A stretch of DNA of 64,000 nt, taken from assembly GCA_902168205.1 (NCBI GenBank), contig CABHOK010000003.1, forward strand, positions 1,612,001 to 1,676,000, read 5' to 3'. The notes beneath the pieces are model-generated. The model was not told the origin of the DNA, searched no databases, and was given only the letters and a program-made list of their open reading frames with translations. Every line of letters starts with the position of its first letter. Position 1 is the stretch's first letter. Of the stretch, positions 1 through 64,000 are shown one piece after another. Made by a program: the position numbers and the translations under genes. The stretch comes from an uncultured Chitinophaga sp. (lineage in GTDB: Bacteria > Bacteroidota > Bacteroidia > Cytophagales > Cyclobacteriaceae).

Positions 1-346
1 TCGCGTAGCCCTGGCGCATGTCATTGATAATGCGATCCAGTTCAGTGATGACGGAAAAAAAAAGAAGTTTATTGAAGTACTCGGGAACGTAAATTTTACA
101 AGCTGTTCGGTGAACGTGATTGATAACGGTATAGGAATGGAACGCGTAACAGAATCAAAAGTATTTGATCTCTTTTACCGCGGAACAGAAAAGTCGAAAG
201 GTTTGGGTATAGGACTTCACGTGGTGCGCGAAGTGCTGGAGCAGATGGGCGGAAGTGTATCGGTACATTCGGTATATAAAGCCGGGTCCAAATTTTTTCT
301 GTGGCTACCGAATAAAACTGTGCGCGATGCGAACGGTGCTAACTAG
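1..346 (+). CDS. Sensor histidine kinase, C-terminal ATPase end (5' end outside window)
   Basis: Only the last 114 or so residues of a histidine kinase are present; the frame is open from base 2 at the window edge, so the gene starts outside. Visible are the HATPase N box (HVIDNAIQFS), the G1 box (DNGIGM), an F-box-like segment (FDLFYRGTE) and the G2 box (GLGIGLHVV). This domain binds ATP and phosphorylates the kinase histidine. The sensor part and the partner regulator cannot be seen. An internal ATG at base 110 is unlikely to be the true start because it would remove the N box. Confidence 0.9.
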   Translation, partial: RVALAHVIDNAIQFSDDGKKKKFIEVLGNVNFTSCSVNVIDNGIGMERVTESKVFDLFYRGTEKSKGLGIGLHVVREVLEQMGGSVSVHSVYKAGSKFFLWLPNKTVRDANGAN

Positions 347-766
347 AGTTTGTTTTTTTTGTTTATAGGTTGTTGTTTATAGTTTATTGTTTGAGTTGGT
401 GAGTATAGTCTAACCGCTGTCATGACTCCTGAACAGGCCTGTTATGAATCATGTGGCTTGGCGGAGGAGGTGGAGGTAGTTTCCGTTGCAGTACCTACCG
501 GGGGGATAGGAACTTGTGATGTTTACGAATCGGAAGCCTGTACTTTTAGTACGGGTATATGAGCCTCCGCCTCCGTCACTAATCTGCATGAGGATTACAG
601 GTGATGTAGCAAGAAACAGGAGCCAAACCAGAGTTGCGGGTAACACCGCTATCGGATCAAAGCGCTTTGAAAGAGGCGCTTTTTTCTTTGCTTTGCCGTT
701 ATCCGGTAATCGTATTGTACAAGTTTCCCGAGGTGAAGAATTTGGGTTTTGGTTTGTATAACAATA
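347..766. other. Intergenic region with G/C-rich inverted repeats; function unknown
   Basis: No gene is convincing here. The stretch contains GGCGGAGG near 459 and a complementary CCTCCGCC near 561, so a transcript could fold across about 100 bases. It ends in a terminator-like hairpin at 659-682. One open frame from ATG 422 to the stop at 565 encodes 47 residues with cysteines at 7, 11, 33 and 40. It could be a small peptide gene, but it has no recognisable family. The region could equally be an untranslated structured RNA. No known riboswitch core was recognised. Confidence 0.3.
659..686 (+). terminator. Rho-independent terminator-like hairpin
   Basis: AAAGCGC (659-665) pairs with GCGCTTT (676-682) across a 10-base loop and runs into a T tract. 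It would end any transcript of the 347-658 region before the arsR promoter. Confidence 0.6.
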
Positions 767-792
767 TACCGTAATATTGCGTTATTACGGTA
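767..792. promoter_or_regulatory. Palindromic ArsR-type operator upstream of arsR
   Basis: A perfect 10-bp inverted repeat, TACCGTAATA (767-776) and TATTACGGTA (783-792), with a 6-base centre, ends two bases before the arsR ATG. ArsR/SmtB repressors bind such palindromes over their own promoter, so autorepression relieved by arsenite is the natural reading. The same arm recurs once at 1141. Confidence 0.75.
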
Positions 793-794
793 CT

Positions 795-1124
795 ATGGGA
801 ATTACGAAATCAGAACTGTTTAAGAAACGACAAAACAGAATTGCTCATCTGGCGAAAGCATTTGATCACCCTGCGCGAGTCGCTATTATTGAGCATTTAC
901 TAAGTAATCAGACTTGTATCTGCAACGACCTTGTTGATGTATTGCCCTTGTCTCAATCAACCATCAATCAGCATTTGAAAGAACTCAAGAGCATCGGCAT
1001 CATTAAAGGAGAGATTGAAGGTCCAAAAGTCAATTACTGCATTGACGAAAAAGTTTGGGAGGAAGCCAAAGATATATTTATCAATATGTTCTCTCAATTT
1101 GTTTCGAAGAAGAACTGCTGTTAA
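795..1124 (+). CDS. arsR: ArsR-family metalloregulatory repressor
   Basis: A 109-residue winged-helix repressor of the ArsR/SmtB family. It should bind the operator that abuts its start and leave DNA when arsenite or antimonite binds cysteine thiols. The alpha-3 metal site is visible as CIC followed by NDLVDVLPLSQSTINQHLKEL, the recognition helix region (shown here only as its key residues C-x-C, then QSTINQHL). A CC pair forms the extreme C-terminus and may add thiol ligands. I chose ATG 795 over the upstream TTG at 777, which lies inside the operator palindrome. It is the first gene of an arsR-arsC-acr3-arsO run on one strand, which strongly supports an arsenic role. Confidence 0.9.
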   Translation: MGITKSELFKKRQNRIAHLAKAFDHPARVAIIEHLLSNQTCICNDLVDVLPLSQSTINQHLKELKSIGIIKGEIEGPKVNYCIDEKVWEEAKDIFINMFSQFVSKKNCC

Positions 1125-1140
1125 AAAATTTGCCCAATCG

Positions 1141-1155
1141 TACCGTAATATTACA
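1141..1155. promoter_or_regulatory. Second ArsR half-site/operator before arsC
   Basis: TACCGTAATA, identical to one arm of the arsR operator, recurs in the arsR-arsC gap, and GTAATATTAC inside it is itself palindromic. This suggests a second repressor site or an internal promoter controlling the downstream three genes. Confidence 0.5.
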
Positions 1156-1189
1156 ATGCTACACTGCCACCTAACGATAGGATTATACT

Positions 1190-1828
1190 ATGTCAACACA
1201 CAACATTACCCTGTTTCCTTCTTTACAGCTTACGGTTACACAACTGGCGAAAGAATTTAATGAGATTCCTGCCGAACGTAAACCGGTACTGAACGAGCTA
1301 ACGCAATTCATTCAGAAGGGCATTGATAAAAAGCACCCGGTATATCTGAATTTCATTTGTACGCATAACTCCCGCAGAAGTCATCTTTCACAGATATGGG
1401 CTCAGACCGCTGCATATTATTTTGGTATTCCGGATTTATTCTGCTTTTCCGGTGGAACAGAAGCAACCGCATTTAATCCGAGAGCAGTTAAGGCTATGCG
1501 GGAAGCAGGTTTTGATATCGCCCAATCAACGGAAGGCGATAACCCTGTATATGAAGTAAAATACTCACCGGCTATACCGGGTATAAAAGCATTCTCGAAG
1601 AAGTACGATGATCCGTTCAATCACAATAAAGATTTTGCTGCCGTGATGACGTGTTCACACGCCGATGAAAACTGTCCTATAGTACATGGTGCCGTAAAAA
1701 GAATTCCGCTTCGTTACGATGACCCCAAAAATTTTGATGATACACCACTGGAAGCAGCCAAGTATACGGAGCGCGTTCATCAAATTGGCAGAGAAATATT
1801 GTTTGCCTTTTCGCAGGTAAAAGTATAG
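1190..1828 (+). CDS. arsC: Arsenate reductase of the low-molecular-weight phosphatase fold
   Basis: A 212-residue cytosolic protein with the CX5R catalytic loop of low-molecular-weight tyrosine phosphatases: C57-THNSR-R63, followed by SHLSQIWA. In ars operons this fold reduces arsenate to arsenite, using further cysteines and thioredoxin or a similar donor; C154-region cysteines ([10 protein letters not shown]) fit the role of resolving thiols. The protein is longer than the roughly 130-residue classical ArsC and carries about 50 extra N-terminal residues, as in many Bacteroidota homologues annotated simply as protein-tyrosine-phosphatase. It lies 10 bases before the arsenite pump, so product and exporter are probably co-translated. 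Reductase activity is inferred from context and family. Confidence 0.82.
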
Positions 1829-1838
1829 CAGCGCAGAT

Positions 1839-2885
1839 ATGAATAATACGAAGCAACTCAGTTTCCTGGATCGATACCTTACACTCTGGATTTTTCTCGC
1901 AATGATCCTGGGCGTTACTATGGGAAATATTTTTCCGATGGAAGCGTTCATGTCAAACTTCCAGGCGGGCACTACAAATATACTACTGGCAACCGGGCTT
2001 ATCGTGATGATGTATCCGCCTTTGGCAAAAGTCAGGTACGAGCACTTGGGAAAAGTATTTAAGAATGTAAAAGTTATCAGCTTGTCGCTTATCCTCAATT
2101 GGATCATCGGTCCGGTAGTAATGTTTGTACTGGCTGTTATTTTTCTGCGCGACAAACCAGAGTATATGACGGGGCTGATCCTGATAGGACTTGCACGGTG
2201 CATTGCCATGGTATTGGTATGGAATGATCTGGCCAAAGGAGATAAAGAATATGCTGCAGGGCTTGTTGCGTTGAACAGTGTTTTTCAAGTGCTTTTTTAT
2301 AGTTTGTTCGTCTGGCTGTTTATCACAAAACTTCCAGCGTACTTTGGTATAGCAGGCTATGAGATAAACGTGAGCATGGCTGACGTTGCAAAAAGTGTTC
2401 TGTTATATTTAGGTGTGCCTTTCGCTGCGGGTTTTCTCTCGCGTTTCTTTTTTGTAAAGACAAAAGGAGAGACCTGGTATAGAGATCATGTTATTCCAAA
2501 GATCAGTCCGCTTACGCTGATTGCTTTACTTTTTACCATCGTGATCATGTTCAGTTTCAAGGGTAAGCTGATCATGGAAATTCCACTGGATGTAGTGCGT
2601 ATAGCAATTCCACTCGTTATATATTTTATTGTCATCTTTATTTTGAGCTTCATACTTTCCAGGCAACTGGGTGCTAACTACGAAGAGAATGCTTCAGTAT
2701 CATTTACGGCAACCGGCAATAATTTTGAGTTGGCTATAGCGGTGGCAGTAGGAGTATTTGGAATTAATTCTGGGCAGGCTTTTGCGGGTGTTATAGGTCC
2801 GCTTATTGAAGTGCCTGCGTTGATCTTGCTGGTAAATCTTGCCTTTTGGTTTAAGAAGAAACTATATCCGGTTAAAGCTGTTTAA
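1839..2885 (+). CDS. acr3: ACR3-family arsenite efflux transporter
   Basis: A 348-residue inner-membrane protein with about ten hydrophobic segments, from residue 12 to residue 340. It carries the ACR3 signature [16 protein letters not shown], whose cysteine in the fourth helix is needed for arsenite transport in characterised members, and the later segment [13 protein letters not shown] typical of the bile-acid/ACR3 superfamily. It expels arsenite using the proton-motive force. The gene begins 10 bases after arsC and ends 3 bases before the next gene, so it is inside one operon under ArsR control. Confidence 0.93.
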
Positions 2886-2888
2886 CGT

Positions 2889-3965
2889 ATGGAGAACAGG
2901 TTCGATGTAATTGTTATTGGAGGCGGACAGAGTGGTCTTGCGCTTGGATACTATCTGAGACGATCCGGCCTGTCCTATATTATTCTTGACAACCAGGAAG
3001 AGCCTGGAGGTGCGTGGTTACACACCTGGAAATCGCTTCGTTTATTTTCTCCTGCGCAATGGAGTTCTCTTCCCGGCATGATCATGACCGGAGGAACGGA
3101 TTATTATCCGACAAGAGATGTGGCCATTGAATACCTGAAGTCGTACGAGACTAAATATAATCTTTCCATACGCAGACCGGTTCAGGTGACGCGGGTATAT
3201 AAACGCGAAGGGGAGTTCCAATTGGAAACGTCTGATGGATTATATTTTTCAAAAACAGTAGTAAGTTCAACCGGTTCATTTTCGAATCCCTATATACCTT
3301 CCTTCGAGGGTATAAATGTATTTAAAGGACAGGTGTTGCATTCAGGCGAGTATCAAACACCGGATATATTTACCGGCAAGCGCGTAGCCATTGTCGGAGA
3401 AGGAAATTCGGGTGCGCAGATACTGGCCGAAATTTCGAAAGTGACCGGCACACTGTGGATCACACAAAAGGAGCCGCGTTTTCTGCCGGACCACATCGAT
3501 GGACGTTTCCTGTTTGATGCGGCTACACAAATGTACGAAGCGCAAAAGGCAGGCAAGCGTTACAGACTGCCATCGCTTGGCGATATTGTTATGGTTGACG
3601 CTGTAAAGGAAGCACGCAGTAATAAAGTATATAACAGCAGTGTCAGACCCTTTCAATATTTTACAGAAGACTCGCTGGTGTGGTCAGATGGTCACGAAGA
3701 AAAAATAGATGTTGTTATTTTTTGCACCGGATTCAAAGCATCACTCAATCACCTGGACGCGCTGGGAGTGATTAACGAAGAAGGAAAAATTGATACGGAT
3801 GGTACAAGGGCAATACACATTCCCGGCCTTTGGCTTGTGGGGTATGGAAATTGGACAGGCTTTGCTTCCGCAACATTGATCGGTGTTGGTCGTTCTGCAA
3901 AGACAACGGTAGAGCAGCTCAGTACCTATATTACCAAACAGAAAGAATCACTTTCCTTGAAATAA
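2889..3965 (+). CDS. arsO: ArsO-like FAD/NAD(P)-dependent monooxygenase
   Basis: A 358-residue cytosolic flavoprotein. An N-terminal dinucleotide-binding motif, VIVIGGGQSGLALGYYLRR, binds FAD, and a second one near residue 165 (VAIVGEGNSGAQILAE) should bind NADPH; the arrangement is that of group B flavin monooxygenases and the ArsO family. FxGxH-type fingerprints of classical Baeyer-Villiger enzymes are only weakly matched. ArsO homologues are regular members of bacterial ars operons, but their substrate is not well established. The gene starts 3 bases after acr3, so it is translated from the same message. The product could act on an organic or trivalent arsenical; that is inference. Confidence 0.8.
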   Translation: MENRFDVIVIGGGQSGLALGYYLRRSGLSYIILDNQEEPGGAWLHTWKSLRLFSPAQWSSLPGMIMTGGTDYYPTRDVAIEYLKSYETKYNLSIRRPVQVTRVYKREGEFQLETSDGLYFSKTVVSSTGSFSNPYIPSFEGINVFKGQVLHSGEYQTPDIFTGKRVAIVGEGNSGAQILAEISKVTGTLWITQKEPRFLPDHIDGRFLFDAATQMYEAQKAGKRYRLPSLGDIVMVDAVKEARSNKVYNSSVRPFQYFTEDSLVWSDGHEEKIDVVIFCTGFKASLNHLDALGVINEEGKIDTDGTRAIHIPGLWLVGYGNWTGFASATLIGVGRSAKTTVEQLSTYITKQKESLSLK

Positions 3966-4000
3966 CAAGCGGCCGGAAAGCTTGCGTCTTTTTTGAAAGT
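3966..4000 (+). terminator. Weak terminator-like hairpin after the ars operon
   Basis: CAAGC (3966-3970) pairs with GCTTG (3980-3984), followed after two bases by a T-rich run. The stem is only 5 bp, and its right side overlaps the first GCGTCTT element of the sigZ promoter pair, so it may be incidental. Confidence 0.35.
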
Positions 4001-4010
4001 ATTGCGTCTT
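3982..4010 (+). promoter_or_regulatory. GCGTCTT direct-repeat pair upstream of sigZ
   Basis: TTGCGTCTT occurs at 3982-3990 and 4002-4010, exactly 20 bp apart, the first copy running into a T tract. The second copy ends 21 bases before the chosen sigZ start. The same arrangement precedes the small peptide gene and the PAP2 gene. CGTC is a common core of ECF sigma -10 elements, so autoregulation by SigZ is proposed; a dimeric regulator binding two helical turns apart would also fit. Confidence 0.6.
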
Positions 4011-4031
4011 AGTCAGGTAAAAGTATATCAA

Positions 4032-4574
4032 ATGATTATGGAATCGACAGTAGCACAAGGAAGCTTTTTTGAAAATGAACTGAAAGGTTTTGTTTTTAAA
4101 CGGGTGAAAGACAAAGCGCTTACGGAAGACATTGTTCACGATGTTTTTATACGGGTGCAGGATAAGATTGGACAACTACAAGAACCGGAAAAAGCCACCG
4201 GGTGGATATACCAGATTACCCGGAACATGATCATCGATCACTACCGAAAACAATCAAAATATATAGATGCTTCTGAGGTTAACAGTCATGATGAAGTTTT
4301 GAATTTTAATGAATGCGTTGAAAACACGCTCCGGAAACTGCTGTTAACGCTTCCACTGAAGTACAGAGAAGCGCTTCAAATGGCAGAGCTTGAAGAACTG
4401 TCGCAAATAGAAATGGCTAAACGTCTTGGTGTTTCATACTCGGGTGTTAAGTCGCGCGTGCAACGTGCCCGGCAAATGTTAAAAGAAAAGTTGCATGAAT
4501 CGTTGATCATCAAAACCGATGCGTATGGAAATATAGTGGTTTGCGTAGACCGTGATCCGAGTTGTTGCAAATAA
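4032..4574 (+). CDS. sigZ: ECF-type RNA polymerase sigma factor, SigZ-like
   Basis: A 180-residue sigma-70 family protein with region 2 (about residues 10-85, including IVHDVFIRVQDKI and GWIYQITRNMIIDHYRK) and region 4 (about 105-160, LPLKYREALQMAELE and the helix-turn-helix SQIEMAKRLGVSYSGVKSR). The tail YGNIVVCVDRDPSCCK ends in a cysteine pair, as I recall for SigZ-type factors, and may sense thiols or metals. ATG 4032 is preferred to TTG 3993 because the latter sits among the GCGTCTT repeats; ATG 4038 is an alternative. No anti-sigma gene is next to it. It lies directly after the ars operon and is flanked by three matching promoter-like pairs. Confidence 0.78.
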   Translation: MIMESTVAQGSFFENELKGFVFKRVKDKALTEDIVHDVFIRVQDKIGQLQEPEKATGWIYQITRNMIIDHYRKQSKYIDASEVNSHDEVLNFNECVENTLRKLLLTLPLKYREALQMAELEELSQIEMAKRLGVSYSGVKSRVQRARQMLKEKLHESLIIKTDAYGNIVVCVDRDPSCCK

Positions 4575-4624
4575 AAGTTGACATAATTAAAGCATATCTC
4601 ATATATAGTATAATAGTATAAATG

Positions 4625-4648
4625 AAAGGCGGGACTGTTCCCGCCTTT
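4625..4648. terminator. Bidirectional terminator between sigZ and the Cys-rich peptide gene
   Basis: AAAGGCGGGA (4625-4634) and TCCCGCCTTT (4639-4648) form a perfect 10-bp stem with a 4-base loop. T tracts lie on both strands, so it can end sigZ transcription and the opposing small gene. Confidence 0.9.
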
Positions 4649-4655
4649 TCTTGTT

Positions 4656-4718
4656 TTAGCAGCAACCACTGCCACCGCAACATCCACCACCTTCGATGGA
4701 AATAATCAGATCTTCCAT
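4656..4718 (-). CDS. 20-residue glycine/cysteine-rich peptide
   Basis: A very short but well-framed gene encodes MEDLIISIEGGGCCGGSGCC. It is supported by its position: a promoter-like GCGTCTT pair lies 53 bases upstream in the correct orientation and a strong bidirectional terminator lies 7 bases after its stop. The N-terminal half is acidic and hydrophobic; the C-terminal half is only Gly, Ser and four cysteines in two CC pairs. It could be a small thiol peptide that binds arsenite or another soft metal, or the precursor of a modified peptide, with EGG resembling a double-glycine cleavage site. No maturation enzyme is visible in the window. No family is recognised. Confidence 0.6.
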   Translation of the reverse strand: MEDLIISIEGGGCCGGSGCC

Positions 4719-4770
4719 AGTAAATAACTTTTATGTGAATATTTAGTAATTGAACATTTTGTTCGGATAG

Positions 4771-4799
4771 AAGACGCATGCTCCTGAAAAAAGACGCAA
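4771..4799 (-). promoter_or_regulatory. GCGTCTT direct-repeat pair facing the Cys-rich peptide gene
   Basis: On the minus strand TTGCGTCTT (4799-4791) runs into a T tract and a second TGCGTCTT (4778-4771) follows exactly 20 bp later, repeating the layout found before sigZ. It points toward the small peptide gene starting at 4718. Confidence 0.6.
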
Positions 4800-4817
4800 C
4801 CCGCATCAAGAAAAATA

Positions 4818-4846
4818 ACGCGTCTTTTTAGTCTGCATCACGTCTC
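4818..4846 (+). promoter_or_regulatory. GCGTCTT-like pair upstream of the PAP2 gene
   Basis: GCGTCTTTTT at 4820 is followed by ACGTCTC at 4840, again 20 bp apart, and the second copy ends 19 bases before the ATG at 4866. The second copy differs at its first and last bases. Confidence 0.55.
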
Positions 4847-4865
4847 AGGGAAAAATTTATTTCAC

Positions 4866-5756
4866 ATGAAAAAGTATTATGCCTTTCTGTTTCTTGTATT
4901 ACTCCGCTTCAGTAATTCCAATGGCCAGAGCAAATTCAATCTTGCCTCTGTTAGCGATCACTACAAGGCGTTGCAATCCATAAGTAATATGCCGAACCAA
5001 CAGCGCGCATGGATGGATACTATAAAATATCCACCGGCAGAATATGGAACTTCTATAGTATATCTGATAGTGAAGCCGTATTACTTGTCCGATGCGCAGG
5101 TAAAAGAATTAAGCGAGAGCGTGAAGTTTCCGGCAAACAGTTCTGACCAGGTTCGAAAGGAGTTAGACTATCTTTTGGAACTTCAGAACAAGCGAACACC
5201 TGAGCAGATAAAGCGAGTTGAATTTCTGGGAGATATTGGTTACTGGCCTTCGGTAAATATGGTACCATCACATACTTCTTATGCACATAATCTGCAGGAC
5301 CTGTTCTTTGAGGGAAGAGAATTGCTGGGAGATAATGTTAATTCGAAAAACTTTCCGAAGATCTCAAAGTTGCTTCAGGGTGTTATGCAGGATATGCGCA
5401 TCATGGAATTTACCATCAAGTATAAATTGCTGAGGCCGCGTCCGTATCATCTCGAGCCGATGTTAAAGCCGCTGACAAAAATTAACTCGCCATCGTTTGC
5501 CAGCGGCCATACACTTTGGGCGTTTATTCAGGCCTATACGTGGAGTGAGATTGTGCCCGAAAAGCAACCACAGTTCATCGCCCTGGCTGAAGAGATCAGA
5601 CGATCAAGAGAGATTATGGGGATACACTATCCAAGCGACAACGAAGCGTCACGGCAGGTAGCCTATAAAATGCTTCAATACTATTTTCAGAATGCTGCTT
5701 TTAATAAAGATTTGAGAGAAGCGATTCTTGAATGGAAAAAGCAATCAGGTGAGTAG
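4866..5756 (+). CDS. Secreted PAP2-superfamily phosphatase (class A acid phosphatase-like)
   Basis: A 296-residue protein with an N-terminal signal peptide (hydrophobic residues 4-15, cleavage near SNSNGQ), so it acts in the periplasm or outside. The three PAP2 motifs are present: KYKLLRPRP (KX6RP), PSFASGH with H215, and SREIMGIHYPSD with H254 and D258 (SRX5HX3D). This superfamily includes non-specific acid phosphatases, lipid phosphatases and vanadium haloperoxidases; the soluble form without membrane helices fits class A acid phosphatases. Vanadate, arsenate and phosphate all bind such pockets in known members. Its upstream region carries the motif pair shared with sigZ, which suggests joint regulation. 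The substrate is unknown. Confidence 0.85.
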   Translation: MKKYYAFLFLVLLRFSNSNGQSKFNLASVSDHYKALQSISNMPNQQRAWMDTIKYPPAEYGTSIVYLIVKPYYLSDAQVKELSESVKFPANSSDQVRKELDYLLELQNKRTPEQIKRVEFLGDIGYWPSVNMVPSHTSYAHNLQDLFFEGRELLGDNVNSKNFPKISKLLQGVMQDMRIMEFTIKYKLLRPRPYHLEPMLKPLTKINSPSFASGHTLWAFIQAYTWSEIVPEKQPQFIALAEEIRRSREIMGIHYPSDNEASRQVAYKMLQYYFQNAAFNKDLREAILEWKKQSGE

Positions 5757-5795
5757 CTTCCCTACATAAAACGTCCATTAACGATTTCAAAATTC

Positions 5796-5882
5796 CTTGC
5801 ACAAAGGCCACAAAAAAGATACGAAGTTTCACAAAGTATATATTTCCCTGTCCGTTGTGTCTCCTCGTGGCCTTTGTGTTTC
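5796..5882. repeat. Intergenic CTTTGTG-type repeat with inverted ends
   Basis: CACAAAGGCCAC near 5799 is the reverse complement of GTGGCCTTTGTG near 5868, and the space between holds further pieces such as TTTCACAAAG. Related words recur at 9620-9662 and 21771-21845, always in intergenic DNA. Confidence 0.6.
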
Positions 5883-6053
5883 CGTATTTTATTTCCTGAT
5901 AACGATATAACCGATAAAGAACAATAGATAATAATAAGTGTTTAAACTCGAACCTCTACACTATATTTTATAACCTGCACGCAACATTCTTTTCACATTT
6001 TAAAAGTAGTTTAGCAACCGGACTGTAATTTTTCCGAACTAAACCCTATATAC

Positions 6054-9000
6054 ATGAAAAGTCATTACCCGTTATGGTTTTTACTTATCGCATTTTTGAC
6101 TGGAGCACAGTGGGCTTCGGCACAAGTGCATCTTAATCTTATCAATTCACCGTATCAACAGCAGTTTGATTCACTTGCCAGTGCAGGCACTACCAATGAT
6201 ATAGCGACATTGCCGGCCGGCTGGACCTTCAGTGAGTCAGGTACCAATGCCAACACTACGTATGCAGCTGGTACAGGTTCAGCAAATGCCGGTAACACCT
6301 ATAGCTTCGGACTGACAGCTAATGACCGCGCACTCGGAGGTTTACTTTCCGGATCGCTTAACTCAACCGTTGGTGCCGGGTTCATCAACCATACCGGCAG
6401 TACCATTACAGCATTACACATACAGTACCGCGGTGAGCAATGGCGTCTTGGCGCAACAGGGCGTGCAGCCGACCGACTCGATTTTCAATACAGCACCGAT
6501 GCTACTTCCATAACATCGGGTACATGGACCGATATAGATTCACTTGATTTCATCAGTCCGGTTACAACGGGTACAGCAGGCGCACTCAATGGTAACGACA
6601 CGCTTAACAACACCATCATTACCTTTACTATAAATGGATTGTCGATTGATGATGGTGAAACGTTTTACCTGCGCTGGCTCGACTTTAATGTAGCAAGCTC
6701 GGATGATGGTTTGGCAATTGATGATTTTATACTGACACCCTTCGGTGTACCTTCGAATGAACCGGCTATCCAGGTAGTGCCTGCATCGCTGAACTTTGGC
6801 GATGTTACCGTACATGAGACAAAGCAACTTCGTTACCAGGTGATCGGTGCCAACCTGCAGGATTCCATCGCGATCTTTACTTTTAATAACGCCTATACTA
6901 TATCTGCGGATAGTATACATTTTGCCGGATCTGCTATAGTACCGGCTACCGGAGGTTTTGTATATGTACAGTTTGCACCGGTAGCACCGGGACTTTCCAG
7001 GGATTCATTGTTGCATATCAGCGGCACTACGTCAAAAGTGGTGCATGTGGAAGGCAATGGTTTTGATTTTGTGAGCAGTGTTATATCCATCGCGGAAGCA
7101 CGCACCAAACCGGCAGGACAAAAAGTTACGGTTGGTGGACGAATTACTGTAGCGAACGAACTGGGCAACCCTGCCTATGTACAGGATGCCACGGGGGGCA
7201 TACCGGTTTTTGATTATGCTTTTGCTACCCATGTTTCCATTGGCGACTCGGTAATTGTTACCGGACCTATAGGTGTGTTTAACGACCAGGTACAGATCAG
7301 TGGCAGTGGTATAGATTTTATACAGCCTGATTCTTCAAAGCGCTATATAGATCCGGCACCTATCGCTATCGGTCAACTGGCCGCGTACGAAGGACAACTG
7401 GTTACGGTTGACAGTGTAGAACTGGTTAATAAGGCTTTTGTGTTTTATCCGCAAAGCACCGATCGCATGACGGCAGATGGTATACAGGCCGATCTGCGTA
7501 TTGACGGAGACACCGATATACCCGGACTTACCAAGCCGCAAGGAGTTGTGTCCATCACCGGTGTTGTAGGTCGTTTCCGTACCAATGCTCAGCTGCTGCC
7601 ACGTTTCAGTGCAGATATACCGGGAGCTCATGTACCATCGCCTGTTTCAGATAGTATTCCGAAAAGTAAAACACTCGATGTTGTTACCTGGAACCTGGAG
7701 TTCTTCGGTGCGAAAAAAGAAGACTATCGTAATGAAGAGTACGGTCCGGAAGATGAAGCACAGCAACTCGTAAATGTAAAACGTGTACTGGATTCATTGC
7801 AGGCTGATGTCATCGCTGTTGAGGAAGTATCAGACGATTCGTTATTTACCGTGCTGATCTCGCAATTGGGTAAATATAGGGCTACCTGCTCTGATCGTTA
7901 TTCGTATTCTTTTGATGGACCCAGCGATGAATTCCCTCCGCAGAAAGTATGTTTTATCTACGACACAACAACTGTAAATGTACGCGCGGCACGTCCGATG
8001 TTTGAAGCGTTGTACGATGAAGCACGCACGACTAACCCGAATATATTACCAAACTATCCCGGAGGAAGTCCTTCAAGTTTTTATTCCAGCGGACGCCTTC
8101 CGTATTTGTTAACGGTTGATGCTACCATTGGAGGCGTAACCGAGCGCATATCCTTTGTTGGTATACATGCTAAATCTGGTTCTACGGCAGCCGACAGAAG
8201 TCGCAGAGAGTATGATGGTGCTGTGCTGAAGGATTCGCTCGATTTACACTTTGCCAATGAGCAGGTAATTATACTCGGTGATTTGAACGATGATCTCGAT
8301 CAGTCGATTGTTACCGGTATGGAAAGTCCATATATAGCGTTTATACAAGACTCGTTGAATTATACCGGCATTACGAAAAACCTCAGTGATGCAGGAGCAA
8401 GATCAACGATCAGTTTCCAGGATGTGATCGACCACCAGATCATCACGAACGACCTTTTGCAAGAGGTTATCGGAGGTTCTGAGCAGATCATAACACCGTT
8501 CCGTTTTATCACGAATTATGCTGCCACTACATCCGATCACTTGCCGGTAATTGTACGTTACCAGTTGCAGCCAACGCGTGTTAATTTTACAGCAAGCGGT
8601 ATAACGTTACCGGAAGACAGTGCATCTCATCACGTATATGTTCAGGCAGATAAACAATCGACATCGGCCAAACAGATTGTTATAGCCTTACAGGGCGATG
8701 CAACCTATGGACAGGATTTTGTAACCGAGCCTGCAGCCGTTGATAATAAAATTACAGTGACGCTTTCGGCGGATACATTGCTGACGTCATTCCGAATCAT
8801 AATGCTGAACGATGAAGCCGATGAACTGCTGGAGACAACTACCTTCACGATTTTGGCAGAAGATGGTGTAGCCGGAGGAACGCAGGCAAACTTTTCACTT
8901 TCCATTGAAGACAACGATGTGCCAATTATTGCTTTTGCCGAGATACTGCCCAGCGCCAAAGAGGGCAGCGGTATATATAACCTGAAACTGAAATTGAATA

Positions 9001-9539
9001 CAGCCGTTGCTTCCGACCAGGTTGTAACGATCCAGGTAACACAAGGCCCGGGTGTAGTATATGGCGAAGACTATAGCACGGAACCTGCTGTAGCCGGTCG
9101 CGCGATACAATTGACAGTTCCGGCAGGTAGCCGCGAAGCTTCGATTGCTATAGATCCGATAGCCGATGGCAAAAAGGAATTCCCGCTGGAGTTTGTGTCT
9201 TTCTACCTGGATAAAACAACGGACGGACTAGTGCTTTCCAATCCGCGTATAGCAGTATTTACAATCATTGATGTAAAGAAGAGACAACCCGTTGTAATCG
9301 CATCACCAAACCCGACCTCCGGCATTGTACGACTGGTATGCAAAGAGCTTGAAGCCCATGAAGTAATTCAGGCTGAAGCGCGCAACAGTAACGGAGAGTT
9401 AATCTATACTGGCACCGGAACACTCGAAGAACTGAGCGCAGCCCTTACAAACCGTGTCCAATCGGGGAGAAGAGGATTCTATACCATCAAGCTAATTATC
9501 GATGGCGAGCCGATCGTAGTACGGCTGTTGAAGATATAG
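6054..9539 (+). CDS. T9SS-secreted endonuclease/exonuclease/phosphatase-fold protein
   Basis: A 1161-residue secreted multidomain protein. After a signal peptide (1-23) come a beta-rich region (about 25-230), an immunoglobulin-like segment beginning LNFGDVTV (about 235-340), an OB-fold-like segment (340-525), and an endonuclease/exonuclease/phosphatase domain (about 539-830). The latter shows TWNLEFFG, AVEEVSDD, GIHAKSG, ILGDLNDD and SDHLPVIVRY, the usual metal and catalytic residues. Two Calx-beta-like repeats follow (about 842-1074, with DND), then a type A T9SS sorting domain starting IASPNPTSG (1079-1161). It probably degrades extracellular nucleic acid, though this fold also cleaves phospholipids and phosphate esters. 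The gene is monocistronic and ends in a strong terminator. Confidence 0.88.
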   Translation: MKSHYPLWFLLIAFLTGAQWASAQVHLNLINSPYQQQFDSLASAGTTNDIATLPAGWTFSESGTNANTTYAAGTGSANAGNTYSFGLTANDRALGGLLSGSLNSTVGAGFINHTGSTITALHIQYRGEQWRLGATGRAADRLDFQYSTDATSITSGTWTDIDSLDFISPVTTGTAGALNGNDTLNNTIITFTINGLSIDDGETFYLRWLDFNVASSDDGLAIDDFILTPFGVPSNEPAIQVVPASLNFGDVTVHETKQLRYQVIGANLQDSIAIFTFNNAYTISADSIHFAGSAIVPATGGFVYVQFAPVAPGLSRDSLLHISGTTSKVVHVEGNGFDFVSSVISIAEARTKPAGQKVTVGGRITVANELGNPAYVQDATGGIPVFDYAFATHVSIGDSVIVTGPIGVFNDQVQISGSGIDFIQPDSSKRYIDPAPIAIGQLAAYEGQLVTVDSVELVNKAFVFYPQSTDRMTADGIQADLRIDGDTDIPGLTKPQGVVSITGVVGRFRTNAQLLPRFSADIPGAHVPSPVSDSIPKSKTLDVVTWNLEFFGAKKEDYRNEEYGPEDEAQQLVNVKRVLDSLQADVIAVEEVSDDSLFTVLISQLGKYRATCSDRYSYSFDGPSDEFPPQKVCFIYDTTTVNVRAARPMFEALYDEARTTNPNILPNYPGGSPSSFYSSGRLPYLLTVDATIGGVTERISFVGIHAKSGSTAADRSRREYDGAVLKDSLDLHFANEQVIILGDLNDDLDQSIVTGMESPYIAFIQDSLNYTGITKNLSDAGARSTISFQDVIDHQIITNDLLQEVIGGSEQIITPFRFITNYAATTSDHLPVIVRYQLQPTRVNFTASGITLPEDSASHHVYVQADKQSTSAKQIVIALQGDATYGQDFVTEPAAVDNKITVTLSADTLLTSFRIIMLNDEADELLETTTFTILAEDGVAGGTQANFSLSIEDNDVPIIAFAEILPSAKEGSGIYNLKLKLNTAVASDQVVTIQVTQGPGVVYGEDYSTEPAVAGRAIQLTVPAGSREASIAIDPIADGKKEFPLEFVSFYLDKTTDGLVLSNPRIAVFTIIDVKKRQPVVIASPNPTSGIVRLVCKELEAHEVIQAEARNSNGELIYTGTGTLEELSAALTNRVQSGRRGFYTIKLIIDGEPIVVRLLKI

Positions 9540-9570
9540 CCGTTATCCGTTTTCTTAACCGTTAATTGTG

Positions 9571-9616
9571 AATCGTTATCCGCAGGTATAACCTGCGGGT
9601 AACGATTATTTTTTAT
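9571..9616 (+). terminator. Strong terminator after the secreted nuclease-like gene
   Basis: A 17-bp stem (9571-9587 with 9591-9607, one G-T wobble) has a 3-base loop and is followed by ATTATTTTTT. Its left arm contains ATCGTTATCCG, which recurs after the gene ending at 21735. Confidence 0.9.
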
Positions 9617-9619
9617 ATA

Positions 9620-9663
9620 GACCCTTTGTGAAACTTCGTGTCTTCTCCGTTTCCTTTGTGCCA
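9620..9663. repeat. Intergenic CTTTGTG-type repeat, copy 2
   Basis: CCTTTGTGAAACTTCGTG and CCTTTGTGCC are related to the repeat at 5796-5882 and to that at 21771-21845. Confidence 0.5.
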
Positions 9664-9740
9664 TTAGATTATGAGAACCCTGCTACTATATATAGCACGC
9701 CCCAACCACACTTCTCACGATTAACCGATAACGGTTAACA

Positions 9741-10763
9741 CTATTTCACGAAGACATCCTCCGGTAACAAAAACATCTCCGCCAGCAATTCATACGAACG
9801 CACGCGATCTTCAAATGTATCTGCAAAAGTAGCAACTACCACTTCATCCACATCAAAAGTACGTGCCAGTTGTTTGATCTTCTCCTTCACAACGTCAGGA
9901 GTACCCGTAATGGTGCGAAGGCGGTTATATTGCACACGAGCAAGCTCTTCGCGTGAGTATGCATATCCCTTGATCGCCTCGTATGAAGGTGCTTCATCTA
10001 TTTTTCCTTTCTCGATGCTGAGCAAGCGATAATCCATAACGGCCTGCATCTGCGCTGCCTTCTCTTCGGTCTCACCACAAAATACAAATACACCAACACT
10101 GGTCTGTGGCGTTTGCAATTGCTCGGAAGGTTTGAACTGTTGACGGTAGGCACGTATAGCTTCAGGACCACCCACCGGATTAATGAACTGTGCGAACGAC
10201 AACGCCATGCCGAAGTGTGCTGCTATATAGGCACTCTCACCACTGCTTGTCAGCATCCACAGATCCGGTTGCGTATCAATGCTCGGTATAGCTTTTACTT
10301 TTTCGTGAATCGTGCCGGCCTGACGGTCATCTTTCAAAAACGCTTTCAGGTCAATGATCTGCTGAATATAATCTTGCGGACTAAACGTATTGGACGGGTT
10401 AAGCAGCGAAGCTGTAACACGATCGCCACCGGGAGCACGCCCTATACCCAGATCAATGCGACCGGGATATAGTCCTTCCAGTAAACGAAAATTCTCGGCT
10501 ACTTTTAATGTACTATGATTGGGCAGCATGATACCTCCGGAACCGAAGCGCAGATTTTTTGTTTCACCGGCCAGTCGTGCAATGAGTACTTCAGGAGCTG
10601 CACCTGCCAATGTTGCAATGTTATGATGTTCCGATAACCAGTAGCGCGTATAGCCCAACCGGTCGGTATGTTTAGCGAGTTGTATACTTTCCTGTAGGGC
10701 TTCCCGTGCGTTGCTTCCTCTGCGAATGGGAGTCTGATCGAGTACGCTGAGTTTTAATTTCAT
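9741..10763 (-). CDS. Luciferase-like (LLM class) flavin-dependent oxidoreductase
   Basis: A 340-residue cytosolic TIM-barrel protein of the bacterial luciferase-like monooxygenase family. The start LSVLDQTPIRRG, the segment YTRYWLSEHHN and the flavin-site segment GRIDLGIGRAPGGDR are typical of the MsnO8/YhbW-type subgroup, which uses reduced flavin and oxygen on unknown small molecules. Length is normal for the group. It is transcribed alone; a small hairpin (TTAACCG-ATAA-CGGTTAA, 9721-9738) directly follows the stop but lacks a T tract. No flavin reductase partner lies next to it. Confidence 0.85.
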   Translation of the reverse strand: MKLKLSVLDQTPIRRGSNAREALQESIQLAKHTDRLGYTRYWLSEHHNIATLAGAAPEVLIARLAGETKNLRFGSGGIMLPNHSTLKVAENFRLLEGLYPGRIDLGIGRAPGGDRVTASLLNPSNTFSPQDYIQQIIDLKAFLKDDRQAGTIHEKVKAIPSIDTQPDLWMLTSSGESAYIAAHFGMALSFAQFINPVGGPEAIRAYRQQFKPSEQLQTPQTSVGVFVFCGETEEKAAQMQAVMDYRLLSIEKGKIDEAPSYEAIKGYAYSREELARVQYNRLRTITGTPDVVKEKIKQLARTFDVDEVVVATFADTFEDRVRSYELLAEMFLLPEDVFVK

Positions 10764-10920
10764 GACAATAGATGCCTTCTGTCTCAGAAGGGGTGTGTTT
10801 ATGTATTTTCTATAAACACAACTGCAAGCGGGAAAGGTTCAGCCAGGTGCAGATTCGTTTTTGATGGCCGCTTCATCATGCTGATCATCAAAGTGAAAAT
10901 ATTTTTAATATGAAATAAAA

Positions 10921-10950
10921 AGCCTCACCGTGGTGCTGCACAGTGAGGCT
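10921..10950 (-). terminator. Terminator of the small membrane protein gene
   Basis: A 12-bp stem (10921-10932 with 10939-10950, one wobble) has a 6-base loop; on the minus strand it is followed by TTTTTATTTCA. Confidence 0.9.
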
Positions 10951-10969
10951 ATAAGGAGTTCGGTTTAAC

Positions 10970-11356
10970 TCAGACTGCTGCGGTCTGTTTCACCCCCTTA
11001 ATCTGCAGGTAAGCCATGGCTGCCACCCACAAGGCTACTGCGGTAATTGCGATATAGCCTATCGCAGACAAATTAAATAACTGCGGCAGTACAATGGCTA
11101 TACTACCTATAACCCAGAGTATATCCAGCGCAATAATAATATATACATGCGTAAGCCGTGCTGTGCGTTGTACAGCTTCATTCAATACACCGGCAGCGAA
11201 CACCACCAGAAATATACCAACACCCATAACCGTTCCTACAGCGGTTGTACCAAAGAGGTTGGCAACGGTTTCTGCCAATACTACAAGTCCAATACCGGTA
11301 GCACCTGAGCTTACCGCGTTGATGAGAAGAACATTTTTTAGAGATAGCATATACAT
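10970..11356 (-). CDS. Small four-helix membrane protein, unknown function
   Basis: A 128-residue inner-membrane protein with four hydrophobic segments (about residues 9-30, 39-58, 70-92 and 98-120). It lacks clear catalytic or ligand-binding motifs and I do not recognise its family beyond a general resemblance to small four-helix proteins of the DoxX/SPW kind. ATG 11356 is used, although ATG 11350 is equally possible. The gene diverges from an AraC regulator, and a TACCTTTG box (11389-11382 on the minus strand) matches the Bacteroidota -7 consensus TAnnTTTG. The AraC protein probably controls it; that is inferred from the divergent layout. Confidence 0.75.
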   Translation of the reverse strand: MYMLSLKNVLLINAVSSGATGIGLVVLAETVANLFGTTAVGTVMGVGIFLVVFAAGVLNEAVQRTARLTHVYIIIALDILWVIGSIAIVLPQLFNLSAIGYIAITAVALWVAAMAYLQIKGVKQTAAV

Positions 11357-11498
11357 TTACGTTTAGTGTTTATTGATGAAGCAAAGGTATACCGGCACCA
11401 TACCCTGCGGTTTATCTTTTTGCGACAACCCGTTACCATCTTGCGCCAACGGTAGGGTGGCATGGTAAACACCTTGATTGAACCAGTATATTTGTTGT

Positions 11499-12503
11499 AT
11501 GGATGAGCAACAAAAGCGATTCGTACTAAGTCTGCTGGCGTATGCAGTGCAACGGGGTATATCGGCACAGCAACTCTGCAAGCTTTGTAATCTTGACCTG
11601 GCGGCATTGAAACGAAATGAAGCCGTTACCATTACGCGCAAACAACAGGAAGACCTCTGGGTGAATGCGAGTCACCTGTGCGATGATCCTTTATTTGGAT
11701 TGCACTTTGGTGAATCGCTGCAGTTGAGTGCGCTTGGCGTAGTAGGCGAGATCATCAAGATGAGCGGTACAGTAGGGGAAGCGTTGGCGCATGCTGCAGC
11801 CATGACTCCGATGGTAACTGACCTTGTAACGATGGATGTGATACAATCCAGGAAAACCTTTACAGTACATTTTATACCAACCGCTATCGGGAAGCAACAA
11901 AGCGATACCGTTACATTTCGCCAGATGCTCGATCTGCTCATGATATTCACGATACATGAACTCGATGGTTTGTTGCTGGAGAAAGTAAAGCCTGTATCGG
12001 TGCGACACGCTTTTCAGTCTGTGCATATACATGAATATGAGCGCGTGCTTCGTTGCACGCCTGTGCGCAAGACGCAGCATACCCTGGAGTTTGACAATGC
12101 ATACTGGGACGAACCCATTCTCACCGCCAACTATGAACTGCAGAAGGTGTTGTTGGACAAAGTAAATACAATTGGTAAAGAAGAAGGTAATGCGCAAACA
12201 TTGCAGTCTAAGATTTATACGTACCTGTTACAGCATGCGTATCTGGGTATACTTAGCCAGGAGGAGGTAGCTGCTAATTTTAACATCAGTGCGCGGAGCC
12301 TGCAGCGAAAGCTTCGCGAAGAAGGAGTAACGTATCAACAGTTGTCTGACAGCGTTCGAAAGTCACTGGCGGTACACTATATCCGTTCGGGTAATTACCA
12401 ACTCAAGGAAATATCGGGTATGCTTGGCTATAATGAGTTGAGTGCCTTTACCCGTGCCTTTAAACGTTGGACAGGAAAAGCCCCGGCCAGTTACCGTGCA
12501 TAG
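11499..12503 (+). CDS. AraC-family transcriptional regulator
   Basis: A 334-residue DNA-binding regulator. Residues about 15-200 form the arabinose-binding-like sensor domain found in OruR/ArgR-type AraC proteins, with LWVNASHLCDDPLFGLHFG as its recognisable core. The C-terminal AraC helix-turn-helix pair is at about 235-332 (ISARSLQRKLREEGVTYQQL and YNELSAFTRAFKRWTGKAPA). ATG 11499 is chosen; the TTG at 11478 lies upstream of a TATATTTG promoter box (11486-11493), which would leave almost no leader. It diverges from the small membrane protein gene and may regulate it in answer to an unknown small ligand. Confidence 0.88.
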   Translation: MDEQQKRFVLSLLAYAVQRGISAQQLCKLCNLDLAALKRNEAVTITRKQQEDLWVNASHLCDDPLFGLHFGESLQLSALGVVGEIIKMSGTVGEALAHAAAMTPMVTDLVTMDVIQSRKTFTVHFIPTAIGKQQSDTVTFRQMLDLLMIFTIHELDGLLLEKVKPVSVRHAFQSVHIHEYERVLRCTPVRKTQHTLEFDNAYWDEPILTANYELQKVLLDKVNTIGKEEGNAQTLQSKIYTYLLQHAYLGILSQEEVAANFNISARSLQRKLREEGVTYQQLSDSVRKSLAVHYIRSGNYQLKEISGMLGYNELSAFTRAFKRWTGKAPASYRA

Positions 12504-12536
12504 GCAAAGACTAAAAATATATAGCCGGTTATTTCT

Positions 12537-12941
12537 TTATACAGAAAGTTTAGCCAGGCATTTCTCGATAGACACTTTCAGGTGTGCATACTGCGATGGC
12601 TTCTGTATATACTGAAAGGCTCCCAGTTTGTACGACTTCTCGATATTATCCAGCGTAGAAGATGTAGACAGAATAACCACCGGTATAGAACTGAATTCGG
12701 GATGCTCTTTTATTTCTTTGAGACACTGAAAGCCGTTCTTCAACGGCATGTTCAGATCCATGAAGATAGCATCGGGAAACCGGTTGGCAGCACGAAGCTT
12801 TTCCAGGAGTATAATTCCGTTTTCAGCGATCGTAATATCGATCGGAAGTCCTAAGTCCTGAAATACGTCTTTGAATAATAGTATATCATCCGGATCATCG
12901 TCAGCGTAAAAAATATTCTTAATCAACAGGTCTTCACTCAT
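12537..12941 (-). CDS. Stand-alone response regulator receiver protein
   Basis: A 134-residue CheY-like protein consisting of one receiver domain. The acidic pocket DDDPDD (14-19), the phosphorylated aspartate D62 in FMDLNMPLKNG, the threonine/serine switch (ILSTSS) and the conserved lysine in IQKPSQ are all present. Such single-domain regulators in Bacteroidota often pair with hybrid or PAS kinases and act by protein contact, not DNA binding. ATG 12941 is chosen because the upstream start would add 12 residues of unrelated sequence. It faces away from the LuxR-type regulator and kinase that follow, which are possible partners. Confidence 0.88.
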   Translation of the reverse strand: MSEDLLIKNIFYADDDPDDILLFKDVFQDLGLPIDITIAENGIILLEKLRAANRFPDAIFMDLNMPLKNGFQCLKEIKEHPEFSSIPVVILSTSSTLDNIEKSYKLGAFQYIQKPSQYAHLKVSIEKCLAKLSV

Positions 12942-13159
12942 CGGGATAAAGTATAAGTTAAGGTAAACGGGCATCATTTTTTTTACGTATTCAGCTCATG
13001 CTATATCGCCCGCTGATGTATTCCAAACAACAGTTCAATATTAGATGGTTACACCCTAACTTTCTATCAGGGATTTCCCTGATTTTTAGTCGGATTTGAC
13101 CGGTTTTTGGACTTATTAACATTAAAGCAATATACCTTTAAGGATTTAATCGCTTTAAA

Positions 13160-13837
13160 ATGCCCGAAAAGATCAAAGTTTTTCATCTCGAAGATTACAA
13201 AATTATACGTGATGGCATTCGGTTTTTGTTAGGTAATGATGAAGCCATTGAAGTTGTAGGCGAAGCAAGAAAAGGGGAGGAGCTGTTGAGTGTTATCGAT
13301 AAAATGCGCATTGATATACTCCTGCTTGATATCTACCTGGACGGAATGCAGGACGTTCGTACCATTGATGGTTTTGAAGTATGTGAAATCGTCCGGAAGA
13401 AATATCCCAAAGTAAAGATCATCGCCCATTCAGTTTATGATGATGCCGACCGGGTTGCCAAGATCATGAAAGCCGGTGCCATGGGGTTTGTATCCAAGAA
13501 AGCCGGATACGAAGAGCTTATCCAGGCTATTAAAGTCGTGTACAGCGGCAAGAAATATATTTGTGCCGAGACCTCGCGAAAACTGAAAAACATTAATAAA
13601 TTTTTAGCCGGAATTGAGGATACGTTGCGCGGAGAAGATGAGTTTTTCTCCAAACGCGAACGGGAAGTGCTTGAGCTGATGGCGAAAGGGCACTCGTCCA
13701 GAAAAATTGCCGAAAATTTATTTATTACCGAAAAGACCGTGGAGTCTCACCGCAAGAACATGGTTCAGAAGGCGAAAGTGAAGAATACAGCTGAACTTAT
13801 TGCGTATGCCTCTGCGCGTGGCTTTTTGAAAGTATAG
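13160..13837 (+). CDS. NarL/LuxR-family response regulator
   Basis: A 225-residue two-domain regulator. The receiver domain (about 3-125) has the acidic pair E11-D12, the phosphorylation site D57 in LLLDIYLDG and the lysine in FVSKKAG. The LuxR-type helix-turn-helix occupies about 158-220 (FFSKREREVLELMAKGHSSR and TEKTVESHRKNMVQKAKVKN). It probably binds DNA as a phosphorylated dimer. The kinase gene that follows 36 bases later on the same strand is the likely partner, although that kinase has an unusual H box. Confidence 0.9.
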   Translation: MPEKIKVFHLEDYKIIRDGIRFLLGNDEAIEVVGEARKGEELLSVIDKMRIDILLLDIYLDGMQDVRTIDGFEVCEIVRKKYPKVKIIAHSVYDDADRVAKIMKAGAMGFVSKKAGYEELIQAIKVVYSGKKYICAETSRKLKNINKFLAGIEDTLRGEDEFFSKREREVLELMAKGHSSRKIAENLFITEKTVESHRKNMVQKAKVKNTAELIAYASARGFLKV

Positions 13838-13873
13838 TATATACCTTTCTATTTGCTATAAAGTTTTAGCCCC

Positions 13874-14947
13874 ATGCAAGAAGCCCCGGTGTACACGGAG
13901 ATCAAACGTATTGGAGAATTATCCAGCGATGGTATTTTCATTTATAAGATTGACGAACGCAAATTTCAGTACGTCAATCCGGCCTTCAGTGAGATCTTTT
14001 ATGTAAGTCACGAAAATCTTTACGCACAGTCAAGGTTACTGCTGGATCTGATCATCTCGGAAGACCAGCATTACCTGCGTTCGCGCTTCTCGGATCTCAT
14101 TCACTTTGGTTGTATAACCAGCACGGAGTTCACGATAAAAATTTCAAGCGGGTTGCTGAAGCACGTTTCGTGCGATGCGTATGTATTGGATAACAATACT
14201 ACGGTTATCGGTTTTGTAAAAGATGTCAGCCGCATCAAGGAGCACGAGAACTATATCATTAACTATGGTGCCAAGAAAGATACACTGCTGGATATGGTTA
14301 CCCATAATCTCTACGGACCGCTGAATCTTTCGCAAAGCATTCTAGACAAGATCGAAGAGTCTTATCAGGGAGATTCGTATAAGGACATGAATGCGCAGCT
14401 GCAACTTATCCGCAGTATAACCCGTGAATGCATTGATATCGTGACCAACTTTTTACGCGAAGAACACCAGGAGTCTGAACGCATCTTTATCAAGAAAAGT
14501 CGTTTTGATATCGTTGATCGGGTGCGCGCAACACTGGTGAAACTGGTAGAGACTAATCACGACAAGAACTTTACGCTTATAACGAAGCTGGATAACCTGT
14601 ATATCAATGCTGACAGTGTTAAGTTCTTTCAGATCATTCATAACCTCATCTCCAACGCCATCAAATTCACACCCGAAGGTGGCCAGATTGATATAACACT
14701 GGAAGAAGGTGAAGAGGATTTTGTTGTGAGTGTAAAAGATAACGGCATCGGTATACCGCAGGCATTTCAATCCTTTATATTTCAACGCAACGATGCGGTG
14801 CGCAGGCCGGGACTGAAGGGTGAAAAATCAATGGGATTGGGCCTGCCGATTGTGAAGAATCTTGTCGAGTTGATGAACGGCCAGATCTGGTTTGAAAGTA
14901 CCGAGAATGATGGGGCTGTATTTTTTGTCAGGTTCCCCAAAGAGTAA
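13874..14947 (+). CDS. PAS-domain histidine kinase with atypical H box
   Basis: A 357-residue cytosolic kinase with no membrane helix. A PAS domain occupies about 8-125 and the dimerisation/phosphoacceptor region about 130-205. The phosphoacceptor is H144 in MVTHNLYGPLN, where the acidic residue normally after the histidine is asparagine; that residue usually assists autophosphorylation. The HATPase domain is intact: IIHNLISNAIKFTPEGG, VKDNGIGIP and GEKSMGLGLPIVK. It follows the LuxR-type response regulator by 36 bases, and the two are probably one two-component system. The signal is unknown. Confidence 0.87.
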   Translation: MQEAPVYTEIKRIGELSSDGIFIYKIDERKFQYVNPAFSEIFYVSHENLYAQSRLLLDLIISEDQHYLRSRFSDLIHFGCITSTEFTIKISSGLLKHVSCDAYVLDNNTTVIGFVKDVSRIKEHENYIINYGAKKDTLLDMVTHNLYGPLNLSQSILDKIEESYQGDSYKDMNAQLQLIRSITRECIDIVTNFLREEHQESERIFIKKSRFDIVDRVRATLVKLVETNHDKNFTLITKLDNLYINADSVKFFQIIHNLISNAIKFTPEGGQIDITLEEGEEDFVVSVKDNGIGIPQAFQSFIFQRNDAVRRPGLKGEKSMGLGLPIVKNLVELMNGQIWFESTENDGAVFFVRFPKE

Positions 14948-14963
14948 TACAGGCTATATATGT

Positions 14964-14998
14964 CAGCCTGGGTATAAAAATGCACAGGCTGTTCTTTT
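14964..14998 (+). terminator. Terminator-like hairpin after the PAS kinase
   Basis: CAGCCTG (14964-14970) pairs with CAGGCTG (14985-14991), followed by TTCTTTTG. An alternative stem pairs CAGGCT (14950-14955) with AGCCTG (14965-14970), so the two folds exclude each other. Confidence 0.45.
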
Positions 14999-15340
14999 GT
15001 CGGGTATATAGCGCAAAATTGTTCGTTCAGCTAAATCCGATTTTTATTTTGTTCCCAATGAAAACAGATATAGTTTTGTGGTGAAGTATAGGCTTTATGC
15101 AAATTACTTTCTCATAACATCACAAATCATACATACGCTAAAATCCTCTAATTTATTTGAAAAATAGTTGGCCTAAAGGTTGCAATATCGATTATACAGG
15201 AATAAACCTGTAGACAAGTTATGAGCCTTTTCTGTAGACCTAAATACGCTGTCACTCCACAAGTTTACGAGTTGGGCATGCGTAAGGAAGACCCAACCCG
15301 TTGGAATTATTTTTTCAATTCAGGAAAGGTGAGAACCAAT

Positions 15341-17143
15341 ATGAAGAATCAGATTTTTGAAAAGTCGGGCAGTTACGTTGTCGGTGTACTCTGCGTAGCC
15401 ATATTCTTTTCTTGCAGTAAAAACATTACACCTACAGACACAGCATCTAAGCAGGGTGCCACTGAGCAAGTGGCGGCTCAAACCGACTCACTCTATGCGC
15501 AGCCTGTACGGCCCGGACGCAATCTCTCCATCGATACATTGAAACATCCGCTGGATACCCGCCTCACGCAGGTATGGAAGCAGGATGTATACTATAATCA
15601 GAAAGTTCACGATAAAGTGCATCGCTTTTATGCGCTGAGCGACTATCACACCAAGTGGTTAGGTGAATATGCACCCAATCCGTTCTATCAGAAATTCACA
15701 GCGTTAATGGCAGATGCATCCGGTTATGGACTGGTGCCTGAAGACTATACCATTACCGATCTCGCTGCAAAGCTCGAAGAACTATATAGCCGGAAGCCGC
15801 TGGATACAGCAACACTCATTGATCTGGATATACAGATCAGCGAGAAGCTTTTCCTTTTCACCACGCACCTTGCGGAAGGTAAGGTGAGAAATCCGGGTAA
15901 CACCACTGCCGTATGGCTCCGCGAGTTTAAGCCGGAGGATAATACTACAGATGTATTTACACTGGCTAAAATTCTTGAGCCTGAACAACTCATCACCGCT
16001 GTAAACAGTTTGCAACCTGTATATGAGCAATATGCCAAACTGCAACAGGCACTGAAGCAATACCAGACACTCGAGAAAGCGGAGCCTAAAGAATTTCCGG
16101 TGAGTGTTGCTGCGAGCAAGATCAAACCGGATGAACGCAACCAGGTTATACCGTTGATCCGTAAAAAATTATTGCTGACGGATCTGAAAGCCTATACACT
16201 TCCCATAGATTCTGTAACCGGTCAAACCGATTCACTGCGCTACGATGCAGCGTTGGTATATGCTGTAAAATGGTTTCAGGAACGCCACGGACTGGAACCG
16301 GATGGTATCATTGGAGAGAAGACGGTGCGTTTTCTGAATCAGTCGTTTCGAGATAAGGCCAACATCATCGCCATGAACATGGAGCGCTTCCGCTGGTTGC
16401 CACAGGATGCGTATGGGGATAATTATATCACGGTAAATATCCCGGAATATGAACTCCGCATGTTTGAGAACGGTAAAGAAGCGTTTGATATGCGCGTGAT
16501 TGTAGGTGCTCCGAATAAACCTACTCCGGTGTTCAACGATGTAGTGAATCATATAATCTTCAGTCCTACGTGGACTGTGCCGACCAGCATCATCAAAGAG
16601 GAAATTATACCGCGTCTGCAGAAAGATTCGCTTTACTATACCGAGAAGAATTATGCTTTCTATAAGAATGAAGAAACAATCGATCCTTCAGCGGAAGCGT
16701 GGAAAGATGGTTCGGTCAATCCTTATAAATATCGCATCGTGCAACAGCCGGGTCCTGACAACTCGCTGGGACTGGTGAAGTTCGGCATGCCTAACAAAAT
16801 GAATATTTACCTGCACGATACTCCGAACCACCGCCTGTTTAAGAAGAGTTATCGCGCACTCAGTCACGGTTGCGTGCGCCTGGATGAACCTGCACGTTTT
16901 GCAGAATATTTACTCCGCGACCAACGTGGCTGGACAAAAGAGACTGTGCAGAAAGCTATGCATGCCGGAACTCCGGCAACCATTCATCTGCGTAAAAAAT
17001 ACCCGGTGCACATCGAGTATCGCACGGCATGGGTAGATGAAAATGGATTGATCAACTTCCGCGAAGATATCTACGGTCACGATAAACGTCAGTTGCAACA
17101 GTTATATCCTGCGCAGAAACCTTCGGCTGTAGCTGGAATCTAA
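15341..17143 (+). CDS. L,D-transpeptidase of the YcbB (LdtD) type, lipoprotein
   Basis: A 600-residue envelope protein. ATG 15341 gives a lipoprotein signal (hydrophobic VVGVLCVAIFFSC, cysteine at residue 25), whereas the longer frame from 15221 has none. A scaffold domain (about 75-290) is followed by a peptidoglycan-binding segment (WFQERHGLEPDGIIGEKTV) and a YkuD catalytic domain (about 365-545) containing YLHDTP and SHGCVRL with nucleophile C511. YcbB-type enzymes make 3-3 crosslinks in peptidoglycan. A second, different L,D-transpeptidase gene converges on it 10 bases away, so both likely act on the same wall polymer, though they are on opposite strands. Confidence 0.92.
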   Translation: MKNQIFEKSGSYVVGVLCVAIFFSCSKNITPTDTASKQGATEQVAAQTDSLYAQPVRPGRNLSIDTLKHPLDTRLTQVWKQDVYYNQKVHDKVHRFYALSDYHTKWLGEYAPNPFYQKFTALMADASGYGLVPEDYTITDLAAKLEELYSRKPLDTATLIDLDIQISEKLFLFTTHLAEGKVRNPGNTTAVWLREFKPEDNTTDVFTLAKILEPEQLITAVNSLQPVYEQYAKLQQALKQYQTLEKAEPKEFPVSVAASKIKPDERNQVIPLIRKKLLLTDLKAYTLPIDSVTGQTDSLRYDAALVYAVKWFQERHGLEPDGIIGEKTVRFLNQSFRDKANIIAMNMERFRWLPQDAYGDNYITVNIPEYELRMFENGKEAFDMRVIVGAPNKPTPVFNDVVNHIIFSPTWTVPTSIIKEEIIPRLQKDSLYYTEKNYAFYKNEETIDPSAEAWKDGSVNPYKYRIVQQPGPDNSLGLVKFGMPNKMNIYLHDTPNHRLFKKSYRALSHGCVRLDEPARFAEYLLRDQRGWTKETVQKAMHAGTPATIHLRKKYPVHIEYRTAWVDENGLINFREDIYGHDKRQLQQLYPAQKPSAVAGI

Positions 17144-17153
17144 GAAAGAGTAA

Positions 17154-17945
17154 TCAGCGCTTAGCCGTTACGTTGACGTTCTGCAATAGTTGGTCAAGGT
17201 TCAGGTAGCGTGAAGTGGACAGGTAGTTTTCGTCATTGAAGTATGCGAAAATGGCTGTGTGACCTTTGATGGCATCAATCACTTCTCTGGCAATTTCTTT
17301 CGAAAGAGCAGGGCAGCCCTGGCTTCTTCCCAGACGGCCATAATGTTTAATCCAGTATTCGCTCACGTATTCAGCATCGTGCATAACCACGGCACGCTCA
17401 CGCATGTTGTCGTTATAGCCTTTTTCCATGCCATCCAGTTTCAGGCTGTAGCCTTTGCTGCCCACATAGGTTTCAGCAGTTACATAAAAGCCGAGGCTGC
17501 TCTGGTTGGAATGAACCGTGTTGGAAAATGATTTGGCGATGTCTTCACCGGTATTTTTTCCATGACTCACATACGTGAAGAATTTTACGATATGATGTTC
17601 AAGATCAATGGTGTAGAAGCGCTTTTGTGTGCTTGGTTTGGTGAAATCAATAATAGATAACAGGTTTTTATCGTTAAGCTTTCCCTGCATGCGCAGTGTG
17701 TAGTAGCCGATTACAGCGTACTTGAAAACTTTGTACGACAGGTTATATTTTTCAAGTCCGATAGACGTATAGAGAGTCTGCAACGAGTCGTCAAAGGAAA
17801 CAGCGGCATCAACATGTGTGGCAGTTGTGTGATCGATAGAATCGGTAACAGCCGTGATGTTTGCAGTGTGGAGCGAGGTTATTGTTTCGGGTTGAGCAGG
17901 TGCCGCTGAGTAAAGACTCAGCAACAGGTATAGTACATACGTCAT
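17154..17945 (-). CDS. Murein L,D-transpeptidase catalytic-domain protein
   Basis: A 263-residue exported protein with a signal peptide (residues 1-18, YVLYLLLSLYSAAPA). The catalytic region (about 110-235) matches the murein L,D-transpeptidase catalytic family more than classical YkuD: SHGKNTGE, VVMHDAEYVSEYW with its histidine, and GRSQGCPAL with presumed nucleophile C211. It probably remodels or crosslinks peptidoglycan in the periplasm. Its stop is 10 bases from the stop of the YcbB-type gene, with no terminator between them, so read-through from either side would make antisense RNA. Confidence 0.85.
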   Translation of the reverse strand: MTYVLYLLLSLYSAAPAQPETITSLHTANITAVTDSIDHTTATHVDAAVSFDDSLQTLYTSIGLEKYNLSYKVFKYAVIGYYTLRMQGKLNDKNLLSIIDFTKPSTQKRFYTIDLEHHIVKFFTYVSHGKNTGEDIAKSFSNTVHSNQSSLGFYVTAETYVGSKGYSLKLDGMEKGYNDNMRERAVVMHDAEYVSEYWIKHYGRLGRSQGCPALSKEIAREVIDAIKGHTAIFAYFNDENYLSTSRYLNLDQLLQNVNVTAKR

Positions 17946-18230
17946 TCTGAAGAGGGGTTATTTTGATACTACAAAACAATCATGAAAGGCAGCCTTAAAA
18001 AAATCAACAAAAAGTGAAAAAGTACACCTGAGCTAAATTGAAAGGCTCCAAGCGATTTTCTCCCGGAAAGAGATTTTTAAGTATACAATATCAAGGCACC
18101 TTATTTCCAGAAACCTTCTGCGGAATAATAGATATTTCGATAAAGTGAGTTATGTTAGAGGTAATATGCCGGAGTGAAACACGAAGTGTTGCTTCGGGCG
18201 GTTCAAGTTCATCTTACTAAATTCTTTGAC

Positions 18231-19448
18231 ATGACCTTAAAACCATCCTTTACCGAGAAGAAGTACATCGTTACGCTCATCTTTGTTACATCCCTCTTCA
18301 TGTTATGGGGCATTGCCATTACCATGGGCGACACACTCAACAAACATTTTCAGAATGTGTTGAACGTGTCCAAATCGCAATCCGGATTGGTGCAGTTCTC
18401 GATCTTCGGTGCCTATGCAGTTATGGGCATACCCGCCGGCCTGTTTATGAAAAGGTTCGGGTACAAGAATGGTGTTCTGCTGGGATTGTTCCTGTATGCC
18501 CTTGGAGCATTTCTGTTTATACCGGCAGCCAACACAGAATCATTCTCCTTCTTTCGCGCAGCACTGTTTATACTTGCCTGTGGACTTGCCACGCTTGAGA
18601 CAGTAGCGCATCCGTTCGTTGCTTCGCTGGGAGACCAGCGTACGAGCGATCAGCGAATTAACTTTGCTCAATCGTTCAATGGATTGGGAGCCGTTATTGG
18701 TCCTGCACTCGGAGGCTTTTTCATTCTTCGCGCAGGCCAGGACTATACCAATGAATTGGACTCAGTTAAATTCCTATACATCGTCATCGGTTCAGTTATA
18801 ACTGTTATTGCTTTATCATTTGCATTTGTAAAAGTTCCACCACTTTCCGATCCGCATAACGCAGACGAACCAGGTACGACTGATGCACCGCCTAAAAAGC
18901 TTTTTCAACACCGGCATTTTGTGTGGGCGGCTGTTACACAATTTTTTAATGTTGCTGCGCAGGGAGGTACGTGGGCATACTTCATTAATTATAGTGTAGA
19001 GATCAATCCTGGGATGAGTGATGAACGTGCCGCTTATTTCTTCTCATTAAGCATGGCGATGATGATGGCGGGAAGATTCCTGTCAACGTTCCTGATGCGG
19101 TTCATTGCACCGAACAAATTGCTGTCGATTTATGCTGTTGCCAACATTATACTTTGTATCATCATTGCGCAGAGCTGGGGCACCGTTTCGTTTGTATCGC
19201 TTATTATGCTCAACTTCTTTTTCAGCATTATGTTCCCGACCATCTTTAGTCTCGGCTTGAAAGATATGGGTAAATATACCCAGCAGGCTTCATCGTATAT
19301 TGTTATGGGAGTAGTAGGAGGAGCGTTGTTTCCTCCCATCATGGGCATTGTTGCGAACAAAAGTGTTGCTGCAGCATATTACTTACCGATCATCTGCTAC
19401 TCGGTAATTTTTGTTTATGGATTTGCTCTTTATAAAGTAAAGAAGTAG
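18231..19448 (+). CDS. MFS transporter of the fucose/glucose-galactose permease family
   Basis: A 405-residue inner-membrane transporter with twelve hydrophobic segments. The N-terminal half carries TSLFMLWGIAITMGDTLNKH and IPAGLFMKRFGYKNG, followed by ETVAHPFVASLGDQRTSDQRINFAQSFN (key residues ETxAnP-like and RxNxAQxFNGLG), which are hallmarks of the FucP/GluP sugar:proton symporter group. It probably imports a hexose or fucose. ATG 18231 is preferred to GTG 18174. It is monocistronic and ended by a hairpin at 19474; no sugar catabolic gene is adjacent. Confidence 0.87.
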   Translation: MTLKPSFTEKKYIVTLIFVTSLFMLWGIAITMGDTLNKHFQNVLNVSKSQSGLVQFSIFGAYAVMGIPAGLFMKRFGYKNGVLLGLFLYALGAFLFIPAANTESFSFFRAALFILACGLATLETVAHPFVASLGDQRTSDQRINFAQSFNGLGAVIGPALGGFFILRAGQDYTNELDSVKFLYIVIGSVITVIALSFAFVKVPPLSDPHNADEPGTTDAPPKKLFQHRHFVWAAVTQFFNVAAQGGTWAYFINYSVEINPGMSDERAAYFFSLSMAMMMAGRFLSTFLMRFIAPNKLLSIYAVANIILCIIIAQSWGTVSFVSLIMLNFFFSIMFPTIFSLGLKDMGKYTQQASSYIVMGVVGGALFPPIMGIVANKSVAAAYYLPIICYSVIFVYGFALYKVKK

Positions 19449-19473
19449 AAAGCTGAGATATAGTTTTAAGATT

Positions 19474-19506
19474 AAGCCTTGAGTAATAACTCAGGGCTTT
19501 CTTTTT
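19474..19506 (+). terminator. Terminator after the sugar permease gene
   Basis: AAGCCTTGAGT (19474-19484) pairs with ACTCAGGGCTT (19489-19499, one wobble) across a 4-base loop, followed by TCTTTTTT. Confidence 0.9.
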
Positions 19507-19641
19507 TAGTACACATCTGTGGAAATACTTGGACACTGATCCCGTGAAAGTGAATGGAGATCACGTAACCCTTTGAAATATACTTTGAAGCTGCATTGGC
19601 GTTGATTTTTAGTATTCGTCCTGATCACATAACCAGGAAGG

Positions 19642-20397
19642 ATGGATTCTATTTTCACAACGGAAGGGCTGGTGAGTCTTTTAACGCTCACATTTCTAGA
19701 AATAGTTTTAGGTATCGATAATATTGTTTTCATTTCAATTCTCTCGGGAAGGTTGCCACAGGCACAACAGAACCAGGCGCGTGTGCTGGGCATTGGTATA
19801 GCACTCGTGGCGCGCATCATTTTGCTGCTGGGCGTAAGCTGGCTGATTGGATTGCAGAAGCCTGTGCTTACCATGAATCAGTTCAACCTTAGTTATCGCG
19901 ATATAATTCTGATTGTTGGAGGTCTCTTTCTGATTGGTAAGAGTGTATCCGAGATTCATGCCAAGCTGGAAGGAGCGGCACATGCCGAAAATAAACCACG
20001 CTTGTTAAGTTTGCGTTCGGCCATTATTCAAATCGTACTCATCGATCTTATATTCTCGCTGGACTCTATCCTTACTGCCATCGGCCTGGTGGAGAACGTC
20101 ATCATTATCATTATTGCCATTGTTATATCACTGGCCGTTATGCTATTCTTTGCCCGTGGCATAAGCGATTTCATACAGCGACATCCGGCCATGAAGTTGC
20201 TGGCGCTCGCATTTCTGGTTATGATCGGAACGTTGCTGGTGGTAGAAGGCTTCCATGTACATGTACCGCGCGGCTATATATACTTCTCTATGGCGTTTGC
20301 TGTCATAATTGAAGTGCTGAATATGAAAATTCGCAAGAAGACATCCATCACACCGGGTGTTGATAGAAAGATCAACGTAAAAAATACGATCCGATAA
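19642..20397 (+). CDS. TerC-family integral membrane protein
   Basis: A 251-residue membrane protein with about seven hydrophobic segments. The TerC signature is clear: LEIVLGIDNIVFISIL near the start and a repeat of it, IDLIFSLDSILTAIGL, in the second half, both with conserved acidic residues inside helices. TerC proteins are linked to tellurite resistance and, in better studied relatives, manganese export that serves exoenzymes. Length and layout fit the YkoY/YjbE-type branch. The sorbosone-dehydrogenase-like gene begins 18 bases downstream, so the two may be co-transcribed, without an obvious shared function. Confidence 0.9.
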   Translation: MDSIFTTEGLVSLLTLTFLEIVLGIDNIVFISILSGRLPQAQQNQARVLGIGIALVARIILLLGVSWLIGLQKPVLTMNQFNLSYRDIILIVGGLFLIGKSVSEIHAKLEGAAHAENKPRLLSLRSAIIQIVLIDLIFSLDSILTAIGLVENVIIIIIAIVISLAVMLFFARGISDFIQRHPAMKLLALAFLVMIGTLLVVEGFHVHVPRGYIYFSMAFAVIIEVLNMKIRKKTSITPGVDRKINVKNTIR

Positions 20398-20415
20398 ACC
20401 CAAATCCATAACTGC

Positions 20416-21735
20416 ATGCTGAAAACTTTTATACCGCTTATAGTCCTTTTTGCTGTGATGATCGGTTCATCCTGTAACAGTCGTAAGCAAGACTCTGAAA
20501 AGGCGTCTACCGATACCGTTGCAATCACTGCCGGCACTTTACCGGAGCCCCATGCAACCAAATCGGTAAAGAACTACAGCAACGTGGTGGGCTGGCCCAT
20601 CGGCACAACGCCGGTAGCGCCTGCAGGTTTTGAAGTAACGAAGTTTGCAGATCAATTGCAGAACCCGCGCTGGATATATATAGGACCTAACGGAGATATA
20701 TTTGTAGCAGAGGCCAACACCGAATCCAAAGGCGTTGCCAAGGTTAAAGACGAAGTTACCGGCAAAGCAGGTTCACAAAATTCAGGACAGAGCGCGAACC
20801 GCATTACACTGTTACGGGATACTAATAAAGATGGTACACCGGAGATACGCTCTGTTTTTCTTGACGATCTCAATCAACCCTTCGGTATGCTTATTCTCAA
20901 TAATTATTTCTATGTAGCCAATACCGATGGACTCTGGCGCTTTCCGTATAAGGCCGGTGCTAGTACACTGAAAGGAAAAGGAGAAATGATTGTACCATTG
21001 CCGGCAGGTGGCTACAACAATCACTGGACCCGAAATGTTATTGCGAGCGCTGATAATACCAAACTATATATAGCAGTAGGCTCTGGCAGTAACAATGGCG
21101 AGAACGGTATGGAACATGAATACAGAAGAGCGAATATACTTGAGGTTAATTCGGATGGGAAAGAATTGCGTATATATGCGAGCGGACTTCGCAATCCGGT
21201 GGGTATAGATTGGCAACCGGGCACCAATACACTATGGGCTGCGGTAAATGAACGCGATAATCTGGGTGATGGTCTTGTCCCCGATTATGCAACGAGTGTT
21301 AAGGAGGGAGGCTTTTACGGATGGCCCTATACCTACTTGGGTCATCACGATGATCCGGATGTTGACATGCCGTTACCGGATTCGATCCGGAATGTAATTG
21401 TGCCCGATGTAACATTGGATGCGCATTCGGCTTCACTTGGTTTTGTATTTTATGATGCCAAAACGTTTCCGTCAAAATATCACAATGGTGCATTTATAGG
21501 ACAGCATGGATCGTGGAACAGTTCGAAATTTACCGGCTACAAAGTTGTCTTTATACCTTTCGAAGGAAACAAGCCCGGCACTCCGGAAGATTTTCTCACA
21601 GGGTTTATAAAAGACGAAAGCAGTAAAGAAGTATACGGCCGCCCGGCAGGCGTAGCCGTTGCATCGGATGGAGCATTACTCGTAGCCGATGATGCAGCGA
21701 ATACCATTTGGCGCGTACAGGCGTTGAGTCGTTGA
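20416..21735 (+). CDS. Sorbosone dehydrogenase-like beta-propeller lipoprotein
   Basis: A 439-residue exported protein with a lipoprotein signal (LIVLFAVMIGSSC, cysteine at residue 20). The rest is a six-bladed propeller of the glucose/sorbosone dehydrogenase family, with NPRWIYIGPNGDIFVAEAN, NHWTRNVIASADNTKLYIAV, YASGLRNPVGIDWQP and a C-terminal GRPAGVAVASDGALLVADD. Members oxidise sugars with PQQ, but many Bacteroidota homologues have no proven cofactor or substrate. It sits in the outer membrane or periplasm. It is 18 bases after terC and followed by repeat-rich intergenic DNA. Confidence 0.87.
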   Translation: MLKTFIPLIVLFAVMIGSSCNSRKQDSEKASTDTVAITAGTLPEPHATKSVKNYSNVVGWPIGTTPVAPAGFEVTKFADQLQNPRWIYIGPNGDIFVAEANTESKGVAKVKDEVTGKAGSQNSGQSANRITLLRDTNKDGTPEIRSVFLDDLNQPFGMLILNNYFYVANTDGLWRFPYKAGASTLKGKGEMIVPLPAGGYNNHWTRNVIASADNTKLYIAVGSGSNNGENGMEHEYRRANILEVNSDGKELRIYASGLRNPVGIDWQPGTNTLWAAVNERDNLGDGLVPDYATSVKEGGFYGWPYTYLGHHDDPDVDMPLPDSIRNVIVPDVTLDAHSASLGFVFYDAKTFPSKYHNGAFIGQHGSWNSSKFTGYKVVFIPFEGNKPGTPEDFLTGFIKDESSKEVYGRPAGVAVASDGALLVADDAANTIWRVQALSR

Positions 21736-21850
21736 TTGTGAATCGTTATCCGTTATTAGAAAATCCAATTGTGCAAAGTGCAGAGGAGACACAAGTTACG
21801 GAGAAAAACTTTGTGTTTTCTTCGTGATTTCTATGCAATTGGATTTATAC
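21736..21850. repeat. Intergenic repeat: GAATCGTTATCCG word plus CTTTGTG-type copy 3
   Basis: TTGTGAATCGTTATCCG (about 21740-21756) matches the left arm region of the terminator at 9571. Downstream, CCAATTGTGCAAAG and TATGCAATTGGA form inverted ends around GAGGAGACACAAG and ACTTTGTGTTTTCTTCGTG, related to the repeats at 5796 and 9620. Confidence 0.55.
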
Positions 21851-21917
21851 TTTTATACGGATACTATATATACTCCCCCAATCTCGCAGCTCAAAGCTCA
21901 ATGCTCGCAGCTATTTC

Positions 21918-23384
21918 CTAGCCTTCAACCTCGAAGCAGGCATGTATATCTTTTACAACTTCCTTGTTATCGGCCATAATAAGGAGGTGATCGTGCTCCT
22001 GGATAACGGTATCACCACGTACCGTCATATATTTACCTTCGCGGTGTATCAATACGATTAACGCTGTGCGTGGCAGATTCAATTCGACAACAGCTTTGCC
22101 GGCAACAGGGGAGTGGGCGGGTATATCGAACTCCAGCAGTTCAGCTTTGATATCATCTTTGATCTCAATGTCCAGCGGAAATTTACGTTTGATCTTTTCA
22201 GGAACACTTACCTTTAGCCAGTCTGCCACTAGCGCCAGCGTAGTGCCCTGCACGAGTACGGATGATACGGATATAAAGAATACAAGATTGAAAATCATCG
22301 GAGCATTCTGCACACCGGCAATCAACGGATATATAGCGAATACAATCGGCACGGCACCGCGCAAACCTACCCACGATATAAAAAGTTTTTTTCTCCAGCG
22401 GAGGTCAGAGTTGGCAAGCGCTATAAAAACGGCAATGGGCCTCGCGAGAAATATCAACACACCCGCCAGTAAAACACCCGGCCCTATAAAGGGAACGATC
22501 TGACTCGGGAATACCAATAGTCCCAGGGTAAGGAACATGATGATCTGCATAAGCCACGCCTGACCATCGTAAAACTTCATGAGACTTTTCTTGTGTATAA
22601 AATTAGCGTTACCCAGAATGATAGCCGCTATATAGATCGCGAGAAAACCGTTGCCGCCTATAAAGTTGGTGAAGGAAAACGTGAAAAACACCAGCGACAA
22701 GATCAATACAGGGTATAGTCCTTCGATATCAAGTTTGATCTTGTTGGTAATAAAGATCATCAGTTTTCCGAAAGTATATCCGCATACCGTACCGAGTATC
22801 ATACCAATCAGGAACTTCGGTATAAGCGATACAATGGAAGCATCCGGATTTTGTACCAGGAACGTAAAGCTTACGGTGAGGAAGTATGCCATTGGATCGT
22901 TACTTCCACTTTCAAGCTCAAGCAACGGACGAATTACACCTTTGAGTCCTATATTTCGCGAACGGAGAATAGAGAATACAGCAGCAGCATCGGTAGATGA
23001 GACAATGGCTCCGAGCAACAGACCTTCCATTACAGATATATTCAGCAGGTACGATGAGCACACGCCTACGATCGTGGCGGTAACAAGAACACCAATAGTC
23101 GATAATGAAATACCACTCTTGAGTACCGGCTTTACACTTTCCCACTTCGTGTCCAATCCACCGGAGAAAAGTATAAATGTCAGCGCCACCACACCGAGGA
23201 ACTCAGCAATTTTTGGATCGTTGAAATATATTCCGCCAAGACCATCCGAGCCGGCCACCATGCCTACGATCAGAAAAAGGATGAGTGCTGGTATACCGAA
23301 CTTGAAAGATGTTTTACTGGTAATGATACTGACGAAAAGAAGAATGGAGCCTAACAGTAATATATTGTGTGAGGAAAGTGCCAT
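21918..23384 (-). CDS. K+/H+ antiporter of the CPA1 family (NhaP2/CvrA-like) with TrkA-C domain
   Basis: A 488-residue inner-membrane protein. Twelve to thirteen hydrophobic segments span residues 5-390 and include the CPA1 motifs FSGGLDTKWE, GAIVSSTDAAAVFSILRSR and ELESGSNDPMAYFLT, which hold the ion-binding acidic residues. A cytosolic TrkA-C-type domain (about 400-485, with VVELNLPRTALIVLIHREGK) should bind a regulatory nucleotide. The arrangement is that of NhaP2/CvrA K+/H+ antiporters, which help control cytoplasmic pH and potassium. Convergent to the preceding gene, divergent from the ECF sigma gene. Confidence 0.9.
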   Translation of the reverse strand: MALSSHNILLLGSILLFVSIITSKTSFKFGIPALILFLIVGMVAGSDGLGGIYFNDPKIAEFLGVVALTFILFSGGLDTKWESVKPVLKSGISLSTIGVLVTATIVGVCSSYLLNISVMEGLLLGAIVSSTDAAAVFSILRSRNIGLKGVIRPLLELESGSNDPMAYFLTVSFTFLVQNPDASIVSLIPKFLIGMILGTVCGYTFGKLMIFITNKIKLDIEGLYPVLILSLVFFTFSFTNFIGGNGFLAIYIAAIILGNANFIHKKSLMKFYDGQAWLMQIIMFLTLGLLVFPSQIVPFIGPGVLLAGVLIFLARPIAVFIALANSDLRWRKKLFISWVGLRGAVPIVFAIYPLIAGVQNAPMIFNLVFFISVSSVLVQGTTLALVADWLKVSVPEKIKRKFPLDIEIKDDIKAELLEFDIPAHSPVAGKAVVELNLPRTALIVLIHREGKYMTVRGDTVIQEHDHLLIMADNKEVVKDIHACFEVEG

Positions 23385-23605
23385 GTTGGTAGAGTGATAA
23401 AAGCTGAAACAGACAAAGTTAAAAAAGCGCGTGAAGTTTGTAGTATCGTTGCCCGTTGCACGGCACTATTAAAACAGATTTATTCCATCAATTTATTATT
23501 TTTTCTTACATCAAAAACAGCATTACTGAAAAGTTCAAACGATTTAAATAAGAGGTGATACTGGTTTTTGTAAAATAAATTCCCGTATTTAAGCACGTCA
23601 ACACC

Positions 23606-24199
23606 ATGCACCTCAACGTACACAACGAAATAGAACTGAAGCAGTGGGAAGCTATGCGGGCGGGCAATGAACAGGCTTTTGCATGGTTATACGATCGCTA
23701 TTTCAAGTTACTTTATAATTACGGCAAGAAGATCGGCACAACAGATGCCGCGCTGGAAGATGGTATACATGATCTCTTTGTAGACCTGTGGCGCTTTCGC
23801 AGTTCGCTGTCGTCAACAACATCGGTTCGGTTTTATTTATACCGCTCGCTGCGGAGAAGACTGATGCGTAATGATTCGCGCAGTAACTTTTTCACAGCCG
23901 ATGGCTCCATCATTGAAGACGCATTGAAAGCTGCAACACCTTCATCCGAGCAGGAGTTGATTGACGAAGAGAATAACAAGCAACGTATATATCGGTTAAA
24001 AAAATTACTCAGCGATCTTTCTCCCCGTCAGTATGAAGCGTTGGTGTTGCGTTACTACGATGAAATGTCGTTCGATGAAATCGCAGCCATCCTGAATGTG
24101 AACGAACAATCCGCGCGCAACCTCGTGCAACGCGGCCTGCTGCAACTGCGGCATTATGCTAAGTATGTGATTGGATTGTTGGTGTTTCTCTTTTTTTAG
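23606..24199 (+). CDS. ECF sigma factor of the FecI type (SusC/D-associated)
   Basis: A 197-residue sigma-70 family protein with region 2 at about 12-85 (AFAWLYDRYFKLLYNYGKKI, DGIHDLFVDLWRFR) and region 4 at about 125-180 (LSPRQYEALVLRYYDEMSFD and NVNEQSARNLVQRGLLQL). This is the Bacteroidota FecI-like group, held inactive by a FecR-type membrane anti-sigma and released when a TonB-dependent transducer senses its substrate. The FecR gene lies 505 bases downstream and the transducer after it, so it probably drives the susC-susD operon. Region 4 ends in a hydrophobic tail (IGLLVFLFF), which is unusual. Confidence 0.9.
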   Translation: MHLNVHNEIELKQWEAMRAGNEQAFAWLYDRYFKLLYNYGKKIGTTDAALEDGIHDLFVDLWRFRSSLSSTTSVRFYLYRSLRRRLMRNDSRSNFFTADGSIIEDALKAATPSSEQELIDEENNKQRIYRLKKLLSDLSPRQYEALVLRYYDEMSFDEIAAILNVNEQSARNLVQRGLLQLRHYAKYVIGLLVFLFF

Positions 24200-24704
24200 T
24201 CAGAAAGTCCGGAAGACCAGAAGTTGGAAAAGAGTGGAAGTGCGAATGTAATAATGTCGAGATAAGAATGACTTTAATGTATAGAAAGCTGAAGAAGCCT
24301 GGTAGTACACGTTGAATGAATTTTATAGCAATGGCCTTCGGGCTCAATAACTTTTTTGATCCCTATATTCTATAATTTTATATACTCTACGGTCTATAGT
24401 CACTATAGCGTAAGTTTTCAGATTTTATATTCTCAAACACAATTACAACTCTTTATAACTCTCTAAACATCCGGAATTCTTTAACTTCCGATTTTCTCGC
24501 TTCCGGTCTTCCTGACTTTCTAACTTTCCGACTTACGGACTTTTTCGACTTCCCAACTCCTGCAATATTCGATCTTCTTCCTTTCAAATTCTCTCCCTTG
24601 CCACATTTCTGCTATAATTCAAAAATATTTTTCCTTCCGGGTGAGTTAAATCCCGAAAACGTTGCTTTTGGTAATTATAACGTTTGAATTGATTTCAACA
24701 AGGT
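24200..24704. other. Intergenic gap with pyrimidine-rich CTTCCGACTTTC-type repeats
   Basis: No gene is seen. From about 24476 to 24560 the plus strand is a chain of words such as CTTCCG, GACTTTC, AACTTTCC and GACTTCCC. Near 24199-24235 their complements appear (AAAGTCCGGAAGACCAG, GAAGTTGGAAAAG), so the two stretches could pair. The remainder is AT-rich and probably carries the fecR promoter, with TAACGTTTG at about 24678. Confidence 0.5.
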
Positions 24705-25820
24705 ATGAAAGATTATGCCCGCTTTAGTGCTGAAGAGTTAGCCACTGATGATGACTTCATCAAATGGGTGAAGTATGCAAACCGTTACCCGGAACTCGAC
24801 CGCTTTTGGAAGAACTGGCTTGAGCAACACCCGCATCGCAAGGAAGAAGTAGATGAAGCGCGGTTGATGATACGGGCTATTCTCGAAGAGCCTCAGCATT
24901 TACCGGGACATGAAAAGCAACGTGCTATATGGAATGAAATTTCCGGTACACTATCTATACTCGCAGAGGAGGAGAAGAAAATTATACCGTTCTACAAGCG
25001 CTGGTATATGAAGGCCGCTTCCGTGGTAGTTATACTGGGTATAGGATGGTATACCTATCAGGTTGTATTTACCGGACATCCTGCCGTTAATCATCATCCG
25101 GTGGTAGCTACGATTAACCTGGAGAAACACGTCAATAATAATGATGTGCCAAAGACTGTTGTGCTGGAAGATGGTACTTCTATTGTGCTGCAGCCGCATA
25201 CCATGTTGCGTTACCCGAAGCATTTCAAAAAAGATCTGCGCGAAGTATACCTGATCGGTGAAGCTTTCTTTGAAGTAAAGAAAGATCCTGCCCGTCCTTT
25301 TATCGTACATGCAAATGAAATTATAACGCGTGTGCTGGGAACAAGCTTTACCGTGCGCAATTTCATAGGAGAAAAGAATGTAACGGTGCAGGTAAAGACC
25401 GGTAAAGTATCCGTGTTCAAGGATCAGAAAAAAGAGAAGAAAGAAGAAGTGGTTGAAGATGCAGTAGATCGCGTGGAAGGTGTTGTACTGATGCCGAATC
25501 AACAAGTAGTATATGAACGAAAAGCCATGAAGATGGTGAAATCACTTGTAGAAAATCCATCGGTGTTGATACCGGTTGCCAAACAGGAATTTGAATTTAC
25601 CGATACACCGATCCGGGAAGTTTTTGATGCCATTGAAAATGCCTACGGTGTAGATATAGTATACGATGAAGAATTACTGGCCAGCTGTGCCATTAATGCA
25701 TCCTTAACGGATGAGCCGCTCTACGATAAACTGAAACTCATCTGTAAAGGTATAGATGCATCGTACGAGATCATTGACTCACACATCATCATCTACAGCA
25801 AAGGATGTACGAGTCAGTGA
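24705..25820 (+). CDS. FecR-family anti-sigma factor
   Basis: A 371-residue inner-membrane protein. The N-terminal cytosolic part (1-100) should bind the ECF sigma factor; one membrane helix (about 104-122, AASVVVILGIGWYTYQVVF) follows; the periplasmic FecR domain (about 145-245) shows VVLEDGTSIVLQPHTMLRYP, EAFFEVKKDPARPF and VLGTSFTVRNF. A C-terminal STN-like DUF4974 segment (about 295-368, EFEFTDTPIREVFDAIENAY) should contact the transducer. It relays a substrate signal from the SusC-like receptor that begins 189 bases downstream to the upstream sigma factor. Confidence 0.93.
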   Translation: MKDYARFSAEELATDDDFIKWVKYANRYPELDRFWKNWLEQHPHRKEEVDEARLMIRAILEEPQHLPGHEKQRAIWNEISGTLSILAEEEKKIIPFYKRWYMKAASVVVILGIGWYTYQVVFTGHPAVNHHPVVATINLEKHVNNNDVPKTVVLEDGTSIVLQPHTMLRYPKHFKKDLREVYLIGEAFFEVKKDPARPFIVHANEIITRVLGTSFTVRNFIGEKNVTVQVKTGKVSVFKDQKKEKKEEVVEDAVDRVEGVVLMPNQQVVYERKAMKMVKSLVENPSVLIPVAKQEFEFTDTPIREVFDAIENAYGVDIVYDEELLASCAINASLTDEPLYDKLKLICKGIDASYEIIDSHIIIYSKGCTSQ

Positions 25821-25898
25821 AAACCTGAACACAACACTACCCAAACCCAAACCAATTGTATAAGCTTATGAAAACATAATACCCATACAAAAAAGAAA

Positions 25899-25962
25899 CC
25901 GATGGTGCGCTAACACCACCGGTTCTGAAATGCCCCGTATTCATCCTGGCGAGGATGAGGGG
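25899..25962. promoter_or_regulatory. Tandem hairpins in the susC leader
   Basis: ACCGATGGTG and CACCACCGGT form one imperfect stem (about 25900-25924), and CATCCT-GGCG-AGGATG flanked by CCCC and GGGG forms a second, strong one (about 25934-25961). Neither has a T tract, so RNA processing, stability or translational control is more likely than termination. Confidence 0.45.
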
Positions 25963-26008
25963 CGTTGTCTCTCCGTATTTCACTTCAAGACAAACCATTT
26001 TCAAAAGT

Positions 26009-29000
26009 ATGAAAAAAGAACTACAAGTTCATGGACAGCTATTGTTCATTATGAAGGTCTCATTCATTCACTTTATTTGCGTACTCACATTTCTCGGTGT
26101 TGCTCACGCCAGTGAGATCACTGCACAGGTTCTGGAAAAGAAAATTACCATCGACCTGAACGATGTAAGCCTTCGCGTGGCGCTTCAAAAAATTGAACGT
26201 GCTACCGACGTTAAATTTCTCTACCAGTCGCAACTCATCTCTCCGAAAGAAAACGTAAACATCGAAGCAGCGGATGAACGTTTGGGAGATTTATTGAAAC
26301 AAATTTTCGATCCGCTGCAGATTGCGTTCGAAGCCGATGGCAACCAGATCGTGCTGACGCGTCAACGCACCGGAGCGCTGGACATTGATCCGGCTGATTC
26401 GGAAAATAAAATGCCGTATGATATACTCATCACCGGAACCATTACCGATGAGCAGGGACAACCTTTGCCCGGAGTAAATATACTTGTAAAGGGAACCACG
26501 ATCGGAACTACATCGGATGCCAACGGTACGTATAGCCTCTCCGTTGAAGACGAAAGTTCGGTACTTGTTTTTTCATTCATTGGCTTTCTTACACAGGAAG
26601 TTCCTGTGGGAAGTCAAACCAGCGTGAATGTTGTAATGGCGGCCGATGTTACATCGCTGCAGGAAGTAGTGGTGGTCGGATATGGTGAAGTAAAGAAATC
26701 GGATCTCACCGGTTCCGTTGCATCGATCAAGTCGGAAGAACTGAACGCCTATCCCACAACCAATTTGGTGCAGTCATTGGCGGGGCGTGCGCCCGGTGTA
26801 CAGATATCGCAAAATACAGGTGCACCCGGAGCGTCCATCAGTGTTCGTGTACGGGGTACGAATTCTGTGCAGGGGTTTAACGAACCGCTATATGTAGTGG
26901 ATGGCTTTCCGTATTCCGGTAATCCTACATTGCTCAACAATGCAGATATAGAGTCGATACAGATACTGAAAGATGCATCGGCCACAGCTATATATGGATC
27001 GCGCGGTGCGAACGGTGTAGTGATCATCACAACGAAACGCGGCAAGCAGGGGAGAACATCGGTTGAATACGATGGCTATTATGGCTGGCAGACCATCCGC
27101 AAGAAGATCGATATGATGAGTGCGCGTGAGTATGCGTTGTTCTATAACGAGCAGGCTGCCAACGATGGACTTGCTCCTCACTTTACGCAAGATGAAATCA
27201 ATTCCTTTGGACAAGGTACAGACTGGCAGGATCTCGTTTTACAAACAGCTCCTATACAAAACCACGCGATCAGTATAAACGGTGGTACCGAGAAAACACG
27301 CTTCTCTATTTCCGGAAGCAATTTCAACCAGGAAGGTATCATCATCGGGAGTGATTATGTTCGTAACTCCGTACGTGCTAACGTGACTACCGACATCAGT
27401 AAAAAATTCAAGTTCGATCTCAATACGATCTTAAGTCGTATCGATTCCGATCGCAAGAACTCCGGTGGTGGTAACCGTGGTGGTTCACTGATTTCGGCTA
27501 TGCTGTCCGGGTATCCGACACAAACGCCCTATAACGCAGATGGTACCTATACCAATTTGTCAGCGGCATATTCATGGGGATCGAATGTTATCACCAACCC
27601 GCTTAACTATATCGAGCAACAGTCTGATCACATCCGCTCGAATAAAGTATTGATCAACGGAGCGCTCACTTTTACTCCGATAGAAGGACTCGCTATAAAA
27701 ATATCCGGTGGTGTAGAGAATACCGAAGACCGCACCGATGGTTACACCACAAAGAAGTTCATCAACTCAACGGGGTCTGCATCGATCGCTACAACACAGA
27801 TCAGCAGTGTGCTGAATGAAAATACCATCAGCTATACCAAAGAATTCGGAGCGCATAATATTTCCGCTGTCGCGGGATTTACCTATCAGAATTATACCAC
27901 CACAACACTCAATGCATCGGGCAGTGGTTTTGTGAGTGATGTGCAGGAGTCGTTTGATATAGGTGCTGCTGCTACGCAAGGTGTACCAAGCTCTTCCTTC
28001 TCTGAGTGGGCGTTGCTGTCGTACCTCGCGCGCGTAAACTATACCTTTAAAGATAAATACCTCGCTACGATAAGTTTCCGTTCCGATGGTTCATCGCGCT
28101 ATAGCGATGGACAGAAGTGGGGAAGCTTTCCATCGGCTTCGCTGGCATGGCGCTTATCCGAAGAAGAATTTATAAAGAGTATATCATTCATTTCTGACCT
28201 GAAACTACGTGCAGGCTATGGTGAAACCGGAAGTACTGCGATCAACCCCTATCAAACATTGAATCAACTTGAATCCGGTAAAGTAGTATTAGGTGATGCA
28301 CTGGTTACATACTACGCTCCCGGCACACGATTGTCAGGTCCGCTGAAATGGGAAACGACAGCACAGACAGATATAGGTCTTGATATAGGCTTCCTGCAGA
28401 ACCGCTTTAATTTTACTGTGGATTACTATATAAAGAACACACGCGACCTGTTGAATACAGTTCCGCTTCCTTCGTCACTGGGCTATGGCTATACCATACA
28501 GAATGTTGGTAAAGTGCAAAACAAAGGCCTTGAGCTTTCTGCGGGTGGCGTTGTACTGGAAGGTCCTTTTCAATGGGATGTATCAGCCAATATATCGTTC
28601 AATAAAAACAAAGTTGTTAAACTATACGGTGGCAATGATGTATTAGGACAATCCATTGATATCTCGGTGGTGAACGACAATATTAACATTCTGCGTGAAG
28701 GTGCTCCGATCGGTTCCTTCTTCGGTTATGTTGAAAAAGGTTATGATGCCAATGGTAAAATTGTATACGAAGATTTCAGCGCCAACGGTTCACGTGATAT
28801 AGGCGACAAACGCATCATCGGAAATCCGAATCCGAAATATACCTATGGATTTAACTCAACTATGAGTTATAAGAACTTCGAATTGAATGTATTCATACAA
28901 GGCTCTTACGGTAATGATATCTTCAACCTGAGTGCCGTAAACCAGACACTCGATTATGGCCAGGCGCTGAACATGCCACGCGAGGTATACGAAGATCATT

Positions 29001-29332
29001 GGACACCCGAAAACACCGATGCCAAATACCCGGTGATCAGTCGCACCACGCAAACACAAGTGTCCAATCGTTTTGTGGAAGATGGCTCATACCTGCGTTT
29101 CAAAAATATACAGTTGAGCTATAATCTACCGGTGACCGATCTGAACCTGAACTGGCTGCGCAAGGCACAGGTATATGTAAGCGCACAAAACATGATCACG
29201 CTTACCGACTACTCCTGGTACGATCCGGAAATCAACTCCTACGGAGGAGCCAACTCCATCCGTCTCGGTATAGATCACTACAGTTACCCTACAGCCAAAA
29301 GCATGACGGTAGGCGTACGACTTGGTTTCTAG
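26009..29332 (+). CDS. SusC/RagA-like TonB-dependent transducer
   Basis: A 1107-residue outer-membrane receptor. After a signal sequence (ATG 26009; hydrophobic core about 13-33) comes an STN signalling domain (about 42-110, ITIDLNDVSLRVALQKIE), a carboxypeptidase-D-like repeat (about 130-205, GTITDEQGQPLPGVNILVKG), the TonB-linked box EVVVVGYGEVKKSDLTGSV, a plug (about 215-325) and the 22-strand barrel to the end. With its SusD partner it imports a large substrate using TonB energy. The STN domain shows that it also signals to FecR. ATG 26009 is preferred because the longer frame begins inside a hairpin at 25955. Confidence 0.95.
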   Translation: MKKELQVHGQLLFIMKVSFIHFICVLTFLGVAHASEITAQVLEKKITIDLNDVSLRVALQKIERATDVKFLYQSQLISPKENVNIEAADERLGDLLKQIFDPLQIAFEADGNQIVLTRQRTGALDIDPADSENKMPYDILITGTITDEQGQPLPGVNILVKGTTIGTTSDANGTYSLSVEDESSVLVFSFIGFLTQEVPVGSQTSVNVVMAADVTSLQEVVVVGYGEVKKSDLTGSVASIKSEELNAYPTTNLVQSLAGRAPGVQISQNTGAPGASISVRVRGTNSVQGFNEPLYVVDGFPYSGNPTLLNNADIESIQILKDASATAIYGSRGANGVVIITTKRGKQGRTSVEYDGYYGWQTIRKKIDMMSAREYALFYNEQAANDGLAPHFTQDEINSFGQGTDWQDLVLQTAPIQNHAISINGGTEKTRFSISGSNFNQEGIIIGSDYVRNSVRANVTTDISKKFKFDLNTILSRIDSDRKNSGGGNRGGSLISAMLSGYPTQTPYNADGTYTNLSAAYSWGSNVITNPLNYIEQQSDHIRSNKVLINGALTFTPIEGLAIKISGGVENTEDRTDGYTTKKFINSTGSASIATTQISSVLNENTISYTKEFGAHNISAVAGFTYQNYTTTTLNASGSGFVSDVQESFDIGAAATQGVPSSSFSEWALLSYLARVNYTFKDKYLATISFRSDGSSRYSDGQKWGSFPSASLAWRLSEEEFIKSISFISDLKLRAGYGETGSTAINPYQTLNQLESGKVVLGDALVTYYAPGTRLSGPLKWETTAQTDIGLDIGFLQNRFNFTVDYYIKNTRDLLNTVPLPSSLGYGYTIQNVGKVQNKGLELSAGGVVLEGPFQWDVSANISFNKNKVVKLYGGNDVLGQSIDISVVNDNINILREGAPIGSFFGYVEKGYDANGKIVYEDFSANGSRDIGDKRIIGNPNPKYTYGFNSTMSYKNFELNVFIQGSYGNDIFNLSAVNQTLDYGQALNMPREVYEDHWTPENTDAKYPVISRTTQTQVSNRFVEDGSYLRFKNIQLSYNLPVTDLNLNWLRKAQVYVSAQNMITLTDYSWYDPEINSYGGANSIRLGIDHYSYPTAKSMTVGVRLGF

Positions 29333-29384
29333 TACCCCACACACCATCCCCAAGCTCGCAGCTCGTAACTTAAAAAGAAAGCGT

Positions 29385-30824
29385 ATGAAAAAAGTATTCA
29401 CCTATATAATTGCATCGCTCGCCCTCGCAGGGTGCAGCGAAGTTTTAGAGGAAAATCCAAAGTCATTGTCAGCAGAAGTTTTTTATAACACGGCCGATGA
29501 AGCAGCCGCTGCTGTGAACGCTATATATGGTCCGATGCGTTCCGATGGAGCACTCGGTCTCAATTACCCCGCACAATTGGAAGGCATGGCCGACTATGGT
29601 AACTCACGCGGAAGTCAGACACCTGTAAGTTTATACCAGGGATTGGACAACACCAACATCACGCGTGTAAGTGGCGTTTGGGACAATCTATACCAGGCGA
29701 TACGCAATGCCAACATTGTGATCAAGAACGTGCCGAACGGAAATGATATATCGCAGGCTGCGATCGATCTATATGTAGGCGAAGCAAAATACCTGCGTGC
29801 ACTCATGTACTTCGCGATGGTACGCAACTGGAAAGGCGTGCCACTGCGTACTGAGAACAACATGACAGAACCCAATATAGAACGCGCCAGCGTTGAACAG
29901 GTATACGATCAGATTGAAAGTGATGCACTGGCGGCCGAAGCGGCATTGCCGGATGTACCGGCCCAACCCGGAAGACCAACGAAGTGGGCCGCGAAAACTT
30001 TATTGTCAGAAGTATATTTGAACCTCGGTCTGTGGGCTGAGTCAAGAGCCAAAGCAGCCGAAGTAATTGCTTCGGGTAAATATAGCCTGGTGCCGGTATC
30101 CACATCCGAAGACTTTCAGAAGATCTATGGCCCCGAAGTGGTGTCCACATCCGAAGAGATTTTCTATCTGAAGTACTCCCGCCAGCAGGGATTCGGTTTG
30201 GTAAACTATGCCCACCGCGCTACGTCACAGTATAAATATTTTGGTCCCGGCGGTGTATATGCACAGTATACAGACTCAGCGTCCAATTCCATTATCAAAA
30301 ACTGGAGCAAGAGCGATCTGCGCAAAGCACACATTCTGTACAATGTGGATGTAGGCCTCGGTGCCAATACATGTCTCTATCGGAAATATAGGGACCCGCT
30401 TGCTACCAACCTCGGTGCAGGCAATGATTACCCGTGGTATCGCTATGCCGATTTGTTGTTGTTTCATGCAGAAGCTGCAGCGCGTGCTAACAACGGACCT
30501 ACCGCTGAAGCGGTGGAGAGTCTTAATAAAGTACACCGCAGAGCGTACGGTTATGATGCAAACACACCATCGCCTGTTGATTTTGCTATCGGTGATTTCG
30601 ATCTCACCAGCTTTGTTGATAAAGTAGTGGAAGAACGTGGTTACGAGACTATGTATGAAGGCAAGCGCTGGCTTGATCTGAAACGCCTGGGCATTGCCGA
30701 GCAACGCATCAAGGAAGTTAAAAATATAATCGTGGCCGAGAAACATATGTACTGGCCGATCCCGAACTCAGAAATGCTCTATAACAAAGCACTGGACGCT
30801 TCTGACCAGAACCCGGGATACTAA
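29385..30824 (+). CDS. SusD/RagB-like substrate-binding lipoprotein
   Basis: A 479-residue outer-membrane lipoprotein with a lipobox ending LALAGC (cysteine at residue 17). The fold is the tetratricopeptide-rich SusD family: EVFYNTADEAAAAVNAIYGP near the start, AKYLRALMYFAMVRNWKGVP, and the C-terminal YRYADLLLFHAEAAARANN and ERGYETMYEGKRWLDLKRLG. SusD lids the SusC barrel and binds the substrate at the cell surface. The ATG at 29385 is 52 bases after susC, so both are co-transcribed; a strong hairpin follows. The substrate cannot be named from sequence. Confidence 0.95.
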   Translation: MKKVFTYIIASLALAGCSEVLEENPKSLSAEVFYNTADEAAAAVNAIYGPMRSDGALGLNYPAQLEGMADYGNSRGSQTPVSLYQGLDNTNITRVSGVWDNLYQAIRNANIVIKNVPNGNDISQAAIDLYVGEAKYLRALMYFAMVRNWKGVPLRTENNMTEPNIERASVEQVYDQIESDALAAEAALPDVPAQPGRPTKWAAKTLLSEVYLNLGLWAESRAKAAEVIASGKYSLVPVSTSEDFQKIYGPEVVSTSEEIFYLKYSRQQGFGLVNYAHRATSQYKYFGPGGVYAQYTDSASNSIIKNWSKSDLRKAHILYNVDVGLGANTCLYRKYRDPLATNLGAGNDYPWYRYADLLLFHAEAAARANNGPTAEAVESLNKVHRRAYGYDANTPSPVDFAIGDFDLTSFVDKVVEERGYETMYEGKRWLDLKRLGIAEQRIKEVKNIIVAEKHMYWPIPNSEMLYNKALDASDQNPGY

Positions 30825-30840
30825 CTATATACTTTGAGAC

Positions 30841-30873
30841 AGGCATCTGCGCATGATGCAGATGCCTTTTTTT
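30841..30873 (+). terminator. Terminator after susD
   Basis: AGGCATCTGC (30841-30850) pairs perfectly with GCAGATGCCT (30858-30867) over a 7-base loop and is followed by seven Ts. Partial read-through into the oxidoreductase genes would give graded expression of the locus. Confidence 0.92.
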
Positions 30874-30894
30874 ACTTGTACTAAACCCTACGAC

Positions 30895-32901
30895 ATGATT
30901 TTGAAAAGGCGTATAGTGGTTGCGTTGGTTGCAACATTCGTATTGGTTACAACCGCGGCATCCGCGCAACGAATTATAGAAACAGATGTATGTGTATATG
31001 GCGGTACTTCGGCAGGTGTTATTGCTGCCTATACCGCGCAGAAACTGGGCAAGAAAGCTATACTGATTGAACCCGGCCGCCACCTCGGGGGCATGAGCTC
31101 GGGCGGATTAGGCTATACTGATATCGGAAACAAGTATGCGATTACCGGACTGGCCCGCGATTTCTACAGGCGCATCGGAAAACATTATGGCAAGTTTGAA
31201 CAATGGACATTTGAGCCGCATGTAGCGGAAGATATATTCAAGGAATATGTGGCGCAGGGAAATTTCCAGGTGTTATACGAGACACGCCTGCGCGATGTAA
31301 AGAAACGGGGAGCTCGCATTACTGAAGTGGTATTGGAGAATGCTGTTGATCGCAGCGCGGCCGCAGTTATTGTACGCGCCAGGGTATATATTGATTGTGG
31401 ATACGAAGGTGACCTGATGGCAAAGGCTGGCGTATCGTATGTAGTCGGGCGCGAGGATAATAAAGATTTTAACGAGACGATCAATGGGGTGCAGCTGATG
31501 CACGGACACCAGTTTCAGGATGGTATAGATCCCTATATAATTCCCGGTAAACCGGAGAGTGGTCTTGTGTGGGGAATAAGCCGTGAGACTTTGCAACCGA
31601 ATGGGACAGGCGATAAAAAAGTACAGGCCTATAATTATCGCATCTGTCTTACATCCGATAAAAATAACATGGTGCCGATTACGCGGCCGGAGGGATATGA
31701 CTCCACGCGATACGAACTCGCAGTGCGTTTGTTGAAAGCGAATCCGGACCGAAAAAGATTGGATGATTACTTTATCTGGAGTCGTATGCCGAATAGTAAA
31801 ACCGACATTAACAATCGCGGTGGCTTTTCTACGGATATGATAGGCATGAATTATAAATATCCCGATGGCACGTATGATCAGCGCAAGCAGATCATTGATG
31901 AACATGAACGCTATACCAAAGGATTACTATATTTCTACGGTCATGATACGCGCGTTCCGGTTGAACTTCGGAAAGAAATGTTGAAGTGGGGATATCCGAA
32001 AGATGAGTATACAGACCATGGCAACTGGTCGCCCCAGCTATACATTCGTGAAGCAAGACGCATGGCAGGAAGTTACGTGATGAGCCAGGCAAACTGTGAA
32101 GGTAAAGAAGTGGTGAAAGATGGTGTAGGAATGGCTGCATATACTATGGACTCACACAACTGTCAACGTATCGTGGTGAATGGACAGGTGAAGAACGAAG
32201 GGAACGTAGAAGTGGGTGGCTTTGGTCCATACCCGATCGCGTATGGTTCTATTGTCCCAAAGGCAGCAGAGTGTACTAACTTGTTTGTTCCGGTTTGTCT
32301 TTCGGCAACGCATATAGCGTATGGTTCCATTCGCATGGAGCCTGTGTTCATGGTACTGGCGCAATCTTCTGCAACGGCTGCGGTACACGCCATTAACGAG
32401 GGCAAGAGTATTCAGTCAATCGACATCGCGAAGTTGCAGCAGGAATTAAAAGCCAACCCGCTGGCCGATGGTAAACTGTTCGATGTATTGGTAGATAATG
32501 ACGATGCTGCCGAAGTGACCAAGCAGGGTAATTGGAATGTCGAGAAGAAAGGCGGTTACGGTCCATCATTCTTCGTAAGTGCTGAAGGCGGTGCGGGGAA
32601 GGAGACTGTTCGTTTTACTCCGGAGATTCCACAAAACGGAACATACCAGGTATATATATACTTTCCGAAAGTATCAGGCATGTCGTCACAGATTGCTGTA
32701 ACGCTTTCGGATGGTAACAAACAATATCCGCAAACCATAAAGTCATCGGATATTATTGTGGAAGGACAAACTTCAGGCGAATGGGTTTCGGTTGGAAAAT
32801 ATACCTTGTCGAAAGGTAAATCTGCGTATGCGGAAATATCCAATGCAAAGGCCGATGGTAAAGTGCTGGCAGATGCCGTGATCTGGGTGCCGGTAAAATA
32901 A
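30895..32901 (+). CDS. Secreted FAD-dependent oxidoreductase with C-terminal beta domain
   Basis: A 668-residue exported flavoprotein. Signal peptide 1-22 (VVALVATFVLVTTAASA) is followed by the FAD-binding motif DVCVYGGTSAGVIAAYTAQK and GRHLGGMSSGGLGYTD, typical of the FAD_oxidored family. The C-terminal 140 residues (about 525-668) form a golvesin/xanthan-lyase-CBD-like beta domain with VRFTPEIPQNGTYQVYIYFP. I took ATG 30895 because the earlier in-frame ATGs lie inside the susD terminator. Such proteins occur in SusC/D loci but their reaction is poorly known; oxidation of a sugar or a related alcohol is a guess. Confidence 0.85.
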   Translation: MILKRRIVVALVATFVLVTTAASAQRIIETDVCVYGGTSAGVIAAYTAQKLGKKAILIEPGRHLGGMSSGGLGYTDIGNKYAITGLARDFYRRIGKHYGKFEQWTFEPHVAEDIFKEYVAQGNFQVLYETRLRDVKKRGARITEVVLENAVDRSAAAVIVRARVYIDCGYEGDLMAKAGVSYVVGREDNKDFNETINGVQLMHGHQFQDGIDPYIIPGKPESGLVWGISRETLQPNGTGDKKVQAYNYRICLTSDKNNMVPITRPEGYDSTRYELAVRLLKANPDRKRLDDYFIWSRMPNSKTDINNRGGFSTDMIGMNYKYPDGTYDQRKQIIDEHERYTKGLLYFYGHDTRVPVELRKEMLKWGYPKDEYTDHGNWSPQLYIREARRMAGSYVMSQANCEGKEVVKDGVGMAAYTMDSHNCQRIVVNGQVKNEGNVEVGGFGPYPIAYGSIVPKAAECTNLFVPVCLSATHIAYGSIRMEPVFMVLAQSSATAAVHAINEGKSIQSIDIAKLQQELKANPLADGKLFDVLVDNDDAAEVTKQGNWNVEKKGGYGPSFFVSAEGGAGKETVRFTPEIPQNGTYQVYIYFPKVSGMSSQIAVTLSDGNKQYPQTIKSSDIIVEGQTSGEWVSVGKYTLSKGKSAYAEISNAKADGKVLADAVIWVPVK

Positions 32902-32957
32902 TCTGAATAATCGTAAGTATTCATTGTTCACGGTGCGCATGCACCATAACTATACAC

Positions 32958-34808
32958 ATGAAAAAAATATTAGCAAGCTATGTATTATGGCTGATCGCGA
33001 TAAGTGCGTATGCACAATACGATCTTGTGATTGTAGGCGGCACACCGGGTGGTATAATGACAGCCATTGCTGCCGCCCGACAAGGTAAAACCTCGGTTAT
33101 ACTGGAGCGCACTACGCACATCGGTGGATTGCCCGCGAATGGTTTGGGTGCTACGGATATTGCTACGCGCGGTGCTACCACGGGTTTATTTTCCGAGTTT
33201 ATCACACGGGTAAAACAATATTATATATCAAGGTACGGTGCCGACTCGAAGCAGGTGAAAGATTGCTCAGATGGTTTCCACTTTGAGCCTTCTGTGGCGG
33301 AACAGATACTCGAGCAAATGCTGGCCGAGCAAAAAGGAAAGATCACCGTTCGCAAGATGCGACAGTTTGATGTGCTCGATAAGAATATTCTTATGGAGAA
33401 TGACCAGATCAAAAAGATATACATTCTCAATCGCGAATCGCAGCAGCGTGAAGAATATACGGGTAAAGTATTTGTGGATGCCACCTACGAAGGTGATCTG
33501 GGGGCAGCTGCCAAAGTGCCGTTCCGGTTAGGACGTGAGGGTAAAGATGAGTTCAATGAACCCGGAGCCGGTATCGTGTATAAATACTGGGGCGGTACGG
33601 AAGGAGAGGGCTCTACATTTCAGGGCGACAACGCGGTGCAATCGTATAACTACAGATTGTGTCTCACGAACAATCCGGCCAATCGTGTTGAGGTGAAGAA
33701 ACCGCTGCAGTATAATCGTGAAGAGTATATATCGTTGATCGAAGACGTCTGGACAGGCCGGCACACCGGTGCGCACATGCAGCAGGTTACTGCCGCCATG
33801 CTGGAAGAAAACCGAAAGTATATAGCGAGCGGCAAGCCCAGTAAAATACCGGGCGATGTGTGGGGCATCGCTAAAATAACAAACATGGTAACATTGCCCA
33901 ATGCGAAGACCGATGCCAACAATCAACACATGGCGTTTATCTCCACTGACCTTCCGGAAGAAAACTGGCCGTGGCCGACATCAGCATGGGCATGGCGTGA
34001 TCAGTATGCACAACGCCTGCGAAACTATATACAAGGGTTAATCTGGTTTGCGCAGAATGATAAAGCACTGCCGGAACATTTCAGGAAGGCTGCGAAGGAG
34101 TGGGGCTTTGCAAAAGATGAGTATACGGATAACGATAACTTTCCGCGCCAGGTATATGTACGTGAAGGCAGAAGGTTTGAAGGCTTGTACTTCTTCACGG
34201 CAAAAGACGCAACCGAAGTTGCTCCGGGGCAACGTCCTCCGTTGCATGCTTCGAGTGTAACGGCAAGTCACTATGCATTAGATTCTCATGCTGTGCGCAA
34301 GCGCGAACCGAATCGTATACACCTGGATGGTTTCCTGAGTTATCCTTCGCAGGTATATACAGTGCCGTATGGTGTAATGGTACCGAAGACTGTTGATAAC
34401 CTGATACTGCCTGTTCCTGTATCCGGTAGTCACATAGGTTTTTCAACGTTGCGCATGGAGCCCTGCTGGATGGCGCTCGGGCAGGCTGCCGGTGTAGCGG
34501 CATCACTTGCGATTGATCGCAATCAAAAGGTGAGAAATATAGCGATCGCTGAATTGCAGAAAGTGCTGATTGAACAGAAGGCAACGTTGATATACTTTCA
34601 GGATGTGCAACCTGATCATGCGGACTTTCCGATGGTTCAGTACATGGCCTTGCGCGGATATTTACCGGAATGGCAGGCGAAACTGACTGACGCTGCCGAT
34701 GAGATAACGCTGGCTGCGTGGGAGAAACTCTCCGGTATAAAACTCCAGGCGCAGGCCGGCACCAGTCGCAAGGATGTACTGACCAAACTCTATCAGCAAT
34801 TGAAGTAA
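32958..34808 (+). CDS. Second secreted FAD-dependent oxidoreductase
   Basis: A 616-residue exported flavoprotein related to the preceding gene but lacking its C-terminal beta domain. After a signal peptide (1-19) come DLVIVGGTPGGIMTAIAAAR and RTTHIGGLPANGLGATD, the FAD-binding elements of the same family. The first 250 residues and the segment VREGRRFEGLYFF (VREARRMAGSYVM in the other copy) align by eye between the two, so they are probably paralogues. The gap between them is 56 bases with no hairpin, so they are likely one operon and may act one after the other. Confidence 0.85.
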   Translation: MKKILASYVLWLIAISAYAQYDLVIVGGTPGGIMTAIAAARQGKTSVILERTTHIGGLPANGLGATDIATRGATTGLFSEFITRVKQYYISRYGADSKQVKDCSDGFHFEPSVAEQILEQMLAEQKGKITVRKMRQFDVLDKNILMENDQIKKIYILNRESQQREEYTGKVFVDATYEGDLGAAAKVPFRLGREGKDEFNEPGAGIVYKYWGGTEGEGSTFQGDNAVQSYNYRLCLTNNPANRVEVKKPLQYNREEYISLIEDVWTGRHTGAHMQQVTAAMLEENRKYIASGKPSKIPGDVWGIAKITNMVTLPNAKTDANNQHMAFISTDLPEENWPWPTSAWAWRDQYAQRLRNYIQGLIWFAQNDKALPEHFRKAAKEWGFAKDEYTDNDNFPRQVYVREGRRFEGLYFFTAKDATEVAPGQRPPLHASSVTASHYALDSHAVRKREPNRIHLDGFLSYPSQVYTVPYGVMVPKTVDNLILPVPVSGSHIGFSTLRMEPCWMALGQAAGVAASLAIDRNQKVRNIAIAELQKVLIEQKATLIYFQDVQPDHADFPMVQYMALRGYLPEWQAKLTDAADEITLAAWEKLSGIKLQAQAGTSRKDVLTKLYQQLK

Positions 34809-34817
34809 AATAAACGT

Positions 34818-34867
34818 GCTATGGCAGCGAGGTATATATTTCTGTATATACTTCGCTATAGCATAGC
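34818..34867 (+). terminator. Long interrupted hairpin between oxidoreductase and transporter genes
   Basis: Left arm GCTATG..AGCGA.GTATATA and right arm TATATAC..CGCT..CATAGC fold into about 17 base pairs with small internal loops; TTTCCATTTTTT follows. It may attenuate expression of the downstream MFS gene. Confidence 0.55.
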
Positions 34868-34893
34868 TTTCCATTTTTTAAATCATATATAGT

Positions 34894-36117
34894 ATGGATC
34901 ATAAAAGCGTCTGGAGGCAGGTACTCCAGCCACCGGTTGTTATTGCCGCTTTGGGATACTTTGTAGATATATACGACCTGTTGTTATTCAGCATTGTACG
35001 CGTGCCTAGTCTTAAAGCCTTGGGGTTAACCGGTGATGACTTGCTGAAGCAAGGTATATTTCTGATCAATGTTCAAATGGCGGGCCTTTTGGTGGGCGGT
35101 ATACTGTGGGGCGTGTTGGGCGATAAGCGTGGCCGACTTTCTGTCTTGTTTGGTTCGATTCTCCTGTACTCACTAGCAAACCTGGCAAACGGTTTTGTGT
35201 CCACTGTACCGGAATATGCTATGCTACGATTTATAGCCGGTATAGGATTGGCCGGAGAGCTTGGTGCCGGTATAACGCTGGTGGCTGAGATATTGCCCAA
35301 ACAGATTCGCGGGTACGGAACAACACTGGTTGCGTCTGTTGGACTTCTCGGTGCTGTGCTGGCCTACGTTGTTGCTGCCTATACCGATTGGCGTATTGCG
35401 TATGGAATAGGTGGGGGGCTTGGTTTGTGTTTGTTGCTGCTGCGCTATAGTGTGGCCGAGTCGGGTATGTTTGCTGCAGCTAAGGCAAAGGCTGTCGAAC
35501 GCGGTAACTTCTTTATGTTGTTCACGCGCTATAGTACGTTTGTCAGTTACATACGGTGTATCTTCATCGGGCTGCCCATCTGGTTTGTGATCGGTATACT
35601 TGTTACCTTCTCACCCGAGTTTGCCGCTACGCTTTCTGTACCCGGAGTTGTTGATGCCGGTAAAGCAGTTATGTTCTGTTATATCGGTTTATCACTGGGT
35701 GATTTGAGCAGTGGCAGTCTTAGCCAATACTTACAGAGCCGAAAGAAAGTAGTGCTGATCTTCATGGGCATAACGGCTCTTGCTATAGCACTCTACTTTA
35801 CTGTTGCGCAGACATCGGTAACATTATTCTACATGAGCTGTTTGTTGCTTGGATTCTCGATCGGCTATTGGGCGTTGTTTGTTACCATTGCAGCCGAGCA
35901 GTTTGGAACCAACATACGCGCTACCGTTGCTACCACGGTGCCGAATGTTGTGCGCGCCACCGTGCTGCCGCTGACTTTTGCTTTCGAACTTTTGCGGGTA
36001 AATATAGGGATGGTTGCCAGTGGTTCCGTAGTAGGAGCACTCACGATCCTGATAGGTTTGCTGGCACTATACAACATGAAAGAAACCTTTGGCCGCGACC
36101 TCGATTTTGAAGAGTGA
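34894..36117 (+). CDS. MFS transporter, last gene of the SusC/D locus
   Basis: A 407-residue inner-membrane transporter with twelve hydrophobic segments. It has the MFS loop motif GVLGDKRGRLSVLFGS after helix 2, the helix 4-5 motif FIAGIGLAGELGAGITLVAE and a related EQFGTNIRATVATTVPN in the second half, features of the sugar porter/aromatic and organic acid symporter branches. It probably carries the breakdown or oxidation product of the locus across the inner membrane. An oxidised product such as a sugar acid would suit this branch, which is inference. Confidence 0.85.
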   Translation: MDHKSVWRQVLQPPVVIAALGYFVDIYDLLLFSIVRVPSLKALGLTGDDLLKQGIFLINVQMAGLLVGGILWGVLGDKRGRLSVLFGSILLYSLANLANGFVSTVPEYAMLRFIAGIGLAGELGAGITLVAEILPKQIRGYGTTLVASVGLLGAVLAYVVAAYTDWRIAYGIGGGLGLCLLLLRYSVAESGMFAAAKAKAVERGNFFMLFTRYSTFVSYIRCIFIGLPIWFVIGILVTFSPEFAATLSVPGVVDAGKAVMFCYIGLSLGDLSSGSLSQYLQSRKKVVLIFMGITALAIALYFTVAQTSVTLFYMSCLLLGFSIGYWALFVTIAAEQFGTNIRATVATTVPNVVRATVLPLTFAFELLRVNIGMVASGSVVGALTILIGLLALYNMKETFGRDLDFEE

Positions 36118-36155
36118 TGTTTCGTAACGTGTAACGTTGGTGATGTGTTGATGAC

Positions 36156-36512
36156 TTAAAGTATATTTTTTCTGGCGGATGGCGTGGCGTAGTGTATTTC
36201 GGCAATGCAGTCGGTGAGTGCCACCACCGCTTTTTTGAACATGTCGAGGTCAACACCTTTGCAGGCAGCACTGCATTTTTTACAGGCCACTTCACAAACC
36301 GGAAAGAAGTCAACTACATCCTCCGCTTCACTGTTCAGAAGCATGAGCGTCTTCTTGCAGCTTCCCAGACAATCGCCAACTACTTTTCCCAGTCGCATAA
36401 GCTTTGGGTCGTCAACACTTCTCACCACCAGTGAGCAGGTCTCCAGTATTTCAATGCAATTGGTCAGTGCCTTCTTCAGGGAGGTAGAGACAAGACTACT
36501 TGAATTTTTCAT
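36156..36512 (-). CDS. Csp-like four-helix cysteine-rich copper-storage protein (DUF326)
   Basis: A 118-residue helical protein with about nine cysteines, many spaced i/i+4 along helices: C19, C26, C48, C52, C73, C77, C80 and C84, and one in ALTDCIAEIH. This pattern, in particular CEVACKKCSAAC, is that of the DUF326 four-helix bundle proteins, including the Csp copper-storage proteins that fill a helical barrel with Cu(I). No signal peptide is visible, so a cytosolic Csp3-like role is likely. ATG 36512 is used; the frame extends only to a TTG at 36521. It stands alone between unrelated genes. Confidence 0.82.
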   Translation of the reverse strand: MKNSSSLVSTSLKKALTNCIEILETCSLVVRSVDDPKLMRLGKVVGDCLGSCKKTLMLLNSEAEDVVDFFPVCEVACKKCSAACKGVDLDMFKKAVVALTDCIAEIHYATPSARKNIL

Positions 36513-36739
36513 GTGCGCCAAAGTTCACTTTTTTTACGATAATCAAAATAACCGATCAACTGCCTTAATAAATCTTTTAATATATACTATACCTGAAAAA
36601 TAAGGCCGACCGGACAGCTTTTTAGAAAGGGTCTATATAGTATAGATGCGATGTTGTGTTATAGCTATATAAAACCCATGCTAACTACTATGAATACCAG
36701 ATACAAAATACCCTCCTTTTTACCAGGGGACCGATAGCC

Positions 36740-37255
36740 CTATGGGCGGATGATAATTGGTGTACCAATAGCAACCGCATCGTAAAGCTCATCCATCTCC
36801 TCATCTGTTACAGCAATGCAACCGGCAGTCCAGTTGCGAAGCCTGTGAAATTTACCGAGCAGCCCCATGCCATTCTTCAAGCCGTGTATCTTAACATCGC
36901 CACCGGCACGCACACCTTTTGCGTTGGCTTCCTGCTGATCAGTTTTATCCGGGTAAGAAATGCCCAGGTTCTTGTGGTACCCGCTGTTGGGATTTTTACC
37001 TTCAATGTAATACGATCCTTCGGGAGTTCGTTTATCTCCTTCATATTCTTTATCGCCAACAGCATTCCTGCCGATGGCTATAGAATATACTTTTACAAGT
37101 TTACCTTTTGCGTACGCATGCATGGTGCGTTCACTCTTTATCACGACCAGTTTATCAATGCGGGTACGAGCCGGCAGGCGTTCTTCCGGCAGAAAATAGT
37201 ATACCAGTAAGCCGCATAGCAGTAATAAAAAGATAATACTAAGACTTTTTTTCAC
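36740..37255 (-). CDS. YkuD-type L,D-transpeptidase
   Basis: A 171-residue membrane-anchored periplasmic protein: an N-terminal hydrophobic helix (about 4-21) followed by a YkuD domain. YAKGKLVKVYSIAIG, RTPEGSYYIEGKN, KIHGLKNGMG with the conserved histidine and TAGCIAVTDEEM with presumed nucleophile C146 are visible. It is the third L,D-transpeptidase in this window and is the small stand-alone type. The start is a GTG at 37255; no ATG in frame gives a better signal. It may crosslink peptidoglycan or attach proteins to it. Confidence 0.85.
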   Translation of the reverse strand: MKKSLSIIFLLLLCGLLVYYFLPEERLPARTRIDKLVVIKSERTMHAYAKGKLVKVYSIAIGRNAVGDKEYEGDKRTPEGSYYIEGKNPNSGYHKNLGISYPDKTDQQEANAKGVRAGGDVKIHGLKNGMGLLGKFHRLRNWTAGCIAVTDEEMDELYDAVAIGTPIIIRP

Positions 37256-37350
37256 GAAGGTATAGATATAGCGATGCCGTGTATGTGCTTATACATTTTG
37301 CAAAGACCTGTTGAAATGTACTGCTGCTGCGCGATTCAGTCCTGGATTTT

Positions 37351-37746
37351 TTAGCCAGGCTTCTTCGGTTCAATCATATCCCAGAGGTTGCCGTACAGAT
37401 CTTTGAACACGGCCACCGCGCCATACGCTTCCGTAGATGGCTCTCGCACAAAGATAACGCCTTTTGCGCGCATTGCGTTGTAGTCGCGCGCCAGATCATC
37501 GGTATGGAGGAATAAAAAAACGCGTCCACCGGTTTGATTGCCAACGCATCGCTTCTGTTCGTCATTCGCAGCTTTTGCCAGCAGCAGCGAACATCCCGTT
37601 GAACCATCCGGAGCTACCACCACCCAGCGTTTGGTTTCGCTCAGTACGGTATCCTCTATTAATTTAAAGTTCAGGGTTTGTGTATAGAATTGTATCGCTT
37701 CATCATAGTCGTTAACGACCAGTGAAAGTTGAAATATACTCTGCAT
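37351..37746 (-). CDS. VOC/glyoxalase-fold protein
   Basis: A 131-residue protein made of one vicinal-oxygen-chelate domain. QLSLVVNDYDEAIQFYTQTLNF and RVFLFLHTDDLARDYNAMRAKG are the two beta-alpha-beta-beta-beta units, and EAYGAVAVFKDLYGNLWDMIEP is the typical ending. Many such proteins are annotated as glyoxalases or extradiol dioxygenases, but metal ligands are not all clear and the substrate is unknown. Its ATG overlaps the stop of the upstream membrane-anchored protein by one base (TGATG), so the two are translationally coupled. Confidence 0.87.
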   Translation of the reverse strand: MQSIFQLSLVVNDYDEAIQFYTQTLNFKLIEDTVLSETKRWVVVAPDGSTGCSLLLAKAANDEQKRCVGNQTGGRVFLFLHTDDLARDYNAMRAKGVIFVREPSTEAYGAVAVFKDLYGNLWDMIEPKKPG

Positions 37747-38186
37747 CAGGGTTGGGTTTTGTAGAGGTCAGGGGTAACGACAATATCAAATAAAAAGACA
37801 CCGTCCAGGTCATTGTAACGATAGGACAGTGTAGTATTCTGTTCACGAAAGAGCTGCAGTTGTGGACTCGTCTTTACATTTTCCACGATTGTAGGTGTCA
37901 GAAAATTCTTCAGGTCTTCCATATCAACCGAAGCCTTCTTCATGTTCACCAGGGTATAATTATATTGAAACACGCGTACAGCCGGTATTGTTACAGTATC
38001 CAGCCGGGTTTCCGGATCAATCATCATCGGGCACGATTTATTCAGATTGCTGGCCGCCTGTTGCAGCTGCGCTTCGTGCGAAGGTGTTTTAAAGACAAGT
38101 ATCTTCACCGCAATCGCAACGGCAATGCCCAGTATAATTCCAATGATTGCTTTCCGGCTTACTTTTTTTCGGGTGGGGTTTTCCAT
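37746..38186 (-). CDS. Membrane-anchored protein of unknown function
   Basis: A 146-residue protein with a basic N-terminus (NPTRKKVSRK), one hydrophobic helix (about 13-30, AIIGIILGIAVAIAVKILVF) and a periplasmic-looking domain containing LNKSCPMMIDPETRLDTV and PAVRVFQYNYTLV. I do not recognise a named family; the middle segment resembles Bacteroidota proteins annotated as hypothetical. The frame reaches a TTG at 38207, but ATG 38186 is preferred. Its stop overlaps the ATG of the VOC gene. Confidence 0.72.
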   Translation of the reverse strand: MENPTRKKVSRKAIIGIILGIAVAIAVKILVFKTPSHEAQLQQAASNLNKSCPMMIDPETRLDTVTIPAVRVFQYNYTLVNMKKASVDMEDLKNFLTPTIVENVKTSPQLQLFREQNTTLSYRYNDLDGVFLFDIVVTPDLYKTQP

Positions 38187-38246
38187 GGTGGTGTTTTCGG
38201 GGTTCAAGTATACAGAAATTTTTTCGTGTTGGTCCTGAAAACAAAA

Positions 38247-38272
38247 ATGCCGCTCCCGGAAAGGAACGGCAT
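38247..38272 (-). terminator. Terminator of the outer-membrane protein gene
   Basis: On the minus strand ATGCCGTTCC pairs with GGAGCGGCAT (one wobble) over a 6-base loop, followed by TTTTTGTTTTC. Confidence 0.85.
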
Positions 38273-38307
38273 CTGGTATGTCAAAGTCTTTCGCTTACGC
38301 ACGTGTA

Positions 38308-39090
38308 CTAGCCGTGAAACGGTATATTTATACCGGCCGACCATATATACTGTGCCGAGAAGAACGTATGCCGCGCGCGACCTTGTTCATATAGCTTGGC
38401 TGAAGTATAATCTGCAAAAGCACCCTTTACACTTCCTTCCACATATACATAACGAAATATATCGTATCGTATCGCTACGCTGGAGCCTACAACAAAACCA
38501 CTCAGGCGGAACGGACCGTCATTATGGTTGCCCATGATGTATGAATCTGTCTTCGGAACCAATCCTCCCGCACCGGCTTTTACCAATACACTCAGATGAT
38601 TTTTGAAGTGCGTTTCCTGGAGTAACCGTATTCTGCGCACGGCACTCACCATTAAGTAATTATTGCCGTTGGTATGTTCGAGGTGAACGAATGCCGGTGT
38701 TACAAGCGTGTCCAGGTCATACGACTTGCCGCGTATCTCACCTTTCAGGTGCATCACCTGGTTGTCGGTAACTACATACTTCAAGTGATCCCAGCTCACT
38801 TCAATTCCCCACTCCGGTTTCTTTGCAAAGAAGTACCCTATATTGATAACATACTGTGGTACCGTAAGGGGGGTGTTGAAGAAATCATGAAAGTCGGGTT
38901 TGTCACGAGCCTTCGCTTTCTCCAGTGTAAAGTTATAGTCATCCGTCTTCGTGTCTTTGAAATGAATCGTGCTGCGGGTATACTGATCGCGGTGATAGCC
39001 CCAGGTAACGTAGAAATTGCCAAGTTTACTTTGTCCGTGGACACAAATAGTTCCCGTTATGGCTATGAGAACGCCAATTAATTTTTTCAA
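38308..39090 (-). CDS. Outer-membrane beta-barrel-like protein, unknown function
   Basis: A 260-residue exported protein with a signal peptide (residues 1-19, GVLIAITGTICVHG). The rest alternates polar and hydrophobic residues with aromatic ends (NFYVTWGYHRDQY, YVINIGYFF, WGIEVSWDHLKYVV, FVVGSSVAIRYDIF, YVYVEGSVKGAFADY) and finishes in a short strand INIPFHG, consistent with an eight- to ten-stranded outer-membrane barrel. I do not recognise a specific family. It is monocistronic and terminated. Confidence 0.7.
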   Translation of the reverse strand: MKKLIGVLIAITGTICVHGQSKLGNFYVTWGYHRDQYTRSTIHFKDTKTDDYNFTLEKAKARDKPDFHDFFNTPLTVPQYVINIGYFFAKKPEWGIEVSWDHLKYVVTDNQVMHLKGEIRGKSYDLDTLVTPAFVHLEHTNGNNYLMVSAVRRIRLLQETHFKNHLSVLVKAGAGGLVPKTDSYIMGNHNDGPFRLSGFVVGSSVAIRYDIFRYVYVEGSVKGAFADYTSAKLYEQGRARHTFFSAQYIWSAGINIPFHG

Positions 39091-39666
39091 TGGTATAGTA
39101 GGATTAAAAAGAAAACAGATATAGTACTTCAGGCAAAGGCCTGATCGGGAGTCTTTTATAGCAGAAGCGCAGACCTAATTCATGGGCAGATAAAAATTTA
39201 ATTACCTATATATGTATAGCGCGGTTAAGATTAGGAGGCGCAAGATTAAGGATGAATTTTTAATTATGAATGTTTTAACTCCTAAAAATTTAAAATATAG
39301 AATGGTTCTGCACATGAATACTAGTAGTAAACGATTGCAGCGTAGTATATAAGATATAGGGCAGTGTCAACGTTACTGAAATATCTGCCTGATGGGCTGA
39401 CAAGTTTGTTCATCATGTTGTTTCAATCAAGTTGTTCGATGACAATGGAGAGGCCGGATCATGAGGCGATCATGACGTTGTATCGGGACATCGGTTGTTG
39501 TAAGAGAAGAGGGAATCAGACCCGGAGTCAAAAGGATTTTAGGGTAACACATGTCACCCAATAGAAGTTATTAATTCGTTGTTTTACATCTCCGGATTAA
39601 CTGTTACCTTACGTGCCAGAGCCAGGTATTTTTTATTTCATTAAATTGATTTACCATTCAAGGATC
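39091..39666. other. Intergenic gap without a convincing gene
   Basis: The stretch is AT-rich with words such as TATATATGTATAG. A 28-codon frame from ATG 39266 and a 49-codon frame from ATG 39415 exist, but neither has supporting context. It probably holds two divergent promoters, which I could not pin down. Confidence 0.4.
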
Positions 39667-42600
39667 ATGAAACTCTTCCTGTCCTGGTTATTCTTCTCGG
39701 CACATCTTGCGCTGGCAACTGACCCTGCACCGGCCGTGAAGTTTATCGAGAATAAAAATCAATGGCCTGCTCCCGTACAATTTTCAACACGTGTACACGG
39801 TGTAACAATGCAGGTGGAGTCGGGGCGCTTCATATATTATATGCTGGATGAAGAAAAGATACAGCGCATACACGAACGGTCTCATCATCCACACGAAGTC
39901 AGCGAAGCCGATCTTACAGACAATCCTATTACCGGCCATGCCGTTTATGTAAATTTTGCAGGTGCCAGTACCAATGCTGTGCCGCTGCCGTTCGGACAAT
40001 CATCCGAGTATTATAATTATTTTATAGGAAGTGATTCATGCCGGTGGGCATCGCGTGCGTATGCATACCAGGGATTTATATACCCTTCGTTTTATGCCGG
40101 CGTGGATATGAAAGTATATTCTTCCGGTGAACATGTAAAGTACGATTTTATCGTGGCACCGCAGGGAGATCCATCGCAGATTGCGCTCGAATATAGCGGG
40201 GCCGATATACAGCTTGTGCAAGGCGATCTGACAGTAGCCACCCCGTTGGGCTTCATCATCGAAAAGAAGCCGGTAGCCTGGCAATGGATCAACGGCCGAA
40301 AGGTAATGGTAGCGTGCGAATATAATTTGAACAACAGGCGTGTCTCATTCATTTTCCCGGAAGGATATGATCCGTGTTATGAACTGGTGATCGATCCCTT
40401 GCTGATCTTCTCCACCTATTCCGGTTCTACGGCCGATAACTGGGGAAGCACAGCAACGCCTGGCGAAAAAGGTAATCTATACTCTGCGGGTGTAACCAAT
40501 CACTATGTAAACCTGCGATACAGTGGAACATTCCCGGCAACCGGTGGTGCATTTCAAACTACTTATGGAGGTTTATATGACATCGGTATATTGAAGTACG
40601 ATTCTTCCGGAAGTAAATTGCTGTATGCCTCTTACCTGGGAGGTGATGATTCTGAGTCGCCACACAGTCTGGTGATGAATGCAAAAGAAGAATTGATTGT
40701 GCTGGGTACCAGTAGCTCAGCAGACTTCCCCACAACTCCCAATGCATTCGACCGAACTTTTAACGGTGGACCAACGGTATCGCATGTAGTTACTTATAAT
40801 AATGGATCGGATATAATTTTAGCGCGCATCAGTAAAGATGGTTCGAAATTATTAGCATCCACATTTGTAGGCGGGAGCAAGAATGATGGACTGAACCCCG
40901 ACAGCAGTATATTAACCAAGAACTATGGGGATGAATTGCGGGGCGATGTCATTACAGATGTGCAGGGAAATATATACGTCAGCTCAGTAACAGGATCCGA
41001 TGACTTTCCGCAGGCACCGAGTAAGGATAACACCTACAACGGTGGGGCTACGGATGCCATCCTGCTTCGTTTCAATGAAAACCTGAGCCAGATGGACTTC
41101 TCGCTTTTTCTGGGCGGAAGTAAGGAAGACGCTGCCCATACGCTCAAGCTTGATGCAGACAACAACATCTATATAGCAGGAGGAACTGCCAGCGCAGATT
41201 TCCCGGTAACAACCTCAGTCTATCAAAACAAATTCGCGGGCAATGCCGATGGCTGGATCGCAAAGGTGGGGCCCATGGGAGATATACTATACCATTCAAC
41301 ATACACCGGCACAACGTCATTCGACCAGATATACTTTCTGGACCTGAATGAAGCCGGAGAGGTATATGTTTATGGGCAGACTTCCGGCAAGATGCCGATT
41401 ACGCCAGCCAATGTATACCGTAACCCTAACAGTGGACAGTTCGTGCAGAAGTTTGACAGTAGCCTGAAGTTATTGAGGTTCTCCACGGTGTTTGGTTCGG
41501 GTAGTGGTATACCGGATATATCGCCTACCGCTTTCCTGGTAAACGAGTGTAACAACCTATATATGTCGGGGTGGGGAGGTTCATTGAACTGGGCACATTG
41601 GGAGTTCAGCAGTACAGACGGCATGCGAGTCACCAGCGATGCACTTCAATCGAACACGACCGGCAATGATTTTTACTTTATCGTATTGACGGATGATGCT
41701 ACACAGTTTTTATACGGAACATTTTTAGGTGGCAATCGCTCGCAGACGCATGTTGATGGGGGCACGAGTCGCTTTGATAAGAACGGAATTGTATACCATG
41801 CCGTATGTTCCGGTTGTGGTGGTCCGTATTCCGATTTTCCGACAACGCCCCAAGCATGGTCGCGTACCAACCGAAGCCTCAATTGTAATAACGCTGCTTT
41901 TAAATTTGATCTCTCGTCACTCAAGGCGCGACTGCAAACTAATTCCGTACAACTCGATATGCCGGGTCTCAACAAAATTTGTTTACCCGACAAAATTGTC
42001 TTTCAAAACCTGAGCACCGGTGGCGAAGTGTTTGAGTGGAAGCTTGGAGATGGAACGGTGATCACCAAGCATGATACCTCGATGATTATACACGCCTATA
42101 AAAATACAGGACGGTATACCGTGTGGTTAAAAGCGATCGATCCTGGAACCTGTAAAGTAAAAGATTCGGTCTCAACGATTGTCGATGTATTCGATGCAGA
42201 AGCGACTATACAAGACGATGATGATCTGTGCAAAGGAAAGGAGTATATGCTGAAGGCAAGCGGTGGTGCTATATATTCGTGGACGAGTGCTGATGGGACC
42301 TTTCAATCCAATTTACCCACTCCGGTAATAAAACCGACCGATACTACCATATACTATATCCAGGTAACCGAAGCGAACGGATGTATACATCGTGATACAG
42401 TTCAGATCAACGTAATTCCGGTGGTAGCCCCGGAGTTTGAAATGTTCCGCGAGGAGAATTGTTTTACACTGCCCATCATCCGGGTAGCAGACTTGACCGA
42501 CAGCCTGGAAGCAACAGATCACTTGTTCTTCGACTTTGGTGATGGCACTACGGCTGATGGTCCGGAGGCAGAACATGAATATGAGGATGACGGAACGTAT

Positions 42601-42960
42601 GTTATAAAGCTTGTTGCTGTACGAACAATCGGCAACAGCGTATGTGTAACGGAAAATGCGCAGTCTATTCCGGTATATACTTTGAAGATACCGAACGTAA
42701 TAACCCCCGGCAATGGCGATGATCTGAATCAATCACTTTTCATTCAGTACGGTAAAGTAAAAGGTGCTACACCTCTGGATTTTGGTTTTGGTACATCGGT
42801 CGTAATTTACAACCGGTGGGGCAGCAAAGTATACGAAAGCACCGACTACAAAAACGACTGGACAGCCGAAGGCCTTGCTTCCGGTATATATTTCTTCGAG
42901 GTAACGGTGCAGAACCACGCCACATGTAAAAGCTGGGTGCAGGTTATTAAAGGGGATTGA
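39667..42960 (+). CDS. SBBP-repeat/PKD surface protein with T9SS type B sorting domain
   Basis: A 1097-residue surface protein. Signal peptide 1-17; an N-terminal beta domain (about 20-230, FIENKNQWPAPVQFSTR); a propeller of SBBP-like repeats (about 240-720) recurring as YLGGDDSESPHSL, FVGGSKNDG, FLGGSKEDAAHTL and FLGGNRSQTH; two PKD-type domains (about 780-840 with FEWKLGDGT, about 950-985 with FFDFGDGT); and a C-terminal gliding-motility type B sorting domain (about 1010-1097, PNVITPGNGDDLNQ and YNRWGSKVYES). The type IX system should export it and fix it to the cell surface. Its role may be adhesion; no catalytic motif is visible. Confidence 0.88.
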   Translation: MKLFLSWLFFSAHLALATDPAPAVKFIENKNQWPAPVQFSTRVHGVTMQVESGRFIYYMLDEEKIQRIHERSHHPHEVSEADLTDNPITGHAVYVNFAGASTNAVPLPFGQSSEYYNYFIGSDSCRWASRAYAYQGFIYPSFYAGVDMKVYSSGEHVKYDFIVAPQGDPSQIALEYSGADIQLVQGDLTVATPLGFIIEKKPVAWQWINGRKVMVACEYNLNNRRVSFIFPEGYDPCYELVIDPLLIFSTYSGSTADNWGSTATPGEKGNLYSAGVTNHYVNLRYSGTFPATGGAFQTTYGGLYDIGILKYDSSGSKLLYASYLGGDDSESPHSLVMNAKEELIVLGTSSSADFPTTPNAFDRTFNGGPTVSHVVTYNNGSDIILARISKDGSKLLASTFVGGSKNDGLNPDSSILTKNYGDELRGDVITDVQGNIYVSSVTGSDDFPQAPSKDNTYNGGATDAILLRFNENLSQMDFSLFLGGSKEDAAHTLKLDADNNIYIAGGTASADFPVTTSVYQNKFAGNADGWIAKVGPMGDILYHSTYTGTTSFDQIYFLDLNEAGEVYVYGQTSGKMPITPANVYRNPNSGQFVQKFDSSLKLLRFSTVFGSGSGIPDISPTAFLVNECNNLYMSGWGGSLNWAHWEFSSTDGMRVTSDALQSNTTGNDFYFIVLTDDATQFLYGTFLGGNRSQTHVDGGTSRFDKNGIVYHAVCSGCGGPYSDFPTTPQAWSRTNRSLNCNNAAFKFDLSSLKARLQTNSVQLDMPGLNKICLPDKIVFQNLSTGGEVFEWKLGDGTVITKHDTSMIIHAYKNTGRYTVWLKAIDPGTCKVKDSVSTIVDVFDAEATIQDDDDLCKGKEYMLKASGGAIYSWTSADGTFQSNLPTPVIKPTDTTIYYIQVTEANGCIHRDTVQINVIPVVAPEFEMFREENCFTLPIIRVADLTDSLEATDHLFFDFGDGTTADGPEAEHEYEDDGTYVIKLVAVRTIGNSVCVTENAQSIPVYTLKIPNVITPGNGDDLNQSLFIQYGKVKGATPLDFGFGTSVVIYNRWGSKVYESTDYKNDWTAEGLASGIYFFEVTVQNHATCKSWVQVIKGD

Positions 42961-43200
42961 TTGCATTGATTCACGGATAAAGATTTTTTCGGAGTTGCGA
43001 TTCTTCGCGTAAGCACAAGGTATACTTGTTAAACATTTTTGTGAAAGGATGCGATTTTAAAATCTATCGATACAAATCAGTCAGTACATCAATCAAACAC
43101 CTTAAAAAATATCTCTTTTAACATTTTCTACCACACGCTGATACAATTCATACACATGGTTGATAAAGATGCTAGATAACTTCGGGCTTTATTTCTGTTT

Positions 43201-45099
43201 ATGAAAAGTCTAACAATCACCGCACTGCTGTTTGGTTTGTCTGTTTGCACATTCGCCCAGGTTACTGTTACAATAGATTTGTCAGTTGAGCCGCACGTTG
43301 TTTCACCCTATATATACGGGCGCAACAATTCGCTTTCGGATAATCCGGGCAGTCCGTTATCTGCGGCTGAGTGGACGCGCATCAAAGATTCCGGTATAAA
43401 ATTTCTTCGCGAAAGCGGAGGGAATAACAGTACTAAATATAATTGGAGACGTAAACTTTCCAGTCACCCGGACTGGTATAACAATGTATACGCACATGAT
43501 TGGGATTTTGCAGCGCAGTCAATGCAACAAAACCTGACGGATGTACAAGGCATGTGGTCGTTTCAGCTGATCGGCAAGGCAGCCAAAACAACAACTGCCA
43601 ACTTTAACGATTGGAGCTACAACAGCTCACAATGGTGGAGTGGTGTAAACCAGAATCTGGCAGGTGGCGGTGTTGTTAATGCTTCCGGTGGTTCTGCAGC
43701 TACTACAAACGGAAATCCTGATCTATACCTGGAGAACTGGACGGCAGACTCAACCGTACTCCTCCTGGACCATTGGTTCAACAAGCTGGCATTGCAGAAG
43801 AGTTCGCTCACTTACTGGAGCATGGATAACGAAGTGGAGATCTGGTCGGGCACACACGATGATGTAATGCCCACGCAAGAGTCGGCCGAAGCTTTCATGC
43901 AACGATACTTTGCTGTAGCGAAGAAGGCAAGAGAAGCTTTTCCTGGTATCAAGCTCGTGGGGCCGGTGCCTGCCAATGAATGGCAATGGTATAACTGGCA
44001 GGGAGGCATTACACAGGACGGCAAGAAATATACCTGGCTGGAGTATTTCATCAAACGTATAGCGGAAGAACAACAGGCCAGTGGCGTTCGGCTGCTTGAT
44101 GTTCTCGATATACATTTTTACCCGGGCAGTACAAACCCGACTGAAATTGTACAATTCCACCGCGTTTTCTTCGATAAGGATTATTCATACCCGGAAGCTC
44201 TCGGTGTAAAGAATATTTCAGGTACCTGGGACGACTCCCAGACCAAAGAGTATATATTTGAACGTTGTAAAGCATGGCTTGCTCAATATATAGGCACCGG
44301 TCATGGAGTGACATTCGGTGTTTCGGAAACCGGTATATCGTTGGTAAATGCAAATACTTCTGCGGTTTGGTATGCCGGTATGCTGGGCGAATTTATGCGT
44401 CACCCGGAAGTGGAAATTTTTGCTCCGTGGACATGGCAGGCAGGCATGTGGGAAGTATTGCATCTATATGCACGCTATAACAAAACACAGTATGCTAAAG
44501 CAACTTCTTCAGATGAGACATCGGTATCGGCTTATCCTACTATAAATCAATCGGGAGACTCCATTACCGTTGTGCTGGTGAACCGGGCTTCCACTTCAAA
44601 AACAGCAACGGTAAATTTCTCCGGGTTCAACCTGGCCAATCAATCTTTTGATGTCTTGAAATTATCGGGCCTTACAAGCTCGGAAACTTTTGTGTCGCAT
44701 CAAACCAACGCCTTGCAGAAGTCGACTATTACTCCTTCGCAGAATGCATTGAACGTAACGCTGCCGTCAATGTCAGTCACGTCTATTTTATTAAAGGGAG
44801 CGAAGGGTGAAGTTGTTACCGGTATAGATGAGAACGATGCCCGCGAGGTAATGAATTTATATCCCAACCCTGTGGAGGAATCACGAGCCGTTACGATCGA
44901 GATCAGGAAGTCGGGCACAGCATCGTTGGAACTTATGGATGTTACCGGTCAAAGACTAAAACATTTCTTTCGGGAAAAAAAAGTTACCAACACTTTCAGC
45001 GAGAAGTTAGAGCTTTCTGAAGTCAGCTCCGGAACATACCTGGTCAAATTACAGATGGATGATCGGATCTATTACAGGAAGATTGTGGTAACGCGGTAG
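43201..45099 (+). CDS. Secreted GH44-like glycosidase with T9SS sorting domain
   Basis: A 632-residue exported enzyme. Signal peptide 1-19; a TIM-barrel (about 30-440) in the style of glycoside hydrolase family 44; a beta-sandwich (about 440-540); and a type A T9SS sorting domain (about 555-632, LYPNPVEESRAVTIEIRK). The probable acid/base is E211 in SMDNEVEIWSGTHDDV and the probable nucleophile is E376 in GVSETGIS. In GH44 endoglucanases the first site usually reads NEP; here proline is valine. It probably cleaves beta-1,4-glucan or xyloglucan outside the cell. It is not next to a SusC/D pair. Confidence 0.78.
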   Translation: MKSLTITALLFGLSVCTFAQVTVTIDLSVEPHVVSPYIYGRNNSLSDNPGSPLSAAEWTRIKDSGIKFLRESGGNNSTKYNWRRKLSSHPDWYNNVYAHDWDFAAQSMQQNLTDVQGMWSFQLIGKAAKTTTANFNDWSYNSSQWWSGVNQNLAGGGVVNASGGSAATTNGNPDLYLENWTADSTVLLLDHWFNKLALQKSSLTYWSMDNEVEIWSGTHDDVMPTQESAEAFMQRYFAVAKKAREAFPGIKLVGPVPANEWQWYNWQGGITQDGKKYTWLEYFIKRIAEEQQASGVRLLDVLDIHFYPGSTNPTEIVQFHRVFFDKDYSYPEALGVKNISGTWDDSQTKEYIFERCKAWLAQYIGTGHGVTFGVSETGISLVNANTSAVWYAGMLGEFMRHPEVEIFAPWTWQAGMWEVLHLYARYNKTQYAKATSSDETSVSAYPTINQSGDSITVVLVNRASTSKTATVNFSGFNLANQSFDVLKLSGLTSSETFVSHQTNALQKSTITPSQNALNVTLPSMSVTSILLKGAKGEVVTGIDENDAREVMNLYPNPVEESRAVTIEIRKSGTASLELMDVTGQRLKHFFREKKVTNTFSEKLELSEVSSGTYLVKLQMDDRIYYRKIVVTR

Positions 45100-45141
45100 A
45101 CTATATAACTATACCACCGTCTGTACTGAGCCATATAACGA

Positions 45142-45570
45142 TCACTTATTTTCCAGTAGTCGTTCCAGTAATGCAGTTTTCTCACGCTCACTTTTAAGGA
45201 GAGCTTCGTAGAGTTTTTTGTTCTCTTCGAGGGTCTCCATCCATTTGTCAATCGGATTGAAAGTGCAGTTCAGGTTTTGTACAGCTACATTAGCAGCCCC
45301 CTGGTTACTTCCTTCCTGGTTATACTGTATATAATTTATAACAGACTCTTCCGTAAAATTCTGAATAGCCTCGCCACTCACACCCAAAGCCTTTGCTATC
45401 TTTTCCAGTGTAGCATCTTCAACTTGTTCGCTCTGCTCAATCTTGGATATAGCTTGCTGGCTGATACCCAGTTTCTCGGCAAGAGTATCCTGTTTTACTC
45501 CCAACAGTTCCCGGATACGGCCAATCTTTCTCCCGAGGTGATGCGATTGTGGTTTGGTTTTTACTTCCAT
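45142..45570 (-). CDS. XRE-family helix-turn-helix regulator
   Basis: A 142-residue DNA-binding protein. The Cro/CI-type helix-turn-helix is at about 14-70 (IRELLGVKQDTLAEKLGISQ, ISKIEQSEQVEDATLEKIAK), followed by a linker and a C-terminal helix rich in Glu and Lys (WMETLEENKKLYEALLKSER) that should form a coiled coil. Similar small regulators with a leucine-rich tail are common in Bacteroidota. A TATATTTG box on the minus strand (45583-45576) lies 6 bases before the ATG, with a TTG 24 bases further up, so the transcript may be nearly leaderless. Targets are unknown. Confidence 0.87.
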   Translation of the reverse strand: MEVKTKPQSHHLGRKIGRIRELLGVKQDTLAEKLGISQQAISKIEQSEQVEDATLEKIAKALGVSGEAIQNFTEESVINYIQYNQEGSNQGAANVAVQNLNCTFNPIDKWMETLEENKKLYEALLKSEREKTALLERLLENK

Positions 45571-45696
45571 ATGTTCAAATATAAAAAGTTTTGGAGGTTG
45601 TAAAAAACAAGCTTCATTTGTTAATAACCATGCTGTTGTTCCGTATCAGATGAGGGCATTTCAATTTCAAAAGTTACTATCTTGTCCCTTCAATTT

Positions 45697-46548
45697 ATGA
45701 TGATGGACATTCGCGCGATCTGTACCGATATTGATGGTACATTGCTGGATAGCAGGAGAGAGCTCTCACCACGCACTATTCAGGTTATTAAAAGTATAAA
45801 GAATGAAGTGCCGGTAATCCTGGCGTCATCGCGAATGCCATCGGCTATGCGACATTTGCAACATGAACTGGATATACTCGATCATCCGCTCATCTGCTAT
45901 AACGGTGGCTATGTTATTCGATATACAACGGGAAGTAACAAGCCTGAGGTACTGGATACTGTTACCATACCGGTGCAGGTTTGTGAAACTATATTGGGCT
46001 ATACTGCCGGTAGAACAATCCATTTGAGCTTATATACCGAAGACAACTGGTATGCACCGCAAGACGATTACTGGACCGAACGCGAAGCACGTGTTACCAA
46101 AGTAACTCCAGTAATCACCGCTTTACCCGAGGTGTTGCAACGCTGGCAGGTATCGGGCATCGGGGCGCACAAGGTCATGTGTATGGGACCCGAAGAAGAG
46201 ATGAATGTACTGGAAGCAACGTTGAATGCATCGCTATCGCAGGCTATACATGTGTACCGATCCAAATCAACCTATATAGAAATTGCACCGCGGGCTATAT
46301 CCAAGGCATCGGCATTAAAGCTCGCGCTACAGCATTACTATAACCTGGATATAGCACAAGCCATGGCATTCGGTGATAATTATAATGACATCGAGATGCT
46401 GCAGTCGGCTGGTCATGGTGTAGCGGTTGCCAATGCCCGCGAAGAAGTGAAGGCCGTTGTACGGTATACAACGGCCTCCAATATTGACGATGGCGTTGCG
46501 GCTATGCTTGAAAAATATTTTACTTCAGCTTCGAGAAATAACGGGTAG
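45697..46548 (+). CDS. Cof-type HAD-superfamily phosphatase
   Basis: A 283-residue cytosolic hydrolase of the Cof/type IIB HAD group. Motif I is ICTDIDGTLLDS, whose first aspartate is the nucleophile; motif II is VILASSR; the C-terminal motif is KASALKLALQHY followed by AFGDNYNDIEML with the metal-binding aspartates. Such enzymes dephosphorylate sugar phosphates, nucleotides or flavin precursors. Three consecutive ATGs occur at 45697-45705 and any may serve. The last 29 bases overlap the 3' end of the convergent symporter gene. Confidence 0.9.
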   Translation: MMMDIRAICTDIDGTLLDSRRELSPRTIQVIKSIKNEVPVILASSRMPSAMRHLQHELDILDHPLICYNGGYVIRYTTGSNKPEVLDTVTIPVQVCETILGYTAGRTIHLSLYTEDNWYAPQDDYWTEREARVTKVTPVITALPEVLQRWQVSGIGAHKVMCMGPEEEMNVLEATLNASLSQAIHVYRSKSTYIEIAPRAISKASALKLALQHYYNLDIAQAMAFGDNYNDIEMLQSAGHGVAVANAREEVKAVVRYTTASNIDDGVAAMLEKYFTSASRNNG

Positions 46549-47887
46549 CCTCGCGCTTTACATGCGGAGCCAGCACAAAACCGGAGAGCATGGTAGGTAT
46601 AGCCATGAGTGCGAACGAGATATCAATAATGTTCAGCACCAGGTCCATCGAAGCGATAGCACCTACAATGATCATGGATAAATAAAAGTAATCATACCAG
46701 CGGCTTTGCTTTTCGCCTACCAGGTAGGAGAGTGCCTTGCGTCCGTAGTAGCTATAGGAGAATAGCGCACTGATCGCAAACACAAATGTACACAGCAAGA
46801 GTATATATTCTCCGGATGGCATCGCAGCGCGGTACGCCAGCGATGTAAGGGTTATACCCGTAGCATCTTTTGTTTGCCACACACCGGTAACAAGTATAGC
46901 AAAGGCTGTTAGGGAACACGATACTAATGTGTCAATCACCGGGCTCAACATCGATATCAAACCTTCACGCACAGGTTCTGTACTGATAGAAGCGCCCATG
47001 GCCATCGGTGCTGTACCTATACCCGCTTCATTTGAAAACGTTGCCCTGCGAACACCGAGCATAATGATACCACCGAGCACACCACCAAGAAAAGGATCGC
47101 CATGATAATGACTCGCAGCAAAGGCATCGGTAAACACCAGCTTGATATAGTATGGCACCTGGTCGGCATACGAAATAAGAATGACCGCAACAGAAACAAA
47201 ATGTAAAACGATCATGATGGGAACGAGTCGTCCTGCCCAGTTGCCGATCCGCTGTATACCACCAATGATAACGACTGATACAAGTATAGTAATGAAAAGT
47301 CCGATGATAAGTTTCAGCACACTCACCGGTGTATTGCCGATCGTGATAAAATGCTCGCCAACACCCATCGGCTTCAACCCTATATCAATGATAGCCTGCG
47401 TAAGCTGGTTGGCCTGAAATATAGGGAGCATACCAATAAGACTGCACACGCAGAAGAGCGTTGCCAGTGGCAGCCACGGTTTACCCAGCGCTTCACGAAT
47501 TACATACATCGGTCCGCCCTGAAGCTCACCATTCGAATCGCGACCGCGATACATACTAGCCAGTGTACTGGTAAAGAAGTTGGTAGACATACCAATGAAT
47601 GACGTTACCCACATCCAGAACAATGCTCCGGGGCCGCCCATCGCTATAGCAGCCGCTACACCGGAAAGATTTCCCATACCTACCGTAGAGGCCAGTGCTG
47701 TTGATAAAGCTTTATACGGACTGATCTGTCCCGGTGCGTTGGGATCGTGATACTTGCCCATCAATACATCCACCGCATGTTTGAAATATTTGTACTGAAC
47801 AAAGCCGGAGTATATCAGAAAGAAAAGTCCGCCACCGATAATCAGAAATAATACAGGCCACCAGGTATAGGCAGCAATATCGGACAT
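46520..47887 (-). CDS. Alanine/glycine:cation symporter (AGCS family)
   Basis: A 455-residue inner-membrane transporter with about eleven hydrophobic segments. The AGCS features GQISPYKALSTALASTVGMGN, GPGALFWMWVTSFIGMSTNF and RATFSNEAGIGTAPMA are clear. It imports alanine or glycine with sodium. ATG 47887 is preferred to the TTG at 47908. The gene overlaps the convergent HAD gene by 29 bases, so their two transcripts are complementary at the 3' ends; no separate terminator is visible. Confidence 0.9.
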   Translation of the reverse strand: MSDIAAYTWWPVLFLIIGGGLFFLIYSGFVQYKYFKHAVDVLMGKYHDPNAPGQISPYKALSTALASTVGMGNLSGVAAAIAMGGPGALFWMWVTSFIGMSTNFFTSTLASMYRGRDSNGELQGGPMYVIREALGKPWLPLATLFCVCSLIGMLPIFQANQLTQAIIDIGLKPMGVGEHFITIGNTPVSVLKLIIGLFITILVSVVIIGGIQRIGNWAGRLVPIMIVLHFVSVAVILISYADQVPYYIKLVFTDAFAASHYHGDPFLGGVLGGIIMLGVRRATFSNEAGIGTAPMAMGASISTEPVREGLISMLSPVIDTLVSCSLTAFAILVTGVWQTKDATGITLTSLAYRAAMPSGEYILLLCTFVFAISALFSYSYYGRKALSYLVGEKQSRWYDYFYLSMIIVGAIASMDLVLNIIDISFALMAIPTMLSGFVLAPHVKREATRYFSKLK

Positions 47888-48315
47888 GAGTTGATTGAAT
47901 TCTTGCAAAGGTTACTGAGTTAATTCGGAAAGATATGAAATTCTGTTATACGCACCTTCAGGTTCTGAGGAAGGGTAAAAATCAGTCGATGAACCCGTCA
48001 CCTGATGATGTGATTCACCGGAATTGCTCCCCATAAAAATGTAGTTTTTGAGGCTAAAAAACGCGTAGCTCCAAAATGGAGACACTTTTGGTATAAACGG
48101 CAGGCATCCAAATTACCTTGTTTACGTACACACGCCATGATCTTACAGGTTGATATTTCAGGCAGTAGTAACCTTTACGTTGACAAAAACAACGTACAGG
48201 TTGAAAGTTGTGTCAAAGGTGTGCTGCCAGCAATATCCATGATCGTGAATGGTGTTTAAAATGTATTGAATAGGCGTTGAGCGGGTCTGTTAATTTTTAT
48301 CAAAACAATAAGCGT
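47888..48315. other. Intergenic gap with a possible 40-residue open frame
   Basis: No certain gene. ATG 48137 opens a frame of 40 codons to the stop at 48257-48259, beginning MILQVDISGSSNLYVDKNNV; its composition is protein-like, but nothing else supports it. A short stem CTCC-AAAAT-GGAG lies near 48070. The kinase promoter is probably in the right half. Confidence 0.35.
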
Positions 48316-49812
48316 ATGACGATGCTGGAGCATGCAGAGATAGGCGTGTGGCAGGATATCTTTACTTCTATAATTGAGGATGCTGATTCTAATATTTTAT
48401 TACTCGATGAAGACTTTCGCATCATTAACCTCAACTCTGGCTTCTACTGGATCTTTATTGAGACGTATGGAATCGAACTTAAGAAAGGTACTTCCATTCT
48501 TGAATCGATGCAGCGTGTACACGCAACACTCACACACACCTGGCGCGACCGTTGTATGGTAGCGTTGAGTGGTACTGCTATAAAAGTTGAAGATGTATTC
48601 GAGATCGATGGTCGTAATTACTATTGGGAGATACACTTCAAATCCAGTAGCCGTCCCGATGGTTCGCAAATTATATCCGTCTTCAGCCGCGACATTACCG
48701 TGCGCAAGGCGTATCAGAAAAAAATTATAGAGAACGAAGCGAATCTCCGGTCGATCTTAAATACAATTGAAGACAGTATCTGGTTAATCAACACCGATTT
48801 TGAACTAATTGACTTTAATCGTGAGTTCTTTAAAAAATATAAACAGGCTTATGGCGTTAAGTTGCTGCGAGGTGAGAACATTCTGGGATTGATACCGGAT
48901 GACCTGCCCGAGCTGCGCGAGCTGTGGCGCAACCGTTATGAAAGTGGATTAAAGGGAAGACCTGGTAAATATTATGACTCTTACCAGATCGAGAAGGACA
49001 ACAGGATTTTTGAAATAAAAACGTATCCGATTGTGGAGAATGGAATAGTAACCGGTTTAACCATGTACTCACGCGACATAACAAACCAGACGCGGACAGA
49101 AGATCTTTTGAAAAAACAAAATGAAGAGCTCATCCGCATAAACTCAGAGCTTGATCGTTTTGTATATAGCGCCTCGCACGACCTGCGTGCTCCGCTTATG
49201 TCTGTTAAAGGATTGATCAACATGATCAAGCTCGATCCTGAAAAACAGAACACGGATCAATACCTGGCGCTCATCGAAAAGAGTGTAAACAAACTCGATC
49301 ATTTCATTTCGGATATTATACACTACTCGCGTAATGCGCGCATGGATATCATGCCGAAGCAGATCGACTTCAACGAACTGCTGCAGGAGTCTATCGATTC
49401 GCTGCGCTATATGGAAGGTGCCGATACCGTAAAGAGCATCCGGAATATAGTACAGCAGGCACCGTTCTGTTCAGATTATAGCCGGTTGCTGATGGTGTTC
49501 AACAATATTATATCCAACGCAGTGCAATACCGCGATACACGCAAGGAAGATTCATACCTGAAGATTGATATACTGGTAGATGAGAAGCGTGCTATACTTC
49601 GCTTTTCCGACAATGGTATAGGTATCCCGGAAGAGTATGTCGATAAGATATTCAAAATGTTTTTCCGCGCCAATGCCGATAGTAAAGGGTCCGGACTTGG
49701 CCTATATATCGTAAAAGGCGTACTCGAAAAACTGGAAGGCTCCGTAAGCGTTCAATCCAAAGTAGGCGAAGGCACAACGTTCAGCTTCGAAATCCCTAAC
49801 CTCTGCGCGTGA
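48316..49812 (+). CDS. PAS-domain sensor histidine kinase
   Basis: A 498-residue soluble kinase. Two PAS domains (about 10-130 and 145-260; the second has SILNTIEDSIWLINTDFELI) are followed by a short coiled coil, the HisKA domain with phosphoacceptor H288 in YSASHDLRAPLMSVKGL, and an intact HATPase (FNNIISNAVQYRD, FSDNGIGIP, SKGSGLGLYIVKGVLEKLEG). The PAS domains resemble those of the much larger kinase downstream, which suggests descent from a common stock. ATG 48316 is preferred over TTG 48277. It is separated from the next gene by a repeat-rich 155-base gap. Confidence 0.9.
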   Translation: MTMLEHAEIGVWQDIFTSIIEDADSNILLLDEDFRIINLNSGFYWIFIETYGIELKKGTSILESMQRVHATLTHTWRDRCMVALSGTAIKVEDVFEIDGRNYYWEIHFKSSSRPDGSQIISVFSRDITVRKAYQKKIIENEANLRSILNTIEDSIWLINTDFELIDFNREFFKKYKQAYGVKLLRGENILGLIPDDLPELRELWRNRYESGLKGRPGKYYDSYQIEKDNRIFEIKTYPIVENGIVTGLTMYSRDITNQTRTEDLLKKQNEELIRINSELDRFVYSASHDLRAPLMSVKGLINMIKLDPEKQNTDQYLALIEKSVNKLDHFISDIIHYSRNARMDIMPKQIDFNELLQESIDSLRYMEGADTVKSIRNIVQQAPFCSDYSRLLMVFNNIISNAVQYRDTRKEDSYLKIDILVDEKRAILRFSDNGIGIPEEYVDKIFKMFFRANADSKGSGLGLYIVKGVLEKLEGSVSVQSKVGEGTTFSFEIPNLCA

Positions 49813-49933
49813 TGCGCGTGTTTTACGTGTGCACGTGTTTATGTGTGTACGTGTTTATGTTCAGGTAACGTATCAACGTGCACACGTAAACACTTAAACA
49901 CGCGTCTGGTGCACACGTAAACACTTAGACACG
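49813..49933. repeat. ACGTGT/ACACGT repeat block between two kinase genes
   Basis: A 25-bp unit beginning GTGCACACGTAAACACTT occurs at 49878-49902 and again at 49909-49933 with one mismatch. Its complement is scattered through 49816-49860 (CGTGTTTTACGTGTGCACGTG and relatives), so the block can fold into large hairpins. The word GTGCAC is frequent. Confidence 0.75.
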
Positions 49934-49967
49934 TTTTGCTTACCTTTAGCGTATAAAGCATGCGCGA

Positions 49968-52900
49968 TTGAATAACATTACCGAAAAAGAATTTAATGAG
50001 CTTCTCGATCCGGAATTGTTCTCGGCAATTCTGGATACTTTGGGAGAGGCTATCTGGACAATCGACTTTACCCGGAATCAACTCCACTGGTTTTCATCGG
50101 CTGCGAACCGCATCAAATATGCTATACCGGACGATGAAGCGCTGAATGATTTCTGGCGTAACAATATACATCCGGACGATCGCGAGCGCGCTGTCAGCGG
50201 ATTTGAAAATGCCCTCCGGGATTCTTCGGTGTCGGTATATATACACGACTATCGTTTCTGTGCTGCCGGCCATGTGTACTATATTCACGATACCATACGC
50301 CTGTTGCGCGATGCAGCCGGTAATGTAAGGCGGGTTATTGGTGCCTGGCGTGATACCACGCATCTGCATACACGTGAGCAGCAGATGAACGAACTGCTGG
50401 CACGACTGGAAGCTGAACGAAATCGCTTCAAGCGCATTGCTGAACTCTCTAACGCTGCCATGTGGGAAGTAGACCTCGCTACCCGCAAGCTACAATGGAT
50501 GGCCGGTAACGCTACACTAGAGGAATTCGGTTTCAATAATCCAGCCTATACATTGGAAGACTGGATCAGCGATATACATATCGAAGACCGGGAACGCGTG
50601 GTCAAGAACTTTGATCACGCGGTTGAGACACAGGAGAATTTTTTTGATACATACCGGTTTCACAAGAAGAGCGGGGGCATCGTTCACGTAATCGACCAGG
50701 GTACATTTGTGCGCGATGCATCCGGCAAAGCGATCAAAGCTGTAGGAAGCTGGATCGATATATCACGCGAACGTAAGCGTGAAGAAGTGCTGGAACGCTC
50801 ACTGGAGCAACAACGTGCGCTGAACCATGTATTACAGGAACGCGAAGAAGAACTCGCTACCGCGGAAGAAGAACTCCGGCAAAGCAACGATCAGTTGTCT
50901 CATCACATCCGTCAGCTATCCGCGCGTGAATTTATACTCAACCAATCGCAGAAGCTGGCGCGCATCGGAAGCTGGGAATATCATCCGGATAATAAAACCA
51001 TGTTCTGGTCGAATGAGATGTATAACATCTTTGGTGTAGACCAGAGCTTCAATACCAACGATCTCCGCGAGATCGAGCAGCGCTTTGAAATGCCGGATCG
51101 TGAACTGATACAGGAAATATTCAGGCAGATGGAATCGCGCCAGCGTGAGTCGTTCGATATTACCGGGCGTATACTCACTCCGTTGGGTTATAGAAAGTGG
51201 GTGCGAATTACAGCATATCCGATTGAGGAAGACGGTATAGCGCAGCGTATGGTGGGCCTCGTGTTTGATATTACCTACCTGAAGGAGGCGGAGGAACGAA
51301 TCAAGAGCAGCGAGCTGAAATTCTCCCGCGCTTTTCATAGCAATCCCAACCTGATGATGATTGTACGCGAAAGCGATCGTATGATTGCGGATGTGAACGA
51401 GTGCATTGAAACCGTCATGGGATATACCCGGCAGGAAATATTGGGCAAGACCCTGAACGATGTAAAATTCTTCATCTATGAAAAAGATCGTGAAGCTTTT
51501 TATGAACGCTATAATGCCAATAAAACGGTAGAGATTGAGTGTCCGTGCGTGCGCAAAGACGGCAGCATTATATATGTGATCGTATCCAGTAACCGGCTGG
51601 AGATCGAAGGCGTGCCGTATATCCTGTCCGTTGTGCGTGATGTTTCGGAGCGCAGAAATGCTGAAGAGCGGTTCCGGAAATCTTTTGATCTGAACCCGGA
51701 CCTGATGCTTATCTTCCGCGAACGCGATCTGCAACTGGTGGAGGTAAATGAAAAATTGCAATCACTGGCAGGGTATACCCGTCAGGATGTAATCGGTAAA
51801 TCCTCGCGCGACTTTAACCTGTGGGCTATATCGGAAGATCGTGATAAGTATTTTTCCACACTTGCCAGTCAGGGACACGTTACGATCGATTCTGTTTTTC
51901 TTCGCAAGAATGGAACGCACTTTCTCGGTACTATATCAGCACAACGCGTACACCTGCACGGTGAAAATCATTTGCTCGTAGTAGTACGCGATACCACGGA
52001 GAAAAAGATCATTGAACAGAACCTGGTAAAGAGCGAAGCGAACCTTCAATCGATTCTGAATCACACCGAATACTTTATCTGGTCGGTAGATATACGCTAT
52101 AAATTACTTCGCTTCAACAATCGCTTTGCGGAATACTTCAAGCGCTTTCAAAAAACGGATCTCTTTGTCGGCATGCCCATTCTGGATTTTATCAACCCGG
52201 CATCTTTCAGTGATTTCTGGCGGAGTAAATATGAGATTGTAAAGAATGGACGCGCAACCGAAGAGTTTGATATAGAAACCAACAATCGGATATACCACTG
52301 TGTGCTGCACCCTATATTTGTAGAAGACGAGATCAGTGGTATCACAGCCTATATGGATGATATCACCAGCAAGCGGCAGGCAGAAGAGCGGTTGATGCTG
52401 AGTGAAGCGAACCTGCAGGCTACCGTAAACAACACCAAGTTCATGGTGTGGGCGGTTGATCGGGAGCATCGCGTCATCATATGCAATCAAACGTTCCAGG
52501 AGTATATCAAGCGTAACCATAACATTGAGATCACGTACGGTCAACCCATTATATCGGCTGCATGGAATCTCCCGGATGCAAGCTGGCTGCGTGATGTATG
52601 GAGCGAACGATACAGCCGCGCGTGTGCAGGTGAATCGTACGAACTGCAGGAGCAGCGCAACGATCGCTACTTTAAATATTCCATTAGTCCGATTGTTGGA
52701 AAGGACAGTGTTATTACCGGGGTAACGGTGTTTGCTGAAGATATAACAGAACAAAAAATAGCAGAAGACAAGATACGCGAGAACGAGATCAAACTGAACG
52801 CGATCATCAACAACACCGACCTGAGTATATGGTCGGTGGATATGGATTACCGGATCACCGCGATCAACAATGTGTTCTTCGAAACCATGAAGGAACTATA

Positions 52901-53798
52901 CAACATAGAATATAGTGTTGGACAGAACATGGTAGAAGCATCGCGCGGATATTTACCGGATTACCTGATTGATTACTGGGTTAGTTTATACAATCGCTCC
53001 TTTACAGGAGAATCTGTATCGGAAGAGTATATCGGTAAAATTGTTACGACACAAAATTCGGTGCACCCGATCATCGAGAATGACCGCATTGTAGGTGCAT
53101 CGGTATATACGCGTGATATCACTGAACTGAAACGCAAGGCTCAGGAACTATCGGAAGCCAACAAGAAAATAGGAGAGTTGAAACTCATGGCACTGCGTTC
53201 TGTTATGAATCCGCATTTTATTTTCAATGCATTAAACTCGATACAATACTTCATCGCGAAGAACGATCGTCAGAATGCGATCAACTATCTCTCTACATTC
53301 TCCAAACTTATACGCGGTGTACTCACACACTCGGTGCGAGACAAGATTAACCTGGCCGATGAACTTGATTTGCTTCGTTACTATATAAACCTGGAGATGG
53401 TTCGGTTCGAGAATAAATTTGAGTTTGTACTGGATGTTGATCCCGGGCTTGACCTGGACAACATCGAGATACCATCGCTGTTGATTCAGCCGTATGTAGA
53501 GAATGCTATTTTACATGGATTATACTCCAAGCCCGAGAAAGGACTTTTGTGTATAGCTGTGAAAAATGATGGCGATCGTGTATTGTTTAGTGTTGAGGAC
53601 AATGGCATCGGCCGCAAGGCATCACAAGCTTTACGCGCCAAGAATTTTCCAAAGCATAAGTCTATGGGAACCATCCTGACGGAAGAACGACTGCGATTAA
53701 TCAATGAGCAGGATAAAGTTGCATTGGAGATTCAGGACTTGCAGGATCGTGCCGGAAATGCAACCGGAACCCGCGTAAATATTTGGGTACGATTCTGA
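49968..53798 (+). CDS. LytS-like histidine kinase with eight PAS domains
   Basis: A 1276-residue soluble kinase. Eight PAS domains run from about residue 15 to 1060, with a coiled coil between the second and third (EREEELATAEEELRQSNDQL). PAS 4 and 5 are near copies of each other (FHSNPNLMMIVRESDRMIAD, FDLNPDLMLIFRERDLQLVE), as are PAS 6 to 8 (the xxIWSVDxxYRI pattern). The C-terminal domain (about 1068-1276) is of the LytS/YehU type with H1083 in NPHFIFNALNSIQYFI and an ATPase with VENAILHGL and VEDNGIGRKA. The only plausible start is TTG 49968. The LytTR regulator 44 bases downstream is its likely partner. Confidence 0.92.
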   Translation: MNNITEKEFNELLDPELFSAILDTLGEAIWTIDFTRNQLHWFSSAANRIKYAIPDDEALNDFWRNNIHPDDRERAVSGFENALRDSSVSVYIHDYRFCAAGHVYYIHDTIRLLRDAAGNVRRVIGAWRDTTHLHTREQQMNELLARLEAERNRFKRIAELSNAAMWEVDLATRKLQWMAGNATLEEFGFNNPAYTLEDWISDIHIEDRERVVKNFDHAVETQENFFDTYRFHKKSGGIVHVIDQGTFVRDASGKAIKAVGSWIDISRERKREEVLERSLEQQRALNHVLQEREEELATAEEELRQSNDQLSHHIRQLSAREFILNQSQKLARIGSWEYHPDNKTMFWSNEMYNIFGVDQSFNTNDLREIEQRFEMPDRELIQEIFRQMESRQRESFDITGRILTPLGYRKWVRITAYPIEEDGIAQRMVGLVFDITYLKEAEERIKSSELKFSRAFHSNPNLMMIVRESDRMIADVNECIETVMGYTRQEILGKTLNDVKFFIYEKDREAFYERYNANKTVEIECPCVRKDGSIIYVIVSSNRLEIEGVPYILSVVRDVSERRNAEERFRKSFDLNPDLMLIFRERDLQLVEVNEKLQSLAGYTRQDVIGKSSRDFNLWAISEDRDKYFSTLASQGHVTIDSVFLRKNGTHFLGTISAQRVHLHGENHLLVVVRDTTEKKIIEQNLVKSEANLQSILNHTEYFIWSVDIRYKLLRFNNRFAEYFKRFQKTDLFVGMPILDFINPASFSDFWRSKYEIVKNGRATEEFDIETNNRIYHCVLHPIFVEDEISGITAYMDDITSKRQAEERLMLSEANLQATVNNTKFMVWAVDREHRVIICNQTFQEYIKRNHNIEITYGQPIISAAWNLPDASWLRDVWSERYSRACAGESYELQEQRNDRYFKYSISPIVGKDSVITGVTVFAEDITEQKIAEDKIRENEIKLNAIINNTDLSIWSVDMDYRITAINNVFFETMKELYNIEYSVGQNMVEASRGYLPDYLIDYWVSLYNRSFTGESVSEEYIGKIVTTQNSVHPIIENDRIVGASVYTRDITELKRKAQELSEANKKIGELKLMALRSVMNPHFIFNALNSIQYFIAKNDRQNAINYLSTFSKLIRGVLTHSVRDKINLADELDLLRYYINLEMVRFENKFEFVLDVDPGLDLDNIEIPSLLIQPYVENAILHGLYSKPEKGLLCIAVKNDGDRVLFSVEDNGIGRKASQALRAKNFPKHKSMGTILTEERLRLINEQDKVALEIQDLQDRAGNATGTRVNIWVRF

Positions 53799-53841
53799 GG
53801 TTATAAAGGTTTACTTTTTTAACTTGTGTAAGCCCCAAACT

Positions 53842-54591
53842 ATGATCAACGCTATAATTGTAGACGATGAGCTGAAAAGCCGTGAAAGTCTGAAAATTTT
53901 ACTGGAAGAGTTTTGTGATAATGTCGCTGTTAAAGCGCTATGCCAGGACGTTGCAGAAGCTGTGCAGGCGATTCAGCAATATAAACCTGATGTTGTGTTT
54001 CTCGATATACAATTGCAACGTGAAACCGGTTTTGATCTGCTGACACAACTCGGTGATTTTGATTTTGAAGTCATCTTTACCACCGCCTATGCCGAGTATG
54101 CTATCAAAGCTTTCAAGTTTGCTGCGATCGATTACCTGTTAAAGCCCATTGACATTGAAGAATTGAAACGGGCGCTCACCAAAGTAGAGAAGCGCATGAA
54201 CGCCTCCATCTCGTTGCGCCTGCAACAACTGATGCAGAACCTGAAAAACACCTCCTCGGAAAATTACAAACTGGCCTTGCCCACCACAGATGGTTTGGTG
54301 TTTGTCAAGATGCAGGACATTTTGTATTGTGAAGCCTCGAGTAACTATACAGAAATCACCGTGATGGACGGAAAGAAATATATAGTAAGTCGCACGCTGA
54401 AAGAATATGAAGACATGCTGGGCGAACATAATTTCTATCGCATCCACAATTCATACCTCATTAACCTCAACGCCATAAAAAAATACGTGCGTGGAGAAGG
54501 TGGATACGTGATCATGGCAAACGACAAATCGCTCGATGTTTCAAAGCGAAAGAAAGAAGGCTTTCTGGCGCGCATAGGGGCCAAATTGTAG
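53842..54591 (+). CDS. LytTR-family response regulator
   Basis: A 249-residue regulator with a receiver domain (about 2-120; acidic D8-D9, phosphorylation site D55 in VFLDIQLQRETG, lysine in LLKPID) and a LytTR DNA-binding domain (about 145-245; QDILYCEASSNYTEITVMDG, YRIHNSYLINLNAIKKYVRG). It is the standard partner for LytS-type kinases and follows the eight-PAS kinase closely. ATG 53842 is chosen over TTG 53824. Targets are unknown; the GAF-PAS gene directly downstream is one candidate. Confidence 0.93.
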   Translation: MINAIIVDDELKSRESLKILLEEFCDNVAVKALCQDVAEAVQAIQQYKPDVVFLDIQLQRETGFDLLTQLGDFDFEVIFTTAYAEYAIKAFKFAAIDYLLKPIDIEELKRALTKVEKRMNASISLRLQQLMQNLKNTSSENYKLALPTTDGLVFVKMQDILYCEASSNYTEITVMDGKKYIVSRTLKEYEDMLGEHNFYRIHNSYLINLNAIKKYVRGEGGYVIMANDKSLDVSKRKKEGFLARIGAKL

Positions 54592-54706
54592 CGAGAAGTA
54601 CCTGACTTTTTCCGTTTCCAGATACTAACCGAAACCCGCCACTTACTCATTGAGAATCTCCGGACAGTGCTTCTGAAAGTACATTGCATGAAATTTCAAT
54701 TTCCGG

Positions 54707-57286
54707 ATGAAAGCACTTTCCTATTCTATCATCAAGAAGACTAATCTTAACACATTACAACAGCAACTTTCTTTATATCAGTCGCAGATTACGAGTGCTA
54801 CACAATTCGTAAAAGCGATTGAACAGGGCAACCTCGATATACAATACAACAATACCGATGAAGTAGGCGATGAAAACTCGCTGGCATCTTCGCTTGTGAG
54901 CATGCGCGACCAGATGAAGAAATTTTCATCGGAAGAGAAGCAGCGTAACTGGGTAACAGAAGGACTGGCGCGTTTTGTAGACATTCTGCGCGCCAAGAAT
55001 GATGACCTGGCAGCGTTAACCAATCAGGTAATCAGCAGTCTCGTAAAATATATGGAAGCCAACCAGGGCGCACTATATATACTGGACGATGAAGACCCGA
55101 ATAATATAGCATTGGAACTGGTAGCGTGCTACGCTTACAACCGTCAGAAGCATTTAAACCAACGTTTTGCACTGGGTGAGGGTATTATCGGTCAGGTCGT
55201 GTTAGAGAAGAACACTACATATTTAAAGACGATTCCAAAAGATTATATCCGCATTACATCAGGACTTGGCCAAGGCTTGCCACGCAACCTGCTGGTAGTG
55301 CCGTTAAAAATAGAAGAGCGTGTGTGGGGGGTAGTAGAAATTGCATCCTTCCAGGAAATAGGACAGCACCAGATTGAATTCGTAGAGAAGCTTGGAGAAA
55401 GTATAGCTTCTACCATATCAGCTGTGAAAGGCAGCGAGCGTACTAAGAAATTATTGCACGAGTCGCAGGTGCAGGCAGAGCAGATGCGTTCACAGGAAGA
55501 AGAGATGCGTCAGAACCTCGAAGAGCTTGCCGCTACACAGGAAGAAATGCAGCGCATTATCCGTGAAGTACAAAGTCAGGAAGGATACCTGAATGAAGTA
55601 CTGAACGCATCAAAGGACTCTATCTTTACTGTCGACAGAAGCTTTCAGGTGATCAGCTTCAACAAGGCATTTGTGGGCGGTTTGGCAGCTATGGGCGTGG
55701 AGCCTCGCAAGGGAATGGATATACTCAGCGTGTTTCAGTATGGCGAACAACGCGACAAGCAACGGAGGTACTATACGCGCGCGTTGGAAGGCGAGACGTT
55801 TGATATAACAGAGTCATTTGACCTGGGAGGAATACAATCATATTTCATTAGCAACTATTCGCCACTGCGCCAAGAGAACGGAGAAGTGTTTGCCGCAGCG
55901 TGCTATGCAAAAGACGTAACGGAAATGATGCGTGCCCGCCATGAAGCCGAGCGACTGGCGCACCAGGCACAACAGGCGAATGAAGAAATGAAAGCGCAGG
56001 AAGAAGAACTGCGCCAGAACATGGAGGAACTTTCGGCTACGCAGGAAGAAATGCAGCGTATACTCACCGAAGTACAAAGTAAAGAACGGTATGTAAGTGA
56101 AATTCTGAACGCATCGGCAGAATCCATCTTTACACTCGATCGCGATTTCAGAGTGGTAAGCTATAACAGTGCATTCACCAAAGGTCTTACCGAAATAGGT
56201 ATCGTTGTTGAAAAAGGTTTTGATATCCTCTCGTTGTTTGGTGACAACGAAGCAAAGAAGAAAGAGCACCGTTCGTTCTACGAGCGTGCATTTAAGGGTG
56301 AAGCATACGAAGTAAACGATACGATCGAGATAAACGGAGTAAAGTCTCACTTCCTGAATCTGTACTCACCTATACGTGATGACAAGGGAACCGTGATCGA
56401 GATTGCCTGCTTTGCGAAGAATCTTACTGAAATTGTAAACGCGCGTAACGAAGCGAAAGACAAAGAAGTATATCTCAACAACATGCTCAATGCTACCAGC
56501 GATGCCATTCTTACCGTTGATAAGAATTTGCACGTGGTGATGGCGAACGATATTATGCTGAAGACCTTCCGTGCGCAGGGTATACCGATCGATGTAGGCT
56601 TTCACGTAACCAGGCTGTCCAAAGGAAATGAAGAAGAACAATTCCTGCTTCCTTATAAAAAAGCATTGGCCGGAGAAGTGGTAGAGATGACGCGCAGCTA
56701 TTTCGAACATCATTATCTCATTACCTATAATCCGTTACGCGATGCAGCGGGCGAAGTTATAGGTGTAAGTCTTTTTACAAAAGATATAACCAGCCAGATT
56801 AACCTGCAACAGCAAACTGAAAAGCTGCTGGCGGAAGCGCAGGGTATGAAACGCGATCTTGAAATTCGCGAGAGTGTATTTACCCTCACCACCATTCTGT
56901 CCGAAGCAGATGTACATGGAACGATCCTCGCGGTGAACAGAAAGCTTTGCGAAGTTTCCAAGTATACAGAAGAAGAACTCATTGGCAAACCACACAGTAT
57001 ATTTCGTCACCCGGATATGCCGAAAGAACTCTTCCGCGTGTTCTGGGAAACAATTAAGAAAGGTGAAGTCTTTAAAGGCATCATTAAGAACCGTGCAAAA
57101 GATGGAAGCTATTATTGGGTAGATGCCACTATTGTACCGGTAAAAGATGAAGCCGGTAAAATTGTAAAATATATAGGTGCACGTTATCATATTGAAGATT
57201 CTGAAATGGCCTTGCTGCTATATAATCGCCAGGCTAAACGATTGAACCTTCCGCAGCTGAAAAATGGAGTGCACGTTGTAAAATAA
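54707..57286 (+). CDS. GAF and multi-PAS sensor without an output domain
   Basis: An 859-residue soluble protein. A HAMP-like start (about 25-80) leads into a GAF domain (about 95-245, HLNQRFALGEGIIGQVVLEK), a coiled coil, and four PAS domains (about 295-860). Two coiled-coil segments are duplicated almost word for word: QEEEMRQNLEELAATQEEMQ and QEEELRQNMEELSATQEEMQ. The last PAS ends SIFRHPDMPKELFRVFW, as in Aer-type receptors and chemotaxis-linked sensors. No kinase, cyclase or methyl-accepting domain is present, so it must signal by contact with another protein, possibly the degenerate kinase or CheB downstream. Confidence 0.87.
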   Translation: MKALSYSIIKKTNLNTLQQQLSLYQSQITSATQFVKAIEQGNLDIQYNNTDEVGDENSLASSLVSMRDQMKKFSSEEKQRNWVTEGLARFVDILRAKNDDLAALTNQVISSLVKYMEANQGALYILDDEDPNNIALELVACYAYNRQKHLNQRFALGEGIIGQVVLEKNTTYLKTIPKDYIRITSGLGQGLPRNLLVVPLKIEERVWGVVEIASFQEIGQHQIEFVEKLGESIASTISAVKGSERTKKLLHESQVQAEQMRSQEEEMRQNLEELAATQEEMQRIIREVQSQEGYLNEVLNASKDSIFTVDRSFQVISFNKAFVGGLAAMGVEPRKGMDILSVFQYGEQRDKQRRYYTRALEGETFDITESFDLGGIQSYFISNYSPLRQENGEVFAAACYAKDVTEMMRARHEAERLAHQAQQANEEMKAQEEELRQNMEELSATQEEMQRILTEVQSKERYVSEILNASAESIFTLDRDFRVVSYNSAFTKGLTEIGIVVEKGFDILSLFGDNEAKKKEHRSFYERAFKGEAYEVNDTIEINGVKSHFLNLYSPIRDDKGTVIEIACFAKNLTEIVNARNEAKDKEVYLNNMLNATSDAILTVDKNLHVVMANDIMLKTFRAQGIPIDVGFHVTRLSKGNEEEQFLLPYKKALAGEVVEMTRSYFEHHYLITYNPLRDAAGEVIGVSLFTKDITSQINLQQQTEKLLAEAQGMKRDLEIRESVFTLTTILSEADVHGTILAVNRKLCEVSKYTEEELIGKPHSIFRHPDMPKELFRVFWETIKKGEVFKGIIKNRAKDGSYYWVDATIVPVKDEAGKIVKYIGARYHIEDSEMALLLYNRQAKRLNLPQLKNGVHVVK

Positions 57287-57352
57287 CAAGCAGGTTTTTA
57301 GGGTAGGAGGACTGGCACGCGCAAGTGTGCTTAAACAGGAGGGGGAATTTAG

Positions 57353-58459
57353 ATGACATCGCTCACGGACATTTCGCTGAGTCTGATTTCAGAAGAAGAG
57401 ATCAGGCAAAAGCTCACGTCAGTTTTTGTTGAATCCATTATACTGACGAATAAGTTTGACATCGATCTCATCAGCAATGATGTGCTGGATGCCCTGGGCT
57501 ATGCATTGGAAGAAGTACAGGGAAAAGGTATCAGCTTCCTGAACTATAAAGAGAACCTGCAAAACCTGTTGCTCAGTAATTTGAACCGTGGTTTTTTTGA
57601 AGAGGCAACAGCAACATTAAAAGGTCGCCATAACAAACCGGTTGTGTTTAGTATATCCGGTTTTTACCTCGGGTTGGTGAGTAACATCAACGGCTATATT
57701 ATTCTCAAGGTAAAGAATCTCGATAAGGTAAAAGAACAAACACGCAGTCACGACAGCCGGCACGAAGACCTTGATAATTTTGTATACCGTGCTGCTCACG
57801 ATCTGCGCGGACCGCTCGCTTCTATACGTGGACTCGTAGGCGTAATGAAGCTTCGTAAAGATAATGCGGAAGTGGACACACTGCTGGAGATGCTTGATTC
57901 ATGCGCAGCTAACCTGGATGAACGTCTCTTTAAACTTCTATACCTGGCAGATTCACACGAGGCAGAAATTCCATCCGGTGATCTGAAGCTTGCCTTGCTT
58001 GAACAAACTCTTCGTGAAACGCTGGCATTGAACTGCCTGCTCGATGTTGTGAATTTTCATTTCACCAGCGATCATGCGGAAATCTGTGGTGTGCATGAGC
58101 ACCTGGTGCAATCGCTTTTGAATAACATCTTGCTCTACATTATCAGTCTGCCACGAAAAGATGGAGCAACAATCAACTGTCATATCTCTAAAAACGATAA
58201 CGGTTTGCTCATCCAGATTCGGGCGGCAGGTTTTACGGTAGGGTGTACTATTCGCCAGGCGTTGCTACAGCGAACTTCATTGTACTCGGAGCTACTCATT
58301 TCACCGAACCTGATCAACTATTACGCAGCCCGCAAAATAGCGCAGGCCATGCAGGCACAGGTGCGACTTTGTTTTCCACATGATGATGTGCAGGAAATTC
58401 ACATGCAAATCCCTTTTCAGACTGATTCTGCTGTGATTTCACAAGGTGCCAAACCGTGA
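57353..58459 (+). CDS. PAS/HisKA kinase-like protein with eroded ATPase domain
   Basis: A 368-residue soluble protein with a PAS-like domain (about 25-130), a clear HisKA helix pair with H149 in YRAAHDLRGPLASIRGL, and a C-terminal region where HATPase should lie. That region keeps an N-box remnant (LLNNILLYI) but lacks DxGxG and the G2 glycine lid, so ATP binding is doubtful. It may be a phosphotransfer scaffold or a dimerisation partner for another kinase. A strong AGGAGG sequence lies 10 bases before the ATG, unusual for this phylum. It follows the GAF-PAS sensor gene by 66 bases. Confidence 0.82.
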   Translation: MTSLTDISLSLISEEEIRQKLTSVFVESIILTNKFDIDLISNDVLDALGYALEEVQGKGISFLNYKENLQNLLLSNLNRGFFEEATATLKGRHNKPVVFSISGFYLGLVSNINGYIILKVKNLDKVKEQTRSHDSRHEDLDNFVYRAAHDLRGPLASIRGLVGVMKLRKDNAEVDTLLEMLDSCAANLDERLFKLLYLADSHEAEIPSGDLKLALLEQTLRETLALNCLLDVVNFHFTSDHAEICGVHEHLVQSLLNNILLYIISLPRKDGATINCHISKNDNGLLIQIRAAGFTVGCTIRQALLQRTSLYSELLISPNLINYYAARKIAQAMQAQVRLCFPHDDVQEIHMQIPFQTDSAVISQGAKP

Positions 58460-58599
58460 CTTTCCACTTACTCAGAAAAAGTATCCACTTGCTCATTTCG
58501 GCTACTGCACCGCCTCTTCGCATCATACCTTTGCTACGCATACACAGTAAAATTCTCCTGTACATTTATAGGTTTTGGGTTTAGGGTTACAGGAATTAG

Positions 58600-58637
58600 A
58601 AAAGCTTCTGGCAGACGGCCTGAAGCTTTTTCTTTTT
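58600..58637 (+). terminator. Terminator at the end of the kinase cluster
   Basis: AAAAGCTTC (58600-58608) pairs with GAAGCTTTT (58622-58630), with a small inner GGC/GCC pairing, followed by TCTTTTTT. It separates the sensor genes from cheB. Confidence 0.85.
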
Positions 58638-58871
58638 TATAACCACGCAGCCAGTTGATCTCACAACAACGCTTTCGTAAATTTTTAGAACACATGACGA
58701 CATCTTTCTGATGTGAATCAGATATATTTCAGCCTGTGAAGGGATTATGAAGGTAGTGATAGAGAAATTAGGTATAGCGTATCAGAGTCGTATAACACCT
58801 TCCATGGGAAGGCAACAGAAAGATTGTCATGCAATGAGGAATGTATACCGAACCATAATCTTCTAACCTGC

Positions 58872-59924
58872 ATGGAACGGCCTATAAAAGTTATGGTGAT
58901 TGACGACTCTGCATTGGTGCGTCAGACACTGAAAGACATCATATCATCAGACTCTCAACTCGAAGTAATTTCAACCGCGGCAGACCCTTATATTGCTGCG
59001 AACAAAATACGTCATAACATTCCCGATGTCATCACGCTGGATATAGAGATGCCGCGCATGGACGGACTAACATTTCTGAAGACACTCATGATCCAGTGTC
59101 CATTGCCCGTAGTGATCATTTCAAGCCTGACACAGGAGGGAAGTCGCATGGCATTGCGTGCCCTCGATCTTGGTGCCGTTGAAGTGGTGGCAAAGTCAGA
59201 GATCCGTGCCACCAAAGCTCATCTCGAAGAATCGAAGATCCGCATCACAGATGCCATCAAGGCTGCGTATATGGCACCCGTTAGGCGCCTGGCGCTGAAC
59301 AGACCGTTACGTGAAGAGAAGCCATTTATCAAGAGTGTACGGCCCTCCACAAATGAAACCTCTGACAGCATCATTGCCATCGGTGCTTCTACCGGTGGCA
59401 CAGAAGCACTGCGCTATATATTGAAAGATGTGCCTGCCAATAATGTGGGCATTGTGGTAACACAGCACATGCCTGCGGGTTTTACGCGCTCGTTTGCCGA
59501 GCAGCTCAACTCGCTTTGTGAAGTAACAGTAAAGGAAGCGAGCGATGGCGATCACATTATGCGCGGCCATGTATATATAGCCCCCGGCGGCAAGCACATG
59601 GAAATATACCGTAACGGTACGATGTTCTTCGTCCGCGTAAGGGATGGTGAACTGGTGAACCGCCACCGGCCTTCAGTCGATGTACTCTTCAACTCGGTAG
59701 CAAAACATGCCGGCATGAATGCACTCGGTGTTATTATGACGGGTATGGGCCGCGATGGTGCCGAAGGCCTGCTTGCCATGAAAGCAGCAGGAGCGAAGAC
59801 TATAGCGCAGGACGAAGCGTCCAGTGTTGTATTTGGTATGCCACGCGAAGCGATTAAACTCGGTGCTGCTGACCTGGTGTTGTCACTGACAGAAATATCA
59901 GAGCGTATAAAAAAATATACCTGA
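58872..59924 (+). CDS. cheB: Chemotaxis-type protein-glutamate methylesterase
   Basis: A 350-residue cytosolic enzyme. A receiver domain (about 4-125; phosphorylation site D57 in TLDIEMPRMDG) is joined to a CheB methylesterase domain (about 160-350). The catalytic triad is visible: S173 in GASTGGT, H199 in TQHMPAGFTRSF and D295 in MGRDGAEG. It removes methyl groups from receptor glutamates and deamidates glutamines. No cheA, cheR, cheW or methyl-accepting receptor is in the window, so it may serve a chemosensory system elsewhere or the nearby sensors. ATG 58872 is chosen over TTG 58824. Confidence 0.92.
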   Translation: MERPIKVMVIDDSALVRQTLKDIISSDSQLEVISTAADPYIAANKIRHNIPDVITLDIEMPRMDGLTFLKTLMIQCPLPVVIISSLTQEGSRMALRALDLGAVEVVAKSEIRATKAHLEESKIRITDAIKAAYMAPVRRLALNRPLREEKPFIKSVRPSTNETSDSIIAIGASTGGTEALRYILKDVPANNVGIVVTQHMPAGFTRSFAEQLNSLCEVTVKEASDGDHIMRGHVYIAPGGKHMEIYRNGTMFFVRVRDGELVNRHRPSVDVLFNSVAKHAGMNALGVIMTGMGRDGAEGLLAMKAAGAKTIAQDEASSVVFGMPREAIKLGAADLVLSLTEISERIKKYT

Positions 59925-59943
59925 TGTAGATCATACACCAGGT
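59911..59943 (-). terminator. Terminator of the phosphate transporter gene, overlapping the cheB end
   Basis: ACCTGATGTA (59919-59928) and TACACCAGGT (59934-59943, one mismatch) form a hairpin; on the minus strand it is followed by a run of seven Ts. The stem includes the cheB stop codon. Confidence 0.7.
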
Positions 59944-59971
59944 ATAGCTATAGGTTGTTTAGGGAAGTCTG

Positions 59972-61384
59972 TTAGAATATAGCGCGGAACAGCAGGAATA
60001 ACGTTCCGGAAAGAACGATTACTACCGGCAGTGTAAGCAACCACGCCATAAGAATGTTACGCACCGTATCGGCCTGAAGATTCTTCACACCTTTGCTCGC
60101 CACCATGCTACCCGCAATACCGGATGACAACACGTGCGTTGTACTCACCGGCAGTGATAGATACGTTGATATACTGATGGTGCTGGCAGCAATAATTTCT
60201 GCGCTGGCGCCTTGTGCATAGTTCAAATGTTCTTTCCCAATCTTCTCACCGATCGTTTTTACAATACGCTTCCAGCCGATCATGGTACCAAGTCCCAATG
60301 AAAGAGCGATCATAATGATAACCCACTGTGGAGAGTAATCGGTTATTTTCTTTACTTCTTTCATTTCATTCTTGATCGTATTCTTCTCGCTTTCGCTGAG
60401 GCGCAGCTCAGGTTTTTCAAGAAGCGCCTTCATGTGGCGATCTACCAGCAGTATATCTTTTCGTACAATGAAGCGCTCTTCTTTCCTGATCCCTTCAACT
60501 GAAGGTATTGAGCTGAGTTTAGCGATCAGCTCGCGATTCATCTTATGGGCATCTTCAAACTTTACGCGATCAGGTGCTGAAAGCGGAGAAGGATCAATAG
60601 AACCCATCACCGTTTCAATCCGCTGCAGCGGAGCAACCAATGTACTCGGAACTACTTTTGAATTCAATGCAAAGTATGTAGGCACGATACCGATCAGGAT
60701 CAGCATCACAAGCCCAACACCTTTTTGTCCATCGTTAGAGCCGTGTGACAAGCTTACGCTGCCGCAGGTAAGGATCAACAGGCCACGTATAACCGCGGGC
60801 GGAGGTGTGTTCTTTTTAGGTTCCTTGAAGAGACTGTCACCATAGGAAGTTTTCTTGGTGAGGTTTCTGATCAGGAACATCAGGATGATCGTCATGGAGA
60901 AACCAAAGAGGGGAGAGATGAGCAGCGATAAGCCGATCTCCTGCGCCTTGCCCCAGTTCACAGCAGCTTCGCGTGAATCCGGTAACAACGAGTAGGCTAT
61001 ACCCACACCGAGTATAGAACCGATCAGCGTATGCGAGCTTGAGCAGGGTATACCAAAATACCACGTTAATAAATTCCAGAAGATAGCACTGAGCAGAAGC
61101 GCCATGACCATCGACAAACTGTGTGCAATGTTTTGATCGACAAGCGATTCAACCGGCAGCAGGTTAATAATACCTACGGCAACACCTACACCACCGATCA
61201 GTACCCCCACAAAATTGCAGATACCGGAGTAGATCACGGCTGTCCAGGGCTTTAGTGAATTGGTATAAATGACAGTAGCCACAGCGTTGGCCGTATCGTG
61301 AAATCCATTCACAAATTCAAATCCGCAGGCAGCAATAAGACACAGAATTAGCAGGACAGAGTAAGAAAGGTCTAATTCAAACAT
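59972..61384 (-). CDS. pit: Pit-family inorganic phosphate transporter
   Basis: A 470-residue inner-membrane transporter. The two PiT signature repeats are present: GFEFVNGFHDTANAVATVIY near residue 22 and GASAEIIAASTISISTYLSL with VSTTHVLSSGIAG near 400. A long central hydrophilic segment (about 255-345, with RIETVMGSIDPSPLSAPDRV) interrupts the helices, as in many Bacteroidota members. It imports phosphate, usually as a metal-phosphate complex, with protons. It also is a route for arsenate entry in other bacteria, which links loosely to the ars operon. No phoU gene lies beside it. Confidence 0.92.
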   Translation of the reverse strand: MFELDLSYSVLLILCLIAACGFEFVNGFHDTANAVATVIYTNSLKPWTAVIYSGICNFVGVLIGGVGVAVGIINLLPVESLVDQNIAHSLSMVMALLLSAIFWNLLTWYFGIPCSSSHTLIGSILGVGIAYSLLPDSREAAVNWGKAQEIGLSLLISPLFGFSMTIILMFLIRNLTKKTSYGDSLFKEPKKNTPPPAVIRGLLILTCGSVSLSHGSNDGQKGVGLVMLILIGIVPTYFALNSKVVPSTLVAPLQRIETVMGSIDPSPLSAPDRVKFEDAHKMNRELIAKLSSIPSVEGIRKEERFIVRKDILLVDRHMKALLEKPELRLSESEKNTIKNEMKEVKKITDYSPQWVIIMIALSLGLGTMIGWKRIVKTIGEKIGKEHLNYAQGASAEIIAASTISISTYLSLPVSTTHVLSSGIAGSMVASKGVKNLQADTVRNILMAWLLTLPVVIVLSGTLFLLFRAIF

Positions 61385-61649
61385 AAGAGTTGAAATTCGG
61401 GCGCAATCTAAGCTGATTTACTACACCCATTGTTATGGCTATGTTAACTTTTTTAATTCAAAAACACTTGGATCGTATTAATTGTGTTGATTGTCAATTT
61501 GTTATGTCGTTTTGGAGTGATAACTTTTGTTTGTGTGCACCCGCCAAAAAACACGAACCAGCTTACGTAAATTTAAGGGATCGGAAGCTCATGGAAAAAG
61601 GAAAATAGTATCTTGAACCCTCTTACTTTTCAGAAAGTTGAGCAGCCGA

Positions 61650-62303
61650 ATGACGCAGTTGATTATTGGAGCGGACGAATTTTACCTGTGCCCTCAAAAG
61701 GCATTGTACTGGAAAAAATATAAAACCTTGTTGCTGGCTGATCTTCACCTCGGCAAGGTTAACCATTTCAGAAAGGCGGGCATCCCGGTGCCGTCCAAAG
61801 CAAATGATCATAACCTCGAAATCCTGATCGAACTTTTACAAAGCACCAAACCGGAACGATTGATTTGCCTGGGTGATCTCTTTCACAGCCACTATAACAC
61901 CGAGTGGGAAGTGTTTGGTGAACTCGTGAAGCATTTTAAAGGCGTGTCGTTTGAACTTGTGCTCGGCAACCACGACATCATGAGCGACCTGCAGTATGCG
62001 CGTAAGGGTATCGTTGTGCACAATGAACTGGTGATTGATGATTTTATATTCACGCATCATCCGCTGGAAGAGGCGCATGAAACCAAGTATAATATGGCCG
62101 GACATATTCACCCGGGAGTATATTTGCGCGGCAAGGCACGACAGGCCATGACGTTGCCCTGTTTTTATTTCGGAAAACATCTTGCATTGCTTCCGGCATT
62201 CGGTATGTTCACAGGATTAGCACGCATTCAACCGAAAAAAGAAGATCGTGTATTCGCCATCGTTGAAGATAAAGTGATTGATGTTAGTATTTTGAGTGCG
62301 TAA
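61650..62303 (+). CDS. pdeM: Ligase-associated DNA damage response endonuclease PdeM-like
   Basis: A 217-residue metallophosphoesterase. All metal-binding motifs are visible: LLADLHLGK, CLGDLFHS, VLGNHD and MAGHIHP. The short length, LYWKKYKTLLLADLHLGKVN and the pattern HHPLEE are characteristic of the PdeM group, which is encoded with DNA ligase and helicase genes in many bacteria and is thought to act in DNA repair. Those partner genes are not seen in the window. ATG 61650 is preferred to TTG 61638. Confidence 0.87.
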   Translation: MTQLIIGADEFYLCPQKALYWKKYKTLLLADLHLGKVNHFRKAGIPVPSKANDHNLEILIELLQSTKPERLICLGDLFHSHYNTEWEVFGELVKHFKGVSFELVLGNHDIMSDLQYARKGIVVHNELVIDDFIFTHHPLEEAHETKYNMAGHIHPGVYLRGKARQAMTLPCFYFGKHLALLPAFGMFTGLARIQPKKEDRVFAIVEDKVIDVSILSA

Positions 62304-62350
62304 CAACGCGTCACCATACAAACCTATATTTGCCTGAACCCTGAACCTCT

Positions 62351-63508
62351 ATGATAAAGACCACATTGTTTTCAGTACTTTTCTTTTTGACCCTCTGCGC
62401 ATCGGCACAGGATACTACGCGACTATCACTGATGTTTGTCGGTGATATTATGGGACACGACTCGCAGATCAACTCTGCATACGACCCTGTAGCCAAAAAG
62501 TATGACTATAGCAATTGCTTTCAATTCATCAAACCCTATATAGAAGGTGCAGACCTTGCCATTGGGAACCTGGAAGTAACGCTGGCCGGCCCGCCACACA
62601 AAGGATATCCACAGTTCAGTTCTCCCGATGCACTCGCGCAGACCTTGAAAGATATAGGCTTTGATGTACTCGTAACCGCTAATAATCATTGCGTGGATCG
62701 TGGCAAGAAAGGACTGGAGCGCACCATCATGATGCTCGATAGCCTCGACATTCCACATACCGGTACATTTGTCGATACGGTGAGTCGCATGAATGATCAT
62801 CCGCTGCTGGTAAAGAAGAATGGATTTACACTGGCTATATTAAATTATACCTATGGCACCAATGGTTTGCCGGTATATAAACCGAACGTGGTTAATCGCC
62901 TGGACACGGCTGTGATGCGTAAAGATTTGATCAAGGCAAAAGGACTTAAGCCTGATGTAATTATTGTATTTACTCATTGGGGATCAGAGTATCAAAGCTT
63001 ACCTTCCAAAGAACAGAAGAACCTTACCGAACTTTGCTTCAGGCACGGAGCTCAGCTTGTAATCGGTGCCCACCCGCATGTTATACAACCGATGGAGTGG
63101 CGTAAAGACAAAAATCAATTCGTGGCATACTCGCTTGGTAATTTTGTGTCCGGACAACGGAAGCGCTATACAGACGGTGGTGCCATGGCATACCTTGAAC
63201 TGCAAAAGATAAATTATACTCCCGACAGCGCAGTTACTAGGATTGACAGTGCTGCCTACTACCTGGAATGGGTATACCGCACGGTGGATGCTCATAAAGA
63301 TTACTATATCTTGCCGGCACCCAAAGTAGAAACCGATGCCGTACCTTTTATAAAAGACGTAACATCCAAAGCAGCCTATAAAGTTTTTGTAGACGATTCA
63401 CGTTTGCTATATAAGAAGTATAATAAAGGTGTAGAGGAGAGCAAAAGTATACCCGTGCCACTACAAACCTCTCCCGAAATCCCACTCGACAGCATCCCAA
63501 AAGACTAA
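62351..63508 (+). CDS. Secreted CapA-family metallophosphatase-like protein
   Basis: A 385-residue exported protein with a signal peptide (residues 1-19, LFSVLFFLTLCASA). The CapA/PGA-synthase fold is indicated by LMFVGDIMGHDSQ, LAIGNLEVTL, LVTANNHCVDRGKKG, FTHWGSEYQ, IGAHPHVIQPMEW and YSLGNFVSGQ, which supply the metal and catalytic residues. CapA homologues take part in poly-gamma-glutamate synthesis and in cell-surface polymer turnover; no capB or capC is next to it, so a role here as a surface phosphoesterase is more likely. It follows pdeM by 47 bases with a TATATTTG box between them. Confidence 0.88.
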   Translation: MIKTTLFSVLFFLTLCASAQDTTRLSLMFVGDIMGHDSQINSAYDPVAKKYDYSNCFQFIKPYIEGADLAIGNLEVTLAGPPHKGYPQFSSPDALAQTLKDIGFDVLVTANNHCVDRGKKGLERTIMMLDSLDIPHTGTFVDTVSRMNDHPLLVKKNGFTLAILNYTYGTNGLPVYKPNVVNRLDTAVMRKDLIKAKGLKPDVIIVFTHWGSEYQSLPSKEQKNLTELCFRHGAQLVIGAHPHVIQPMEWRKDKNQFVAYSLGNFVSGQRKRYTDGGAMAYLELQKINYTPDSAVTRIDSAAYYLEWVYRTVDAHKDYYILPAPKVETDAVPFIKDVTSKAAYKVFVDDSRLLYKKYNKGVEESKSIPVPLQTSPEIPLDSIPKD

Positions 63509-63628
63509 CAAAAAACGCTGATTATATATAATATAGCTCACGCGAAGTATATACAAACATCCTGCCGCCAGAAGCCAGCAGCCCTTCTTACTTCTGGCTT
63601 CTTACTTCTCGCAGCCCGCACCTCAAAG

Positions 63629-64000
63629 CTATCTTCTTCTACGCTTGGGTTTCTTAGGCGCGGACGGCCCGCCACCTGAACTAAAGATCAGTCCGATGGA
63701 AAACTCCATGCCGGTAAAATCAATCTTGGCGTTCGGATAATCAACAGCCTTTGTCTCAAGCGATGTGTTGCCACCGGTATAGCTTCCCTTGAGCGGAAAT
63801 TTAGATTCGCCCACGAGGTAATTCGCTTCGATCGATACACCTACTTGCCCGGTAACATATACTGTAAGCTCTGCACCACCGTGATAGCCCCAGCCGGGAT
63901 TGTTGCTAAAGGTGAGGTCGCTGTTGGCTACCTGCCAGCCTTCATACGTGCGAACAGCACGATCGAAGTTGCCATAGTTGATGCGTTGTCCCATACCATG
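63629..64000 (-). CDS. Outer-membrane beta-barrel protein, C-terminal part (5' end outside window)
   Basis: The frame runs off the right edge, so only the last 124 or so residues are seen. Alternating segments such as GGAELTVYVTGQVGVSIEAN and IDFTGMEFSIGLIFSS look like barrel strands. The extreme C-terminus is unusual: a glycine/proline-rich stretch and a basic tail, PKKPKRRRR, after the last strand. The internal ATG at 63994 is unlikely to be the start because the frame stays open to the edge. The family is not recognised. Confidence 0.7.
   Translation of the reverse strand, partial: HGMGQRINYGNFDRAVRTYEGWQVANSDLTFSNNPGWGYHGGAELTVYVTGQVGVSIEANYLVGESKFPLKGSYTGGNTSLETKAVDYPNAKIDFTGMEFSIGLIFSSGGGPSAPKKPKRRRR

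Follow-up and report, generated by a model that had tools for sequence, protein, structure and literature searches.

A 20-residue peptide open reading frame (ORF) on the minus strand of the window, by which we mean the whole 64,000-nucleotide stretch of DNA that was analyzed, is well supported as a real, overlooked gene. Its product is probably a very small arsenic-binding peptide, a role that we regard as probable since in related bacteria similar tiny Cys-rich genes with the same kind of switch mostly adjoin arsenic-resistance genes. At the sequence level, conservation of the frame, sharing of the promoter, membership of a family and the arsenic context are all established, as detailed below.

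RESULTS

A Cys-pair micropeptide gene in an arsenic island

As summarized in Table 1, the ORF adjoins a sigZ-like gene and a set of arsenic genes, which supported the preliminary description of an unannotated type of gene in a sigZ context. It runs from an ATG at 4718 to a TAA ending at 4656 and encodes MEDLIISIEGGGCCGGSGCC, and the 20-residue minus-strand frame described earlier was thus confirmed at exactly those positions. The peptide contains four Cys in two pairs, with GG preceding the first pair, and has no signal-peptide-like stretch. Searches of Pfam and NCBIfam at E ≤ 1 with the window's peptide and that of genome G034 returned no family, although 20 aa is short for any HMM, and for this reason the failure of both peptides to match a metallothionein model in these searches is a weak negative. 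Pfam also yielded no ArsD domain in the peptide, and nothing among the PDB sequences matched the window's peptide at E ≤ 10, in line with the earlier statement that no described family fits. By itself, the pattern is only mildly unusual: ORFs with at least two CC pairs and a CC end gave 9 matches, in 7 of 100 simulated windows. The case for a real gene therefore rests on conservation.

The sigma factor encoded next to the peptide gene scored 161.3 bits with TIGR02959 (cut-off 168.65) and 154.9 bits with NF007215 (cut-off 212), and since it falls below the cut-offs of these curated SigZ models, we refer to it as SigZ-like. Cys-pair ends were seen on several island proteins, namely, NCC on ArsR (ending at 1124), SCCK on the SigZ-like protein (ending at 4574), and SCCG on a second monooxygenase in a related locus (L034 8849-10180). 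In the window's family, SigZ-type promoters recurrently precede the gene of the secreted-looking PAP2 phosphatase.

Table 1. Features of the window and of related loci

Feature	Record	Position	Strand	Basis or remark
ArsR-family regulator, C-terminus NCC	window	777..1124	+	NF033788 55.8 bits, cut-off 55
ArsC-like protein, low-molecular-weight phosphatase type	window	1190..1828	+	partial, below-cut-off matches to arsenate reductase models
ACR3 arsenite efflux transporter	window	1839..2885	+	TIGR00832 437 bits
ArsO flavin monooxygenase	window	2889..3965	+	NF040505 482 bits
SigZ-type promoter before sigZ (putative autoregulation)	window	3984..4010	+	exact motif match
SigZ-like ECF sigma factor gene, C-terminus CVDRDPSCCK	window	4038..4574	+	TIGR02959 161.3 bits; start picked by likeness to relatives
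Terminator-like hairpin between sigZ and peptide gene	window	4624..4649	.	10-11 pairs; scan lists both strands
20-aa Cys-pair micropeptide gene	window	4656..4718, stop codon included	-	ORF call, conserved frame, alignment of 17 family members
GAACA-AAA-TGTTC palindrome, hairpin near predicted 5' end of peptide mRNA (or operator)	window	4752..4764	-	kept in close relatives
SigZ-type promoter of peptide gene, GCGTCTTTTTTCAGGAGCATGCGTCTT	window	4771..4797	-	one of 3 exact genome-wide motif matches; like elements before all 20 family members
SigZ-type promoter before PAP2 gene	window	4820..4846	+	exact motif match
PAP2-superfamily protein, secreted-looking by eye, divergent neighbor of peptide gene	window	4866..5756	+	PF01569
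Four-CC-pair protein copies	L034; L035; L037; L038; L072; L178	7886-8083; 7262-7462; 7291-7488; 7551-7757; 1727-1933; 1559-1756		often behind SigZ-type promoter
58-aa Cys-pair, metallothionein-like protein adjoining sigZ	L219, Rhodococcus opacus plasmid	4670-4846
Small Cys-rich metallothionein-like proteins beside SigZ-like genes	L113 (Oceanospirillaceae MAG); L083 (Pontibacter); L020 (G050)	6736-6891; 6745-6903; 1130-1270

Conservation of the frame among relatives

In a peptide search of 390 family genomes, the frame was found to be kept in G000, G001, G004, and G005 (E ≤ 1.4 × 10−4), i.e., in four of the seven genomes of the genus, the window's own included, and in three of the six others; G072, from another genus, was also matched (E = 0.025). 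The variants within the genus are MEDLIISIEGGGCCGGTGCC and MEDLTISIEGGGCCGSGCC, and the sole length change among these copies is the deletion of one whole codon (G000 versus G004). Between G000 and G004, the coding sequence (CDS) carries 8 synonymous differences (about 13 sites) and 1 nonsynonymous difference (about 47 sites), and its identity (51/63) is higher than those of sigZ (392/540) and the 5′ untranslated region (18/32). G000 and G001 differ by 2 synonymous and 2 nonsynonymous changes. Loss or breakage of the frame in related sigZ loci had been proposed earlier as the observation that would speak against the gene; on inspection, three of the six other genus genomes retain the frame, with a whole-codon change only.

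Divergent versions of the peptide occupy the same gap between sigZ and PAP2 in other genera. No synonymous excess was seen for G206 versus G188 (2 synonymous versus 6 nonsynonymous) or for two Hymenobacter-type CDSs (6 versus 5). A further 11 weak matches in the 390 family genomes, 14 in 395 class genomes (3 of the loci viewed), and 10 of 11 in 194 order genomes (5 of these 10 loci were re-read and held no candidate) were judged by eye to be due to chance. Since the search missed divergent members of other genera, absences in the peptide sequence searches carry little weight.

A family of micropeptides behind SigZ-type promoters

We defined the family by a SigZ-type promoter placed before a Cys-pair ORF of 19 to 26 aa; members were collected by sigZ, peptide, and motif searches. 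This yielded 20 peptide genes, with products of 19 to 26 aa and 4 to 7 Cys, at 20 loci from 19 genomes (8 genus labels and 2 family labels) and a Hymenobacter plasmid. The sigZ loci gave MGDDCCGGGCCGGGSSTGCC in G034 and MNNEPDDCCDGTCCGGNTSGCC on the Hymenobacter plasmid NZ_CP110138.1, the latter near ACR3 and arsC, and the peptide search gave MNHEPTDCCDGTCCDGNTSGCC in G888. The remaining members come from loci reached via the sigZ and PAP2 promoters. Reading of the sigZ-PAP2 gap in such loci added MKNEDPGSCCGDDCCGGITTGCC, MENQFDPGNCCGGNTDCCGGVTSGCC, MKNVIIQKDGGCCGGLCDC, and their kin, and G127 carries a copy of the G034 peptide, as read by eye. Sixteen members were found without the use of their own promoters, and the other four (G206, G188, G185, and G305), comprising MENQLDPGACCGDDCCGGLNSGCC, MVNQHDPGDCCGDDCCGGLIGGCC, MECKTDPGCCDGGCCGEIIIGCC, and MENLLDPGGCDDSCCGGIRTGCC, were found through them, so that for these four the presence of the promoter is true by construction. 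The peptide gene of the Hymenobacter plasmid is missing from the distributed gene table, which is incomplete.

All 20 members are preceded by −35/−10-like elements resembling G[CA]GTC[TC]TT and CGT[CT], 17 to 22 nt apart, under a lenient test (GCGTC, GAGTC, or GCATC located 17 to 23 nt before CGTC or CGTT) in which spacings of 17 to 18 nt arise from overlapping CGTC pairs. Fifteen have the arrangement of the window, being located between sigZ and PAP2 on the opposite strand (PAP2 itself being unchecked for G149 and G233). In G034, G127, and G888, the peptide gene comes after sigZ and shares its strand; on the plasmid, it is located about 1.5 kb after sigZ, and the G072 copy stands alone. The Cys pairs (CC or CxC) are set on mostly Gly-rich linkers, and the peptides end at the last Cys, which belongs to a CC in most members and to a CxC in five g87 peptides; in G305, one Cys of a pair is replaced. 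Across genera, little besides Cys and Gly is conserved in a 17-member alignment, and no partner domain was found.

The arsenic context varies among these loci. Arsenic queries were unmatched within the 13 to 16 kb read at G034, G127, G093, and G245 and in the 10-kb stretch around the G072 peptide, and the sole match at G185 was ArsR-like. The 570-contig assembly of G072 showed no close SigZ, the best match (28% identity) being a generic-looking ECF. ArsN1-like acetyltransferase genes, below cut-off, occur in several relatives' loci. Plasmids searched by tblastn with two of the peptides and with the four-CC-pair protein described below gave no match.

An alternative Cys-pair product near the same gap

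Among 17 sigZ-PAP2 loci of the window's family (PAP2 of G005 being cut by the contig end), 12 contain a micropeptide and 5 have a four-CC-pair protein nearby, and we saw none of these 17 with both. This protein, of 65 to 68 aa, is present in G002, G003 (twice), G006, and G021, lies behind a SigZ-type promoter in G003, G006, and G021, and follows the pattern ..SCCxPK..CCxPS..EENxGACCAQPxDGSACC.., for which the copies scanned (L034 and L072) had no Pfam or NCBIfam match. Within the genus, a genome-wide search detected it in G002, G003, and G006; the four peptide genomes gave no match at E ≤ 0.1. The existence of two alternative Cys-pair products in one regulon argues that selection acts on the thiols. 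G021 (L038 5360-6487), G002 (L033 4068-6249), and G003 (L034 8145-8726) each have a second SigZ-like sigma factor gene within this locus or close to it.

The SigZ-type promoter motif

The upstream regions of sigZ, the peptide gene, and PAP2 have a motif in common, GCGTCTTTT with CGTCT about 21 nt further on. The pattern GCGTCTTTTTN10RCGTCTY was derived by eye from these three sites, and its absence elsewhere is therefore the informative part: the 7.3-Mb genome contained 3 exact matches, every one of them here, and no further site at 1 mismatch. Allowing up to 3 mismatches gave 47 matches genome-wide versus 115 for a reversed control, and the weaker sites are accordingly regarded as background. 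A regulon in which the motif stands before sigZ, the peptide gene, and PAP2 and nowhere else in the genome is thus likely and well supported by the sequence. Given that the motif precedes the gene of the SigZ-like sigma factor and is absent elsewhere, we infer that this factor reads the promoter.

These results refined the earlier claim of a promoter-like pair upstream of the frame, as a promoter is present but its type had been misassigned; it is of the ECF/SigZ type, like those before sigZ and PAP2. A consensus scan of positions 3500 to 6500 listed no sigma-70 site on the minus strand directly ahead of the ORF.

In 295 family genomes, TGCGTCTTTTN12CGTCT had 28 matches in 22 genomes, compared with 2 for the reversed control. 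Twenty-seven were located directly upstream of sigZ, PAP2, arsM, ArsI/CadI-like, Cys-pair-protein, or peptide genes (identities checked in part, with those of sigZ and PAP2 checked by tblastn for most, not all, of these genomes), and the remaining one precedes a PhzF-like gene. The arsM behind the motif in L170 passes NF008823, and of the ArsI/CadI-like genes, that of L185 is above cut-off and those of L179 and L186 were assigned by likeness.

The ends of the predicted mRNA

The palindrome that would lie close to the 5′ end of the peptide mRNA is preserved at 13/13 or 12/13 positions in three close relatives. Taken alone, the 5′ hairpin in G000 is weak (−3.2 kcal/mol, fold z about 0). Across the family, a hairpin directly follows the −10 element with a genus-dependent sequence (GAACA/TGTTC, GGCATGAA/TTCATGCT, TGTGATC/GATCACA, CCTCTT/AAGAGG, or TGGCC/GGCCA). 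At the mRNA start, 17 of the 20 members have a stem of at least 5 Watson-Crick pairs, compared with 11 of 63 other promoters of this type that precede a frame. The stem is present in 7 of 8 genera when each was represented by one member, and it arose in 484 of 2,600 shuffles of a 13-member set; this hairpin played no part in finding the members. G034, G127, and G888 fall short of it. The palindrome may serve as an operator; as an operator repeated across the window, it was rejected, with 1 exact copy and 6 sites at ≤1 mismatch versus 2.34 expected.

The hairpin between sigZ and the peptide gene had been described as a perfect bidirectional terminator. It is indeed listed on both strands, but "perfect" was an overstatement, since its T-run is good for the plus strand (the sigZ side) only, the one read on the minus strand (CATTTATA) being weak. 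A stem of at least 7 pairs (G-T allowed) follows the ORF in 19 of the 20 members, the best in G233 having 5 pairs, and T-runs are weak after several family ORFs. The 149-nt RNA of G000, terminator hairpin included, folds with a z score of −3.05 relative to shuffles.

SigZ-like loci in distant bacteria

A SigZ search of genome contigs matched at least 414 relatives, the best 80 of which were split by E value into 16 SigZ-like (≤10−20) and 64 other ECF loci. Among these best 80 of at least 414, an arsenic gene was present in the locus (E ≤ 10−15) for 10 of 16 SigZ-like versus 1 of 64 other ECF factors, one arsM query in this test having been taken from L082, itself one of the 16. The promoter regex likewise matched 10 of 16 versus 1 of 64 loci. 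At least 2 Cys were counted in the last 40 residues of 13 of 16 versus 5 of 64 proteins, two of the tails being read beyond the true end, and a small Cys-rich ORF was found nearby in 5 of 16 versus 2 of 64, with those of L084 and L085 looking like chance.

The arsM directly behind the promoter passes the NF008823 cut-off in L073, L077, L080, L082, and L084. The records with arsM right behind a SigZ-type promoter, i.e., these five and L170, come from several phyla, which gives SigZ the look of a widespread sigma factor for arsenic. In L085 and L086, SaoE-like or Cu/Zn-efflux-like transporter genes, below cut-off, lie behind the promoter, and L074 has a DF-family protein there, just below cut-off. 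Of eight relatives scanned with TIGR02959, L073, L074, L077, L080, L082, and L040 pass, and L072 (167.8) and L113 (141.3), both scanned as partial matches, fail. The small Cys-rich proteins of L113 and L020 carry the promoter motif. Four of 6 plasmid SigZ records were read; annotated arsenic genes (ACR3 and arsC) were present in that of Hymenobacter alone, the stretches from the Rhodococcus, Priestia, and Arenibacter plasmids showing none.

DISCUSSION

On balance, we favor the reading that the peptide is a SigZ-controlled mini-metallothionein for As(III) inside a small arsenic-stress regulon. The SigZ-like ECF sigma factor would transcribe the peptide gene from its own promoter into an mRNA of only some 150 nt, which the 5′ hairpin may protect from decay and the terminator would end, and the peptide would be made from this mRNA. 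Here, the regulon would comprise sigZ itself, the PAP2 gene, and the peptide, and elsewhere arsM, arsI-like genes, or larger Cys-pair proteins. Arsenic would be the signal, perhaps sensed via the C-terminal Cys pairs of SigZ by a logic like that of CorE (PMC8999054). The paired thiols would bind trivalent arsenic (as three-coordinate As-S3) or a similar soft metal(loid), and the peptide would hold As(III) until ACR3 or ArsO deals with it. Arsenite or soft-metal chelation, already suggested in the preliminary description, is plausible and now better grounded.

Several other readings were weighed against this one. The ligand or signal could differ from As(III), with other soft metal(loid)s or thiol stress (Sb, Cu, Hg, methylarsenicals, arsinothricin, or electrophiles) in its place, which is possible in view of the below-cut-off SaoE-like or Cu/Zn-efflux-like transporter genes that follow the promoter in L085 and L086; the below-cut-off ArsN1-like acetyltransferase genes and the promiscuity of thiols point the same way, yet the recurrent neighbors are genes for ACR3, ArsR, ArsC-like proteins, and ArsO, or arsM, and we consider this reading unlikely. 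We also judge it improbable that the peptide serves to carry metalloids or as an adaptor in signaling, passing As(III) to ACR3, ArsO, or ArsM or resetting SigZ by removing As(III) from the C-terminal cysteines of that protein. Such a role would fit a gene that adjoins sigZ and has its promoter type, as well as the paired Cys close to the C-terminus of SigZ-like proteins, but the peptide lacks a partner domain, little besides Cys and Gly is conserved across genera, and the G072 copy has no sigZ nearby.

The remaining readings concern the nature of the gene product. A RiPP precursor, in which a short leader with a GG end would precede a Cys core that an enzyme modifies, is suggested by the GG ahead of the first Cys pair in the window's peptide and by the Cys/Gly/Ser-rich C-terminus; however, no modification enzyme was noticed on reading the lists of neighboring ORFs, and the leader, about 10 aa long, lacks conservation among genera, leaving the earlier idea of a substrate for peptide modification unsupported and this reading very unlikely. 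Equally slim are the chances that the functional product is a small RNA with an incidental or secondary ORF: the unit is short, has a 5′ hairpin and a terminator-like hairpin, and folds better than shuffles in G000 (with the terminator hairpin included), but it is the RNA sequence on either side of the ORF that diverges, the peptide being retained through synonymous changes and an indel of one whole codon, and the Cys-pair pattern persists across genera. Least credible of all is a chance ORF; comparable ORFs did arise in the simulated windows, but conservation, the promoter, and the recurrent slot across loci speak against it.

The mini-metallothionein that we favor has relatives in kind. Bacterial metallothioneins (e.g., SmtA) are small and Cys-rich, bind soft metals through thiols, and have no catalytic domain. 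The peptide resembles them in build and, putatively, in binding, whereas it is much shorter than metallothioneins, carries its CC pairs on Gly linkers, is preceded by an ECF-type promoter, and matches no Pfam or NCBIfam model at E ≤ 1. The arsenite metallochaperone ArsD carries vicinal Cys pairs, as does the peptide, likewise within an arsenic locus; unlike ArsD, the whole peptide consists of 20 aa and matches nothing in Pfam or NCBIfam. Engineered tetracysteine tags for biarsenical dyes capture trivalent arsenic with two vicinal Cys pairs a few residues apart, an arrangement also found here, but the natural peptide has CC-GGSG-CC or CC-GSG-CC and no residue beyond the second pair. Thus, a small thiol peptide for metals is known in kind; its size, regulation, and family appear to be new.

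CorE-type ECF sigma factors are linked to copper and possess a Cys-rich C-terminal sensor domain with a CXC linker motif (PMC8999054). The SigZ-like proteins also have a Cys-rich C-terminus, but in contrast to copper-linked CorE, they are closest to SigZ models, and many are encoded beside arsenic genes. In the accessible portions of the open-licence literature, including PMC8999054, PMC12194929, PMC8871858, PMC9045368, and PMC10141391, we found no link between SigZ and arsenic, and a table of Bacillus subtilis sigma factors in PMC10141391 lists SigZ as just "ECF." More tentatively, SigZ-like ECF sigma factors might be cross-phylum direct sensors of arsenic via their C-terminal cysteines, with a regulon that would include some of the smallest dedicated As(III) chelators encoded by genes, a gene-encoded counterpart of phytochelatin; this is a possibility to which we give somewhat less than even weight.

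The peptide would represent a natural minimal thiol peptide for arsenic, open to synthesis and direct testing, and for SigZ the locus points to a regulon and a signal. Genes of about 20 codons can be overlooked in annotation even where, as a family, they keep their promoter type, their genomic slot, and mostly their 5′ hairpin across genera.
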